Shown one piece after another: positions 1 to 49,732 of a stretch of 49,732 nt of DNA. Origin of the DNA: Thiomargarita sp. (GTDB taxonomy: Bacteria > Pseudomonadota > Gammaproteobacteria > Beggiatoales > Beggiatoaceae); NCBI GenBank assembly GCA_020721045.1, contig DYNN01000011.1, forward strand, positions 1 through 49,732. Direction: 5' to 3'. The number at the start of each line of letters is the position of its first letter. Within the stretch, counting starts at the first letter, position 1. Under the pieces are notes generated by a model. It searched no databases, had not been told where the DNA came from, and saw only the letters and a list, made by a program, of their open reading frames with translations. Made by a program: the position numbers and the translations under genes.

Positions 1-7
1 TTCATTG

Positions 8-31
8 TTACATACATTTAAATATATGTAA
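8..31. repeat. AT-rich imperfect palindrome after the TPR gene
   Basis: TTACATA at 8-14 and TATGTAA at 25-31 flank a 10-nt core centred on ATTTAAAT; 22 of 24 positions are self-complementary. It lies 10 nt beyond the stop of the minus-strand TPR gene, so it could act as a weak terminator, but it has no GC clamp. A 17-nt part of it (9-25) recurs inverted at 49697-49713, at the other end of the window. Confidence 0.5.
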
Positions 32-41
32 AGCAATCTAG

Positions 42-1274
42 TTAAGCTCTTTTTTCCTGTAACACATAGGCTAATCTCATTAGTAAACTAACCTGAAATG
101 GTTTATCAACTATTTGATTTTGATAATATTGAATTGCCTCATCTAATTTGTTTTGTTCATACAGTATATTTATTAGTTGCCGATACAAAGACTCAGTCGT
201 AGGAAATTTTTCTATCCCTAAATTACAGTATTCTATTGCTTTATCCCAATTTTGTTGTTTAAGTTCTAGTTCAATTAATCGATGATAAGGAATTAAAGCT
301 AATTCTGGATATTGTTGAATTAATGACTGTAAAGCTGTTGTAGCCTGTTCAAATTCTTTAGATGTTGTATATATCTCTATCTTTCTAGTTAACCAATTGG
401 GGATTAACTCTCTTTCGTGGGGAAAACGTTGAATACACTCATTCCAACGAACTAAGGCTAATTCCCAATTTTCTTGTTGTTGTGCCACGTAAGCTAGCCC
501 CGCATATCCTAAAGGGAGTTGGGGTACTTGCTCTTTCATTTGCTTGAAAAATTGTTCTGCTTCTACATACCTCTTAGTTTTGATTAACACATTTCCTTTA
601 GCAACCAACCATTGAATATCAACAAGCTTTGTTCGGCTTATAATTTCATTCCAATAGGTTAAAGCAAGTTCCCACAATTGATATTTCTGCGCTAATTCTG
701 CGATATATTCACAACCAAATCCTTCATGGGCAAGAACTTTAATTAGGAGATTTTGATTCTGTAGTGTTACTGGATTTGAGGAAGAAGATAAGTTGTTTAA
801 TAACTCAGAGGCATTAAGGGTATTGGGATAAACTGCTAAAATTCTCTCACATCCTGCTTTGCAACTTTCAAGATCATTGGCTTGTAACATCTGAGCAGCC
901 AATTTAGTTAATTCTTGTTCTCGTCGTAAAACTGCAATCTCAATTTCTGCCAAAATACATAACTGATTATCTTGCAAAACAATTGCTAATTGCAATGGAT
1001 TATTAAAATCTAATATTTCGTTAGTCGCCACTGATATTTGGTATTCTAGCTCACCTTTGCTATTACTAAAACGACCTTTAGGATTGCTACCTTTCTTAAG
1101 ATTCAATACTTTTATTTGCTTTAGTGGAACATTTTTCATTTTTCCACGTAAAACTAAGCTTTCTTCTACAACTTGCCCTACTATTGGTGCATTTAGAATA
1201 TGGGAATAACTGGTTTGTAGACTATGGAGTTTTATCCCATAAATTCTATACATATTAGTAATCATTTTATTCAC
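42..1274 (-). CDS. TPR-repeat protein with an N-terminal beta-rich domain
   Basis: A 410-residue protein of unknown specific function. Residues about 110-405 are helical tetratricopeptide-type repeats; the units WELALTYWNE, WELALVRWNE and WDKAIEYCN show the typical W/A spacing, so the protein probably works as a protein-protein scaffold. Residues about 25-105 look like a small beta-sandwich and are not TPR. There is no signal peptide or membrane segment. The longest reading starts at GTG 1274, but ATG at 1265 (residue 4) is equally possible; AAAGG at 1288-1284 on the minus strand is the candidate ribosome-binding site and sits inside an inverted repeat. The gene is divergent from smc and stands alone at the window edge. 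TPR proteins of this style often occur near polysaccharide or pilus genes, but nothing here confirms that. Confidence 0.75.
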   Translation of the reverse strand: MNKMITNMYRIYGIKLHSLQTSYSHILNAPIVGQVVEESLVLRGKMKNVPLKQIKVLNLKKGSNPKGRFSNSKGELEYQISVATNEILDFNNPLQLAIVLQDNQLCILAEIEIAVLRREQELTKLAAQMLQANDLESCKAGCERILAVYPNTLNASELLNNLSSSSNPVTLQNQNLLIKVLAHEGFGCEYIAELAQKYQLWELALTYWNEIISRTKLVDIQWLVAKGNVLIKTKRYVEAEQFFKQMKEQVPQLPLGYAGLAYVAQQQENWELALVRWNECIQRFPHERELIPNWLTRKIEIYTTSKEFEQATTALQSLIQQYPELALIPYHRLIELELKQQNWDKAIEYCNLGIEKFPTTESLYRQLINILYEQNKLDEAIQYYQNQIVDKPFQVSLLMRLAYVLQEKRA

Positions 1275-1589
1275 AATAAGAGACCTTTACAAACCTATGA
1301 TTTTTTAATAGTCAAATTTTACGCGATATCAAGTGAGTGTGCAAAGGTCTCATATATAATATTAACATATCAATGGTTATCAATATTTTTATAGACTATA
1401 TTATGGTTAACTAAAGTCAACTATTTTGGTAACAGGAAATTACTTACATGTAAACGCAAAAATTAATTATAATTAAACTATTTCATATCTTCATCTTGAA
1501 TCTGCTATCATTCTATTTGTTTATCAGTAGAAAAACAGCGTTTTACATGAATTATTGTTACCGTATAGCCATTTAATTAATCATTTTCC
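1275..1589. other. Divergent intergenic region between the TPR gene and smc
   Basis: This 315-nt very AT-rich region separates two divergent genes and should hold promoters for both. The clearest structure is the inverted repeat 1280-1288/1343-1351. A TTGACT on the minus strand (1420-1415) resembles a -35 box but no well-spaced -10 follows. I see no convincing ORF or RNA gene. Confidence 0.5.
1280..1351 (-). promoter_or_regulatory. Inverted repeat covering the TPR gene ribosome-binding site
   Basis: GAGACCTTT (1280-1288) and AAAGGTCTC (1343-1351) are perfect 9-nt complements separated by 54 nt. In the minus-strand mRNA the proximal arm contains AAAGG, the only Shine-Dalgarno-like sequence before the GTG/ATG starts at 1274 and 1265. 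Folding would hide it. The arms are visible in the sequence; the regulatory role is inferred. Confidence 0.35.
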
Positions 1590-4500
1590 ATGCGCTTAAG
1601 TAAAATTAAACTTGTTGGCTTTAAATCATTTGTCGATGCAACTACCTTATCTTTTCCAAGCAATCTCGTTGGTGTTGTAGGTCCTAATGGCTGCGGAAAA
1701 TCTAATGTAATTGATGCGGTACGTTGGGTCATGGGCGAAAGTTCGGCAAAACATCTACGCGGTTCTGCAATGTTAGATGTGATTTTTAACGGTTCTACCA
1801 CACGTAAACCCGCTGAATTAGCCGCGATAGAACTACATTTTTCCGAAGTAAATGTTACTCAATATCCACCAGATTCTGAAATTGCAATTAAACGCCAATT
1901 AACCCGTGATGGACAATCTACCTATTTTATCAATAATATACGTTGTCGACGTAAAGATATTACTGACTTATTTTTAGGTACCGGTCTGGGTCCACGTAGC
2001 TATGCTATTATCGAACAAGGCATGATTTCTCGCTTGATCGAAGCCAAACCAGAAGAATTACGTATTTTTTTAGAAGAAGCAGCGGGTATCTCCAAGTATA
2101 AAGAACGTCGTAAAGAAACCGAACAACGAATGCAACAAACGCGGGAAAATTTAGGACGTTTAGACGAAGTACGGCATGAATTGGACAATCAAATTGAAAA
2201 ATTGCAAAAACAAGCCAAACAAGCGGAAAAATTCCAAGAACTCAAGAAAACAGAACATTTACTCAGAGCACAATTACATGCCATTCGTTGGTATGAACTC
2301 GACATGAGTATACAAGAATTACAACAACCACTTGATGAACAAGCGGCTGTTTTAGAAAAATATTTATTATCATTACAAAATTTAGAAGAAACGCATAAAC
2401 AACAACGTCATGCACGAATGCAAGCGCAAACGGCTTTAGATGATAAACAAGGTCAATTTTATACTGTTGATGGTGAAATTAATCGCTTAGAACAAACTAT
2501 TGAACATATACAAGAAAAAATAGAACAATTACAATTAGATAATGAACAATTAACCAGTACATGGCAAGAAACAAAACAACAGCTAGAACAAGACGAATCT
2601 CAATTAGAGCAGATTGAACAGGAATTACAAATAACTGAAAATGAAAGGAATAATCTACAAGCCGAAAACGAGCAAGCGATTGATAGCTTACAAAATGCAG
2701 AATATCAATTGGAAGCTTGGCGTACCACTTGGGACGAGTTTAACGAACGTGCGACTACGCCCATGCAACAAGCACAAATTGCCAAAACTCAATCGCAACA
2801 TTTAGAAACTCGTTTAGCGCAAAATCAACAGCGTTTGTTTCGTTTACAAGAAGAAAGACGCAGTTTGAATCCACAGTCTGCTGAGCAGGTAGTACAACGA
2901 ATAGCGACAGAACTTAATATTGTACAAGTAGAATTAACCGATGCTGAAGCCTTATTAACCACACATCATAGCGAAGTATTGCGTTTGCGTGATGATGTGC
3001 AAGCTAAATCTGCCCGTTTGCATGAACAACAGTCGCATACCCATCAGCTAAGTGGGCGTTTAGCAGCGTTGGAAGCGTTACAAGAAGCGGCTTTGGGTAA
3101 AAATAGCACTGATTTAAATGCTTGGTTACATGCGCACCGTTTGCAACATAACCAACATTTAGCTCAATTATTAACTGTTGAAAAAAAATGGCAAGCAGCA
3201 GTAGAAATGGTGTTGGACACGATGTTGCAAGCTTTATGTGTGGATGATTTAACGGTTTTTCAGACGGGTTTACAACGTCCGCCTCAAGGCGAATTGATAC
3301 TTTTTGAAACAATTCATGTTAAATCAAATAGATCAGAGATTTCTGCTAAAAATGCAACGTTACAAGAAAAAATCACTGTTCCTTATCAATTAGAAAGTTT
3401 ATTTGCGGGTATTTATGTCGCTGACACTTTGGAGCAAGCTTATGAGTTACGCACTCAATTAGTTGCACATGAATCCGTGATCACACCACAGTGTATTTGG
3501 TTGGGTGTGCATTGGTTACGTAGTCAACAAGGTGATAATGAAAAAACCGGTATTATTGAACGTGAACAAGAAATTAATAAAATTGCTAAGCAATTAGGCG
3601 GTTATGATGAAGAAATTATCAAATTAACCAATGAATTGGAGAAACAACGTTTAGCTTTGCGAGAACATGAATTACAACGCGAACGCATCCAGCAACAAGT
3701 CGATTTGTTACGTCAACAATCTGCTGAATTACAAACACAACATAGTAATAGAATCTTACACTTAGAACATCTAACTGCACAAATACGGCGTGTTGATGAA
3801 GAATGTGGCGAATTAACTCAACAAATCAGTGAAGATGAGCAATCTTTAGAGGAAACTCGGCATAATTTACATGTGGCTTTGGCAGAAATGGGGCAATTAG
3901 CTGATGAACGTGAGGAATTAACCAAACAACGAGAATTATATCAAGAAACTGTTGAACAAGCCCGTGAAATTGCTCAAGAATCACAAACTTTTTTTCATCA
4001 AGTTGTGGTCAAATTAGAATCATTGCATACTGATATGAAACGATTGCAACAAGGGGTTTTACGGTTAAACAGTCGTTTGGAACAATTAAGTGAAAAACGT
4101 TATGAAATTCAACAAAATTTAGATAAACAAACAGAACCTTTAGAAAATTTACAGCAAGAATTAATTTATTATACAGAACAGCGCATTGAAACTGAAGAAG
4201 CCTTACGACAAATTAAACAAACATTAGCACATTTAGAAGCAAATTTATCACAGTATGATGAGGAGCGACATGAATTAGAGGAGCAAAGTCAGATATTGCG
4301 TGTAAAATTGGAACAAGCGCGCATAACAATTCGTGAAAAAGAAGTGCGTAAACAAACTGTTGAAGAGCAATTAGATGCATTAGATTTAAGTCCGGTTGCC
4401 TTATTAGCAGAATTGCCAGAACATGCAGATGAAACCAGTTGGCTTGCACAAATTGAGGCGGCTGAACGTAAAATTGAGCGTATTGGTTCGGTTAATCTTG

Positions 4501-5096
4501 CGGCTTTACAAGAGTTTACTGAACAAACTGAACGTAAACGTTATTTGGATGAACAAGCCGAAGATTTAAATAAATCATTGACTTTGCTAGAAAATGCAAT
4601 TAAAACCATTGATCGAGAAACACGCTTACGTTTTAATGATACATTGAATACGGTAAATAATAACTTACAAGAAACCTTTCCACGTTTATTTGGTGGGGGG
4701 CAAGCGAGTTTGGAGTTAGTAGGGGAAGACGTATTAGAAGCGGGTGTTGCTATTATTGCGCGTCCACCGGGTAAACGTAACAGTACGATTCATTTGTTAT
4801 CTGGTGGTGAAAAGGCGTTGACAGCAATCGCGCTGGTTTTTTCAATTTTTCAACTCAATCCTGCGCCCTTTTGTTTATTGGACGAGGTGGATGCGCCATT
4901 GGATGACAGTAATGTAGGGCGTTTTTCTAGTTTGGTCCAAACTATGGCGGATCGCGTACAGTTTATTTTTATTTCTCACAATAAGTTAGCAATGGAAATG
5001 GCGAATCAACTCATCGGTATCACGATGCAAGAAGCCGGTGTATCACGCCCTGTTTCTGTGGATATAGATACGGCAGTGAGCATGATTGTGATGTAA
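1590..5096 (+). CDS. smc: Chromosome segregation protein Smc
   Basis: Structural maintenance of chromosomes ATPase, the core of the bacterial Smc-ScpAB condensin that loads at origins and aligns chromosome arms. The 1168 residues show the full architecture: an N-terminal ATPase half with Walker A GPNGCGKSN at residues about 32-40, a long coiled coil, a hinge around residues 490-650, a second coiled coil, and a C-terminal half with ABC signature LLSGGEKALTA near 1069 and Walker B CLLDEVDAPLD near 1094. The length is normal for the family. The start MRLSKIKLVGFKSF is the canonical Smc start. In many gammaproteobacteria smc is followed by zipA and ligA; here the next gene is ygiQ, 216 nt downstream, so that linkage is lost. 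Its presence argues against the MukBEF lineage of Enterobacterales. Confidence 0.97.
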   Translation: MRLSKIKLVGFKSFVDATTLSFPSNLVGVVGPNGCGKSNVIDAVRWVMGESSAKHLRGSAMLDVIFNGSTTRKPAELAAIELHFSEVNVTQYPPDSEIAIKRQLTRDGQSTYFINNIRCRRKDITDLFLGTGLGPRSYAIIEQGMISRLIEAKPEELRIFLEEAAGISKYKERRKETEQRMQQTRENLGRLDEVRHELDNQIEKLQKQAKQAEKFQELKKTEHLLRAQLHAIRWYELDMSIQELQQPLDEQAAVLEKYLLSLQNLEETHKQQRHARMQAQTALDDKQGQFYTVDGEINRLEQTIEHIQEKIEQLQLDNEQLTSTWQETKQQLEQDESQLEQIEQELQITENERNNLQAENEQAIDSLQNAEYQLEAWRTTWDEFNERATTPMQQAQIAKTQSQHLETRLAQNQQRLFRLQEERRSLNPQSAEQVVQRIATELNIVQVELTDAEALLTTHHSEVLRLRDDVQAKSARLHEQQSHTHQLSGRLAALEALQEAALGKNSTDLNAWLHAHRLQHNQHLAQLLTVEKKWQAAVEMVLDTMLQALCVDDLTVFQTGLQRPPQGELILFETIHVKSNRSEISAKNATLQEKITVPYQLESLFAGIYVADTLEQAYELRTQLVAHESVITPQCIWLGVHWLRSQQGDNEKTGIIEREQEINKIAKQLGGYDEEIIKLTNELEKQRLALREHELQRERIQQQVDLLRQQSAELQTQHSNRILHLEHLTAQIRRVDEECGELTQQISEDEQSLEETRHNLHVALAEMGQLADEREELTKQRELYQETVEQAREIAQESQTFFHQVVVKLESLHTDMKRLQQGVLRLNSRLEQLSEKRYEIQQNLDKQTEPLENLQQELIYYTEQRIETEEALRQIKQTLAHLEANLSQYDEERHELEEQSQILRVKLEQARITIREKEVRKQTVEEQLDALDLSPVALLAELPEHADETSWLAQIEAAERKIERIGSVNLAALQEFTEQTERKRYLDEQAEDLNKSLTLLENAIKTIDRETRLRFNDTLNTVNNNLQETFPRLFGGGQASLELVGEDVLEAGVAIIARPPGKRNSTIHLLSGGEKALTAIALVFSIFQLNPAPFCLLDEVDAPLDDSNVGRFSSLVQTMADRVQFIFISHNKLAMEMANQLIGITMQEAGVSRPVSVDIDTAVSMIVM

Positions 5097-5205
5097 TTTT
5101 AGCAAATACTGTTCAGCTTATCGGTCAGATTTTCAAATGTTTCTATCATTCGATTAACTAAGTGGTCAAGAATGTACTAATGAATTAATTTAGATAGCAC
5201 ACCGT

Positions 5206-5221
5206 TGATTGCGTAGTCAAT
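5206..5221 (+). repeat. Copy 1 of the dispersed motif TGATTGCGTAGT
   Basis: TGATTGCGTAGT (5206-5217), extended to ATTGCGTAGTCAAT at 5208-5221, lies in the smc-ygiQ spacer. The 14-mer recurs exactly at 40427-40440, and the 12-mer recurs in reverse complement at 24109-24120. All three copies are intergenic. Confidence 0.5.
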
Positions 5222-5312
5222 GAAGAAAACTTTCGTAATTTTTAGGTAAAGCAGCGTTTTATTTTTAAAAATAATTGATTACAATGGTGAAAATCGTCAT
5301 CAAACAAAACGC

Positions 5313-7349
5313 ATGAATTCACCAAAAAATATCTTTTCCTATCGTCCTTATTGGGCACATCGCTTTGGTATCGCACCCGTCTTACCGATGTCTCGTAAAG
5401 AAATGACCGAATTAGGTTGGGACAGTTGCGACGTTATCCTAGTTACCGGTGATGCCTACATCGATCACCCCAGCTTTGGCATGGCACTTATCGGTCGTCT
5501 ACTAGAATCACAAGGATTTCGCGTAGGCATTATCGCACAACCCAATTGGCACGATGTCACTACTTTTCAAATCCTAGGCAAACCCAACCTATTTTGGGGC
5601 GTAACAGCTGGTAACATGGACTCCATGGTCAATCGTTACACCGCTGATCGCAAAATTCGCAGCAACGACGCCTATACCCCTAACGGCGAACCTAATAAAC
5701 GCCCAGATCGTGCAACAATGGTTTACGCACAACGCTGTCGTCAAGCCTACAAAGACGTGCCAATTGTCTTAGGCGGCATTGAAGCCAGTTTACGACGCAT
5801 CGCTCACTACGACTATTGGTCAGACACCGTACGCCGCTCCATTTTATTAGATGCCAAAGCCGATATTTTACTATATGGTAATGCTGAACGGGCTTTAGTT
5901 GAATTAGCACATCGATTGGCATCTGGTGAAAATATTAAAAATATCAATGAATTACGTGGAACCGTTGTTATCAAAAATCACATATCCACAACTGAAATTG
6001 ATGCAACTCACATTGATCGCGCTCAAACGATTATTCATTTACCCACTTATGATCAAGTCAAAGTAGACCCCGTGTTATATGCACAAGCTTCACGAATATT
6101 ACATTTAGAATCAAATGCTTTTAACGCACGCACTCTCATTCAACAACACGATAATCGTTATATTTGGGTCAATCCACCGCCTTTTCCATTGACAACGGCT
6201 GAAATTGATAAAATTTACGAACTTCCCTACACTCGAAAACCGCACCCTGCTTATCAAAACCAAAATATTCCCGCTTATGAAATGATACGTTTTTCGATTA
6301 CAATTATGCGTGGCTGTTTTGGTGGTTGCACTTTTTGTTCAATTACCGAACATGAAGGACGTATTATTCAAAATCGTTCAGAAGATTCCATTATTCGGGA
6401 AATCGAAACTATACGCGACACGTTACCGACATTTACCGGCATTATTTCCGATTTAGGCGGTCCCACTGCAAACATGTATCATTTACATTGCAATGATCCC
6501 AAAATTGAAGCCATGTGTCGGCGTTTATCTTGTGTTTATCCGCGTATTTGCAAAAATTTACTCACAGATCACACACCGTTAATTCAACTTTATCGGCGTG
6601 CGCGTGCAGTGACTGGAGTGAAAAAAGTCTTAGTTGCATCTGGATTACGCTATGATTTAGCTATTCAATCGCCTGAATATATTAAAGAATTAGCAGAACA
6701 TCATGTCGGTGGATATTTAAAAATTGCCCCCGAACATACACAAGAAACCGTCTTAAGTAAAATGATGAAGCCCACGATTGAAGATTATTATCAATTTAAG
6801 GCATTATTTGACAAATTTTCCCAACAAGCCGGTAAAAAACAATATTTGATTCCTTACTTCATTGCTGCCCATCCGGGTACCACTGATGAAGATATGCTAA
6901 CATTGGCTTTATGGTTGAAACAAAACGATTTTCGGTTAGACCAAGTACAAGCTTTTTTACCCTCCCCGATGGCATTGGCAACTACCATGTATCATAGCGG
7001 TAAAAATCCTTTAAAACCAATTAACAGTAACAGCGAAACCGTTAAAATACCCAAAGGATTAAAGCAACGTCGCTTACACAAAGCTTTTTTACGTTATCAT
7101 GCACCAGAAAATTGGCGTTTATTGCGTGAAGCCTTACGCCATATGGGACGCGCAGATTTGATCGGTAATGGCAAAAAACACTTAATTCCTAATTTTCAGC
7201 CCGCATTGGAGAATATAGAAGAAATTCCGCAATATCGACAAAAAAAGGAAAATAACCCAATGATTATACCGAAAAAAATTAATGCGCCGAAAAAAAACCG
7301 TGCCCAATGGACTAGTGGCAGTCCGACAGGTCGTGGTAAACGACGATAA
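5313..7349 (+). CDS. ygiQ: YgiQ family radical SAM protein
   Basis: Member of the UPF0313/YgiQ radical S-adenosylmethionine family; the physiological reaction is not established. The 678-residue protein opens with the family N-terminal region ([19 protein letters not shown]) and a B12-binding-like segment, followed by the radical SAM core. Cys335, Cys339 and Cys342 form the CxxxCxxC motif (GCFGGCTFC) that would ligate the 4Fe-4S cluster. The C-terminal region ([19 protein letters not shown]) is typical of the family, and the last ~30 residues are a basic, low-complexity tail. The ATG at 5313 gives the canonical N-terminus. It is cytoplasmic, with no signal peptide or membrane segment. The start of the next gene lies 34 nt beyond its stop. 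Confidence 0.93.
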
Positions 7350-7383
7350 TTTTTATTTCTTACTTAATTTTCTCAATATTATC

Positions 7384-9309
7384 ATGCAATTATCAAATAA
7401 AAATTCCACAATACCCGCTTGGCATAATCTACTTGCTTATCCTGATTTTGCTATTGATGCACTACATCGCACTTCTCTTTTTTGGCAAATTGAGGCAACT
7501 CATCCTTTTTATGTGGCAAAACAATTAGATAATCATCAAGGTATCAGTTTGAGCAATGCTTATCATCAACCCGTGATTTTGCAAAATGGCACTTTAGGTA
7601 ATAGATTGTTTTTAAAAGAAAATAAAACTTATACCTTTTATATTACTTATCAATCACCAATTAAATTGATCGTAGGTCTTTACACCGTAGATGAGCATAA
7701 CCCATTAATATTCTGGCGTTTAAATCCAAATGATACACTGACAACGTGGCAACAAACTTTTACACTATCTCAAACAATTGAAAGAAAGTCTTTGCAAATC
7801 AAAATATTAGTTGGTGATACCCAATTAGAAGAAGTTGTTATTCAATCAATTGCGATTATCGATAACGAACCCATTGATTTACCAAAAATTATGGTTGGTA
7901 TTGTGACTTATAATCGTCGCAATTATATCACTACTTTATTAAAACAAATTTCTCAACTCGTTTATCCAAATGAAAAAATTCAAGTTGTCGTGGTTGATAA
8001 TGCTTCTACGGATGGCAGTGCTGAATTATTAGCTGCCGAATATCCATCGGTCATCGTTTTGAGAAATCATGAAAATTTGGGCGGTTCTGGCGGATTTAAC
8101 ACTTTTTTTAATTATATACAACAATTAGAAAATCCAACTACCTTGGCTTGGTTAATCGATGATGATGCACAAATTGATGGCTACACTTTGTTAAATCTGG
8201 TGCGAGCGATTCAAACAGATGATGAAATTGCAATAGCAGGCTCTGTGATGATGGATTTAGAAAATCCTACTTTTGCCTATGAAGCGGGTGGACATTTATA
8301 CGCTGATCAATTCGGTTGGCAGGCAAATTTATTAAAAGCAGAACTCCATCAATTAAATCATATTAAAGACCGTTTATGGAAAGTTGGTTATGCGGGTGCT
8401 TATTCTTTACTTTTTAAGACAGAAATTTTAGCAAAAGCAGGTATTTGGCATAATTATTTTTTACATGTTGATGATTCTGAATGGTGTTATCGGGTACAAA
8501 GAACAACGGGCAAGAAAGTAGTGATTACTTTAGATTCGCTGATTTGGCACGTGTTGCAAGGTTCAAGAAAACCCTTTACAACATTACGTTACTATGAAAC
8601 TCGCAATTTTCTCAATTATTTTGCATGGTATGCGGATAAAAAAGTGGTGGCAAAAGTTCTGTTGCAATGCGTGCGTTTTGCCATTCGTCAATTGGTGATC
8701 AAGAGACGAGATTTGTGTCAATTTCATTTAGCAGGTATTCACGATTTTTTTGATGCACATTACGGTAAACAAAATTTGACTAGACAATGTAAAATTGTTG
8801 CTGATGTTAAAGGAATTATTGATGATTATATGCAAATAAAGCAACGAAATCCAAAAATTATTTTTTTAGTCACTGAAATTAACGATTATGTAAATGATGG
8901 TGTTGATTACGAAACTTTGATTATTCAAGCTATTCGCCAATATTCTCCAGTCAGTAAAATAATTATTACCGGATTTAATATAACCAATGTTATGGTACAA
9001 CAGGCTGATATAGCAAACAATTTATCTTATCATCGTAATAAATATATACGTATTTTGCAACAATTGTGGAAAATCGCGTTTCATCGGCAAGGTATTGTGA
9101 TTTTACCATTTTGGAATGAAAGTATTGTGGCAAATAATTTGGCAACACTCACAGCAGTTTATGAAAACGGAAGTTATTCGTTATATTGGACGCAACGCTT
9201 TAATTTATTAACGTCCTTAACAAAAATGAGTGTACAAATTATAAAATGGCTAGCAAAAACCCTATTTAATAAGTATAATCCCTCTGCTGCAAAGGCAAAT
9301 AATATTTAA
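7384..9309 (+). CDS. GlfT2-like GT-A glycosyltransferase (putative galactofuranosyltransferase)
   Basis: A 641-residue family 2 glycosyltransferase closely matching the architecture of mycobacterial GlfT2 (637 residues), which polymerises galactofuranose from UDP-Galf. Residues about 1-160 form a beta-sandwich-like N-terminal domain; the GT-A domain follows (MVGIVTYNRR, VVDNASTDGS). The DDD metal/nucleotide motif is D259-D261, a candidate catalytic base is D363 or D364 in HVDDSEW, and IWH places a metal-binding His at H389; these spacings resemble GlfT2 D256-D258, D372 and H396. A helical C-terminal part completes the protein. An upstream in-frame ATG at 7282 would overlap ygiQ and add 34 unrelated residues, so ATG 7384 is preferred, although no clear Shine-Dalgarno precedes it. 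The sugar transferred is unproven, and no UDP-galactopyranose mutase gene is in the window. The next gene starts 19 nt downstream, suggesting an operon. Confidence 0.85.
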   Translation: MQLSNKNSTIPAWHNLLAYPDFAIDALHRTSLFWQIEATHPFYVAKQLDNHQGISLSNAYHQPVILQNGTLGNRLFLKENKTYTFYITYQSPIKLIVGLYTVDEHNPLIFWRLNPNDTLTTWQQTFTLSQTIERKSLQIKILVGDTQLEEVVIQSIAIIDNEPIDLPKIMVGIVTYNRRNYITTLLKQISQLVYPNEKIQVVVVDNASTDGSAELLAAEYPSVIVLRNHENLGGSGGFNTFFNYIQQLENPTTLAWLIDDDAQIDGYTLLNLVRAIQTDDEIAIAGSVMMDLENPTFAYEAGGHLYADQFGWQANLLKAELHQLNHIKDRLWKVGYAGAYSLLFKTEILAKAGIWHNYFLHVDDSEWCYRVQRTTGKKVVITLDSLIWHVLQGSRKPFTTLRYYETRNFLNYFAWYADKKVVAKVLLQCVRFAIRQLVIKRRDLCQFHLAGIHDFFDAHYGKQNLTRQCKIVADVKGIIDDYMQIKQRNPKIIFLVTEINDYVNDGVDYETLIIQAIRQYSPVSKIIITGFNITNVMVQQADIANNLSYHRNKYIRILQQLWKIAFHRQGIVILPFWNESIVANNLATLTAVYENGSYSLYWTQRFNLLTSLTKMSVQIIKWLAKTLFNKYNPSAAKANNI

Positions 9310-9328
9310 ACCAACCAGGAGATGACGT

Positions 9329-12300
9329 ATGATTTTGCTACGAAGTAACTTGTTTAGGCGTATTTTATTAATTTCATTACTGTTAAGTTTGTCGCCACCC
9401 TTATGGGCAACGGCTAAAAATGGGTATTATCATAAAGAAACCACAGCTAATTTTACCCATTATGATGTGATGGCATGTTTTGGTACCCCAATGATTGATG
9501 GTGTTTTAAGTGCAGGTGAATGGGAGGTAAATTTAGCGGGTAAGCGGTATAAATATGACCGTGATGATAATCGAATTCATTATTTATTTCAGTATGATAA
9601 CGATAATTTTTATGTTTTAGTGGACGTAGATGATGACAAATTGTGGGATGATGAAGCACTGACTACCGGTCAATATGGCTTGGAAAATTGGGTGACTTGG
9701 CAAGATGATGGCGTGGAAATTTATCTTGATCCCAATAATTCTCGTGATACAGTATTAAAAAGTAGTGATAGAGTGATTGCGTTTTCTATTCAAAGTCGCC
9801 ACTATCGTTTTGATGTGGGAAATAATTCTGGATCAACAAGTTATTTTGGTGACATTGGTCTGATTAAAAAAGCAGTTGGTATCAGAGGTACAGTCAATAA
9901 TAATAGTGATATTGATGAAGGTTATACCGTTGAAGTCGCGATTCCTTGGGCGCAGTTGGGTATAACACCGGTGCCTTTATCTTTTATTTCTGCCAATGTT
10001 TTGGTGTTGGAAGATGATGATGGTGGTGCATTAAATAATCATTATAATGCTGAGGCGATTAATCAACCTTTTGAAATTGATAGATATTTTAATTGGTTTG
10101 ATGATGGTATAAAAGGACCCACGAATTACGCACGAGTTTACTTATTGCCTGCACAAGATATCGTGTCGCCTTCGCCGATTGTCAATTTTTCTGCTACTCA
10201 AATCCAACCAATGTCTGCTATTTTGTCTTTTTTAGCAACTGGTGATGATGGTAATTTGGGACAAGCTAAGCGTTATGTGATTCGTTATACCGCCGATGGC
10301 ATCACGACTGAGTACAGCAATCAATTTGTGCCTAAAGTTGCAGGACAATTGGAACAAGTGCGTTTGTTAGGATTGCAGCCCAATAAATCTTATACTATTG
10401 AATTGTCAGCAGAAGATTATGCAGGTAATCGAAGCGCACCGGTTTTTGCCGCATTTAACACAACTGTTGCACCTGATAATTACGGTAAAGGCAGAATTTA
10501 TCCCTCGCCGATGGGACGTTATTTTGTGCATGAAGAGGGTACGGCTTTTATTCCAATCACACAAGCAACCGGCATCAGTTGGGTTGGTATTCGTGATTTA
10601 TATACACGTTTATTGTGGGATGATACTTTGGATAAGTTGGTTGATTGGTCAACTGCTGATATTCCTGAGGAGCAAAAAGCGGAAAATTATCTCAAGAAAT
10701 TGTCAGATAAGGGGATTAATTTAGTTAGAATTTTTATTGAAGATATGGCTTTTGCTGATGCGGAAGTGCATGATCATGTACCTTTTCCTGATGGTATTGC
10801 TTGGTTAGAATATCCCTATGGTCAATATGTGCCTGAAACACTTAAATTTTTAGATGATTTTATGACGTTGTGCGAGAAATATAATATTTACGTTACGATT
10901 ACACCTTGGGACAATTATTTCTATCGTTCTATTTTATTTCACGCTCATCCCTATAGTACAAATAATGGAGGACCGATTGCCGATCGTGATGAATTTGTTA
11001 CTAATATGACGGCGCGTGCGGGACAAAAACAACGTTTAACTACACTGTCTTGGATTGTGCAAAAGCATTCTAATTTTTTTGGTTGGGAAATGATGAATGA
11101 GTGGGATAATAATACGTTTGCCACACGCAACGATGAGACTAAGGCATGGCAACCGATTCGGATTGAATGGATAAAAGATTTAACTGCACATTTGCGCGCA
11201 ATTGATCCTGAACATATGATCTTTATTTCATCTGTGATTGAACAACCACAAACCATCGTCAAAGATTTTGTTTTGCAAAGTGATTTGTTTGATTTTATTG
11301 CAGTACATAATTATACCGCAGGTGTGGCTGATCCGGTGAAATTTGGCGGTAATGTACCCAATATTCAAGCTGCGCTCGATTCTAACCGTTTGATACATTA
11401 CCAATTAAATAATACGATGGATTATCGCCCAATATTAGATTTAGAGTTTGGTCCTATTGAAGTTAAATCCAGTTATTACGATGCCTATTCTCAAGCGACT
11501 GATGAAGAGGTTTTGCATAATGTATTATGGTCTGAAATAGGCTCTGGTGCAGCAGGAATGCCGTTGCGTTGGCCCAGTAAAGTATTGGAATTCAATGGTC
11601 CACAACTCACCGAGCAAATGTGGAATTATCAAGAAAATATGGCGCAATTCTTCGCTAAAACCCAAGTTGATTTTACAAAATTTGCTGGTTTGCCTTGGCG
11701 ACGTTACATCAGTTTTGGTGGCGGTGGCGGCAATTTAAAACCGTTTGCATTTTCCGATGGTAAACAGGGGCTTATGTATTTATTGCAAGATACACGTGTA
11801 ACCAGTCCTTTTGTTGGCAATGCGACAGTGACCGTGAAGAATTTAACTCACGATGGGCAATATCGCGTAGAATTTTGGGATACCAGAACGCAAAACACTG
11901 AAATTCAATTAGGTGAAGCCGTGGCTCATGGCGGACAAATGACTATCACTTTACCCAATTTTAATCATGATTTAATGGTCACTTTCGTACTAAAAAATGC
12001 GACGATACAAACAGTTGAATTACCTGCTTTAGGAAATGGTACTATGATGGGCGGATTGCCAGTAAATAGTCAATTTAAGGGCGGAATTTCTGTTAATAAT
12101 CAATCAGAAACAACTAATATTATCGCAAATACTACGCAAAAGTTAAAAATCACTGGTAGCACTAATGTAGCCCCAGAACATGTGGGACAAGTTGCAGATA
12201 TTTTATTTGTGATTGGCTCTGAAATGGTCAAACCTTATACAGGTATGCAAGTATCATATACGGCTTTTCAATATCCGGCAATTAGCAAATTAGTTGATTT

Positions 12301-12496
12301 GACTGTACCACAGGGCATTGCTGATTTGACAGCACATCCCTTTAAATCGAGTGTGACATTGCAAAATACGGTTTCTATTGAATTATGGAATGATGTTTTT
12401 GCAGTAACATCAATGAATTATATCTTTTTCGGTTACCACTTAAGCGATGGAACATTGGTGTATAATTCACAACCGATGTTAGTAGAAATTCAATAA
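9329..12496 (+). CDS. Secreted CBM9-like/FN3/clan GH-A glycoside hydrolase-like protein
   Basis: A 1055-residue exported protein. Residues 1-29 are a signal peptide (basic LFRR, then LLISLLLSL, cleavage expected after ATA). Residues about 45-255 resemble a CBM9/DOMON sugar-binding domain (IDGVLSAGEW ... DDGVEIYLDPNN). Residues about 285-380 are a fibronectin type III module. Residues about 385-770 are a TIM-barrel hydrolase domain of clan GH-A type, with Glu591 in EMMNEWD as probable acid/base and Glu706 in LDLEFGP as probable nucleophile. A beta domain (about 800-905) follows, and a distinct C-terminal module (about 930-1055) ends in DGTLVYNSQPMLVEIQ. AGGAGA at 9317-9322 gives a strong ribosome-binding site. 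The neighbouring GlfT2-like transferase suggests a role in making or trimming a surface glycan. The substrate cannot be read from the sequence. Confidence 0.82.
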   Translation: MILLRSNLFRRILLISLLLSLSPPLWATAKNGYYHKETTANFTHYDVMACFGTPMIDGVLSAGEWEVNLAGKRYKYDRDDNRIHYLFQYDNDNFYVLVDVDDDKLWDDEALTTGQYGLENWVTWQDDGVEIYLDPNNSRDTVLKSSDRVIAFSIQSRHYRFDVGNNSGSTSYFGDIGLIKKAVGIRGTVNNNSDIDEGYTVEVAIPWAQLGITPVPLSFISANVLVLEDDDGGALNNHYNAEAINQPFEIDRYFNWFDDGIKGPTNYARVYLLPAQDIVSPSPIVNFSATQIQPMSAILSFLATGDDGNLGQAKRYVIRYTADGITTEYSNQFVPKVAGQLEQVRLLGLQPNKSYTIELSAEDYAGNRSAPVFAAFNTTVAPDNYGKGRIYPSPMGRYFVHEEGTAFIPITQATGISWVGIRDLYTRLLWDDTLDKLVDWSTADIPEEQKAENYLKKLSDKGINLVRIFIEDMAFADAEVHDHVPFPDGIAWLEYPYGQYVPETLKFLDDFMTLCEKYNIYVTITPWDNYFYRSILFHAHPYSTNNGGPIADRDEFVTNMTARAGQKQRLTTLSWIVQKHSNFFGWEMMNEWDNNTFATRNDETKAWQPIRIEWIKDLTAHLRAIDPEHMIFISSVIEQPQTIVKDFVLQSDLFDFIAVHNYTAGVADPVKFGGNVPNIQAALDSNRLIHYQLNNTMDYRPILDLEFGPIEVKSSYYDAYSQATDEEVLHNVLWSEIGSGAAGMPLRWPSKVLEFNGPQLTEQMWNYQENMAQFFAKTQVDFTKFAGLPWRRYISFGGGGGNLKPFAFSDGKQGLMYLLQDTRVTSPFVGNATVTVKNLTHDGQYRVEFWDTRTQNTEIQLGEAVAHGGQMTITLPNFNHDLMVTFVLKNATIQTVELPALGNGTMMGGLPVNSQFKGGISVNNQSETTNIIANTTQKLKITGSTNVAPEHVGQVADILFVIGSEMVKPYTGMQVSYTAFQYPAISKLVDLTVPQGIADLTAHPFKSSVTLQNTVSIELWNDVFAVTSMNYIFFGYHLSDGTLVYNSQPMLVEIQ

Positions 12497-12514
12497 AATT
12501 TACTCTTCATAACC

Positions 12515-12533
12515 TCCCCCTTTTTTAGGGGGA
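12515..12533. repeat. C5/G5 hairpin between convergent genes
   Basis: TCCCCC and GGGGGA flank a 7-nt loop (TTTTTTA) in the 47-nt gap between the convergent stops at 12496 and 12544. It could terminate either transcript, but no T-run follows on either strand, so it may equally be a small dispersed palindrome. Confidence 0.4.
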
Positions 12534-12543
12534 AATTGCTAAT

Positions 12544-13761
12544 CTAACCGCGATAATTTGTAGCAATAATATCTCTCGCTGTCTGACGTGCAAGCGCATC
12601 TTCGGCTAAAATCGTATTTAAATCAATAAATTCATGTTGAGTCATCGCGGCTAATGTCGCCTCAATCACCGCAGCAATTTCTACAAAACGTAACTGTTTA
12701 TCCAAAAATGCTTGTACCGCAATTTCATTAGCCGCATTTAAAATCACGGTTGCTGTACCACCGACTTGCATTGCTTCGTAAGCTAAACGTAAACAAGGAA
12801 ATTTAGTTAAATCAACTGCTTCAAAATCCAATCGCCCAATTTTCACCAAATCCAATGGGGTCACGCCCGACGACATGCGTTGCGGATAAGCCAAGGCATG
12901 CGCAATCGGTGTGCGCATATCGGGATTGCCCAATTGCGCTAACACTGAACCGTCAGTATATGCCACCATCGAATGAATCACGCTTTGCGGATGTAATACC
13001 ACTTCAATTTTTGCTGGCGTTGTAGCAAATAACCAACAGGCTTCAATGACTTCTAAACCTTTATTCATCATTGTTGCCGAATCAACAGAAATTTTTCTGC
13101 CCATCTGCCAATTGGGATGGGCACAGGCTTGTTCAGGTGTAACTCGTTGTAATTGTTCTAAATTATAAGTGCGGAAAGGACCTCCTGAGGCAGTAAGTAA
13201 AATATGCGTGACACCGACTTGCTGTAACGTATGCGCTTGAGTTTTATCAAAATATACTGATGGCATACATTGAAAAATAGCATTATGTTCACTATCAATT
13301 GGCAATAATTCAGCCTGATTTTCTGTCACGGCTTGCATGAATAATTGTCCGGACATGACTAAGGCTTCTTTATTTGCCAACAAAACACGTTTTCCATGTT
13401 GAGCAGCGGCTAAAGTGGGCAATAAACCCGCACCTCCGACAATAGCAGCCATCACTACATCAATTTCTGGCAAACTGGCAACTTGTACCAAGGCTTCAGC
13501 GCCGCCTAGTACGATGATGTCTGGATGTGTTTGATGTAATTGTTTTTTTAGTTGTTCAGCGGCATCAACATCAACCATGACGGCATAGCGTGGGTTAAAT
13601 TGTTGGCATTGAATCAGCAGTTTTTTTACATTAGTATTAGCAGTTAAAGCAGTAATTTCAAATTGTTGTGGATGTTGATTGACGACATCTAAGGTGCTGA
13701 CACCAATACTACCCGTAGAACCCAATAATGTGATTTTTACAGCAGGTGTAGAAGTACTCAA
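12544..13761 (-). CDS. dxr: 1-deoxy-D-xylulose 5-phosphate reductoisomerase
   Basis: Dxr (IspC) converts DXP to 2-C-methyl-D-erythritol 4-phosphate with NADPH, the committed step of the non-mevalonate isoprenoid pathway. The 405-residue protein has the N-terminal NADPH-binding motif GSTGSIG (residues 13-19), NKEALVMSG, the metal-binding region [11 protein letters not shown], and the substrate-binding segment TASGGPFRT. The only workable start is TTG 13761, with AGGAA about 8 nt upstream; it overlaps the cdsA stop in a TTGA arrangement, implying translational coupling. In E. coli the genes run uppS-cdsA-dxr-rseP-bamA; here the group stops after dxr and meets a convergent gene. Confidence 0.95.
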
Positions 13762-14582
13762 AACAAGTTTCCTAATAGAAGCAGGCTAAGGACGAAAACA
13801 GGGGTTGCAGCGGTTAAACTGTCAATGCGATCTAAGATACCTCCGTGACCGGGTAAAATTTGACCACTGTCTTTTATATCCATTTGACGTTTAAACAAAC
13901 TTTCGACTAAATCGCCTAAAATAGAGACTAAAACTGTTAATAGACAAATAGCGAGAAAAATTAACAAAGTACTCCAAGTCATCTGTTGTAATAAAGCGTA
14001 TAAAACGGCAACTAAACCACTGGTAATTAAAGCACCTAATACGCCTTCAAATGTCTTACCTGGGCTGACTTTAGCAGCTAATTTACGCTTACCCCATTTT
14101 TTACCGATAAAATAAGCACCACTGTCGGCAGTCCAAATTAAAATTAACAAGAAGATAACCCAATGTCGTTCATAGTGTTGATGTAAATGGATAAGTGCAA
14201 GCCAAGCCGGTGATAGCACTAATAATCCTAAGCCTGCTTTTAGCCACGGAATGGTGGGTAATAAATCATAACCTTGCTGATAACGCCACACCCAATAAAG
14301 TGCGATTAACCACCATAAACAGGTGATAGTGAGCAAAATAATAGTGATTTCAGGAAAATAAAGTAGTGTGTAGTAACTCGCTGCTAAACTGAGTGCAATA
14401 GTGCTGGCGTAGGTAATTCGTGAAAAATAACTTTGCCAACCACATAAATTTCCCCATTCGTAAGCACCTAATAAAATAAACAAACTCGTGAGCATAGCAA
14501 AATAGGGCGTGGGCAATAATAAAACACTAAAAATGATCAGTGGAATAAGAATAGCTGCAGTGATTAAGCGATGTTTAAGCAT
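13758..14582 (-). CDS. cdsA: Phosphatidate cytidylyltransferase (CDP-diglyceride synthase)
   Basis: Inner-membrane enzyme making CDP-diacylglycerol from phosphatidic acid and CTP, the precursor of all phospholipids. The 274-residue protein is mostly hydrophobic, with about 7-8 predicted membrane helices. The family signature near the C-terminus is present: [11 protein letters not shown] followed by [14 protein letters not shown], which carries the metal-binding Asp residues. It overlaps uppS by 8 nt upstream and dxr by 4 nt downstream, so the three genes are translated as a tight operon. Confidence 0.95.
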
Positions 14583-15312
14583 CTTTTTCTACTTGCTCCC
14601 CCGTGCGCCCAAAACGGCGTTGGCGGGTCGCAAAGGACTCTAACGCTTGGGTAAAAGTTGCTTGATCAAAATCGGGCCATAAAGTGTCAGTAAAATACAT
14701 TTCTGTGTAAGCCAATTGCCACAACAAGAAGTTACTCACACGCTTTTCGCCGCCGGTACGGATAAAAAGGTCTGGATTGGGTAAGTGAGCGAGACAAATT
14801 TGTTGGCTTAATAATTCTTCGGTAATCTCTTCACTACGTAGTGTACCTTGTTCAATTTGTTGGGCTAATTTTTTGGTAGCTTCAACAATATCCCAATGTC
14901 CACCGTAATTAGCTGCAATAACTAAGTTTAATCCGGTATTATTTTGAGTAATTATCTCAGCATTAGCGATAAGCTGTTGTAATTTTTCTGGAAAAACATG
15001 GAGTGCACCAATAATATGTAGTTTAACATTGTTTTTATGTAACTTGTTCACTTCGCGATTTAATGCACTGATAAATAATTGCATTAATAAACTGACTTCT
15101 TGTTCTGGTCGTCGCCAATTTTCACTACTAAATGCGAATAAAGTTAAGGCTTCAATTTGTTTTTCGGCGCAGAATTTCACTACACGACGCACGGTTTCAA
15201 GACCGGCTTTATGTCCAAAATGGCGGGGTAATAAGCGTTTTTTAGCCCAACGTCCGTTACCATCCATGATAATCGCGATATGACGCGGGAGGCGTGACTG
15301 AGTCATGACCAT
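14575..15312 (-). CDS. uppS: Undecaprenyl diphosphate synthase
   Basis: Cis-prenyltransferase that condenses eight isopentenyl units onto farnesyl diphosphate to give the C55 lipid carrier of peptidoglycan and O-antigen synthesis. The 245 residues include the catalytic IIMDGNGRWA motif (Asp17), FAFSSENWRRP, and the C-terminal RTGGEKRVSNFLLWQ signature. Start choices are ATG 15312 or ATG 15306; neither has a clear Shine-Dalgarno. It is the first gene of the uppS-cdsA-dxr overlap cluster and lies 56 nt downstream of a GT9 glycosyltransferase on the same strand. The frr and pyrH genes usually upstream are missing. Confidence 0.96.
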   Translation of the reverse strand: MVMTQSRLPRHIAIIMDGNGRWAKKRLLPRHFGHKAGLETVRRVVKFCAEKQIEALTLFAFSSENWRRPEQEVSLLMQLFISALNREVNKLHKNNVKLHIIGALHVFPEKLQQLIANAEIITQNNTGLNLVIAANYGGHWDIVEATKKLAQQIEQGTLRSEEITEELLSQQICLAHLPNPDLFIRTGGEKRVSNFLLWQLAYTEMYFTDTLWPDFDQATFTQALESFATRQRRFGRTGEQVEKDA

Positions 15313-15368
15313 TATTTTAGTTGATGAATTTTAATTGATTATAGTTGATTGGATAATAAATTCACAAT

Positions 15369-16475
15369 TTAAAATGCTATGTCAGTATTATGCTTTTTGT
15401 CAAGCAGCAAGTGTTCAATCGCTGTGATAACCGTTGTACTGTTTAGGCGTTCTAAACAAAGGCTGTGACTTTGCTTATGACGATCACAACCTTCTTGATG
15501 ACAAGGTACACAATCGCCAATACCTTGAATTAACATGACATTATTTATTTGTTGATGACCACGGGCAGTGAAAGGTGATTGATCATTGGCATAATTATGG
15601 GGCCAAGGTGACCATTTTAGCGGATTGGTCGGTCCATATACGGCAACAGTGGATGTGCCGGTTGCTGCGGCTAAATGAGTGACTGCGGTATCGGGTCCAA
15701 TGAAAATTTTAGCTTGCTTGATCAAAGTGGCGACTTCTCCAAAATTCAATTTACCCGCTACGCTGATGGTTGAAGCGGGCATTTTTTTCTTAGTCGCTGA
15801 AATATAAGCTAATTCTTGCGGATCATTACCACCGGTTAAAACAATTTGCAAATCTTGTTGGGTTAAATAATGACTCATTTCTGCAAAACCGTGCCACCGT
15901 TTATATTGCCACATAGGTAGTATGTGTAATACTGCAAAAGCTTGGGTTTGCCAATTAAAAGGTAGTAATTGTTCTAATTTTTCTTTTGTATTTGGAGAAT
16001 TGGGCAAAATTATAGAATAATGTTTATTAATTTCAAGTAAATCAGCTAAGTGTAAATTTTGAATAACCGTATGTGTATTTTCATTATCCAGTTCACACCA
16101 TGCTTGGCTGATCAGTCGTTTCCATTGGTCTTGCCAACGTTTTTTGGGCACAATTGCAATGCGTTGGGGAGCTGCTAATAATGCATAAATCAGGGGTCTA
16201 TCGCCGGCTAAAGTGGAAATTGCTAAATCATAACGACGAAAAATGCGTTTTAATAAGCTAAGATATTGTTTAATATTAGGATGTTCTGCAACTGAAATCA
16301 ATTGATTGTAATCGTGATTACCGATCAACATGCCGCCTTTGTTATCATAAACTAATACGTCAATAATCGCCGTAGGATAAGCTTGACGTAGCGAATGTAG
16401 CAGTGGTGTGACCAATAATACATCACCAATTTGTCGCGTCGCAATGAGTAGAATTTTATTGGCTGGGAATTTCAT
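15369..16475 (-). CDS. Glycosyltransferase family 9 (heptosyltransferase-like)
   Basis: A 368-residue GT-B fold transferase of the ADP-heptose:LPS heptosyltransferase family, acting at the cytoplasmic face of the inner membrane on LPS core. Evidence is the N-terminal IGDVLLVTPLLHSLRQAYP block, the C-terminal nucleotide-sugar-binding segment with GPDTAVTHLAAATGTSTVAVYGPT, and the late cysteine pattern CVPCHQEGCDRH typical of WaaC/WaaF/RfaF-like proteins. Which heptose linkage it makes cannot be read here, so no symbol is given. It is divergent from uup across an 81-nt gap and could be co-transcribed with uppS. Confidence 0.85.
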   Translation of the reverse strand: MKFPANKILLIATRQIGDVLLVTPLLHSLRQAYPTAIIDVLVYDNKGGMLIGNHDYNQLISVAEHPNIKQYLSLLKRIFRRYDLAISTLAGDRPLIYALLAAPQRIAIVPKKRWQDQWKRLISQAWCELDNENTHTVIQNLHLADLLEINKHYSIILPNSPNTKEKLEQLLPFNWQTQAFAVLHILPMWQYKRWHGFAEMSHYLTQQDLQIVLTGGNDPQELAYISATKKKMPASTISVAGKLNFGEVATLIKQAKIFIGPDTAVTHLAAATGTSTVAVYGPTNPLKWSPWPHNYANDQSPFTARGHQQINNVMLIQGIGDCVPCHQEGCDRHKQSHSLCLERLNSTTVITAIEHLLLDKKHNTDIAF

Positions 16476-16514
16476 ATTTTTAGCAGGAAAAATAACTCAT
16501 TAATTCATAATTCA

Positions 16515-16545
16515 AGTAAAATAGCGCATTATTAACTATTTTACT
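16515..16545 (+). promoter_or_regulatory. 10-bp inverted repeat just upstream of uup
   Basis: AGTAAAATAG (16515-16524) and CTATTTTACT (16536-16545) are perfect complements around an 11-nt loop, ending 11 nt before the uup ATG and lying in the 81-nt divergent gap. It could be an mRNA hairpin over the uup ribosome-binding region, where no good Shine-Dalgarno is visible, or a protein-binding operator for both genes. Confidence 0.45.
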
Positions 16546-16556
16546 ACGATAAAACA

Positions 16557-18455
16557 ATGTCTCTCATTCATTTAGATAATATTAGTATTGCATTTGGACA
16601 CGTTACCCTACTTGATAACATTAGTCTACGTTTGAACGGTGGCGAACGTGTATGTTTAATTGGGCGTAATGGTGAGGGTAAATCGACTTTGTTGAAAATT
16701 ATCAATAAGGATATTTTGCCAGATCATGGAAAAGTTGAATATAATCAAGGTTGTCGAGTTTCCCGTTTAGCACAAGAACCCACTTTTCAAAGCGAAGAAA
16801 CTGTTTTTCAAGCAGTCGCTGCCAGTTTAGGTGAAATTGGTCAATTGGCAATGGAATATCATGAATTAATTCAACAATTAACTCATGATCACGATCCCAA
16901 ATTGTTAACACGTTTGGAAGTTGTGCAGCATCAATTGGAAGCGCAAGATGGTTGGTTGTTAGAACAGCGAGTGGAAACTGTGCTTTCACGTTTACAATTG
17001 CCACCGGATGAAAAAATTTCAGCATTATCTGGTGGTTGGAAACGGCGAGTCGCATTAGCACAAATGTTAGTGACGTCGCCCGATATTTTATTATTGGATG
17101 AACCAACTAACCATTTGGATATTGAAGCGATTGATTGGTTAGAAGAAACTTTGTTAAATTTTAATGGTGGTTTGCTATTTGTCAGTCATGATCGTAGTTT
17201 TATGCAGCGTATTGCCACTCGTATTATTGAGTTAGATCGTGGAAAAATTACTAGTTATTCAAATAATTATGATACTTATTTGACTATTAAACAGGCAGAT
17301 TTGGCGGCAGAAGCAATGCAAGCGGCTAAATTTGATAAAAAATTGGCTCAGGAAGAAGTGTGGATACGACAAGGTATTCAAGCGCGTCGCACTCGTAATG
17401 AGGGACGTGTCAGGGCGTTAAAACGTTTGCGAGAAGAACGTGCGCAACGCCGTGAACAGGTGGGCAAAATACGCTTAGCTGTTGATAATAGTGAATCGTC
17501 TGGAAAAATTGTGATTGAGGCGCATCATATTGTTAAAAGTTATGATAACAATCTTATTATTAACGATTTTTCTACTACTATTATGCGCGGCGATTGCATT
17601 GGTATTATTGGTGTTAATGGTGCGGGTAAAACAACTTTATTAAAAATTTTATTGGGAGAGTTAGCACCAGATAGTGGTATGATTAAATTAGGTACTAAAT
17701 TGCAAATTGCTTATTTTGATCAGTTACGTGAACAATTAGACCCTGAGCAAAGTGTTTATGATACTGTCAGTCAAGGGCGTGATACGGTCACTATTAATGG
17801 CGAAAATAAGCATGTGATGTCCTATTTGGCTGATTTTTTATTTGCACCGCAGCGTGTGCGTTCGCCGGTAAAATCATTGTCGGGTGGTGAAAAAAATCGT
17901 TTATTATTAGCACGTTTGTTTACTAAACCTACCAATATTTTAGTGTTAGATGAGCCAACTAATGATTTGGATGTAGAGTCTTTAGAATTATTGGAAGATT
18001 TGTTAGCTAATTATGCTGGCACTTTGTTGTTAGTGAGTCATGATCGACGCTTTTTGGATAATGTTGTTACTTCTACTTTTGTGTTTGAAAATAATGCTAA
18101 AGTAACGGAATATGTCGGTGGTTATCAAGATTGGGTACGACAACGTCCACAAGAAATTAAGTCTGTACCGGTAAAAAAATCGGCAAGTACTAAACCGGCT
18201 ATTGTAGAAAATACCGATATTAAACCAAAAACGCGTAAATTAAGCTATAAAGAACAGCGTGAGTTAGTTGAACTTCCTGAAAAAATTCAACAATTAGAAG
18301 CGGAATTAGCCACATTACAGCAATTAACCAGTGAGGTAAATTTTTATCGTAATGAGGCTAAACAAGTGGGTGAGACGTTAGCAAAAATTAAAGCAACTGA
18401 AGAGGCATTAAGCACAGTTTATATGCGTTGGGAAGAGTTAGAAGCGATGCAATAA
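16557..18455 (+). CDS. uup: ABC-F family ATPase Uup
   Basis: Soluble ABC-F protein with two ATP-binding cassettes and no membrane domain; the family acts on ribosomes, and Uup affects transposon precise excision and 50S assembly in E. coli. The 632 residues hold cassette 1 (Walker A GRNGEGKST at 36-44, signature LSGGWKRRVA, Walker B LLLDEPTNHLD), the interdomain linker, cassette 2 (Walker A GVNGAGKTT at 352-360, signature LSGGEKNRLL, Walker B VLDEPTNDLD) and a C-terminal coiled coil from about 555 (ELVELPEKIQQLEAEL) that separates Uup from EttA. ATG 16557 gives the canonical start. It converges on rlmJ, with a terminator hairpin between them. Confidence 0.93.
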   Translation: MSLIHLDNISIAFGHVTLLDNISLRLNGGERVCLIGRNGEGKSTLLKIINKDILPDHGKVEYNQGCRVSRLAQEPTFQSEETVFQAVAASLGEIGQLAMEYHELIQQLTHDHDPKLLTRLEVVQHQLEAQDGWLLEQRVETVLSRLQLPPDEKISALSGGWKRRVALAQMLVTSPDILLLDEPTNHLDIEAIDWLEETLLNFNGGLLFVSHDRSFMQRIATRIIELDRGKITSYSNNYDTYLTIKQADLAAEAMQAAKFDKKLAQEEVWIRQGIQARRTRNEGRVRALKRLREERAQRREQVGKIRLAVDNSESSGKIVIEAHHIVKSYDNNLIINDFSTTIMRGDCIGIIGVNGAGKTTLLKILLGELAPDSGMIKLGTKLQIAYFDQLREQLDPEQSVYDTVSQGRDTVTINGENKHVMSYLADFLFAPQRVRSPVKSLSGGEKNRLLLARLFTKPTNILVLDEPTNDLDVESLELLEDLLANYAGTLLLVSHDRRFLDNVVTSTFVFENNAKVTEYVGGYQDWVRQRPQEIKSVPVKKSASTKPAIVENTDIKPKTRKLSYKEQRELVELPEKIQQLEAELATLQQLTSEVNFYRNEAKQVGETLAKIKATEEALSTVYMRWEELEAMQ

Positions 18456-18461
18456 GTTTAA

Positions 18462-18494
18462 AGAGTTACGCAGTTGTGAATGGGGCGTAACTCT
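18462..18494 (+). terminator. Bidirectional terminator hairpin between uup and rlmJ
   Basis: AGAGTTACGC (18462-18471) pairs perfectly with GCGTAACTCT (18485-18494) around a 13-nt loop. It begins 6 nt after the uup stop and precedes the rlmJ stop on the other strand. The following sequence is T-rich but interrupted. Confidence 0.7.
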
Positions 18495-18518
18495 ATAATT
18501 TATCAATTTTTCAAGGAA

Positions 18519-19370
18519 TTATTCCGTTACCAACCATTTGATAGTAGGTTTTTGAGGGTTTTTTTTAGCTAATATGGGAGATAAATCGTTCAGCAATTCT
18601 GTCAATCTTTCGTCTAATTGCCAAGGCGGATTAATGATGATCATGCCAGACCCATTAAGCCGAACAGCGATATCATCAGGCAGGATACACAATTCAGCCA
18701 TCAAAATTTTCTTAATCCCTGATTGTTGTAGTTGACGATGAAACCAGTCAATGTCTCGACGGGCTTTAATCGGATACCAAATTGCAACCATACCTTGTGA
18801 CCAGCGCAAGTTAATTAGTTTAATACTTTCAATTAGTTGTGAAAATTCGGTTTTAGCTTCAAACGGTGGATCAAGAAAGATTATGCCACGTTTTTCTTGA
18901 GGCGGTAAAAATGCTTTAATACCTTGATAACCATCAATATGATGAACACCGACTTGTTTGTTTCTCGCAAATAATCGTTTTAATTCAATAATATCTTCAT
19001 GATGCAATTCCATTAAAATGGCTTTATCTTGGGGACGCAAGAATGTTTGTGCTAATAGCGGAGAGCCTGGGTAATGACGTAAAATAGGATGCTTTGGGGT
19101 GGTATCATTAAAACTTAATATTTTGTTAAGATAGTTTTGTAACACTGTTGATAAAGTATGTGATTTTAGCAGCAATTTAATACCATCTTGATATTCTTTG
19201 CTTTTTTTTGCTTCTAATGAAGATAAATCATAGTTTCCTTTGCCAGCATGAGTTTCAATATAACAAAAAGGTGTTTCTTTTTTAGTTAGAAAATCTAACA
19301 ATAATATCAATATGTTATGTTTACACACTTCTGCAAAGTTGCCTGCGTGATAGATGTGGCGATAATTCAT
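18519..19370 (-). CDS. rlmJ: 23S rRNA (adenine(2030)-N6)-methyltransferase RlmJ
   Basis: SAM-dependent methyltransferase that modifies A2030 of 23S rRNA. The 283-residue protein begins with the diagnostic MNYRHIYHAGNFAEVCKHN block that carries the family insertion motif, followed by YIETHAGKGNYDL for SAM binding and the catalytic DPPF motif (Asp167-Phe170, FLDPPFE). A second NPPW-containing stretch (INPPWQLDERL) near the C-terminus is also characteristic. The length matches the E. coli enzyme (about 280). It is transcribed alone, convergent with uup. Confidence 0.94.
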   Translation of the reverse strand: MNYRHIYHAGNFAEVCKHNILILLLDFLTKKETPFCYIETHAGKGNYDLSSLEAKKSKEYQDGIKLLLKSHTLSTVLQNYLNKILSFNDTTPKHPILRHYPGSPLLAQTFLRPQDKAILMELHHEDIIELKRLFARNKQVGVHHIDGYQGIKAFLPPQEKRGIIFLDPPFEAKTEFSQLIESIKLINLRWSQGMVAIWYPIKARRDIDWFHRQLQQSGIKKILMAELCILPDDIAVRLNGSGMIIINPPWQLDERLTELLNDLSPILAKKNPQKPTIKWLVTE

Positions 19371-19517
19371 AATTATTTGCTTTTTCCTATTGGTAATTTT
19401 ATCTTTACTACTAATATTTATTGATAATTAAGTTGATAAAAAGAGGTTGCGTCATATGAAAATTGATTTTGTTACAATACATTTATTTCATAAAAAGGGA
19501 TTAGGGATGATTCTGCG

Positions 19518-21713
19518 ATGAATAAAACCATAGACAATAAACCATTTAATATTTTGATTGTAGATGATAACAAAAATAATTTATTTACTTTGCGAACCTT
19601 AATTAATGAACATATTGATGTACCTATTATTGAAGCACAATCGGGTTTTGAGGCTTTACAAATATTATTACAAAAGAAAATTGATTTAATTATTTTAGAT
19701 ATACAAATGCCTGAAATGGATGGTTTTGAAACGGCTAAATTAATTCGGGGACGTAAAAAAACGCAAAATATTCCTATTGTATTTTTGACTGCTGCTTATA
19801 AATCAGAAGAATTTCAGCAAAAAGGTTTTGACATTGGTGCGGCAGATTATCTCACTAAACCGATTGATGCACGACAATTAATTAATCGCGTTAAAACTTA
19901 TCTACGTTTTATTGAGCAAGAACGTATACATAATCAAGAGTTAGAACAAAGAGTTTTGGCGCGCACAACGGAATTAATTGAAACTAATAAGTTGCTTGAA
20001 AAAGCACGCAATGAACTAGAGCAACGGGTAGAAGAACGTACAATCAGTTTATTACAGACTAATCAAAAACTTAAATTGGAAGTGGAAACGCGCAAACACA
20101 TTGAAATGGCATTGCATAATGCAAAACAGGAGGCTGATGAGGCTAATGCAGCTAAAAGTCGTTTTCTTGCTAATATGAGCCACGAATTGCGTACGCCATT
20201 GAATGCGATTATTGGTTATAGTGAACTGTTGCAAGAAGATGCTTGCGATCAGGGTATGGATGATTTTGCCGCTGATTTGCAGAAAATTGATAGTGCGGGT
20301 AAACATTTATTGGCGTTAATCAATGATATATTAGATTTATCTAAAATTGAAGCAGGAAAAATGGAGTTATTGCCCGAAATGTTTGAAATGACAACTTTAT
20401 TGGGTGATATATTTAGTATGGTACGACCATTGATGGAGAGGAAAAATAATACTTTTCAGCCTGAATATACAAACAATTTGGGAGAATCTCATAATGATCC
20501 AATTAAAGTCAAACAGATATTATTTAATTTATTGAGTAATGCGGCAAAATTTACTGAAAATGGTTGTATTCAATTGATTGTGCAACGTGTAGAAAAAGAT
20601 GCGCAAGAGTGGTTTCGTTTTACTTTGGTAGATAGTGGGATTGGAATGACGGATGAACAACAACAAAAGCTATTTACGCCTTTTACTCAAGCAGATGTTT
20701 CGACCACACGCAAATATGGCGGCACCGGTTTAGGATTAACCATCACCAAAAAATTTATTGAATTAATGGGCGGCACTATTGAAGTTCAAAGCGAATTTGG
20801 TAGAGGCAGTCAATTTATTATCTATTTACCTGTCTATATTGCAAAAGAGGTTGTAGAATCAGCAGTTGAATCTTTGCAAACAGGCGATGAAAATAAACAT
20901 TGTTGCACTATCTTAGTGATTGATGATGATGTTGTGATACGAGAGACGTTGCAAGCATATCTTGATAATTTGGGGCATGCTGTGGCTGTGGCAGTTGATG
21001 GTTATGAGGGTATACAACTTGCGCACAAATTATCACCTGACGCGATTATTTTAGATGTTATGATGCCTAGTATGAATGGATGGCAAGTGCTTGCTTTGTT
21101 GAAAAATGATCCTAAATTACGACATATTCCAGTTATCATGTCTTCAATTGCGGAAAATTTACAGATTGGTAATGCACTAGGCGCAACGGATTATTTAGTT
21201 AAACCAATTGATTTTAAAGAACTCATTAAAGTTTTTGACAAATATGATTTAAAACTTCCACAACTGCTTGATAAATCTGACGATCGTTTGGTTATGCTTA
21301 TTGACGATGATGAAGCGTTGAGGATGATGATGACGGAAATTTTGACTGATAGAGGATGGAAAGTGTTAGAAGCAGAAAACGGTCAAATTGCGTTAGATCA
21401 ACTACAAACAGAGCATCCTAGATTTATTTTGTTAGACCTAGAAATGCCCATCATGGATGGTTTTGAATTTTTAACACAACTACGCCGTCGACAAGAATGG
21501 CAGATGATTCCCGTTATCGTACTCACGGCTTCTCAACTCAGCGCAGAGCAACATGCACGTCTGAATCAACATGTTGAAATCGTCTTCCAAAAGGAAAGCT
21601 ATAACCGTGAAGAATTACTTAACTGTATTAATCAACTGATTCCTTATTGTCAACATTCAGATTCAGAAATTTCAGGCTATCCATTTGATAAGATAGTAAA
21701 TTTTTCTAAATAA
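19518..21713 (+). CDS. Hybrid sensor histidine kinase with three receiver domains (REC-HisKA-HATPase-REC-REC)
   Basis: A soluble 731-residue phosphorelay protein with no membrane segment. Receiver 1 (residues 11-125) has acidic D16/D17, phospho-acceptor D61 and K114. A coiled coil (about 130-215) leads to HisKA with His222 in [11 protein letters not shown]. The HATPase follows with an N-box around 337-345 (NLLSNAAKF), G1 DSGIG at 372-376 and G2 GGTGLGL at 401-407. Receiver 2 (about 463-575) has D513 and K562. Receiver 3 (about 590-705) has D640, but its lysine lies in FQKES and lacks the usual following proline. An N-terminal receiver suggests control by another kinase instead of direct ligand sensing. 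AGGG at 19503-19506 precedes the ATG. No partner is linked directly; two receiver proteins lie 3-5 kb away. Confidence 0.92.
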
Positions 21714-21717
21714 TCTA

Positions 21718-21993
21718 TCATTGTGACGTTATCATACTTGATGTGACCGACAGTTCAATGTTGAATTTTTCATGGCAAATAGTAGTCACGACAGCAAGAT
21801 GTTGTTCATTTATATCGATTAGCTCTCTTTTAAAATCAATCCATTCCTTTGTTGTTGCGATAAACGACATGCTTAATATAATTGCCATTGTTTGATTTTC
21901 GAAAATACGTTGTTTAGTTTTTTTTCTTTCTTCATTAATGTAATAGAATAAATTTTGCGTTTTAACCGTGATTTTTTTTATTTGTCCCTGCAT
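21718..21993 (-). CDS. Small hypothetical protein (91 aa)
   Basis: A 91-residue ORF that I do not recognise. It is charged, with a basic N-terminal third, a hydrophobic stretch MAIILSMSFIATT in the middle and an acidic/aliphatic C-terminal half; the hydrophobic stretch is too short for a confident membrane helix. ACAGGTAAG lies just upstream of the ATG as a possible ribosome-binding site. Its stop lies 4 nt from the convergent kinase stop, which fits a real compact gene, but the ORF could also be chance in AT-rich DNA. Confidence 0.4.
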   Translation of the reverse strand: MQGQIKKITVKTQNLFYYINEERKKTKQRIFENQTMAIILSMSFIATTKEWIDFKRELIDINEQHLAVVTTICHEKFNIELSVTSSMITSQ

Positions 21994-22080
21994 AATACTT
22001 ACCTGTCTTATTTGAATAGAAGTGGTAATAAATTCAAAGTTATTATGTCAAATATAATGTATTTAAACAATCCTCTTTAC

Positions 22081-22109
22081 TTGATTTAAATTAAGAAGTG
22101 AAATAACTA
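22081..22109 (+). promoter_or_regulatory. Possible weak promoter for prpE
   Basis: TTGATT (22081-22086) and TAACTA (22104-22109) are separated by 17 nt and lie 37 nt upstream of the prpE ATG. The -35 is fair and the -10 poor, so this is only a candidate. Confidence 0.3.
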
Positions 22110-22145
22110 TCAATAAACTGTATTAATTTATCAGAGGCGCATCAA

Positions 22146-24041
22146 ATGGACTATCAATCTGTATACAATCGTTCTATGCAAGACCCAGAAGGTTTCTGGC
22201 GTGAAGCTGCACAAGATATACATTGGTATCAACAGCCTACACAAATTTTAGATCAAACAAATCAACCGATTTACCATTGGTTTGTTGGTGGTGAACTCAA
22301 TACCTGTTACAACGCACTTGATTACCATATTGATCAAGGACGTGGTGAACAATTGGCATTAATTTACGACAGTCCAGTTACTAATACCATCAAAAAATAT
22401 ACCTACCATCAACTACGTAATGAAGTTGCTCAATTTGCCGGAGTATTACGTGATAATGATGTGAATAAAGGGGATCGTGTCATTATTTACATGCCAATGG
22501 TGCCAGAAGCGGTCATTGCTATGTTGGCTTGCGCACGGATTGGTGCAATTCATTCCGTTGTATTTGGCGGATTTGCAGCTAAAGAATTAGCAACCCGTAT
22601 TGATGATGCAAAACCTAAGTTAATTGCTTCAGCTTCTTGTGGTATTGAAGGTAAAAAAATAGTTAAATACAAACCTTTACTTGATGAAGCCATTAATTTA
22701 TCCACACATAAACCTGCCAAATGTCTTATTTTACAACGTCCTCAAGAATTAGCCTCATTACAAGCCGGTCGAGATTTAGATTGGCAACTCACAACCGCCA
22801 CGGCTAAACCGGTTGATTGTGTACCTATGGCAGCAACCGATCCCTTATATATTCTCTATACCTCTGGCACAACAGGCATTCCTAAAGGCGTTGTGCGTGA
22901 TACTGGTGGTTATACTGTCGCAATGAAGTGGTCAATGAAGTATGTGTATAACGTGCAACCCGGTGAAATTTATTGGGCAGCCTCCGATGTGGGTTGGGTA
23001 GTAGGACATTCATATATTGTTTATGCACCGCTAATTAATGGAAATACTACGATTGTTTATGAAGGAAAACCGGTTGGTACACCTGATCCGGGGGCTTTTT
23101 GGCGAGTTATTGAAGAACATAAAGTATGCATTTTATTTACTGCACCCACCGCATTTCGGGCGATAAAGAAGGAAGACCCTAATGGTGAGTATCTTAAAAA
23201 ATACAATCTTTCTCACTTTAGAGCATTATTCTTAGCCGGTGAACGTTGTGATCCAGATACGCTCTTTTGGGCACAAGAAAAGTTGCAAGTACCCGTCATT
23301 GACCACTGGTGGCAAACAGAAACTGGTTGGGCGATTGCAGCAAATTGCTTGGGGCTAGAACTTTTGCCCATTAAACCCGGTTCACCGACTAAACCCGTTC
23401 CAGGTTACAACGTACAATGTTTAAATGAACGTGGTGAAACCATTTCTGATGATGATATTGGCAATATTGTCATTAAGTTACCAATGCCACCGGGTTGTTT
23501 ACCTACTTTGTGGAATAATGATGAACGATTTAAACAATCCTATTTAAGTGCTTATTCTGGCTATTATTTAACCGGTGACGCGGGTTACAAAGATAGAGAT
23601 GGTTACTTGTGGATCATGAGCCGCATTGATGACATTATTAATGTCGCTGGACATCGTTTATCCACAGGGGGTATGGAAGAAGTACTTGCCTCACACCCTA
23701 ACGTAGCAGAATGTGCAGTCATTGGGGTAGCAGATGCATTAAAAGGAGAATTGCCACTGGGTTTAGTTGTATTAAAAGCCGGTGTTGAACGCTCAGAGGC
23801 AGAAATTATCAAAGAATTGGTACAACTAGTCCGTGATAAAATTGGTCCTGTTGCTGCGTTCAAAATTGCAGCAGTGGTTAAACGCTTACCCAAAACTCGA
23901 TCAGGTAAAATTTTGCGTGGTACAATGAAGAAAATTGCAGATGGACAAACATATAAAATGCCTGCAACGATTGATGATCCAACTATCTTAGATGAAATTA
24001 CCGAAACATTGAAACAATTGGGTTATCATCAATCTGCTTAA
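22146..24041 (+). CDS. prpE: Propionyl-CoA synthetase (AMP-forming)
   Basis: Acyl-CoA synthetase that adenylates propionate and forms propionyl-CoA. The 631 residues carry the adenylate-forming motif YTSGTTGIPKGVV, the acetyl/propionyl-CoA synthetase core, the hinge segment SRIDDIINVAGHRLSTG, and the C-terminal catalytic Lys588 in PKTRSGKILRG, the position controlled by acetylation in characterised PrpE/Acs. SASCGIEGKKIVKYKPLLDEA is a PrpE-type sequence that separates it from Acs, and the length fits PrpE (about 630) better than Acs (about 650). AGAGG at 22133-22137 lies 8 nt before the ATG. No prpBCD methylcitrate genes are adjacent; instead phaB follows, hinting at propionyl-CoA use for polyhydroxyalkanoate. 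Confidence 0.9.
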   Translation: MDYQSVYNRSMQDPEGFWREAAQDIHWYQQPTQILDQTNQPIYHWFVGGELNTCYNALDYHIDQGRGEQLALIYDSPVTNTIKKYTYHQLRNEVAQFAGVLRDNDVNKGDRVIIYMPMVPEAVIAMLACARIGAIHSVVFGGFAAKELATRIDDAKPKLIASASCGIEGKKIVKYKPLLDEAINLSTHKPAKCLILQRPQELASLQAGRDLDWQLTTATAKPVDCVPMAATDPLYILYTSGTTGIPKGVVRDTGGYTVAMKWSMKYVYNVQPGEIYWAASDVGWVVGHSYIVYAPLINGNTTIVYEGKPVGTPDPGAFWRVIEEHKVCILFTAPTAFRAIKKEDPNGEYLKKYNLSHFRALFLAGERCDPDTLFWAQEKLQVPVIDHWWQTETGWAIAANCLGLELLPIKPGSPTKPVPGYNVQCLNERGETISDDDIGNIVIKLPMPPGCLPTLWNNDERFKQSYLSAYSGYYLTGDAGYKDRDGYLWIMSRIDDIINVAGHRLSTGGMEEVLASHPNVAECAVIGVADALKGELPLGLVVLKAGVERSEAEIIKELVQLVRDKIGPVAAFKIAAVVKRLPKTRSGKILRGTMKKIADGQTYKMPATIDDPTILDEITETLKQLGYHQSA

Positions 24042-24101
24042 TCATGTTGCAAAAACAGTTTGCATTGTAGCTAATAAAATATTAACTAATTCATGATGAT
24101 A

Positions 24102-24130
24102 TTGACAAACTACGCAATCACATTTATGAT
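24102..24130 (+). promoter_or_regulatory. Near-consensus sigma70 promoter for phaB
   Basis: TTGACA (24102-24107), exactly 17 nt, then TATGAT (24125-24130). The predicted start near 24137 leaves a leader of about 68 nt to phaB. This suggests phaB can be transcribed apart from prpE. The spacer contains a reverse copy (24109-24120) of the dispersed 12-mer TGATTGCGTAGT. Confidence 0.7.
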
Positions 24131-24204
24131 TTATGCTGCATTGCAATAAAAATTTAACAATTCTGATATAAAATTTTCACCCTATTTTTTTGGAGATTAT
24201 ATAG

Positions 24205-24948
24205 ATGACAGCAAAAGTTGCGTTAATCACAGGTGGTACAGGTGGTATTGGCACAGAAATTTGTAGAGCATTGGCTACTCATTTGGATTGTAAAGTAGTG
24301 GCTTCTTGGTTACGAGGCATTGACGACGGCGCTGCTTGGCAAGCTAAACAAAAAGAAGCCGGTTTTGACTTTGAAATTGCTGAAGGTAACGTCGGTGATT
24401 ATGAAGCGGCGAAGAAAATGGTTGAAGAGGCAGTTTCCAAAGCGGGACCTATCGATATTTTAGTCAATTGTGCGGGTATTACACGTGATAAAATGTTTAA
24501 AAGAATGGAAAAGCAACAATGGGACGACGTGATTAAAAGCAATTTAGACAGCGTATTTAATGTCACTAAACAAGTATTAGATGGTATGGTTGAACGCAAG
24601 TACGGACGTATCATCAATATATCCTCTGTTAATGGACAAAAAGGACAAGCAGGTCAAACCAATTATTCTGCTGCCAAAGCAGGCATGCATGGTTTTACGA
24701 TGGCATTAGCACAAGAAGTGGCTGACAAAGGCGTAACAGTCAATACCATATCCCCAGGTTATATCGCAACCAGTATGGTTATGGCTATCAAAGAAGAAAT
24801 CCGCAACAGTTTAATTAAGCAAGTACCTGTTGGACGTTTTGGTACACCAGAAGAAATTGGCTGGGCGGTTGCCTTCTTAGCTAATGAAAAATCTGGCTTT
24901 ATTACGGGCGCAAACATCGCCATTAACGGCGGGATGCATATGGGATAA
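24205..24948 (+). CDS. phaB: Acetoacetyl-CoA reductase
   Basis: NADPH-dependent short-chain dehydrogenase reducing acetoacetyl-CoA to (R)-3-hydroxybutyryl-CoA for polyhydroxyalkanoate synthesis. The 247 residues show the cofactor motif TGGTGGIG (9-16), NCAG (88-91), Asn113, Ser140/Ser141, and catalytic Tyr154-x3-Lys158 in NYSAAKAG. VVASWLRGIDDGAAWQ and the C-terminal GFITGANIAINGGMHMG fit PhaB better than FabG, though FabG is the close alternative. GGAG precedes the ATG. The promoter at 24102-24130 and the terminator at 24964-24996 make it a single-gene unit. No phaA or phaC is in the window. Confidence 0.88.
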   Translation: MTAKVALITGGTGGIGTEICRALATHLDCKVVASWLRGIDDGAAWQAKQKEAGFDFEIAEGNVGDYEAAKKMVEEAVSKAGPIDILVNCAGITRDKMFKRMEKQQWDDVIKSNLDSVFNVTKQVLDGMVERKYGRIINISSVNGQKGQAGQTNYSAAKAGMHGFTMALAQEVADKGVTVNTISPGYIATSMVMAIKEEIRNSLIKQVPVGRFGTPEEIGWAVAFLANEKSGFITGANIAINGGMHMG

Positions 24949-24963
24949 ATCAATCGATTCACA

Positions 24964-24996
24964 GATTTGACAACTTTTTGCCTAAGTTGTCAAATC
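24964..24996 (+). terminator. Strong hairpin terminator after phaB
   Basis: GATTTGACAACTT (24964-24976) pairs perfectly with AAGTTGTCAAATC (24984-24996) around a 7-nt loop, a 13-bp stem starting 15 nt after the phaB stop. CTCTTTTC follows on the plus strand. It also lies downstream of the convergent receiver gene ending at 25056 and may serve both. Confidence 0.75.
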
Positions 24997-25055
24997 CTCT
25001 TTTCAATAACATTATCGAAAATCCACGTTGGCTGACAATTCATAAAGCCCGTGTA

Positions 25056-25424
25056 TTACTTATTAAATTTATTAATTTCTTTAATAATTTGATCTGGTGT
25101 ATAGGGTTTTTGTACTAATGATTTTCCTCCCTGCATTTCTGCCCACATACGATCAGCCTTTTGTCCTTTACTAGTAACAAATATGATAGGAATATCCTTG
25201 GTCGATTCATTGTGCGTGATCTCACGGCAAGCCTGATAACCATCCATTTGTTGCATTACCACATCCATAAAAATCAAATCTGGTTTTTCAGAACTGGCTT
25301 TTTCGATGGCTTGTTGACCTGAACTGGCATCAATGACCTCATAACCTGCATCTCGAACAATATTTTGAATATTTACTCGATCAACGGTTGAATCGTCAAC
25401 GACAAGGATTTTATTAATTGCCAT
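25056..25424 (-). CDS. Single-domain response regulator, PilH/PilG type
   Basis: A 122-residue stand-alone CheY-like receiver with no output domain. Acidic pocket D10/D11, phospho-acceptor D54, Thr84 and Lys106 are all present. FVTSKGQKADRMWAEMQGG and QKPYTPDQI are typical of PilH/PilG receivers of the Pil-Chp twitching-motility system. The usual MDxxMPxMDG loop reads MDVVMQQMDG, with Gln replacing Pro. It lies 143 nt downstream of another receiver gene on the same strand, mirroring a pilG-pilH pair, but no pilI/pilJ/chpA genes follow. Confidence 0.85.
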   Translation of the reverse strand: MAINKILVVDDSTVDRVNIQNIVRDAGYEVIDASSGQQAIEKASSEKPDLIFMDVVMQQMDGYQACREITHNESTKDIPIIFVTSKGQKADRMWAEMQGGKSLVQKPYTPDQIIKEINKFNK

Positions 25425-25464
25425 CTATACATTCTCCTTATTCTTGTTTAAAGTTAATATTTAT

Positions 25465-25513
25465 AATACTATCGTAAGTATTAACAATCTTAAAAGTAAA
25501 GTATCTACTTTAC
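25465..25513 (-). terminator. Two palindromes between the receiver genes, one terminator-like
   Basis: GTAAAGTA/TACTTTAC (25496-25513) is a perfect palindrome followed on the minus strand by TTTT, 54 nt beyond the stop of the 276-residue receiver gene. A second hairpin, AATACT/AGTATT (25465-25482, 6-nt loop), follows before the PilH-type gene. They may partly terminate or process the message between the genes. Confidence 0.45.
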
Positions 25514-25567
25514 CCTCAATGAATTTACGCAGTTAAAGTCGGCACTGGAACATGGATAATCACTTCA

Positions 25568-26398
25568 CTAACCACTCGTTTCTGGCGCATTAGGCAAGAA
25601 CTGTCTAATGACTTCTTTGAGTTTCTCTTGTTCCACGGGCTTAGTTAAATAAACGCTTGCACCCGCCATTGTGCCACGCAACTTATCAAAACGCGATCCC
25701 TTACCCGTCAGCATAACAACCGGTGTGTTTTTGGAAGCTTTATGCGATTTAATTTCCTTACATACCTTATAGCCATCGATACCCGGCAACATGAGATCCA
25801 AGAAAATAATATCATATAAATTATCTGGTTTTTTAACGTAATCTAAAGCTTCTTCACCCGTTTCTGCAAAATCAATATCCATTCCATATAAACCCAATTG
25901 AATTTCCATTGATTTACGCACTGGTAAACTATCATCAACAACAAGGACTTTAGTACCGGTACGTGTCACTTGCTGAGCACTTTGGGCAGCATCTAACAGA
26001 GCCGCATTTGCAGCTTCATCCAATACATCTTCTCCACCAACAACCAATTCCGGCACATACTTATGCACTTCGATAGTGACTTTATCAAGTGTTTCTAAAA
26101 CTCTTTTTAAGGTTAATGGTCGTCGTAAGTAAACTTCTGTTGGAGATGCATCAGCAGGGACAGCCTTTGCTACTTTAATAACGGGAATATTATTATTGTG
26201 TACAGTGAAACTTTTCCATTCATTAACGGCATTATTGTCATCCACATCAACGAGCACAATCTCAGCAGCGGCACGCTCTCCCGAACTAACCATTATATAT
26301 TGCCGGCTGCGTGAAGCTGCAAGCTTGAAAATACTACCTAGGGTGTTTTGCTCATTCGATGCTAAACCGAATACACCCACCTTAAAAACTTTATCCAT
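25568..26398 (-). CDS. Two-domain response regulator with C-terminal receiver
   Basis: A 276-residue cytoplasmic protein. The C-terminal receiver (residues 149-267) is complete: D155/D156, phospho-acceptor D201, Thr231 and Lys253 in LTKPVEQ; MLTGKGSRFDKLRGTMAGA resembles PilG-type receivers. Residues 1-115 look like a degenerate receiver or small alpha/beta domain with no phospho-acceptor pattern, joined by an Ala-rich linker (about 125-145). No DNA-binding or enzymatic output domain is present. Its position beside a PilH-like gene suggests a role in surface motility or chemotaxis-like signalling. It lies 84 nt downstream of zapD on the same strand. Confidence 0.82.
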   Translation of the reverse strand: MDKVFKVGVFGLASNEQNTLGSIFKLAASRSRQYIMVSSGERAAAEIVLVDVDDNNAVNEWKSFTVHNNNIPVIKVAKAVPADASPTEVYLRRPLTLKRVLETLDKVTIEVHKYVPELVVGGEDVLDEAANAALLDAAQSAQQVTRTGTKVLVVDDSLPVRKSMEIQLGLYGMDIDFAETGEEALDYVKKPDNLYDIIFLDLMLPGIDGYKVCKEIKSHKASKNTPVVMLTGKGSRFDKLRGTMAGASVYLTKPVEQEKLKEVIRQFLPNAPETSG

Positions 26399-26482
26399 CG
26401 CTACAGTTTCCTGTTTTCAATTGTCAGTGGCAGCTATGTCACCTTGATTTAAAGGTATTAAAGTAACTAAACTGAACTGAAT

Positions 26483-27253
26483 TTATATCATACAACAGCA
26501 TAGCTCAAAATTAATATCTTGCTCCGTTTGTAACGGACGTTCTCCAACCTGATGTTGTTCAAAAAAACGTATCGTAAAACGGTGTTTACCACCGCTAATT
26601 TCTGGATAGCAACTGTGTTCAAAGGGCAAACTAACCCGTACAATTTGATAAGCAATATTTGCATCAAGTTGTGATTGAAAAAATCCTTCCGTGGCAATTT
26701 GTTGTGACGTTTCGCCATTGTTACGGATCATATATAAATCAAGTTCAACAGCTTCTTGCAGGGAAACCAACGGGATCAACCACTCATTTAATTCTACCTG
26801 ACGTTGTTTTACCGATTTTTGTAACCAATGGTGATAATGAGGTAAATCGAATGGACAGGTACCTCCGACAATATTCGCACGTTGCTTAACTGTAGTAATC
26901 AGTGCATAACCTAGAGGTTCACGCTCAGGCTTATCGGCAAGTTGATCCAGTTGTACCAACGCAATCCTTAGCTTATCTAGCAATTGCGACAAACGCTCTT
27001 TATCAACATTAGGCATACGTTGCCATCGTTCCAGACCTTGGACGTAATGTTCCAAATCACTAGTTAATAGAGTTTTAATATCTAAACGAGAAATAAATTC
27101 TATAATTTCAACAAAATAATTGATAGCTGCTCGACTATCCCACTGAGAAGCCCCTTTTATATAGTAATTTAAACCCTCAAACAAATATTCTAATCTTAAT
27201 AAATTTCTAATATGATCGTTGAGGGGTTGTTCGTAAATAATTTTTTTTTTCAC
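26483..27253 (-). CDS. zapD: Cell division protein ZapD
   Basis: FtsZ-associated protein (formerly YacF, DUF1342) that cross-links FtsZ protofilaments at the division ring. The 256-residue sequence starts with the family hallmark IIYEQPLNDHIRNLLRLEYLF and retains the helical N-terminal half and beta-rich C-terminal half; E. coli ZapD has 247 residues. The start is GTG 27253 followed directly by an A10 tract (codons 2-4 Lys), with only a weak Shine-Dalgarno. The unusual CCC run near the end (ELCCCMI) may not matter. ZapD is often next to coaE and yacG; here the neighbours are receiver genes. Confidence 0.92.
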   Translation of the reverse strand: MKKKIIYEQPLNDHIRNLLRLEYLFEGLNYYIKGASQWDSRAAINYFVEIIEFISRLDIKTLLTSDLEHYVQGLERWQRMPNVDKERLSQLLDKLRIALVQLDQLADKPEREPLGYALITTVKQRANIVGGTCPFDLPHYHHWLQKSVKQRQVELNEWLIPLVSLQEAVELDLYMIRNNGETSQQIATEGFFQSQLDANIAYQIVRVSLPFEHSCYPEISGGKHRFTIRFFEQHQVGERPLQTEQDINFELCCCMI

Positions 27254-27651
27254 AAGACTTCTATATTATGGAATCGAGATGAAATAGAAATATACAAATT
27301 TTACCGTTTTTTATTCAAATAATCATCTTTGAAACAATAAAACGATTGTGTTTAATTTCAACTTAGCTAATTTTTTGTTAAATGTTCAATTCATCAACAT
27401 TTGATTGAATATTTTCAATTATATAATGTTTTGCGCTATTAAGTACAGTGAAATTAAATAGGATATTAAACTCATTGTGCTAGTGAAATTCTACAAACAA
27501 CGTAGAGCCATACACCTAATTATCCCTAACTCACGGCTGCAACGCAAGCACTTAATATAATACCAATCTTATTTACAATGGATTTGATTTTTAAGTGCAC
27601 AAAAAACCGGGCTGCCCCGGTTCTTTCATTCTAATGTAGTTAGCGTAACTG
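27254..27651. other. Intergenic region between zapD and the end of the ribosomal cluster
   Basis: This 398-nt AT-rich stretch should contain the zapD promoter (27254-27450), but no boxes stand out. It also holds the terminator at 27600-27622 and an 8-bp inverted repeat, GCACTTAA (27548-27555) with TTAAGTGC (27591-27598), around a 35-nt loop. I see no convincing ORF or RNA gene. Confidence 0.5.
27600..27622 (-). terminator. Rho-independent terminator of the ribosomal protein cluster
   Basis: On the minus strand AACCGGG pairs with CCCGGTT (27622-27616 with 27611-27605) around a 4-nt loop, running into a tract of six T (27606-27601). It lies 30 nt beyond the rplQ stop and is the best terminator in the window. 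Confidence 0.9.
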
Positions 27652-28041
27652 TTAACCTGCCACAATATCGGGCAATTCTACAATAGGTCTATCGACTAAT
27701 TCAACGACAGCCATGGGTGCATTATCCCCTTTTCTATAACCATTTTTCAAGATACGCAAATAACCACCTGGTCTTTCTTTATAGCGCGGACCTAATTCAT
27801 TAAATAATTTAGTAACAATTTCACGATCACGCAACCTCGCAAAAGCTTGACGACGTCTCGCCACATTATCTTCTTTAGCTAAAGTAATCAATGGCTCAGC
27901 AACACGACGCAACTCTTTAGCCTTAGGTAAAGTGGTCTGTATGATTTCGTGACGCATTAAAGAAGCTGCCATATTCTTAAACATTGCTTTTCTATGACTA
28001 CTGGTACGATTTAATTTTCTACCTGAATGACGATGACGCAT
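27652..28041 (-). CDS. rplQ: 50S ribosomal protein L17
   Basis: Large-subunit protein near the peptide exit tunnel. The 129-residue sequence has the basic [21 protein letters not shown] start and the [16 protein letters not shown] core; E. coli L17 has 127 residues. It is the last gene of the alpha operon, 146 nt after rpoA and just before the terminator, as in most gammaproteobacteria. Confidence 0.98.
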
Positions 28042-28187
28042 AACAACTTAACCTTTATAACAACTTATTTTAGATAAAAATTTAATTTTGCGATCATTCA
28101 GTCAATCATACATCATTAACTAATATGAAAGCTACGAAAACATGCAAAGCCCTTATATAAACTCTGCATTATATCCAAATTAATTCA

Positions 28188-29186
28188 CTACTTACTCTGA
28201 CTCTCATCATAAAGTCCTAGTGGCGGCCAATTTTCTAAACGCATTCCCAACGACAACCCGCGCGACGCCAACACATCTTTTATTTCAGTCAAAGACTTCT
28301 TACCCAAATTAGGCGTCTTCAACAGTTCGGTTTCAGACTTCTGAATCAAATCGCCAATGTAATATATTTTCTCTGCTTTCAAACAATTAGCAGAACGTAC
28401 TGTCAATTCTAATTCATCAACAGGACGTAATAAAATGGGATCAATATCAATCTCTTCTTTATCAGGTTCAGTTTCGATATTACCTTCCAAATCAACAATA
28501 ACAGACAGTTGATTTTGCAAAATTGTTGCTGCTTGCCTAATAGCAGACTCTGGATCAATCGTGCCATTAGTTTCTAATTCGATAATCAACCGATCCAAGT
28601 CTGTACGTTGTTCTACTCGTGCGCTTTCAACAAAATAGGCGACTCGTGAAATAGGACTAAAGCAAGCATCCAACTTAAGATTGCCAACAGCTACATGATT
28701 ATCATCATCTAACAACATTTGTTGAGCAGGACGATAACCACGTCCCAACAACACTTTCAACGTCATACTCAATTCACCTGCTTCAGTCAAATGAGCGATA
28801 ACATGTTCTGGATTAACAATCTCTATATCTTGGGGTAAACTAATACTTTCAGCTCGAACAACCCCAGGACCCTTCTTTGTCAACTGCAAAGTGACTTCGC
28901 TGCGTCCATACATACGAATCGCTAACCCTTTCAGATTAAGCAAAATATCCGTTACATCTTCTTGAACGCCTTCAATTGTTGTGTACTCGTGAAGTACAGT
29001 ATCAATTGCAACTTCCACCACTGCAGCCCCAGGCAAAGAAGACAACAACACGCGTCTCAACGCATTCCCCAAGGTATAACCAAATCCACGATCTAATGGT
29101 TCTAAAGTCACTCTTGCCGTCGTCTCGTTGAGATGTTTAACATCAACAACACGCGGCTTTAATAATTCCATAAAACTGGATTGCAT
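28188..29186 (-). CDS. rpoA: RNA polymerase alpha subunit
   Basis: Alpha subunit that nucleates RNA polymerase assembly and contacts UP elements and activators. The N-terminal domain (residues about 1-230) has [16 protein letters not shown]; the C-terminal domain (about 245-325) has [16 protein letters not shown], whose Arg matches E. coli R265, and [16 protein letters not shown] longer reading from TTG 29237 would add 17 residues, but [12 protein letters not shown] matches the family start and CGGAG lies 6 nt upstream of ATG 29186, so 332 residues is preferred. The rpsD-rpoA spacer is 194 nt, wider than usual, with no clear hairpin. Confidence 0.97.
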
Positions 29187-29380
29187 AGCGTACTCCGAAT
29201 TGTCCGCTTGGTCATAAATCTCAACATCATTCATCAAGATTTCATAACTTACATTCTCAACAAAACTGTTGCTTAGAAAGAATGAAGGCTCTTAAAGCGA
29301 TCTTGACTGCAACTGCTCTTCTGAGGCAGCACAATTTCTACGATATTACAGAAGACTAATAACTAAATAATTATCAAAAA

Positions 29381-30004
29381 TTACTTAGAATACAACTCAA
29401 CAACCAACTGTTCATTGATGTCGTTCGGTAAGTCCATACGCTCTGGTAGCTTTTTAAAGACACCTTCCATAGTGGAAGTATCAACGCTAACCCACTCTGG
29501 AATCCCATATTTATCAGCACTTTCTAACGCAGACTTAATCCGCAGTTGACCACGGCTCTTTTCTCGAATACTGACCTTATCTTGTGCTTTTAGCTGGTAA
29601 GAAGGAATATTCACAGTATTTCCATTTACCAAAACTGCTTTGTGGCTGACTAACTGTCTAGCTTCTGCCCGTGTTGCCGCAAATCCCATACGATAAACAA
29701 CGTTATCTAATCGAGATTCCAATAGTACTAGCAACAATTCACCCGTTGACCCCCTTAATTGGGTAGCCTTTTGGTAATAATTACGAAACTGCTTTTCCAA
29801 AATACCATACAATCTACGTAATTTTTGCTTTTCGCGCAACTGCAAAGCGTAGTCAGATGTACGTTGCCGTTTATCACCATGCTGTCCTGGCAATTTCTCC
29901 AACTTACACTTAGCACTCAACTCCTTAGAGCGACTTTTTAAGAATAAATCAATGCCGCCTTCACGTCGACTTAATTTACATTTAGGTCCAAGGTATCTCG
30001 CCAT
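29381..30004 (-). CDS. rpsD: 30S ribosomal protein S4
   Basis: Primary 16S rRNA-binding assembly protein; in E. coli it represses translation of the alpha operon. The 207 residues carry [16 protein letters not shown] and the S4 domain (about 97-160, [20 protein letters not shown]). AGGAG lies 8 nt before the ATG, one of the best ribosome-binding sites in the cluster. It lacks the N-terminal zinc-cysteine set of some S4 proteins, having one early Cys only. Confidence 0.98.
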
Positions 30005-30019
30005 ATCACATCTCCTAAA

Positions 30020-30415
30020 TTAAACTCTGCGTCTCTTTGGGGGACGACAACCATTATGAGGAACAGGTGTTACGTCAGTAATGCTAGTGATTTTAAAGCC
30101 ATTAGCATTAAGAGAACGTACAGCTGATTCACGACCCGGACCTGGACCTTTAATACGTACTTCTAAATTCTTGACCCCAAATTCTTTAACAATCGCACCA
30201 AGTTTGTCAGCAGCGACTTGAGCTGCAAAGGGGGTACTTTTACGAGAACCACGAAAGCCACTGCCTCCGGCACTGGTCCAACCTAAAGAATTGCCTTGGC
30301 GGTCAGTAATAGTAATAATAGTATTATTAAAAGAAGCATGTATATGGGCGATGCCCTCACTTACATTTTTCTTTACTTTTTTAGTACGTGCGCGGGATAA
30401 TGCTGGTTTTGCCAT
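30020..30415 (-). CDS. rpsK: 30S ribosomal protein S11
   Basis: Platform protein of the small subunit at the E site. The 131 residues include [14 protein letters not shown], the [14 protein letters not shown] loop and the C-terminal CRPPKRRRV. The gene ends 15 nt before rpsD. Its ATG has no Shine-Dalgarno; instead the heptamer TAACTGA ends 2 nt upstream (30424-30418). Confidence 0.98.
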
Positions 30416-30417
30416 AA

Positions 30418-30424
30418 TCAGTTA
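30418..30424 (-). repeat. TAACTGA heptamer upstream of rpsK
   Basis: Sense-strand TAACTGA followed by TT and the rpsK ATG. It occupies the place where a Shine-Dalgarno would be expected. Confidence 0.6.
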
Positions 30425-30473
30425 TTCATTAATTGATGATCACATCCTTAAGAGTGATATATATAAATGGTGT

Positions 30474-30830
30474 CTATTTCTTAATAACTTTGCGTGGACC
30501 CTTACGGGTACGTGCATTAGTGCGAGTTCTCTGTCCACGCACAGGTAAACCACGACGATGCCGTATTCCACGATAACAAGCTAAATCCATTAGTCGTTTA
30601 ATATTCATCGCGATTTCACGTCGTAAGTCGCCTTCTACATTATACTTAGCAACTTCCACGCGCAACTTCTCTAAATCATCTTCAGATAAATCTTTTATTT
30701 TTACGGTTGGTAAAATTCCAGCGGACTCACAAATATGCCGTGCGCTAGTTGAACCAATACCATAAATTGCTGTCAACGCGACAACTGCATGCTTTTGCAC
30801 TGGGATATTGATACCAGCAATACGTGCCAT
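30474..30830 (-). CDS. rpsM: 30S ribosomal protein S13
   Basis: Head protein that bridges to the 50S subunit and contacts P-site tRNA. The 118 residues include [20 protein letters not shown], the helix-hairpin-helix [14 protein letters not shown] and the basic tail [18 protein letters not shown]. It is the first gene of the alpha operon, 182 nt after rpmJ. The leader of this operon is the S4 target in E. coli; I could not identify the pseudoknot here. Confidence 0.98.
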
Positions 30831-30843
30831 AAATTATTCTCTT

Positions 30844-30850
30844 TCAGTTA
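30844..30850 (-). repeat. TAACTGA heptamer upstream of rpsM
   Basis: Sense-strand TAACTGA ends 13 nt before the rpsM ATG and lies within TTGATAACTGAAAG. GAGAA follows between it and the start as a weak Shine-Dalgarno. Confidence 0.55.
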
Positions 30851-31012
30851 TCAATCTATATCAATTACTACCAAAACCTACTAACCAAGTAATTGTTTTG
30901 ACTCTTACTTAAAAATGCCAAAACTAGCACCCTGTATATCTTATCTAAGGAACTTTCTTCTTGGTACTTTCCTTACTACTTTAGTGGTTTTTGTTATAAC
31001 TGTCAACTGTCG

Positions 31013-31126
31013 TTATCCTTGACGTTGTTTGTGACGTTTATCAACGCAAACAACCCGTACTGTACCATTACGGCGAATAATCTTACAGTTTCGACAAATC
31101 TTCTTAACCGACGATCTTACTTTCAT
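31013..31126 (-). CDS. rpmJ: 50S ribosomal protein L36
   Basis: The smallest ribosomal protein, 37 residues, in its usual place between secY and rpsM. The translation begins [19 protein letters not shown] and ends in DKRHKQRQG. Cys11, Cys14, Cys27 and His32 form the zinc-binding set, so this is the zinc-dependent form. GGAG lies 8 nt before the ATG on the minus strand. Confidence 0.96.
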
Positions 31127-31177
31127 TTATCTGCTCCAGAAATTCCTAGGTAATCCATCAACCTAAAGGTTTTAATC

Positions 31178-32512
31178 TTAACGAATCATAGGATTACGTC
31201 CATGCCCCTTCAAATTAGCCTTTTTCATTAAACCTTCATATTGATGCGACATCAAATGTGCTTGCACTTGCGCCATAAAATCCATTGTGACTACAACGAT
31301 AATTAACAACGACGTACCACCAAAATAAAAAGGCACATTCCATTTCAAAGTCAAAAATTCTGGTAATAAGCAAACACTTGTAATATACACAGCACCTGCC
31401 AATGTCAAACGGGACATAATTCTATCAATATGCTCTGCCGTCTGCCTACCTGGACGCACACCAGGAATAAATGCCCCTGATTTTTTTAAATTATCCGCCG
31501 TTTCCTTAGGATTAAATACAATCGCCGTGTAGAAAAAACAGAAAAACACGATAGCCACCGCGTATAACATCACATATAAAGGCTGTCCAGGCGAAAGAGT
31601 TTGAGAAATATTCTTTAACCATTCCATTCCTTCAGTGCTACCAAACCATCCCCCAAGAGTTGCTGGGAATAAGATGATACTAGAGGCAAAAATAGGAGGA
31701 ATAACACCAGACATATTAAGCTTTAAAGGTAAATGTGTGCTTTGCCCGGCGTAAACTTTATTACCTATTTGGCGCTTGGCGTAATTGACTGTAATACGCC
31801 GCTGCCCTCGCTCCACAAATACTACAAATGCTGTGACTAACAAAACAATCATAAACAAAAGTAATACACTTAAGATATGTAATTGTCCAGTGCGAGCTAG
31901 TTCTAATGTACCACCTACTGCAGCAGGCAATCCAGCCACGATACCAGAAAAAATGATAATAGAAATACCGTTACCAATTCCACGCTCAGTGATCTGCTCT
32001 CCTAACCACATTAAAAACATCGTACCTGCTACCAAAGTCATTACAGCAGTAATGCGAAAGGCAAGTCCAGGATGAACAACAACACCTTGACTTTCCAGAG
32101 CAATTGCAACACCGATAGATTGAAAAGTAGCCAACCCTAAAGTAGCATACCGGGTATATTGACTAATCTTCCGTTGCCCAGAGGGGCCTTCTTTCTTTAA
32201 TTGTTCCAGCTTAGGAGACACAACCGATAACAACTGCATAATAATGGAAGCCGAAATATATGGCATAATACCAATGGCAAACACTGAAAAACGCATCAAC
32301 GCACCTCCCGAAAACATGTTAAACATGTCCAAGATAGTACCTTGTTGTTGCTTAAACATTTCTTCCAAAGCCATCGGATCAATACCCGGTACAGGAATAA
32401 ACGTACCAATCCGAAAAACGATAATCGCACCCAACACAAACAGCAAACGCTGCTTAAGTTCCGTCAATCCACCTAGTTTATCTAGTGCGCCAGTTGGAAA
32501 GTTAATAGCCAC
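31178..32512 (-). CDS. secY: Protein translocase subunit SecY
   Basis: Channel subunit of the SecYEG inner-membrane translocon. The 444 residues form ten membrane helices; the plug region, PVPGIDP after helix 1 and the cytoplasmic loop [15 protein letters not shown] are recognisable. The start is GTG (32512) with AGAGG 5 nt upstream. It is the standard last-but-one gene of the spc operon, downstream of rplO. Confidence 0.97.
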
Positions 32513-32600
32513 AAAAACCTCTTTAATTCAGCTACATAACATTATACGTTACAAAACAAACGCTAACATTAATCTCTAGCTAAAAACTGTTTATCAAAAT

Positions 32601-33035
32601 TTACGCTTCGATACTGCCGCCAGCAGTCTCTATTGCTGTACGCGCGCCCTTTGTTACTGCTAATCCACGAATCTTAACCGCTTTAGTTAACTTACCAGAA
32701 GCGATCACCTTAACATAACGCACAGTTTGAGGGACCAGATTAGCTGCTTTTAAACTCGCTATATCAACCACGTCTTGTTGAACCTTTTCCAACTCATGCA
32801 GACGAACCTCAGCTGTTTCTTTGGCTTTCAAGGAAGTAAAACCCACTTTAGGTAAACGCCTTTGTAAAGGCATTTGCCCGCCCTCAAAACCGACTTTGTG
32901 AAATCCACCCGCGCGCGCCTTTTGTCCCTTGTGTCCACGTCCACAAGTCTTGCCTAAGCCAGACCCAATACCGCGACCCACTCGCTTACTCGCTTGTTTT
33001 GCACCCTCACTAGGCTTTAAAGTATTCAGACGCAT
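32601..33035 (-). CDS. rplO: 50S ribosomal protein L15
   Basis: Late assembly protein of the large subunit. The 144 residues show the Gly-rich basic N-terminal extension ([20 protein letters not shown]) that penetrates 23S rRNA and a compact C-terminal domain with [14 protein letters not shown]. It lies 3 nt after the rpmD stop. Confidence 0.98.
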
Positions 33036-33038
33036 AAG

Positions 33039-33221
33039 TTATACTTCCTCAACTTTAAGCATATAGCTCACTTTATTAATCATTCCACGTACCTCCGGCG
33101 TATCTTTAAGCTCTACCGTATGGTGCATACGCCGTAGACCCAAACCCCTAACACAAGCTTGATGCTTAGGCAGACGTCCATAAATGCTACGGATTTGGGT
33201 GACTTTAACCATTTTTGTCAT
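33039..33221 (-). CDS. rpmD: 50S ribosomal protein L30
   Basis: Small large-subunit protein; the 60-residue reading [20 protein letters not shown] matches E. coli (59). The open frame extends to 33254, but GGAG at 33232-33229 stands 7 nt before ATG 33221 (and 4 nt before the tandem ATG 33224), so the longer N-terminus is rejected. It sits between rpsE and rplO as usual. Confidence 0.95.
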
Positions 33222-33303
33222 CATTATTCTCCAGAAATTAAGGGCACTCAACATTACAATAATGCTTTGCTACAAAAGGTTCTGAATACCTAAGTTCTCA
33301 AAC

Positions 33304-33855
33304 CTATTTGGCCTGCGCAGTTTGTGCACCTGAAATTTCTTCTGCGGGTCTAATTTCCTCTACGGTCTTACCACGTTTTGCAGCAATACTTTCTACATTA
33401 GACATGGTCGTCAGACCTCTAAAGGTAGCACGAACAACATTAATAGGGTTAGAAGAACCAATGGATTTTGCTAACACATCGCGTATGCCTAATACCTCAA
33501 AAACTGCTCGCATTGCACCGCCTGCAATAATACCTGTTCCTTCAGAAGCTGGCTGCATATAAACCCTTGCAGCACCGTGTTTAGCCATGATGGAATACTG
33601 CAAAGTTGTACCTTTTAATTGTACTATATGCATATTTTTACGGGCATTATCCATTGCTTTTTGAATAGCTAAAGGCACTTCACGGGCTTTACCATAACCA
33701 AATCCTATTTTACCCTTACCATCCCCTACAACTGTCAGCGCAGTAAAGCTGAATATCCGCCCACCCTTCACCACTTTGGCGACACGGTTAACGGCAACTA
33801 ACTTTTCTACCAAGTTGTCATTTCTTGTGCTCGTTTGCAGATCGTAATTTGCCAT
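33304..33855 (-). CDS. rpsE: 30S ribosomal protein S5
   Basis: Decoding-fidelity protein with an N-terminal double-stranded RNA-binding fold ([18 protein letters not shown]) and a C-terminal S5 fold ([19 protein letters not shown]). At 183 residues it is longer than E. coli S5 (167) because of an acidic, Ala-rich tail after residue ~165 ([18 protein letters not shown]). Confidence 0.98.
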
Positions 33856-33869
33856 ATTCTTCGTTTCAA

Positions 33870-34226
33870 TTAAAAAATCAAACCATTTTCACGGGCATTT
33901 TCTGCTAATGCCTTGATGCGACCATGATATTTAAATCCAGATCGATCAAAAGCCACCTCAGTAATGCCAGCAGTTTTTGCTTTTTCAGCAATCATTTTAC
34001 CTACAATCTCTGCCGCCTTAATATTGCCACCATAAGTATTATCTTGTTTAAATGCTTTATCTAAACTTGAAGCACTGGCCAACACTTGCGAGCCAGTAGG
34101 TGCAATAATTTGCGCATAAATATGGTTAGGGGTTTTATAAACACACAACCGATGTGCGCCTAACTCTCTAATTTTTGCACGTGTACGACGCGCACGACGC
34201 AAACGAACTATTTTTTTATCTATCAC
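33870..34226 (-). CDS. rplR: 50S ribosomal protein L18
   Basis: 5S rRNA-binding protein of the central protuberance, 118 residues, with [19 protein letters not shown] and [20 protein letters not shown]. The start is GTG 34226 with GGAG 7 nt upstream. It lies 14 nt after rplF and 14 nt before rpsE. Confidence 0.97.
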
Positions 34227-34240
34227 GCCTTATCTCCGAT

Positions 34241-34774
34241 CTATTTCTTCTTGGTTTCTTTCATTGCAATTACTTCATCGGAATAGCGAACACCCTTACC
34301 TTTGTAAGGCTCTGGTGGGCGATAAGCACGAATATTTGCAGCAACCTGACCTACCAATTGCTTATCAATCCCTTTAACCAAAATTTCAGTTTGGGTGGGC
34401 GTGACTATCGTAATACCATCTGGTATATCAAATGCGACTGGATGTGAAAATCCCAAAGTCAAATTTAATTTCTTACCTTCCACCTGTGCACGATAACCCA
34501 CGCCAACAAGAGTCAATTTCCTTTCAAATCCCTGAGCTACCCCTTTTACCATATTATTAACTAAAGCGCGCATCGTACCTGCCAAGGCATTCGCTGCTTT
34601 AGAAGTATCATTTGGAACAAAAGTTAGGATATTGTCAGTTAATTTAACTTCAATTTCTGTCGGAATCATTTGTTCTAGCTGTCCATTACCACTCTTTAAG
34701 GAAATAAACCTCTTTTGCAAGGTAACATCAACTCCCTTTGGAATAGCAATAGGATTTTTAGCAACTCTGGACAT
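34241..34774 (-). CDS. rplF: 50S ribosomal protein L6
   Basis: Protein near the factor-binding site, 177 residues with two alpha/beta repeats; [17 protein letters not shown] opens it and the C-terminal [16 protein letters not shown] signature is intact. Confidence 0.98.
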
Positions 34775-34874
34775 ATTTTTTCAACTTAAATTTAAATAAC
34801 TAATAGAGAAATTATATGTAACCTAATTCTTTATAAAAGGTAATATAGTTTAGGTATTTATAGTAATAACTAAC

Positions 34875-35267
34875 TTACGACACAAAGCACAATACTTCGC
34901 CACCGTGTCCCGCCGCCTGAGCTGCTTTATCTGTCATCAAACCATGCGATGTTGAAACTATCGCAATACCTAAACCATCCAATACTTTAGGTAATTTATC
35001 TTTAGGCTGATAAGCACGTAAACCAGGACGACTCACCCGCGTAATCTTATCAATCGCAGGTTTACCAAGATAATACTTTAAAATTACTGTTATAGTCGCC
35101 TTCATACCTTCTGTTGCACTATAATCAATAATGTATCCTTCTTCCTTTAGCACTTTAGCAATTGCCAATTTTACCTTGGAAGCAGGCATTTCTACTTGTT
35201 TCTTACGTGCCGCCTGACCGTTACGAATACGAGTCAACATATCGGCAATAGGGTCTGTCATACTCAT
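34875..35267 (-). CDS. rpsH: 30S ribosomal protein S8
   Basis: Central-domain assembly protein and, in E. coli, the translational repressor of the spc operon. The 130 residues include [18 protein letters not shown] and the C-terminal [12 protein letters not shown]. Two in-frame ATGs (35267 and 35261) are possible; the first matches the E. coli N-terminus. Confidence 0.98.
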
Positions 35268-35302
35268 ATACTTAAGTTACCCATTGATAGTGTCATTTAA
35301 TT

Positions 35303-35608
35303 TTACCAACTAGCCTTAACTAATCCTGGAATAAAACCTTGCATAGCTGACTCCCGTAACTTGTTACGAGACAAACCGAATTTTCGATAATAACCATGCG
35401 GACGACCAGTAATACGACAACGATTACGAATGCGAGAAGGACTAGAATTACGTGGTAACAATTGAAACCTACGTCTTGCCTCATCCTTAGCTTCTTCAGT
35501 TGCCTGAACACTTGATAAAATTTCTTTTAATTTAGCTCGTTTAGCTGCATACTTTTTAACGGTATGAATACGTTTTTGTTCGCGATTAATAATAGATTGC
35601 TTTGCCAT
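35303..35608 (-). CDS. rpsN: 30S ribosomal protein S14 (zinc-independent form)
   Basis: A 101-residue long-form S14 without the CxxC...CxxC zinc set; [20 protein letters not shown] is the conserved 16S-binding block. It follows rplE by 7 nt. Confidence 0.97.
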
Positions 35609-35615
35609 ATTATTC

Positions 35616-36155
35616 TCAATTTCTAAACGGAAAACTGAACGCGCTCAGTAAAGCTCGTCCTTCTTCATCCGTTCGTGCTGTTGTTGTAATAATAATGTCC
35701 ATACCACGTAACATGTCGATTTTATCGTAATCTATTTCCGGAAAAATAATTTGTTCCTTAATGCCTAAACTATAATTACCTCTACCATCAAACGATTTAC
35801 CACTGAAACCACGAAAATCTCGAATACGCGGAATAGCAACGCTTACTAAACGATCTAAAAATTCATACATACGCTCACGACGTAGAGTGACTTTACAACC
35901 GATAGGCCACTCTTCACGAATTTTAAAATTCGCAATAGACTTACGCGCTTTAGTTACAACTGGCTTCTGCCCTGCAATGGCAATCATATCTGCCATTGCC
36001 TTATCAATAATTTTTTTATCACCAACCGCCTCACCTAAGCCCATATTTAAAGTGATTTTCTCGATCTTAGGCACTTGCATCACGTTATCATATTTAAATT
36101 GTTCTATGAGTCGCGGTATGACTGCTTCGTGATAATATTTTTGTAATCTTGCCAT
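35616..36155 (-). CDS. rplE: 50S ribosomal protein L5
   Basis: 5S rRNA-binding protein contacting P-site tRNA; 179 residues, as in E. coli. [15 protein letters not shown] and [20 protein letters not shown] are conserved. Confidence 0.98.
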
Positions 36156-36212
36156 ATTAAACCTTTTAAGTTAAAAGAAAAGCGGATATAACTTGCGATT
36201 TTCTTTTACTTT

Positions 36213-36530
36213 TTAACTATCTAATACTTCACCGTTGGACTTAAAATATCTCACTTTTTTACCATCAGCAAGAAATTTAAAACCTACTTTATCTGCCTTA
36301 TTTGTGGCAGGATTGAGTAATGCAACGTTAGAAATATGTATCGGCAATTCTTTATCAATAATACCACCAGGTACATTGCGAACGGGATTAGCCTTAGTGT
36401 GCCGTTTAACGACATTAATTCCTTCCACTACAACATATTTATCATCAATAACGCGAAGTACTCTGCCATTTTTGTCTTTGTCTTTGCCCGTAATGACAAC
36501 GACATCATCTTCTTTTTTTATTCTACGCAT
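36213..36530 (-). CDS. rplX: 50S ribosomal protein L24
   Basis: Assembly initiator that binds the 5' end of 23S rRNA. The 105 residues hold a KOW motif ([19 protein letters not shown]) and [15 protein letters not shown]. Confidence 0.98.
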
Positions 36531-36588
36531 AGTTGTAAATTACCAATTGCTTTATCAAGTACCAACTCGATAATGGCTTGAATTACAC

Positions 36589-36957
36589 TTATAACACTTC
36601 TGGTGCAAGTGAAATAATCTTCATAAAGTGTTCGGTTCTAAGCTCACGTGTGACAGGGCCAAAAATACGTGTGCCTATGGGTTGTCGTTGATTATTAAGT
36701 AAAACGGCTGCATTATTATCAAATCGAATGACAGAACCGTCAGCACGTCTAATACCTTTGCGTGTTCTGACGACTACAGCGTTATAAACATCCCCTTTTT
36801 TCACTTTGGAACGAGGGATAGCTTCCCTGATGCTGACTTTAATAATATCACCAATTCTTGCATAACGACGATGTGACCCACCTAATACTTTGATACACAT
36901 TAACCGACGTGCGCCACTATTGTCAGCGACATCGAGTTGGGTTTGCATTTGTATCAT
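36589..36957 (-). CDS. rplN: 50S ribosomal protein L14
   Basis: Subunit-interface protein next to L19 and helix 44; first gene of the spc operon. The 122-residue reading starts [18 protein letters not shown], as in E. coli. The frame can be extended to TTG 36975, but those six codons overlap the GGAG ribosome-binding site and are not conserved. Confidence 0.97.
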
Positions 36958-37137
36958 GGTTTTATAACTCTCCAATTACGGTGAATGTGACCGCCCACAA
37001 AAGACGAGAATAATAACATTAAATCATAGCTATGAGAATAGGTCAGTCTCATTTATTTGAACACTGCAAACTTTCGCCTAGCTTATTTTCTCAGAATTTA
37101 GCCATGCGCAAGGACACAAACGCCGCCATAGCAGGCA

Positions 37138-37422
37138 TTAAACAATCACCGCGCGTGTAATAATTTTATGTAAACGCCATGATTTTGTTTTAGAAAGTGG
37201 ACGACATTGCTCAATTGACACCACATCACCTTCTTGACAATCATTATTCTCATCATGGGCGTGAAACTTTGTTGAACGCTTAATATACTTACCATACTTT
37301 GGATGTTTTACCGTACGCTCAACCAACACCGTAACCGTCTTGTGCATCTTGTTACTGATTACACGCCCAGTTTCAGTGCGAGCTCCCCTCTCTTGAACAT
37401 TAGATTCTACCGCTTCACTCAT
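37138..37422 (-). CDS. rpsQ: 30S ribosomal protein S17
   Basis: OB-fold primary rRNA-binding protein, last gene of the S10 operon. The 94 residues include [20 protein letters not shown] and [15 protein letters not shown]; the N-terminus is about 10 residues longer than E. coli S17. It overlaps rpmC by 4 nt (ATGA). Confidence 0.97.
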
Positions 37423-37616
37423 ACTGTACTACCTTTTTTTTCATTTAATACGGTCTTAATACGAGCTATATCGTGCCGTATCACCTTAAATTGATGATAT
37501 CGGTTCAACCGATCGTTACTTTTTTGCATCCGCAATTTAAATTGCTCTCGCATAAGTTCTAGTAATTCTTGCTTTAATTCAGCAGTATTTTTACTACGAA
37601 GTTCACTTGCTTTCAT
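37419..37616 (-). CDS. rpmC: 50S ribosomal protein L29
   Basis: A 65-residue helical hairpin at the tunnel exit, [21 protein letters not shown]. Its ATG overlaps the rplP stop by 1 nt (TAATG) and its stop overlaps rpsQ, so rplP-rpmC-rpsQ are translationally coupled. Confidence 0.97.
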
Positions 37617-38029
37617 TACATCACCGTGCGGCTTACAAAGGTGGTAGAAATAGACAACTTGGCTGACGCTAAACGAAAAGCTTCGCGAGCATCATTTTCG
37701 GGTACACCCTGTACTTCGTACAAAACCTTACCCGGTTGGATTAATGCAACCCAATATTCCACATTACCCTTACCTTTACCCATACGTACTTCCAAAGGTT
37801 TCTTGGTAATAGGCTTGTCTGGAAAAATGCGAATCCACACCTTACCGCCCCGTTTCAAATAACGGGTAATGGTACGTCGTGCTGCTTCAATCTGTCTTGC
37901 CGTGATACGACCACGGCCTGTCGCTTTTAAACCGTATTCACCAAAACTAACTTTATTACCGTTCATCGCCAATCCACGATTACGGTTTTTCATTTGTTTT
38001 CTGTATTTGGTGCGATTAGGCTGTAACAT
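37616..38029 (-). CDS. rplP: 50S ribosomal protein L16
   Basis: A-site tRNA-contacting protein, 137 residues, with [21 protein letters not shown] and [15 protein letters not shown]; the Arg of the RMGKGKG segment matches the site hydroxylated by RoxA in E. coli. Confidence 0.98.
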
Positions 38030-38041
38030 GTCAATTATCCC

Positions 38042-38722
38042 CTATTTACGCCCTGCACTGACTGCATCACTTGATGACTCTTGTAAAGCATGTTTTCCTA
38101 ATATTTCACCTTTAAAAATCCACACTTTAACACCGATTACACCGTAAGTGGTATGCGCTTCTGCAAAACCATAATCAATATCAGCACGTAAAGTATGCAA
38201 AGGTACACGCCCTTCACGATACCATTCTACACGCGCAATCTCGGCGCCATTCAAACGTCCACTTACATTAATTCGAATACCTTGAGCACCCAAACGCATC
38301 GCATTACTTACCGCACGCTTCATTGCTCGTCTAAACATAATACGACGTTCTAATTGTTGAGCAACACTCGCTGCAACTAATGTTGAATCTAATTCAGGTT
38401 TACGAATTTCCTCTACACTTAAATGTACAGGAATCGCCATCATTTCAGAGACTTCCTTACGCAAAGCATCAATGTCTTCACCTTTTTTGCCGATTACAAT
38501 ACCCGGACGTGCAGTATGAATAATGATACGTGCATTTCGCGCAGGTCTTTCAATACGTACTTCACTGACGGACGCTTGTGCTAGTTTACTCTTAATGAAT
38601 TCGCGCACTTTCAGATCAGTATTCAAATAGTTTGCGAAGTCCTTACTACTTGCATACCATTTAGACGACCAATCTTTAACAATGCCTAAACGAATACCAG
38701 TAGGATGTACTTTTTGCCCCAT
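38042..38722 (-). CDS. rpsC: 30S ribosomal protein S3
   Basis: mRNA-entry-channel protein, 226 residues, with [18 protein letters not shown], a type II KH domain (about 38-106, [16 protein letters not shown]) and the C-terminal [14 protein letters not shown]. Confidence 0.98.
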
Positions 38723-38742
38723 ACTGCTTTTCCTCTTTATAA

Positions 38743-39075
38743 TTAACGATCTGAAAGTATAATTTCAATATGACTAGTACGCTTAAAAATTCTGTTTCCA
38801 CGTCCCTTGGCACGCGCATGCATACGCTTCATAACTGGGCCCTCGTTGACACAAATAGTTGCAACAAGTAATTCATCTACATCTGCACCTTCGTTATGTT
38901 CTGCATTAGCGATAGCAGCATTTAGTGTTTTTTTAATTAAATCAGCAGCTTTTTTATTACTAAAATTCAATATATTCAATGCTTTCTCCACTTGTAAACC
39001 CCGAATTTGATCGGCAACCAAGCGGCACTTTTGTGGAGAAATATGTGCATATTTATAAATACTAGAAATTTCCAT
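38743..39075 (-). CDS. rplV: 50S ribosomal protein L22
   Basis: Exit-tunnel protein whose beta-hairpin ([20 protein letters not shown]) forms the constriction. The 110-residue form begins [18 protein letters not shown] at ATG 39075; a TTG at 39087 would add four residues drawn from an intergenic repeat. No Shine-Dalgarno is visible, and TAACTGATAG-type repeats fill the leader (39080-39153). Confidence 0.97.
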
Positions 39076-39079
39076 ATCA

Positions 39080-39153
39080 GCTATCAACCAACTATCAGTT
39101 ATCAGTGATTAATTACCGGCTATCAGTTAGCAATGAACCTTAGCTACCAGTTA
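39080..39153 (-). repeat. TAACTGATAG direct-repeat array upstream of rplV
   Basis: Read on the minus strand, the units TAACTGGTAGC (from 39153), TAACTGATAGC (from 39129), TAACTGATAGT (from 39101) and TGGTTGATAGC (from 39090) occur at intervals of 24, 28 and 11 nt, ending 4-5 nt before the rplV ATG. Two units contain exact TAACTGA. They make up most of the 116-nt rpsS-rplV spacer. Confidence 0.65.
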
Positions 39154-39191
39154 TTTTCGTTTTGGGCTGATAACCAACTGATGGCCTAAAT

Positions 39192-39464
39192 TTATTTAGA
39201 TTTTTTATCAGCGACATGTCCGCGATAAGTACGCGTGATAACAAACTCGCCTAATTTATGTCCTATCATGTTTTCAGTCACAAAAACAGGAACATGTTGT
39301 TTTCCATTATGAACTGCAAGTGTTAAACCAATCATTTCAGGAATAACCATCGAACGACGCGACCATGTCTTAATTGGGCGTTTATTGTTATTTGCCTGAG
39401 CGGTTTCCACTTTTTTCAGTAAATGTAGGTCAATAAAAGGACCCTTCTTAATTGAACGTGGCAT
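39192..39464 (-). CDS. rpsS: 30S ribosomal protein S19
   Basis: Head protein near the A-site finger, 90 residues, with [20 protein letters not shown] and [16 protein letters not shown]. It follows rplB by 89 nt. Confidence 0.98.
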
Positions 39465-39553
39465 CTTGTTACCAATAAAAATAATGCTTAGGGTTAATCG
39501 TAAAATCCATTCACTTATTTAAAATTCTAGTGAATTGAGCGTTACCAACGCCT

Positions 39554-40375
39554 TTATTTGCGCCGTTTAATAATCATGTTTCCAGTACGTTTATTGTGTC
39601 GTGTCTTTGCACCCTTAGTTGGAAATCCCCAAGGGGTCACAGGATGACGACCACCGGAAGTTTTTCCTTCACCACCACCATGTGGATGATCAACCGGATT
39701 CATTGCTACACCACGCACCGTTGGTTTAATACCCCGCCAACGACTTGCACCTGCTTTACCAAGTGACACAAGATTATGTTCAGTATTACCTACTTCACCG
39801 ATTGTTGCACGACATTCAGCTAACACTTTACGCATTTCACCTGATTTTAAACGTAAAGTCACATGCTGACCTTCGCGAGCGACCAATTGGGCTGAAGTGC
39901 CTGCACTACGGGCAATTTGCGCGCCTTTACCAGGTTTTAATTCAATGCAATGGATAGTACTACCTACGGGAATACTACGCAAAGATAAACAATTACCTAC
40001 TTTAATCGGTGCAGTATTTCCCGATAATATGTTATCACCCGCATTCAAACCTTTAGGGGCAATAATATATCTACGTTCTCCATCTACATATAAAACTAAG
40101 GCAATATGTGCACTCCGATTAGGATCATATTCAATGCGTTCAATTTTACCTTCAATACCGTCTTTATTACGTTTAAAATCAACCAAACGATAATGCTGTT
40201 TATGCCCACCACCGTGATGACGGACAGTAATACGTCCGGTATTATTACGCCCGCCTGTTTTAGTTTGTTTCTCTAACAAAGGTGTGTGCGGTTTACCCTT
40301 ATGTAAATTGGGAGTTGCAACCTTAATTACAAAACGCCGCCCCGGAGAAGTAGGCTTTAATTTGACAAGCGTCAT
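39554..40375 (-). CDS. rplB: 50S ribosomal protein L2
   Basis: Core protein required for peptidyl-transferase assembly and subunit association. The 273 residues include [20 protein letters not shown], the OB and SH3-like domains, and the C-terminal [20 protein letters not shown] loop with the essential His. Confidence 0.98.
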
Positions 40376-40405
40376 AACAACGAATCCTTTTTGCTTAAAC
40401 CAATA

Positions 40406-40440
40406 AATCTAACTAATTAGATTATTATTGCGTAGTCAAT
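40406..40440. repeat. Palindrome and dispersed motif copy in the rplW-rplB spacer
   Basis: AATCTAA (40406-40412) and TTAGATT (40417-40423) form a 7-bp palindrome with a 4-nt loop. Four nucleotides later ATTGCGTAGTCAAT (40427-40440) repeats exactly the 14-mer at 5208-5221. Confidence 0.5.
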
Positions 40441-40442
40441 TT

Positions 40443-40736
40443 TTATTCTAGACCAAAATTAATATCAAACCCTTCCGCCAAACCAACATAAGCTTTCTTC
40501 CAGTTAGCTCGTCTACCGCGCACCCGTCCAAAAGTTTTTTGCTTACCTTTAACGTTTAGGGTACAAACATTTTTCACCTTTACTTCAAATAATAATTCAA
40601 CAGCTTGTTTAATTTCTTGTTTGGTTGCATCGTTGACGACTTTAAACACTACTTGATTACGCTGTTCTGCCGCATTATCAGCCTTTTCTGACTGATGTAA
40701 GGCAAGTATAATTTTCATTAAACGTGCTTGACTCAT
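40443..40736 (-). CDS. rplW: 50S ribosomal protein L23
   Basis: Tunnel-exit protein that docks SRP and trigger factor. The 97 residues include [20 protein letters not shown] and [10 protein letters not shown]. Its ATG overlaps the rplD stop by 4 nt. Confidence 0.97.
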
Positions 40737-41338
40737 GCGAAACGTTCCTCCAGTTGCTTTAGAGCAGGTACTGTTACTAATAATTTTTCAGCACCAACCA
40801 AACTAACCGGATCAATAACACTGGCTTCACAAACTGCAACCCGATATAAATTACGTGCCGCTAAGTATAAATTATCATCATTTTTATCTGTTACAATCAA
40901 AACATCTTGTAAATTAAGTGTTTTTAATTGTGCTAATAATTCTTTAGTTTTAGGCGTTGAAATAGAAAACTGTTCAACAACAACCAAACGCTCTTGTCTC
41001 ACTAGCTCGGATATGATGGAACACACCGCTCCACGATACATTTTTTTATTTAATTTTTGCGTATAATCTTTCGGTTTAGCGGCAAAAGTAATACCACCAC
41101 CCCGCCACAACGGACTACGACTTGTTCCTGCACGTGCACGTCCAGTACCTTTTTGTCTCCACGGCTTTTTCCCACCGCCACTCACTTGACTGCGAGTTTT
41201 TTGTGCTTTAGAGCCTAAACGACCACTTGTTAAATAAGTTGTCACTGCTTGATGAATTAACGGTTCATTAAATTTAGCTGCAAAAACTTTATCCGAAACA
41301 TTCACAACGCCCGCTTCATTTTGTAATTTAAGTTCCAT
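40733..41338 (-). CDS. rplD: 50S ribosomal protein L4
   Basis: Tunnel protein and, in E. coli, autorepressor of the S10 operon. The 201 residues contain the extended loop with [18 protein letters not shown]. There is no S10-type leader of the E. coli kind upstream of rpsJ here, since tuf directly precedes it, so L4 autocontrol may be absent or use another site. Confidence 0.98.
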
Positions 41339-41352
41339 TGTTCAATAGTCCC

Positions 41353-42009
41353 TTATTTAGATGAAGCGTTGTTTTTAGTTTTGACTGCTGGACGCACAAT
41401 CACATCACTTTCGGGGGCACCAGGCAAACCACCTTTAATCAGCAATAAATTTCTTTCAACATCAACTTTGACAACTTCCAAGTTTTGTATACTGCAACGC
41501 GCATTACCTAAATGACCTGACATGCGCTTCCCTTTAAATACGCGCCCTGGCGATTGATTTTGACCAATAGAGCCTGGCGCACGATGCGATCGAGAGTTAC
41601 CGTGAGTTGCGTCTTGCATTCTGAAATGATAACGCTTGATAACGCCCGCAAATCCTTTACCTTTACTCGTTCCAACTACGTCAACTTTTTGACCCGCATT
41701 AAACATATCAACTTTGATTTCGCTACCGACTTGAAGACTTGGATCTTCATCATTTACTCGAAATTCCCACAATCCACGTCCTGCTTCCGTATTTGCTTTG
41801 GCAAAGTGACCACTGAGAGATTTAGTCACACGGCTAGCACGACGCTCACCACAGGTTACTTGAATTGCTTTATAACCATCAATTTCTTGCGTCTTTAATT
41901 GTGTCACTCGATTAGGCGTTGCTTCAATCACTGTAACGGGAATAGATGTACCGTCTTCAGTGAAAATCCGCGTCATGCCACACTTTCGACCGACGATGCC
42001 AATTGTCAT
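41353..42009 (-). CDS. rplC: 50S ribosomal protein L3
   Basis: Early-assembly protein of the large subunit; 218 residues from ATG 42009 ([16 protein letters not shown], the family start). [20 protein letters not shown] includes the Gln methylated by PrmB in E. coli. The frame stays open to 42135, but those 42 extra codons are not L3-like and run through a palindromic element. Confidence 0.97.
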
Positions 42010-42323
42010 GATTTTAACCGATCCTTTTTTCTTACCGAATGTTACTAGTGTATTACTAATTCGGCAACTGCGACTGTAAAACAGTTGGGTGAATCTACGT
42101 AAGGCACGAACACCTTGCGCACCCAACCTCATCACGATTAATTCGATTTGTTTTTAGTAACAAAGTTTTCTAATACGGGATTAATCGCAACAACACTGGC
42201 TTGATTTTGATTCTTGCCGTGAAATATCCGTTGCTTCTAGGCGTATTTAAGAAAAATTCGTCAACTTTTCGATTAATTACTAATAAGCTTTAAAAATCAA
42301 ATGCTTACCAATAATCAACCGAA
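42010..42323. other. Expanded rpsJ-rplC spacer
   Basis: In most gammaproteobacteria rpsJ and rplC are only a few dozen nucleotides apart; here 314 nt separate them. The spacer holds the 44-nt palindrome at 42084-42127, an overlapping small hairpin (CAACTG 42065-42070 with CAGTTG 42082-42087), and otherwise AT-rich DNA. I see no tRNA and no convincing ORF. Confidence 0.6.
42084..42127. repeat. 44-nt palindromic element in the rpsJ-rplC spacer
   Basis: GTTGGGTG (42084-42091) pairs perfectly with CACCCAAC (42120-42127). Inside, GTAAGG (42099-42104) pairs with CCTTGC (42113-42118) with one G-T pair, leaving an 8-nt loop. The GGTTGGGT...ACCCAAC outer arms resemble small dispersed palindromes I recall from Beggiatoa and cyanobacterial genomes. 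Confidence 0.55.
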
Positions 42324-42635
42324 TTAATTTAACTTAATTTGTACATCCACACCCGCTGCCAAATCCAACTTCATAAGGGAATCAACAGTTTTATCAGTGG
42401 GATCAATAATATCTAGTAACCGCTTGTGAGTACGAATTTCATACTGATCTCGCGCATCTTTATTTACATGCGGTGAAATTAGCACGGTAAATCTTTCTTT
42501 CTTAGTTGGCAGAGGAATAGGTCCTCGCACTTGTGCACCAGTACGTCTTGCTGTGTCAACAATTTCGCGTGCTGATTGATCGATTAAACGATGATCAAAC
42601 GCTTTCAGACGTATACGAATTCTCTGATTAGCCAT
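42324..42635 (-). CDS. rpsJ: 30S ribosomal protein S10
   Basis: Small-subunit head protein, also NusE of the antitermination complex. The 103 residues start [17 protein letters not shown] at ATG 42635; the frame extends to TTG 42647, but GGA of that stretch is the ribosome-binding site. It lies 52 nt downstream of tuf, so the S10 operon is continuous with the str operon. Confidence 0.98.
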
Positions 42636-42687
42636 TGATTTTTCCAACTGATAATTGACAAGGGGTGGTTTTGATAATGACTATCAA

Positions 42688-43878
42688 TTACTCAATAATA
42701 CGAGCAACGACTCCAGCCCCAACCGTACGTCCACCTTCACGAATCGCAAAACGTAATCCTGTTTCCATCGCAATTGGATTAATTAATTGCACAACCATTT
42801 TAATGTTATCACCAGGCATAACCATTTCGACGCCTTCAGGTAATTCTACCGAACCAGTTACATCGGTGGTTCTAAAATAAAATTGGGGTCTGTAACCTTT
42901 AAAAAATGGTGTGTGTCGACCACCTTCTTCTTTGCTTAATACATACACTTCAGCTTCAAAATGGGTATGAGGCGTAATTGAACCGGGTTTTGCTAATACT
43001 TGTCCGCGCTGAACATCATCTCGCTTGGTACCGCGCAATAACACACCAACGTTGTCACCTGCTTGACCTTGATCTAGCAATTTACGAAACATTTCAACAC
43101 CAGTACAAGTTGTCTTTGTTGTTGGCGTAATTCCAATAATTTCAACTTCTTCACCAACTTTGACCACACCACGTTCGATACGACCTGTAACTACTGTGCC
43201 TCGTCCAGAGATGGAAAACACATCTTCAATAGGCATTAAAAATGCTTGATCAATTTGTCTTTCCGGCTGCGGAACGTATTCGTCCATGGCCGCTACTAAT
43301 TTGATAATAGAAGGCACACCAATGTCGCTAGTATCTCCCTCTAATGCCTTTAAAGCAGAACCTGTAATAATCGGCGTATCGTCACCAGGAAATTGATAAC
43401 TACTCAACAATTCCCGAATTTCCATTTCTACTAATTCTAGCAATTCAGCATCATCAACCATGTCTGCTTTATTCATATATACAAGAATATATGGAACACC
43501 GACTTGACGAGATAACAAAATATGCTCACGCGTTTGTGGCATAGGACCATCAGCTGCTGAAACTACTAAAATTGCACCATCCATCTGCGCAGCACCCGTG
43601 ATCATATTCTTAACGTAGTCAGCATGACCTGGGCAATCTACGTGTGCGTAGTGACGATTAGCTGATTCGTACTCTACGTGCGCAGTTGCAATGGTGATAC
43701 CGCGTGCTCTTTCTTCTGGTGCATTATCAATTTGATCATATGCTTTAAATTCACCACCAAACTTTTCAGCCATGCATTTGGTCAAAGCAGCGGTCAATGT
43801 TGTTTTACCGTGATCAACGTGACCAATTGTGCCAACATTAACGTGCGGCTTGTTGCGTTCAAATTTTGCCTTAGACAT
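42688..43878 (-). CDS. tuf: Elongation factor Tu
   Basis: GTPase delivering aminoacyl-tRNA to the ribosome. The 396 residues carry G1 GHVDHGKT (19-26), G3 [13 protein letters not shown]4 NKAD and domains 2-3 ending [13 protein letters not shown] lies about 10 nt before the ATG. Only one tuf is visible; a second copy elsewhere is common. The upstream 173-nt spacer contains repeated 11-mers. Confidence 0.98.
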
Positions 43879-43897
43879 TGAAACGATCCTCTAAATA

Positions 43898-44025
43898 ATT
43901 TTTGATTTACGATTTTTGATTTATGATCCGGATTCAAAATGCTATAGAGTTATTTTATGATTTTTGACTTTTGATCCGATGGCAAGCATCCAGAAATCAA
44001 AAATCAAAAAACAAAAATCAAAAAT
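43898..44025. repeat. Four-copy 11-mer (two direct, two inverted) between fusA and tuf
   Basis: ATTTTTGATTT occurs at 43898-43908 and 43912-43922, and its exact reverse complement AAATCAAAAAT at 43994-44004 and 44015-44025; a one-mismatch copy lies at 43960-43970. The arrangement could fold into an 11-bp hairpin in the tuf leader. Confidence 0.6.
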
Positions 44026-44051
44026 ATAGTTTCCAATACGAAAACTATGAA

Positions 44052-46151
44052 TTACTGATTCTTTTTAATTACTGCTTCTGCAACACTATTAGGTGCTTCA
44101 TTATATTTCGCAAACTGCATTGTGTAACTGGCACGTCCCTGCGTTAAGGAACGTAAGTCAGTGGCATATCCGAACATTTCTGATAAAGGTACTTCTGCTC
44201 TAATCACTTTACCTGTTGGAATCTCGTCCATACCTTGCAAAATACCACGACGACGATTTAAATCGCCCATTACATCACCCATATAGTCTTCAGGTGTTAC
44301 TGCTTCTACAGCCATAATAGGTTCTAACAAAACAGGACTTGCTTTCTTTGCACCTTCTTTAAATCCCATTGAACCCGCAATTTTAAATGCGGTTTCGCTA
44401 GAGTCAACGTCGTGATAAGAACCATCAAATAAGGTAACTTTAACGTCAACAACGGGATAACCCGCAATAACACCGTTTTGTATTTGTTCTTGTATCCCTT
44501 TATCTACTGCCGGAATATATTCTTTAGGAATAACACCACCGATAATAGCATTAACAAATTCGTAGCCTGTTCCAGCTTCTTTTGGCTCAATACGCAACCA
44601 CACATGACCATATTGACCGCGTCCACCTGATTGGCGTACAAATTTACCTTCTTGTTCAACTGATTTGCGAATGGTTTCACGATAAGCCACTTGAGGTGCG
44701 CCAACGTTCGCTTCAACCCCAAATTCACGTCGCATTCTGTCAACAATGATATCAAGATGTAACTCGCCCATGCCTGAGATAATCGTTTGTCCAGATTCCT
44801 CATCGGTGCGCACTCTGAAAGAAGGGTCTTCTGCTGCTAATTTTGATAAAGCAATACCCATCTTTTCTTGGTCTGCCTTAGTTTTTGGTTCAACGGCAAC
44901 AGAAATGACAGGTTCCGGAAATTCCATTTTTTCTAAAGTGATAATATTTTCTTTATCACACAACGTCTCACCAGTTGTCACATCTTTCAATCCGACTGCT
45001 GCTGCAATATCACCCGCTCGCACTTCTTTAATTTCTTCACGTGTATTTGCGTGCATCTGTAAAATTCGCCCAACACGCTCACGTTTGGATTTAACAGAGT
45101 TATAAATCGTATCTCCAGAATTCAATACTCCAGAATATACTCTAAAAAACGTCAATGTACCTACGTAAGGGTCAGTTGCTACCTTAAATGCAAGTGCGGC
45201 AAAAGGTTCTTCATCAGAAGAATGACGAACAGCTTCAGTTTGATTTGCATCATCCAAAACACCACGAATTGGAGGCACATCAACAGGAGATGGCATATAT
45301 TCGACGATTGCATCCAGCATTGCTTGAACACCTTTATTCTTAAAGGCTGATCCACACAACGCGGGTACAATTTCATTATTTAGTGTGCGCATCCGAATAC
45401 CTTGACGAATTTCATCAGCTGATAATTCGCCTTCATTGAGGTATTTATCCATCAACTCTTCACTTGATTCAGCAGCGGCTTCAACTAATTTTTCATGCCA
45501 TTCTTGACAAATGTCTTGCATATCTGCTGCGATTTCGCGTTCTTCAAAAGTAGTGCCTCTGTTTTCTTCATTCCAATAGATGGCTTTCATCTTAATTAAA
45601 TCAACTACGCCTTCAAAATGCTCTTCAGCACCGATAGGTAGTTGTAAAGGAACAGGAATAGAAGCTAATCTGCTTTTGATTTGCCCAACAACGCGTAAAA
45701 AATCAGCACCCGCGCGGTCCATTTTATTAACAAACGCCATCCGCGGAACTTTATACTTATTAGCTTGCCGCCATACCGTTTCAGATTGAGGTTCTACACC
45801 ACCAACCGCACAAAATACCGCACATGCACCATCCAACACGCGCAAGGAGCGTTCTACTTCAATAGTAAAATCAACGTGTCCGGGTGTATCAATAATGTTG
45901 ATTCGATGCTCAGGAAATTGTTTACTCATTCCCTGCCAAAAACAAGTTGTTGCGGCTGATGTAATCGTAATGCCACGCTCTTGCTCTTGTACCATCCAAT
46001 CCATAACGGCTGTACCTTCGTGCACTTCGCCAATTTTATGTGAAACGCCCGTGTAATATAGAACACGTTCTGTGGTTGTTGTTTTGCCCGCATCAATATG
46101 CGCCATAATACCAATATTGCGATAGCGCTCAATGGGTGTTTTACGTGCCAT
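44052..46151 (-). CDS. fusA: Elongation factor G
   Basis: Translocase GTPase of 699 residues, normal for FusA. G1 is AHIDAGKT (17-24), G3 [10 protein letters not shown]4 NKMDRAGA; domains II-V follow, with the domain IV segment [16 protein letters not shown]. The start [15 protein letters not shown] is canonical, but no Shine-Dalgarno precedes it; TAACTGA ends 5 nt upstream. Confidence 0.98.
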
Positions 46152-46156
46152 TTTAT

Positions 46157-46264
46157 TCAGTTACCAATTATTTCTGTTGCCAGTTTTTGTTCAGTTATCA
46201 AAATTGTTTTAGCTATCAATGACAATTATCTTCTATCATCGATAACTGTATTCATTGATAACTG
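46157..46264 (-). repeat. TAACTGA repeats and inverted repeat in the rpsG-fusA spacer
   Basis: On the minus strand TAACTGA occurs at 46163-46157 (5 nt before the fusA ATG) and 46197-46191. CAGTTATCAA (46192-46201) is also the perfect inverse of TTGATAACTG (46255-46264), so the 134-nt spacer contains both direct and inverted copies. Confidence 0.65.
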
Positions 46265-46285
46265 CTCGCCAATAATTTTCTCAAA

Positions 46286-46756
46286 TTACCAACGAAAATG
46301 TGCAAATGCTTTATTGGCTTCTGCCATACGATGAACATCTTCCCGTTTTTTCATCGCAGCACCTTTATTCTCATAGGCATCAAGAATTTCTCCTGCTAAA
46401 CGCAATCCCATAGTCTTTTCGCTGCGTTTACGAGAATAATCCGTTAACCATCGCATTGCCAAAGCTGTACGACGCGATGGACGTACTTCTATAGGTACTT
46501 GATAGGTTGAACCTCCTACCCGTCGAGACTTAACTTCGACAATAGGGCGCACATTTTCAAGTGCTTTATTGAAAATATCCAGCGGATCACCTTTAGTTTT
46601 TTCTGCGATACGATCCAACGCACCGTAAACAATGCGCTCCGCCACAGATTTTTTACCACTTCTCATGACTGCATTAATAAATTTTGCTACTGTTTCATCT
46701 CTATATTTAGGATCAGGTAGGATGATACGCTTAGCAACAACTCTTCTTCTTGGCAT
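46286..46756 (-). CDS. rpsG: 30S ribosomal protein S7
   Basis: Head assembly protein and, in E. coli, repressor of the str operon. The 156 residues run [19 protein letters not shown] to [12 protein letters not shown]. An upstream extension to 46786 is not conserved; ATG 46756 has GGAA about 8 nt upstream. rpsL ends 55 nt upstream. Confidence 0.98.
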
Positions 46757-46811
46757 TTCAATTTCCAATTTATAATAAATTGTCAATCAGCACCGTGTAA
46801 ACGGTACATTC

Positions 46812-47186
46812 TTAAGATTTTGGTCTTTTTGCACCGTATTTAGAACGACCTTGTCGTCTCTTTGTAACGCCAGACGTGTCTAAACAACCGCGCACGGTGT
46901 GATAACGTACACCGGGCAAATCTTTAACACGTCCTCCACGAATCAATACCACAGAATGTTCTTGTAAATTATGACCTTCACCACCGATATAGCTGGTGAC
47001 TTCCATGCCATTGGTCAAGCGCACACGTGCGACTTTACGCATAGCAGAATTAGGTTTTTTAGGGGTAGTAGTATAGACGCGTGTACACACACCACGTTTT
47101 TGTGGGCAGCCGTTTAATGCAGGGACACTACTTTTAGTGACTTGTCGTTTGCGCGGTTTACGCACTAACTGATTAATTGTAGCCAT
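46812..47186 (-). CDS. rpsL: 30S ribosomal protein S12
   Basis: Decoding-centre protein, 124 residues, with [20 protein letters not shown] and [13 protein letters not shown]. Lys42/Lys43 and the later Lys are present, so the streptomycin-sensitive residues are unchanged. GGAG lies 6 nt before the ATG. It is the first gene of the ribosomal supercluster. Confidence 0.98.
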
Positions 47187-47306
47187 CGTTGCTCCAACAT
47201 GGTTTTTTTGTGTACATTGAGAAAGAACTTAACTTCAACAATTATATGAGTTGAGTTTTTTTGATGAAAAGAATAGGAAATTTCATCAAGCTTTAAAAAG
47301 CGGTAA

Positions 47307-47335
47307 ATTTTACCTACAGAAACAATACGTGTCAA
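47307..47335 (-). promoter_or_regulatory. Strong promoter of the str operon
   Basis: On the minus strand TTGACA (47335-47330), exactly 17 nt, then TAAAAT (47312-47307). Transcription would begin near 47300, leaving a leader of about 114 nt to rpsL. It is the best sigma70 match on this strand and drives the ribosomal cluster. Confidence 0.8.
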
Positions 47336-47355
47336 GCATATTTATCTTCTACAAA

Positions 47356-47374
47356 TATCACCTAATATGTGATA
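47356..47374. promoter_or_regulatory. Palindromic operator-like site upstream of the str promoter
   Basis: TATCAC (47356-47361) and GTGATA (47369-47374) flank 7 nt. The centre (47365) is about 65 nt upstream of the predicted rpsL transcription start, a typical activator position. The regulator is unknown. Confidence 0.35.
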
Positions 47375-47412
47375 GTTCAACAATATTGCAAAGAGACACC
47401 ATCCGCGCATTA

Positions 47413-47435
47413 TAACAGCTTTTTTTACGCTGTCA
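47413..47435 (-). terminator. Possible hairpin terminator after the methyltransferase gene
   Basis: On the minus strand TGACAGC pairs with GCTGTTA (7 bp with one G-T) around an A-rich loop, 49 nt beyond the methyltransferase stop at 47485. No T-run follows, so termination may be weak. Confidence 0.35.
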
Positions 47436-47484
47436 TCCTTTTATTTAACCATTTGTTCAAAATAATTAAAACGCGGTGGCTGTA

Positions 47485-48156
47485 TTACGCTTCACTAAAA
47501 GCCGCAATTGCTTTTTCAAGTGTAGCGACTGATGATTTATTGTTGAGTTTTACGTTATATTTTATGCTGTTGCGTTCTAAGGAAAAAGTTTTACGTGGTT
47601 GGATAGGTGTGCCCTGATAATCGCGTTGTACTTCGATATATACACCAAATTCTTTAATGACTTCTTTGTAATATTTCAAGGCATAGTCAAGATTGATTTT
47701 GTTTTCGTATAAATCAATTAATGTTTGTGCATCAACGACATAATGAATCTCTTTTAATAACCAACGTGCTTTTAGTACTTTTTCCCATAACTCTGGAAAC
47801 CAAACACAAATATGCATATATTGATCTTCGTTGAGTTGAGAAACGTGTCCGGTTATAAAAGCTGCATTAGTAAAGGCGTAAGGTGTCCAAAATTCGAGTT
47901 GTGCTCCGTTTTTTGCCACGCGCGTTATTTCTGGAAATATGAGATTGGGTTCTTGAATATGTTCAAGAAAATGCGCGGAAAAGATGTATGAAACACTTTG
48001 ATCGACAAAAGGAAGAGGTTGTTTAACTAAATCTAACGCATAATCAACACCGGGTAATGCCATGATGTCGATACCTAAACACCCTTCCTTTTTATTACCA
48101 CCACAACCAATGTCAATTTTGATGTCTTGTGGTAAATTTTCTTTGTCCGTTGTCAT
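47485..48156 (-). CDS. Class I SAM-dependent methyltransferase-like protein
   Basis: A 223-residue protein with SAM-binding motif I IDIGCGGNKKEG (residues about 14-25), the acidic motif II region GIDIMALPGVDYALDL, and HFLEHIQEPNLIFPEITRVAKNGAQLEFWTPY cut here at family motif HxLEH, as in methyltransferase type 11 proteins. The C-terminal third (EVQRDYQGTPIQPRK) is not a domain I can name. The substrate is unknown. It starts 25 nt after the GTPase gene and is the last gene of a three-gene minus-strand unit. Confidence 0.75.
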   Translation of the reverse strand: MTTDKENLPQDIKIDIGCGGNKKEGCLGIDIMALPGVDYALDLVKQPLPFVDQSVSYIFSAHFLEHIQEPNLIFPEITRVAKNGAQLEFWTPYAFTNAAFITGHVSQLNEDQYMHICVWFPELWEKVLKARWLLKEIHYVVDAQTLIDLYENKINLDYALKYYKEVIKEFGVYIEVQRDYQGTPIQPRKTFSLERNSIKYNVKLNNKSSVATLEKAIAAFSEA

Positions 48157-48181
48157 ATGTAATGTCTTAATGATAGTTTGG

Positions 48182-48733
48182 TTAGTTGCTTTTTTGCCGT
48201 AACCCAGGGTCTAATGAATATAATAGTGCTTGTAATAGTAGAGAAACGTCCCTTTTATTGCGTGCATCTACTTCAAAAATAGGCGGATTAAAACCTAAAG
48301 AATGCAATTTTTGATGATAATCTACCAATTTAGGTTTGTCGTTTAAATCCATTCTTGTGACACCAATAGCGAAATTATTCCGTTTAATAAAATGTGAAAA
48401 TGCTTTGACAAAAAACAGCATGTCTGACAGGGGATCAGTACGTGTGTTGTCAATTAATAAAATTAAACCCAATCCACCTTCCGCTAAAATTTCCCACATA
48501 AAATTAAAACGTTCTTGTCCGGGTGTGCCATATAGATGAATTTTATCACTACTAGGTAATTTCATCATACCATAATCTAATGCAACGGTAATTGTTTGTT
48601 TATATTTTTGTTCTTTATCAATTTCATTAGATTTTGCTTCAGTCATAACGACAGGAATATCGCTGAGTATAGAAATAGCCGTTGATTTTCCCGCACCGGA
48701 GGGACCTGTAAAAATTAGTTTGTAGTGGCTCAT
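48182..48733 (-). CDS. Small Ras-like GTPase of the MglA/COG2229 type
   Basis: A 183-residue bacterial small GTPase. G1/P-loop is GPSGAGKST (10-18). G3 reads GTPGQERF (69-76), lacking the usual Mg-coordinating Asp of DTAGQ, as is typical of this bacterial family. G4 is TRMD (126-129) rather than NKxD, and G5 is near DARNKRD (156-162). Such GTPases act as polarity or signalling switches and are usually paired with roadblock/LC7 regulators; none is in the window. The gene starts 23 nt after the HD protein gene and precedes a methyltransferase, so the three are probably co-expressed. Confidence 0.85.
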   Translation of the reverse strand: MSHYKLIFTGPSGAGKSTAISILSDIPVVMTEAKSNEIDKEQKYKQTITVALDYGMMKLPSSDKIHLYGTPGQERFNFMWEILAEGGLGLILLIDNTRTDPLSDMLFFVKAFSHFIKRNNFAIGVTRMDLNDKPKLVDYHQKLHSLGFNPPIFEVDARNKRDVSLLLQALLYSLDPGLRQKSN

Positions 48734-48756
48734 AATGAAAAATTGTAAATACAGGA

Positions 48757-49596
48757 TTAAAATTTGTGAAACTCAGTATGTTCTGATGCAAAAACATGAG
48801 AATACAGATTTGCAATCCATTGCTTACCTTCTTGTGTCACTCTCAAGTAGTGTAGCCCGTCTTGAATATAGCGACTTATCATTCCCCAATAAAATGAAGG
48901 GTAACTCGTACGTAAATCCAAAGGGGAACTATAGCCTAATTGTGCATTAACACCTGTTTCTTGAAATTCGTAAAACAAAGCGGGGAGTTTACGTAGATAA
49001 TGAGGGTCTGCCAATTGTCCTATCAAATCAGCCGATCGAACCAAACCCGGGTAAGAGGATGTACTTTGATGATCGGTATCGTCGGGTACGGGAAAGCGGG
49101 TTAATTCTATATTAGCTGCGATCACTTCAGCGTCAATAATCGGATGCCCTCCAAAACGTTCCCGAATAAATAGTTTGCCGCGATCAACATGGTAAGGTGC
49201 CATGGATGCATCGGTGGCACCGGGGGCTAAAATGACAAATTTATCTTTGATTCCAGTGGTATATTTGCCATCACGATCATCACGACAAATACCGCGTACA
49301 TGCCCAATATCATGGCATAATAGGGAAATAATGAAATTTAACCAATCTCGATGTGAAACGCCACCTTCACGAATATGTTTGCCACGTAAAATTTCTTGTC
49401 CTACCAAAGTGACCATGATGGTATGTTCCATGTTATGGTACAACGCATCACTATTGGCAAAGTGTTCTAATGCCATGCGCCCCGCCCAAGCAATAATGGA
49501 AGAATTAGCCGCTTCCAAAGAGCCGTAATTTCGACGGTATGCTTTTTCTAGTTCTCCTACAAAGCCATCAATAACCAATTCAGTGGGAGTAAACAT
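48757..49596 (-). CDS. HD-domain phosphohydrolase with cyclic-nucleotide-phosphodiesterase-like signature
   Basis: A 279-residue cytoplasmic protein with YHNMEHT (His54, His58), then CHDIGH (His95, Asp96, His99) and a later acidic site in LVRSADLIGQLADP (Asp188). The YHNxxH...HDxxH spacing resembles class I cyclic nucleotide phosphodiesterases and related bacterial metal-dependent HD hydrolases, so it probably cleaves a phosphoester of a nucleotide or second messenger; the substrate is not known. No sensory domain is fused. The ATG 49596 is the natural start. It leads the HD-GTPase-methyltransferase unit. Confidence 0.8.
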   Translation of the reverse strand: MFTPTELVIDGFVGELEKAYRRNYGSLEAANSSIIAWAGRMALEHFANSDALYHNMEHTIMVTLVGQEILRGKHIREGGVSHRDWLNFIISLLCHDIGHVRGICRDDRDGKYTTGIKDKFVILAPGATDASMAPYHVDRGKLFIRERFGGHPIIDAEVIAANIELTRFPVPDDTDHQSTSSYPGLVRSADLIGQLADPHYLRKLPALFYEFQETGVNAQLGYSSPLDLRTSYPSFYWGMISRYIQDGLHYLRVTQEGKQWIANLYSHVFASEHTEFHKF

Positions 49597-49644
49597 AAGT
49601 AAAAATCCCTTATTTTATAATAATTTACAACACAATTCTAAAGG

Positions 49645-49673
49645 TATATATTATGATAATAATTCCTTTACAA
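49645..49673 (-). promoter_or_regulatory. Possible promoter for the HD-GTPase-methyltransferase unit
   Basis: On the minus strand TTGTAA (49673-49668), exactly 17 nt, then TATATA (49650-49645), about 49 nt upstream of the HD gene ATG. Both boxes are imperfect, and AT-rich DNA gives such matches by chance. Confidence 0.4.
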
Positions 49674-49696
49674 GGACGTTTCCTGCTTCAAAAAAC

Positions 49697-49713
49697 ATAT
49701 TTAAATGTATGTA
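49697..49713. repeat. Inverted copy of the palindrome found at the window start
   Basis: The 17 nt here are the exact reverse complement of positions 9-25. This copy lies about 100 nt upstream of the HD gene start, beyond its candidate promoter. Confidence 0.5.
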
Positions 49714-49732
49714 TTTGATAATTCGCTTTCTG

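Follow-up and report, generated by a model that had tools for sequence, protein, structure and literature searches.

The three-gene cassette at one end of the window, the whole 49,732-nt stretch analysed here and a contig of the 3.39-Mb genome of Thiomargarita sp., looks as if this lineage had put it together from an MglA gene of Group 3 type, a gene for an HD protein with a predicted phosphodiesterase fold, and a stray methyltransferase gene. With a probability of roughly two in three, we read it as a lineage-specific cluster built from parts of separate systems, for which no joint mechanism is needed. The GTPase would act in trans with partners encoded on another contig (C139), the HD protein would be a cyclic-nucleotide phosphodiesterase (PDE), and the methyltransferase would act elsewhere, perhaps on a surface glycan. 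The positions of the three genes and of nearby promoter-like sites are given in Table 1.

Table 1. Positions in the window of the cassette genes and of promoter-like sites.
Feature	Position	Strand	Product	Basis
HD protein, NCBIfam NF045583 (Npun_R2479 family)	48757..49596	-	279 aa, ATG start	457-bit profile match
Small Ras-like GTPase, Group 3 MglA type	48182..48733	-	183 aa, ATG start	motifs and tree
Class I SAM-dependent methyltransferase, sporadic, possibly surface-glycan type	47485..48156	-	223 aa, ATG start	PF08241
Promoter-like site before the GTPase gene, inside the cassette; possible GTPase transcription start	48742..48770	-		consensus match 10/12; no evidence of function
Promoter-like sites in the methyltransferase-rpsL gap	47307..47436	-		two matches of 11/12; no evidence of function

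Re-reading of the ORFs reproduced exactly the gene order of the initial annotation, with three minus-strand ORFs separated by 23 nt (HD-GTPase) and 25 nt (GTPase-methyltransferase). Its family assignments also held: the HD protein carries a phosphodiesterase-like signature (Y53-H54-N55-M-E-H58 and H95-D96-I-G-H99), the GTPase has the MglA-like motifs LYGTPGQ (G3) and TRMD (G4), and the methyltransferase has an IDIGCGG motif. The three ORFs look like real genes, because the profile scores of all three exceed their cut-offs. A scan of the cassette revealed no terminator-like site between the genes, and their co-transcription is plausible; rpsL may be transcribed apart from them. Downstream of the cassette come rpsL, rpsG, and fusA, identified by inspecting the translated sequences, while the contig ends 136 bases upstream of the HD gene, with nothing readable beyond. 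Among 11 relatives read by eye, the gene content upstream of rpsL varies, and no ORF in their 1.5-kb rpsL flanks resembles the HD, GTPase, or methyltransferase genes. Insertion into a fixed slot upstream of rpsL was rejected on this variability, and the position of the cassette is therefore uninformative. An anti-phage defence system was likewise rejected, each of the three proteins matching 0 PADLOC families at E up to 0.01.

The initial annotation had proposed a single undescribed signalling unit of three parts and had named a search for conserved adjacency as a check. Pooling the HD loci from several genome searches and from wider stretches, and merging those with identical HD DNA, gave 90 loci including the window. 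The 89 others include 79 with both flanks no shorter than 1 kb, and 65 in which they reach 3 kb or more; none of the 89 shows a match to the window GTPase, its two paralogues, or the methyltransferase in the DNA covered. Conversely, the HD gene is found in 0 of 23 GTPase orthologue loci (at least 55% identity; flanks up to 1.5 kb). On these two sets of loci a conserved three-gene cassette was rejected, the families being adjacent in none of the relatives examined, an outcome that the initial annotation had itself named as refuting its proposal. The families also differ in their occurrence across the 57 genomes searched as relatives: HD proteins over the family cut-off occur in 26 genomes, the window's own included, GTPase matches in 32, and methyltransferase matches in 10. 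Five genomes have GTPase matches and no HD protein (G003, G012, G023, G027, and G029), and four have the HD protein with no GTPase match at all (G001, G008, G020, and G033).

These distributions bear on the possibility that the cassette is a true functional unit in its own lineage, in which the HD protein clears a cyclic nucleotide, the GTPase reads or gates the signal, and the methyltransferase acts on either of these proteins or on a target common to them. The common strand and the short gaps free of terminator-like sites suggest one transcript, and operons often join related functions, which counts against a cluster of separate parts. For a single genome, the probability that the gene following HD on its strand would by chance encode any of three GTPases is roughly 0.0005, a rough estimate reckoned after the fact with an assumed gene number. 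Furthermore, a second small-GTPase system, accompanied by a cyclase, meets the HD family in genus g140. However, two separate HD-GTPase meetings compare with about 0.42 expected, which gives a P of only about 0.07 (rough, with assumed GTPase numbers), and the HD gene adjoins neither partner in the 89 other loci. The partly exclusive occurrence of HD and GTPase genes, and a methyltransferase that exceeds 50% identity in only one other of the 57 genomes, also speak against such a unit, which we consider quite unlikely. A cluster of separate parts is favoured instead because the HD gene is never found with the GTPase or methyltransferase in the other loci, while nearly all GTPase orthologues have a receiver-like gene, and none the HD gene, as their neighbour. 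It is also favoured because the presumptive partners of the GTPase and the own-genome match to a frequent HD neighbour lie on contigs C139 and C136, apart from the cassette.

Both PF03029 and PF00071 match the GTPase with scores over cut-off, and alignment places its G3 motif at residues 67-73 and D156-A157-R158 at G5. There is no Arg near T49, which we ourselves read as the G2 Thr, and the residue before it is Ile. As described in PMC4316618, Group 3 is defined as a clade in the published MglA tree; its members share the GTPGQ form of G3 with Groups 2-5, and a G4 often without the usual Lys and a DAR at G5 with Group 2, and they have a Thr instead of an Arg finger beside the G2 Thr. Their typical neighbours are a protein with a receiver-like N-terminus and a wHTH-like C-terminus, and one or two MglB proteins (PMC4316618). 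The initial annotation had pointed out Gly in place of the G3 Asp, together with TRMD; both features are already described for Group 3, of which the Gly is a mark, and therefore carry no novelty.

The assignment of the window GTPase to MglA draws on these motifs, on the published description, and on the roadblock and receiver-like genes that adjoin it in relatives; by motif, it fits the Group 3 type. In a tree of 31 rows (own-family rows and one Rup row), the window copy falls among the orthologues linked to the receiver-like gene and apart from the main paralogue group, the relevant forks having support of 89/88 and 85/81, under the starred level of the tool. It is the single copy of this orthologous group found in its genome, where the two other matches are paralogues (51% and 37% identity). 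Profile searches of the PDB with the GTPases ranked Rabs above MglA and therefore fail to separate MglA from its Ras kin; a single-sequence model (pLDDT 46) was too poor for use. A literature search combining Beggiatoa, gliding, and MglA returned no paper about Beggiatoa by title.

A receiver-like gene of about 390 aa lies at most 400 nt upstream of the GTPase gene in 21 of the 23 orthologue loci; of the two exceptions, one has only 223 nt of upstream sequence before its contig begins, and in L103 a partial match lies at a distance of about 1 kb on the upstream side. Two proteins of this receiver-like family were scanned and gave no Pfam match over cut-off. The receiver-like gene is present in all 17 wider stretches around the GTPase (L116-L132), accompanied by a roadblock gene in 15; genes for CZB (zinc-binding) proteins, one or more per stretch, flank the receiver-like and GTPase genes in 16, the CZB call being based on one scanned protein (PF13682). 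The typical locus in relatives is thus roadblock - CZB - receiver-like - GTPase (- CZB), and this work reveals that an MglA locus of Group 3 type exists in genomes that we call Beggiatoaceae-like, our label for the group named Thioploca, Thiomargarita, Beggiatoa, Halobeggiatoa, or Thiotrichaceae.

In the genome of the window, the roadblock, CZB, and receiver-like genes lie together on C139 and are followed by a gene on the opposite strand, with no GTPase gene beside them; a second CZB gene is on contig C92. Neither the receiver-like partner nor the roadblock gene adjoins the window GTPase. We infer that the GTPase would form a Group 3-type MglA switch in trans with the C139 receiver-like partner and roadblock protein, the latter as an MglB-like GAP, and that this switch probably controls a type IV pilus or gliding polarity. 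In Snodgrassella, which has a Group 3 mgl locus, mutation of an orphan mglB appears to alter type IV pilus motility, according to PMC11112851. The separation from its partners, which sets it apart from 21 of 23 orthologue loci, could also mean that the window GTPase gene plays no part in the Group 3 switch and is a redundant or degenerating copy. We hold this to be highly improbable for a full-length ORF with all GTPase motifs intact that is the sole copy of its group found in the genome.

Other loci of the same genome contain related components. Within the window, a response regulator (25568-26398, minus strand), adjoined by a short receiver protein (25056-25424), has an N-domain that matches that of the Group 3 partner (hhalign 92.7%, E 4.3e-7). 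Contig C187 (L114, 5893-10550) carries a pair of MglA-like GTPases together with a roadblock gene, close to a CHASE2 class III cyclase and to a gene that looks like a DNA methylase. The match to the neighbour of about 350 aa that accompanies C187-type GTPases in relatives is on a different contig, C185 (L115), at 26% identity. In neither case, then, does the receiver-like partner gene seem to be linked to its GTPase here.

The HD protein is a member of NF045583, matching the family profile at 457.4 bits (curated cut-off 400) over residues 2-273 and profile positions 1-274 of 275. The family is named "Npun_R2479 family HD domain-containing metalloprotein"; the name derives from a locus tag and carries no function, and it was not found in the literature searched. 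No title or abstract start listed in searches for bacterial class I PDEs names the family, and we know of no enzyme assay for any of its members. In the genomes covered here, the family occurs in Beggiatoaceae, part of the Cyanobacteria, and scattered other bacteria. The window protein is 82-89% identical to most Beggiatoaceae-like matches and 76-77% to a few. Among 146 genomes from the phylum of a Nostoc locus, 30 exceed the family cut-off, some cyanobacteria having up to four copies per genome. In 398 genomes from the phylum of the window, only its own genome does so, and 28 match at E up to 0.001.

An AlphaFold2 model built from 21 family members is predicted with high confidence (pLDDT 89.3, pTM 0.88). 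In a Foldseek search with this model, class I PDEs take every place from rank 1 to rank 19, with a best E of 5.1e-3 and probabilities of 0.99-1.00, followed by yeast cyanamide hydratase, other HD proteins, and dGTPases, with further PDEs interspersed. A VIA comparison with PDE10A gives a Z of 17.0 over 230 aligned residues (rmsd 3.5 Å) and a match spanning residues 7-278, with the tool warning that all-helical models can give high Z by chance. Of the 50 VIA rows shown, 48 carry phosphodiesterase in their title; the remaining two, 5vp0 and 4ys7, we take to be PDEs too. The model thus has the whole predicted fold of a class I cyclic-nucleotide PDE catalytic domain. A PDB search with the HD sequence profile retrieved an exportin and, with a best E of 1.7e-5, chains of designed PPR and solenoid proteins, all of which were set aside as chance rows of helical-repeat proteins.

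At the sequence level, the protein scores 18.1 bits against Pfam PDEase_I (PF00233); since this is under the gathering cut-off of 24.8, we describe it as class I-like in predicted fold and do not file it as a PF00233 member. PDEase_I matches at E up to 1 are found for 18 of 21 family members (best E 0.00021). A genuine PDEase_I gene elsewhere was rejected, PF00233 being over cut-off in 0 of 57 genomes. In an alignment of 82 distinct family proteins, H54, H58, and D96 are invariant (82/82 each), while H95 is present in 78 and D190 in 80. These residues would correspond to the metal and catalytic residues of class I PDEs (HNxxH, HD, and the later Asp), and they are probably metal ligands. Members in which one putative ligand is replaced, D190 by Thr or H95 by Ser or Gln, were seen at L028, L138, L064, and L230-L232. 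Some family members may be non-catalytic, because four rows lack H95 and two lack D190.

Outside the window's own genome, 28 HD loci reach 70% identity, and in 15 of them HD is followed on its strand by a gene with CHASE, PAS, GGDEF, and EAL domains, the matched stretches lying 41-1384 nt apart; elsewhere the surroundings of HD vary. The domains were assigned by Pfam in two loci and by tblastn in others. GGDEF and EAL matches also lie some 4-6 kb from HD in L210 and L225. The best match to this gene in the genome of the window is the one on C136. The HD protein might accordingly hydrolyse a different substrate, for instance a product of c-di-GMP breakdown or some other phosphoester, and work with the CHASE-PAS-GGDEF-EAL protein in Beggiatoaceae. 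This alternative, which would also suit the PDEase_I score, is possible if rather doubtful, given that the whole-domain fold match is to class I PDEs of cyclic nucleotides and that the family adjoins a cyclic-nucleotide cyclase operon in g140. Moreover, the CHASE-bearing gene adjoins HD in none of the 34 loci of the 60-70% identity band and in none of the 27 below 60%. In that largely cyanobacterial 60-70% band, 17 of 34 distinct loci (L135, L141, L143, L145-L151, and others) have a permease gene downstream of HD on the same strand, which we presume to be DppC-like.

Below 60% identity, 4 of the 27 loci have a Rup-type operon near HD, all in genus g140 (G244, G252, G409, and G439). The operon encodes a PAS histidine kinase, a coiled-coil-like protein, a protein with a weak OmpA match (19.1 bits, under the cut-off of 27.2), a Ras-family GTPase, and a Guanylate_cyc protein; the two cyclases scanned score 73.1 and 66.9 bits against Pfam Guanylate_cyc. 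All four genomes found of this genus have HD beside the class III cyclase match, the HD gene standing at either end of the operon (L182, L183, L184, and L216). It is convergent with the cyclase gene in two loci, the ORF ends being 54 and 38 nt apart, and lies upstream of the kinase gene on the same strand in the other two. This linkage, kept in two arrangements within one genus, points to cyclic-nucleotide turnover. A weaker cyclase match was seen about 5.6 kb from HD in the cyanobacterial locus L233.

We favour a cyclic-nucleotide PDE because of the predicted fold, the g140 cyclase linkage, and the class III cyclase also encoded in the window's own genome. The HD protein would then be a metal-dependent enzyme of class I fold acting most likely on cAMP or cGMP. 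Against this stand the PDEase_I score under cut-off, the lack of any Foldseek match reaching E 0.001, and the absence of H95 in 4 of 82 and of D190 in 2 of 82 family proteins. As for the link between nucleotide turnover and a GTPase that the initial annotation had suggested, the cassette itself has no counterpart in relatives, but the HD family does adjoin a different small-GTPase system with a nucleotide cyclase in g140, and some such signalling link is therefore still conceivable. A bolder proposal would make NF045583 an unrecognised bacterial branch of class I PDEs that turns off signals in partnership with small GTPases, adjoining an operon of a Rup GTPase and a class III cyclase in the proteobacterial genus g140 and sharing one transcript with a Group 3-type MglA here; we judge it unlikely.

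The methyltransferase scores 27.1 bits against PF08241 (cut-off 21.2). Relatives above 50% identity are found in one of the 56 other genomes (G022), which has two, at 57% and 54%. The 57% relative is followed by ABC2_membrane and ABC_tran genes, a pair that we assume to be of the polysaccharide-export kind, and action on a surface glycan is weakly suggested. A PDB search for a clue to the substrate gave only weak matches (best E 0.011).

Taken together, the cassette should not be filed as a new system, and there is little to follow in it as a three-part unit. What merits study is the HD family, bacterial proteins of about 275 aa with the predicted fold of animal cAMP/cGMP phosphodiesterases and no assigned function. 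Should they hydrolyse cyclic nucleotides, they would provide an off-switch for bacterial cAMP/cGMP signalling and a simple relative of a major drug-target family.

Compared to the class I PDEs (PF00233; PDE1, PDE2, PDE5, and PDE10), the HD protein shares the predicted catalytic fold, the YHNxxH and HD motifs, and the conserved later Asp, but it is only 11-13% identical to them in the VIA rows shown, scores under the Pfam cut-off, and belongs to a family without a regulatory domain. Relative to NF045583 as named, the cyclase and phosphodiesterase links come from the present analysis. The g140 operon resembles the Group 1 Rup systems, as these are described in PMC4316618, in its histidine kinase, coiled-coil-like protein, weak OmpA match, and Ras-family GTPase without the G3 Gln; it differs in adding a class III cyclase and an adjoining HD gene, and it is not the system of the window. 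With the Group 3 MglA systems, as presented in PMC4316618 and, for the Snodgrassella mgl locus, PMC11112851, the window GTPase shares the GTPGQ G3, the Lys-less G4, and the DAR G5, and its relatives share the adjacent roadblock and receiver-like proteins. In contrast to those systems, the window GTPase is unlinked from its partners, and the Beggiatoaceae loci add CZB proteins, a word absent from the main text of PMC4316618.
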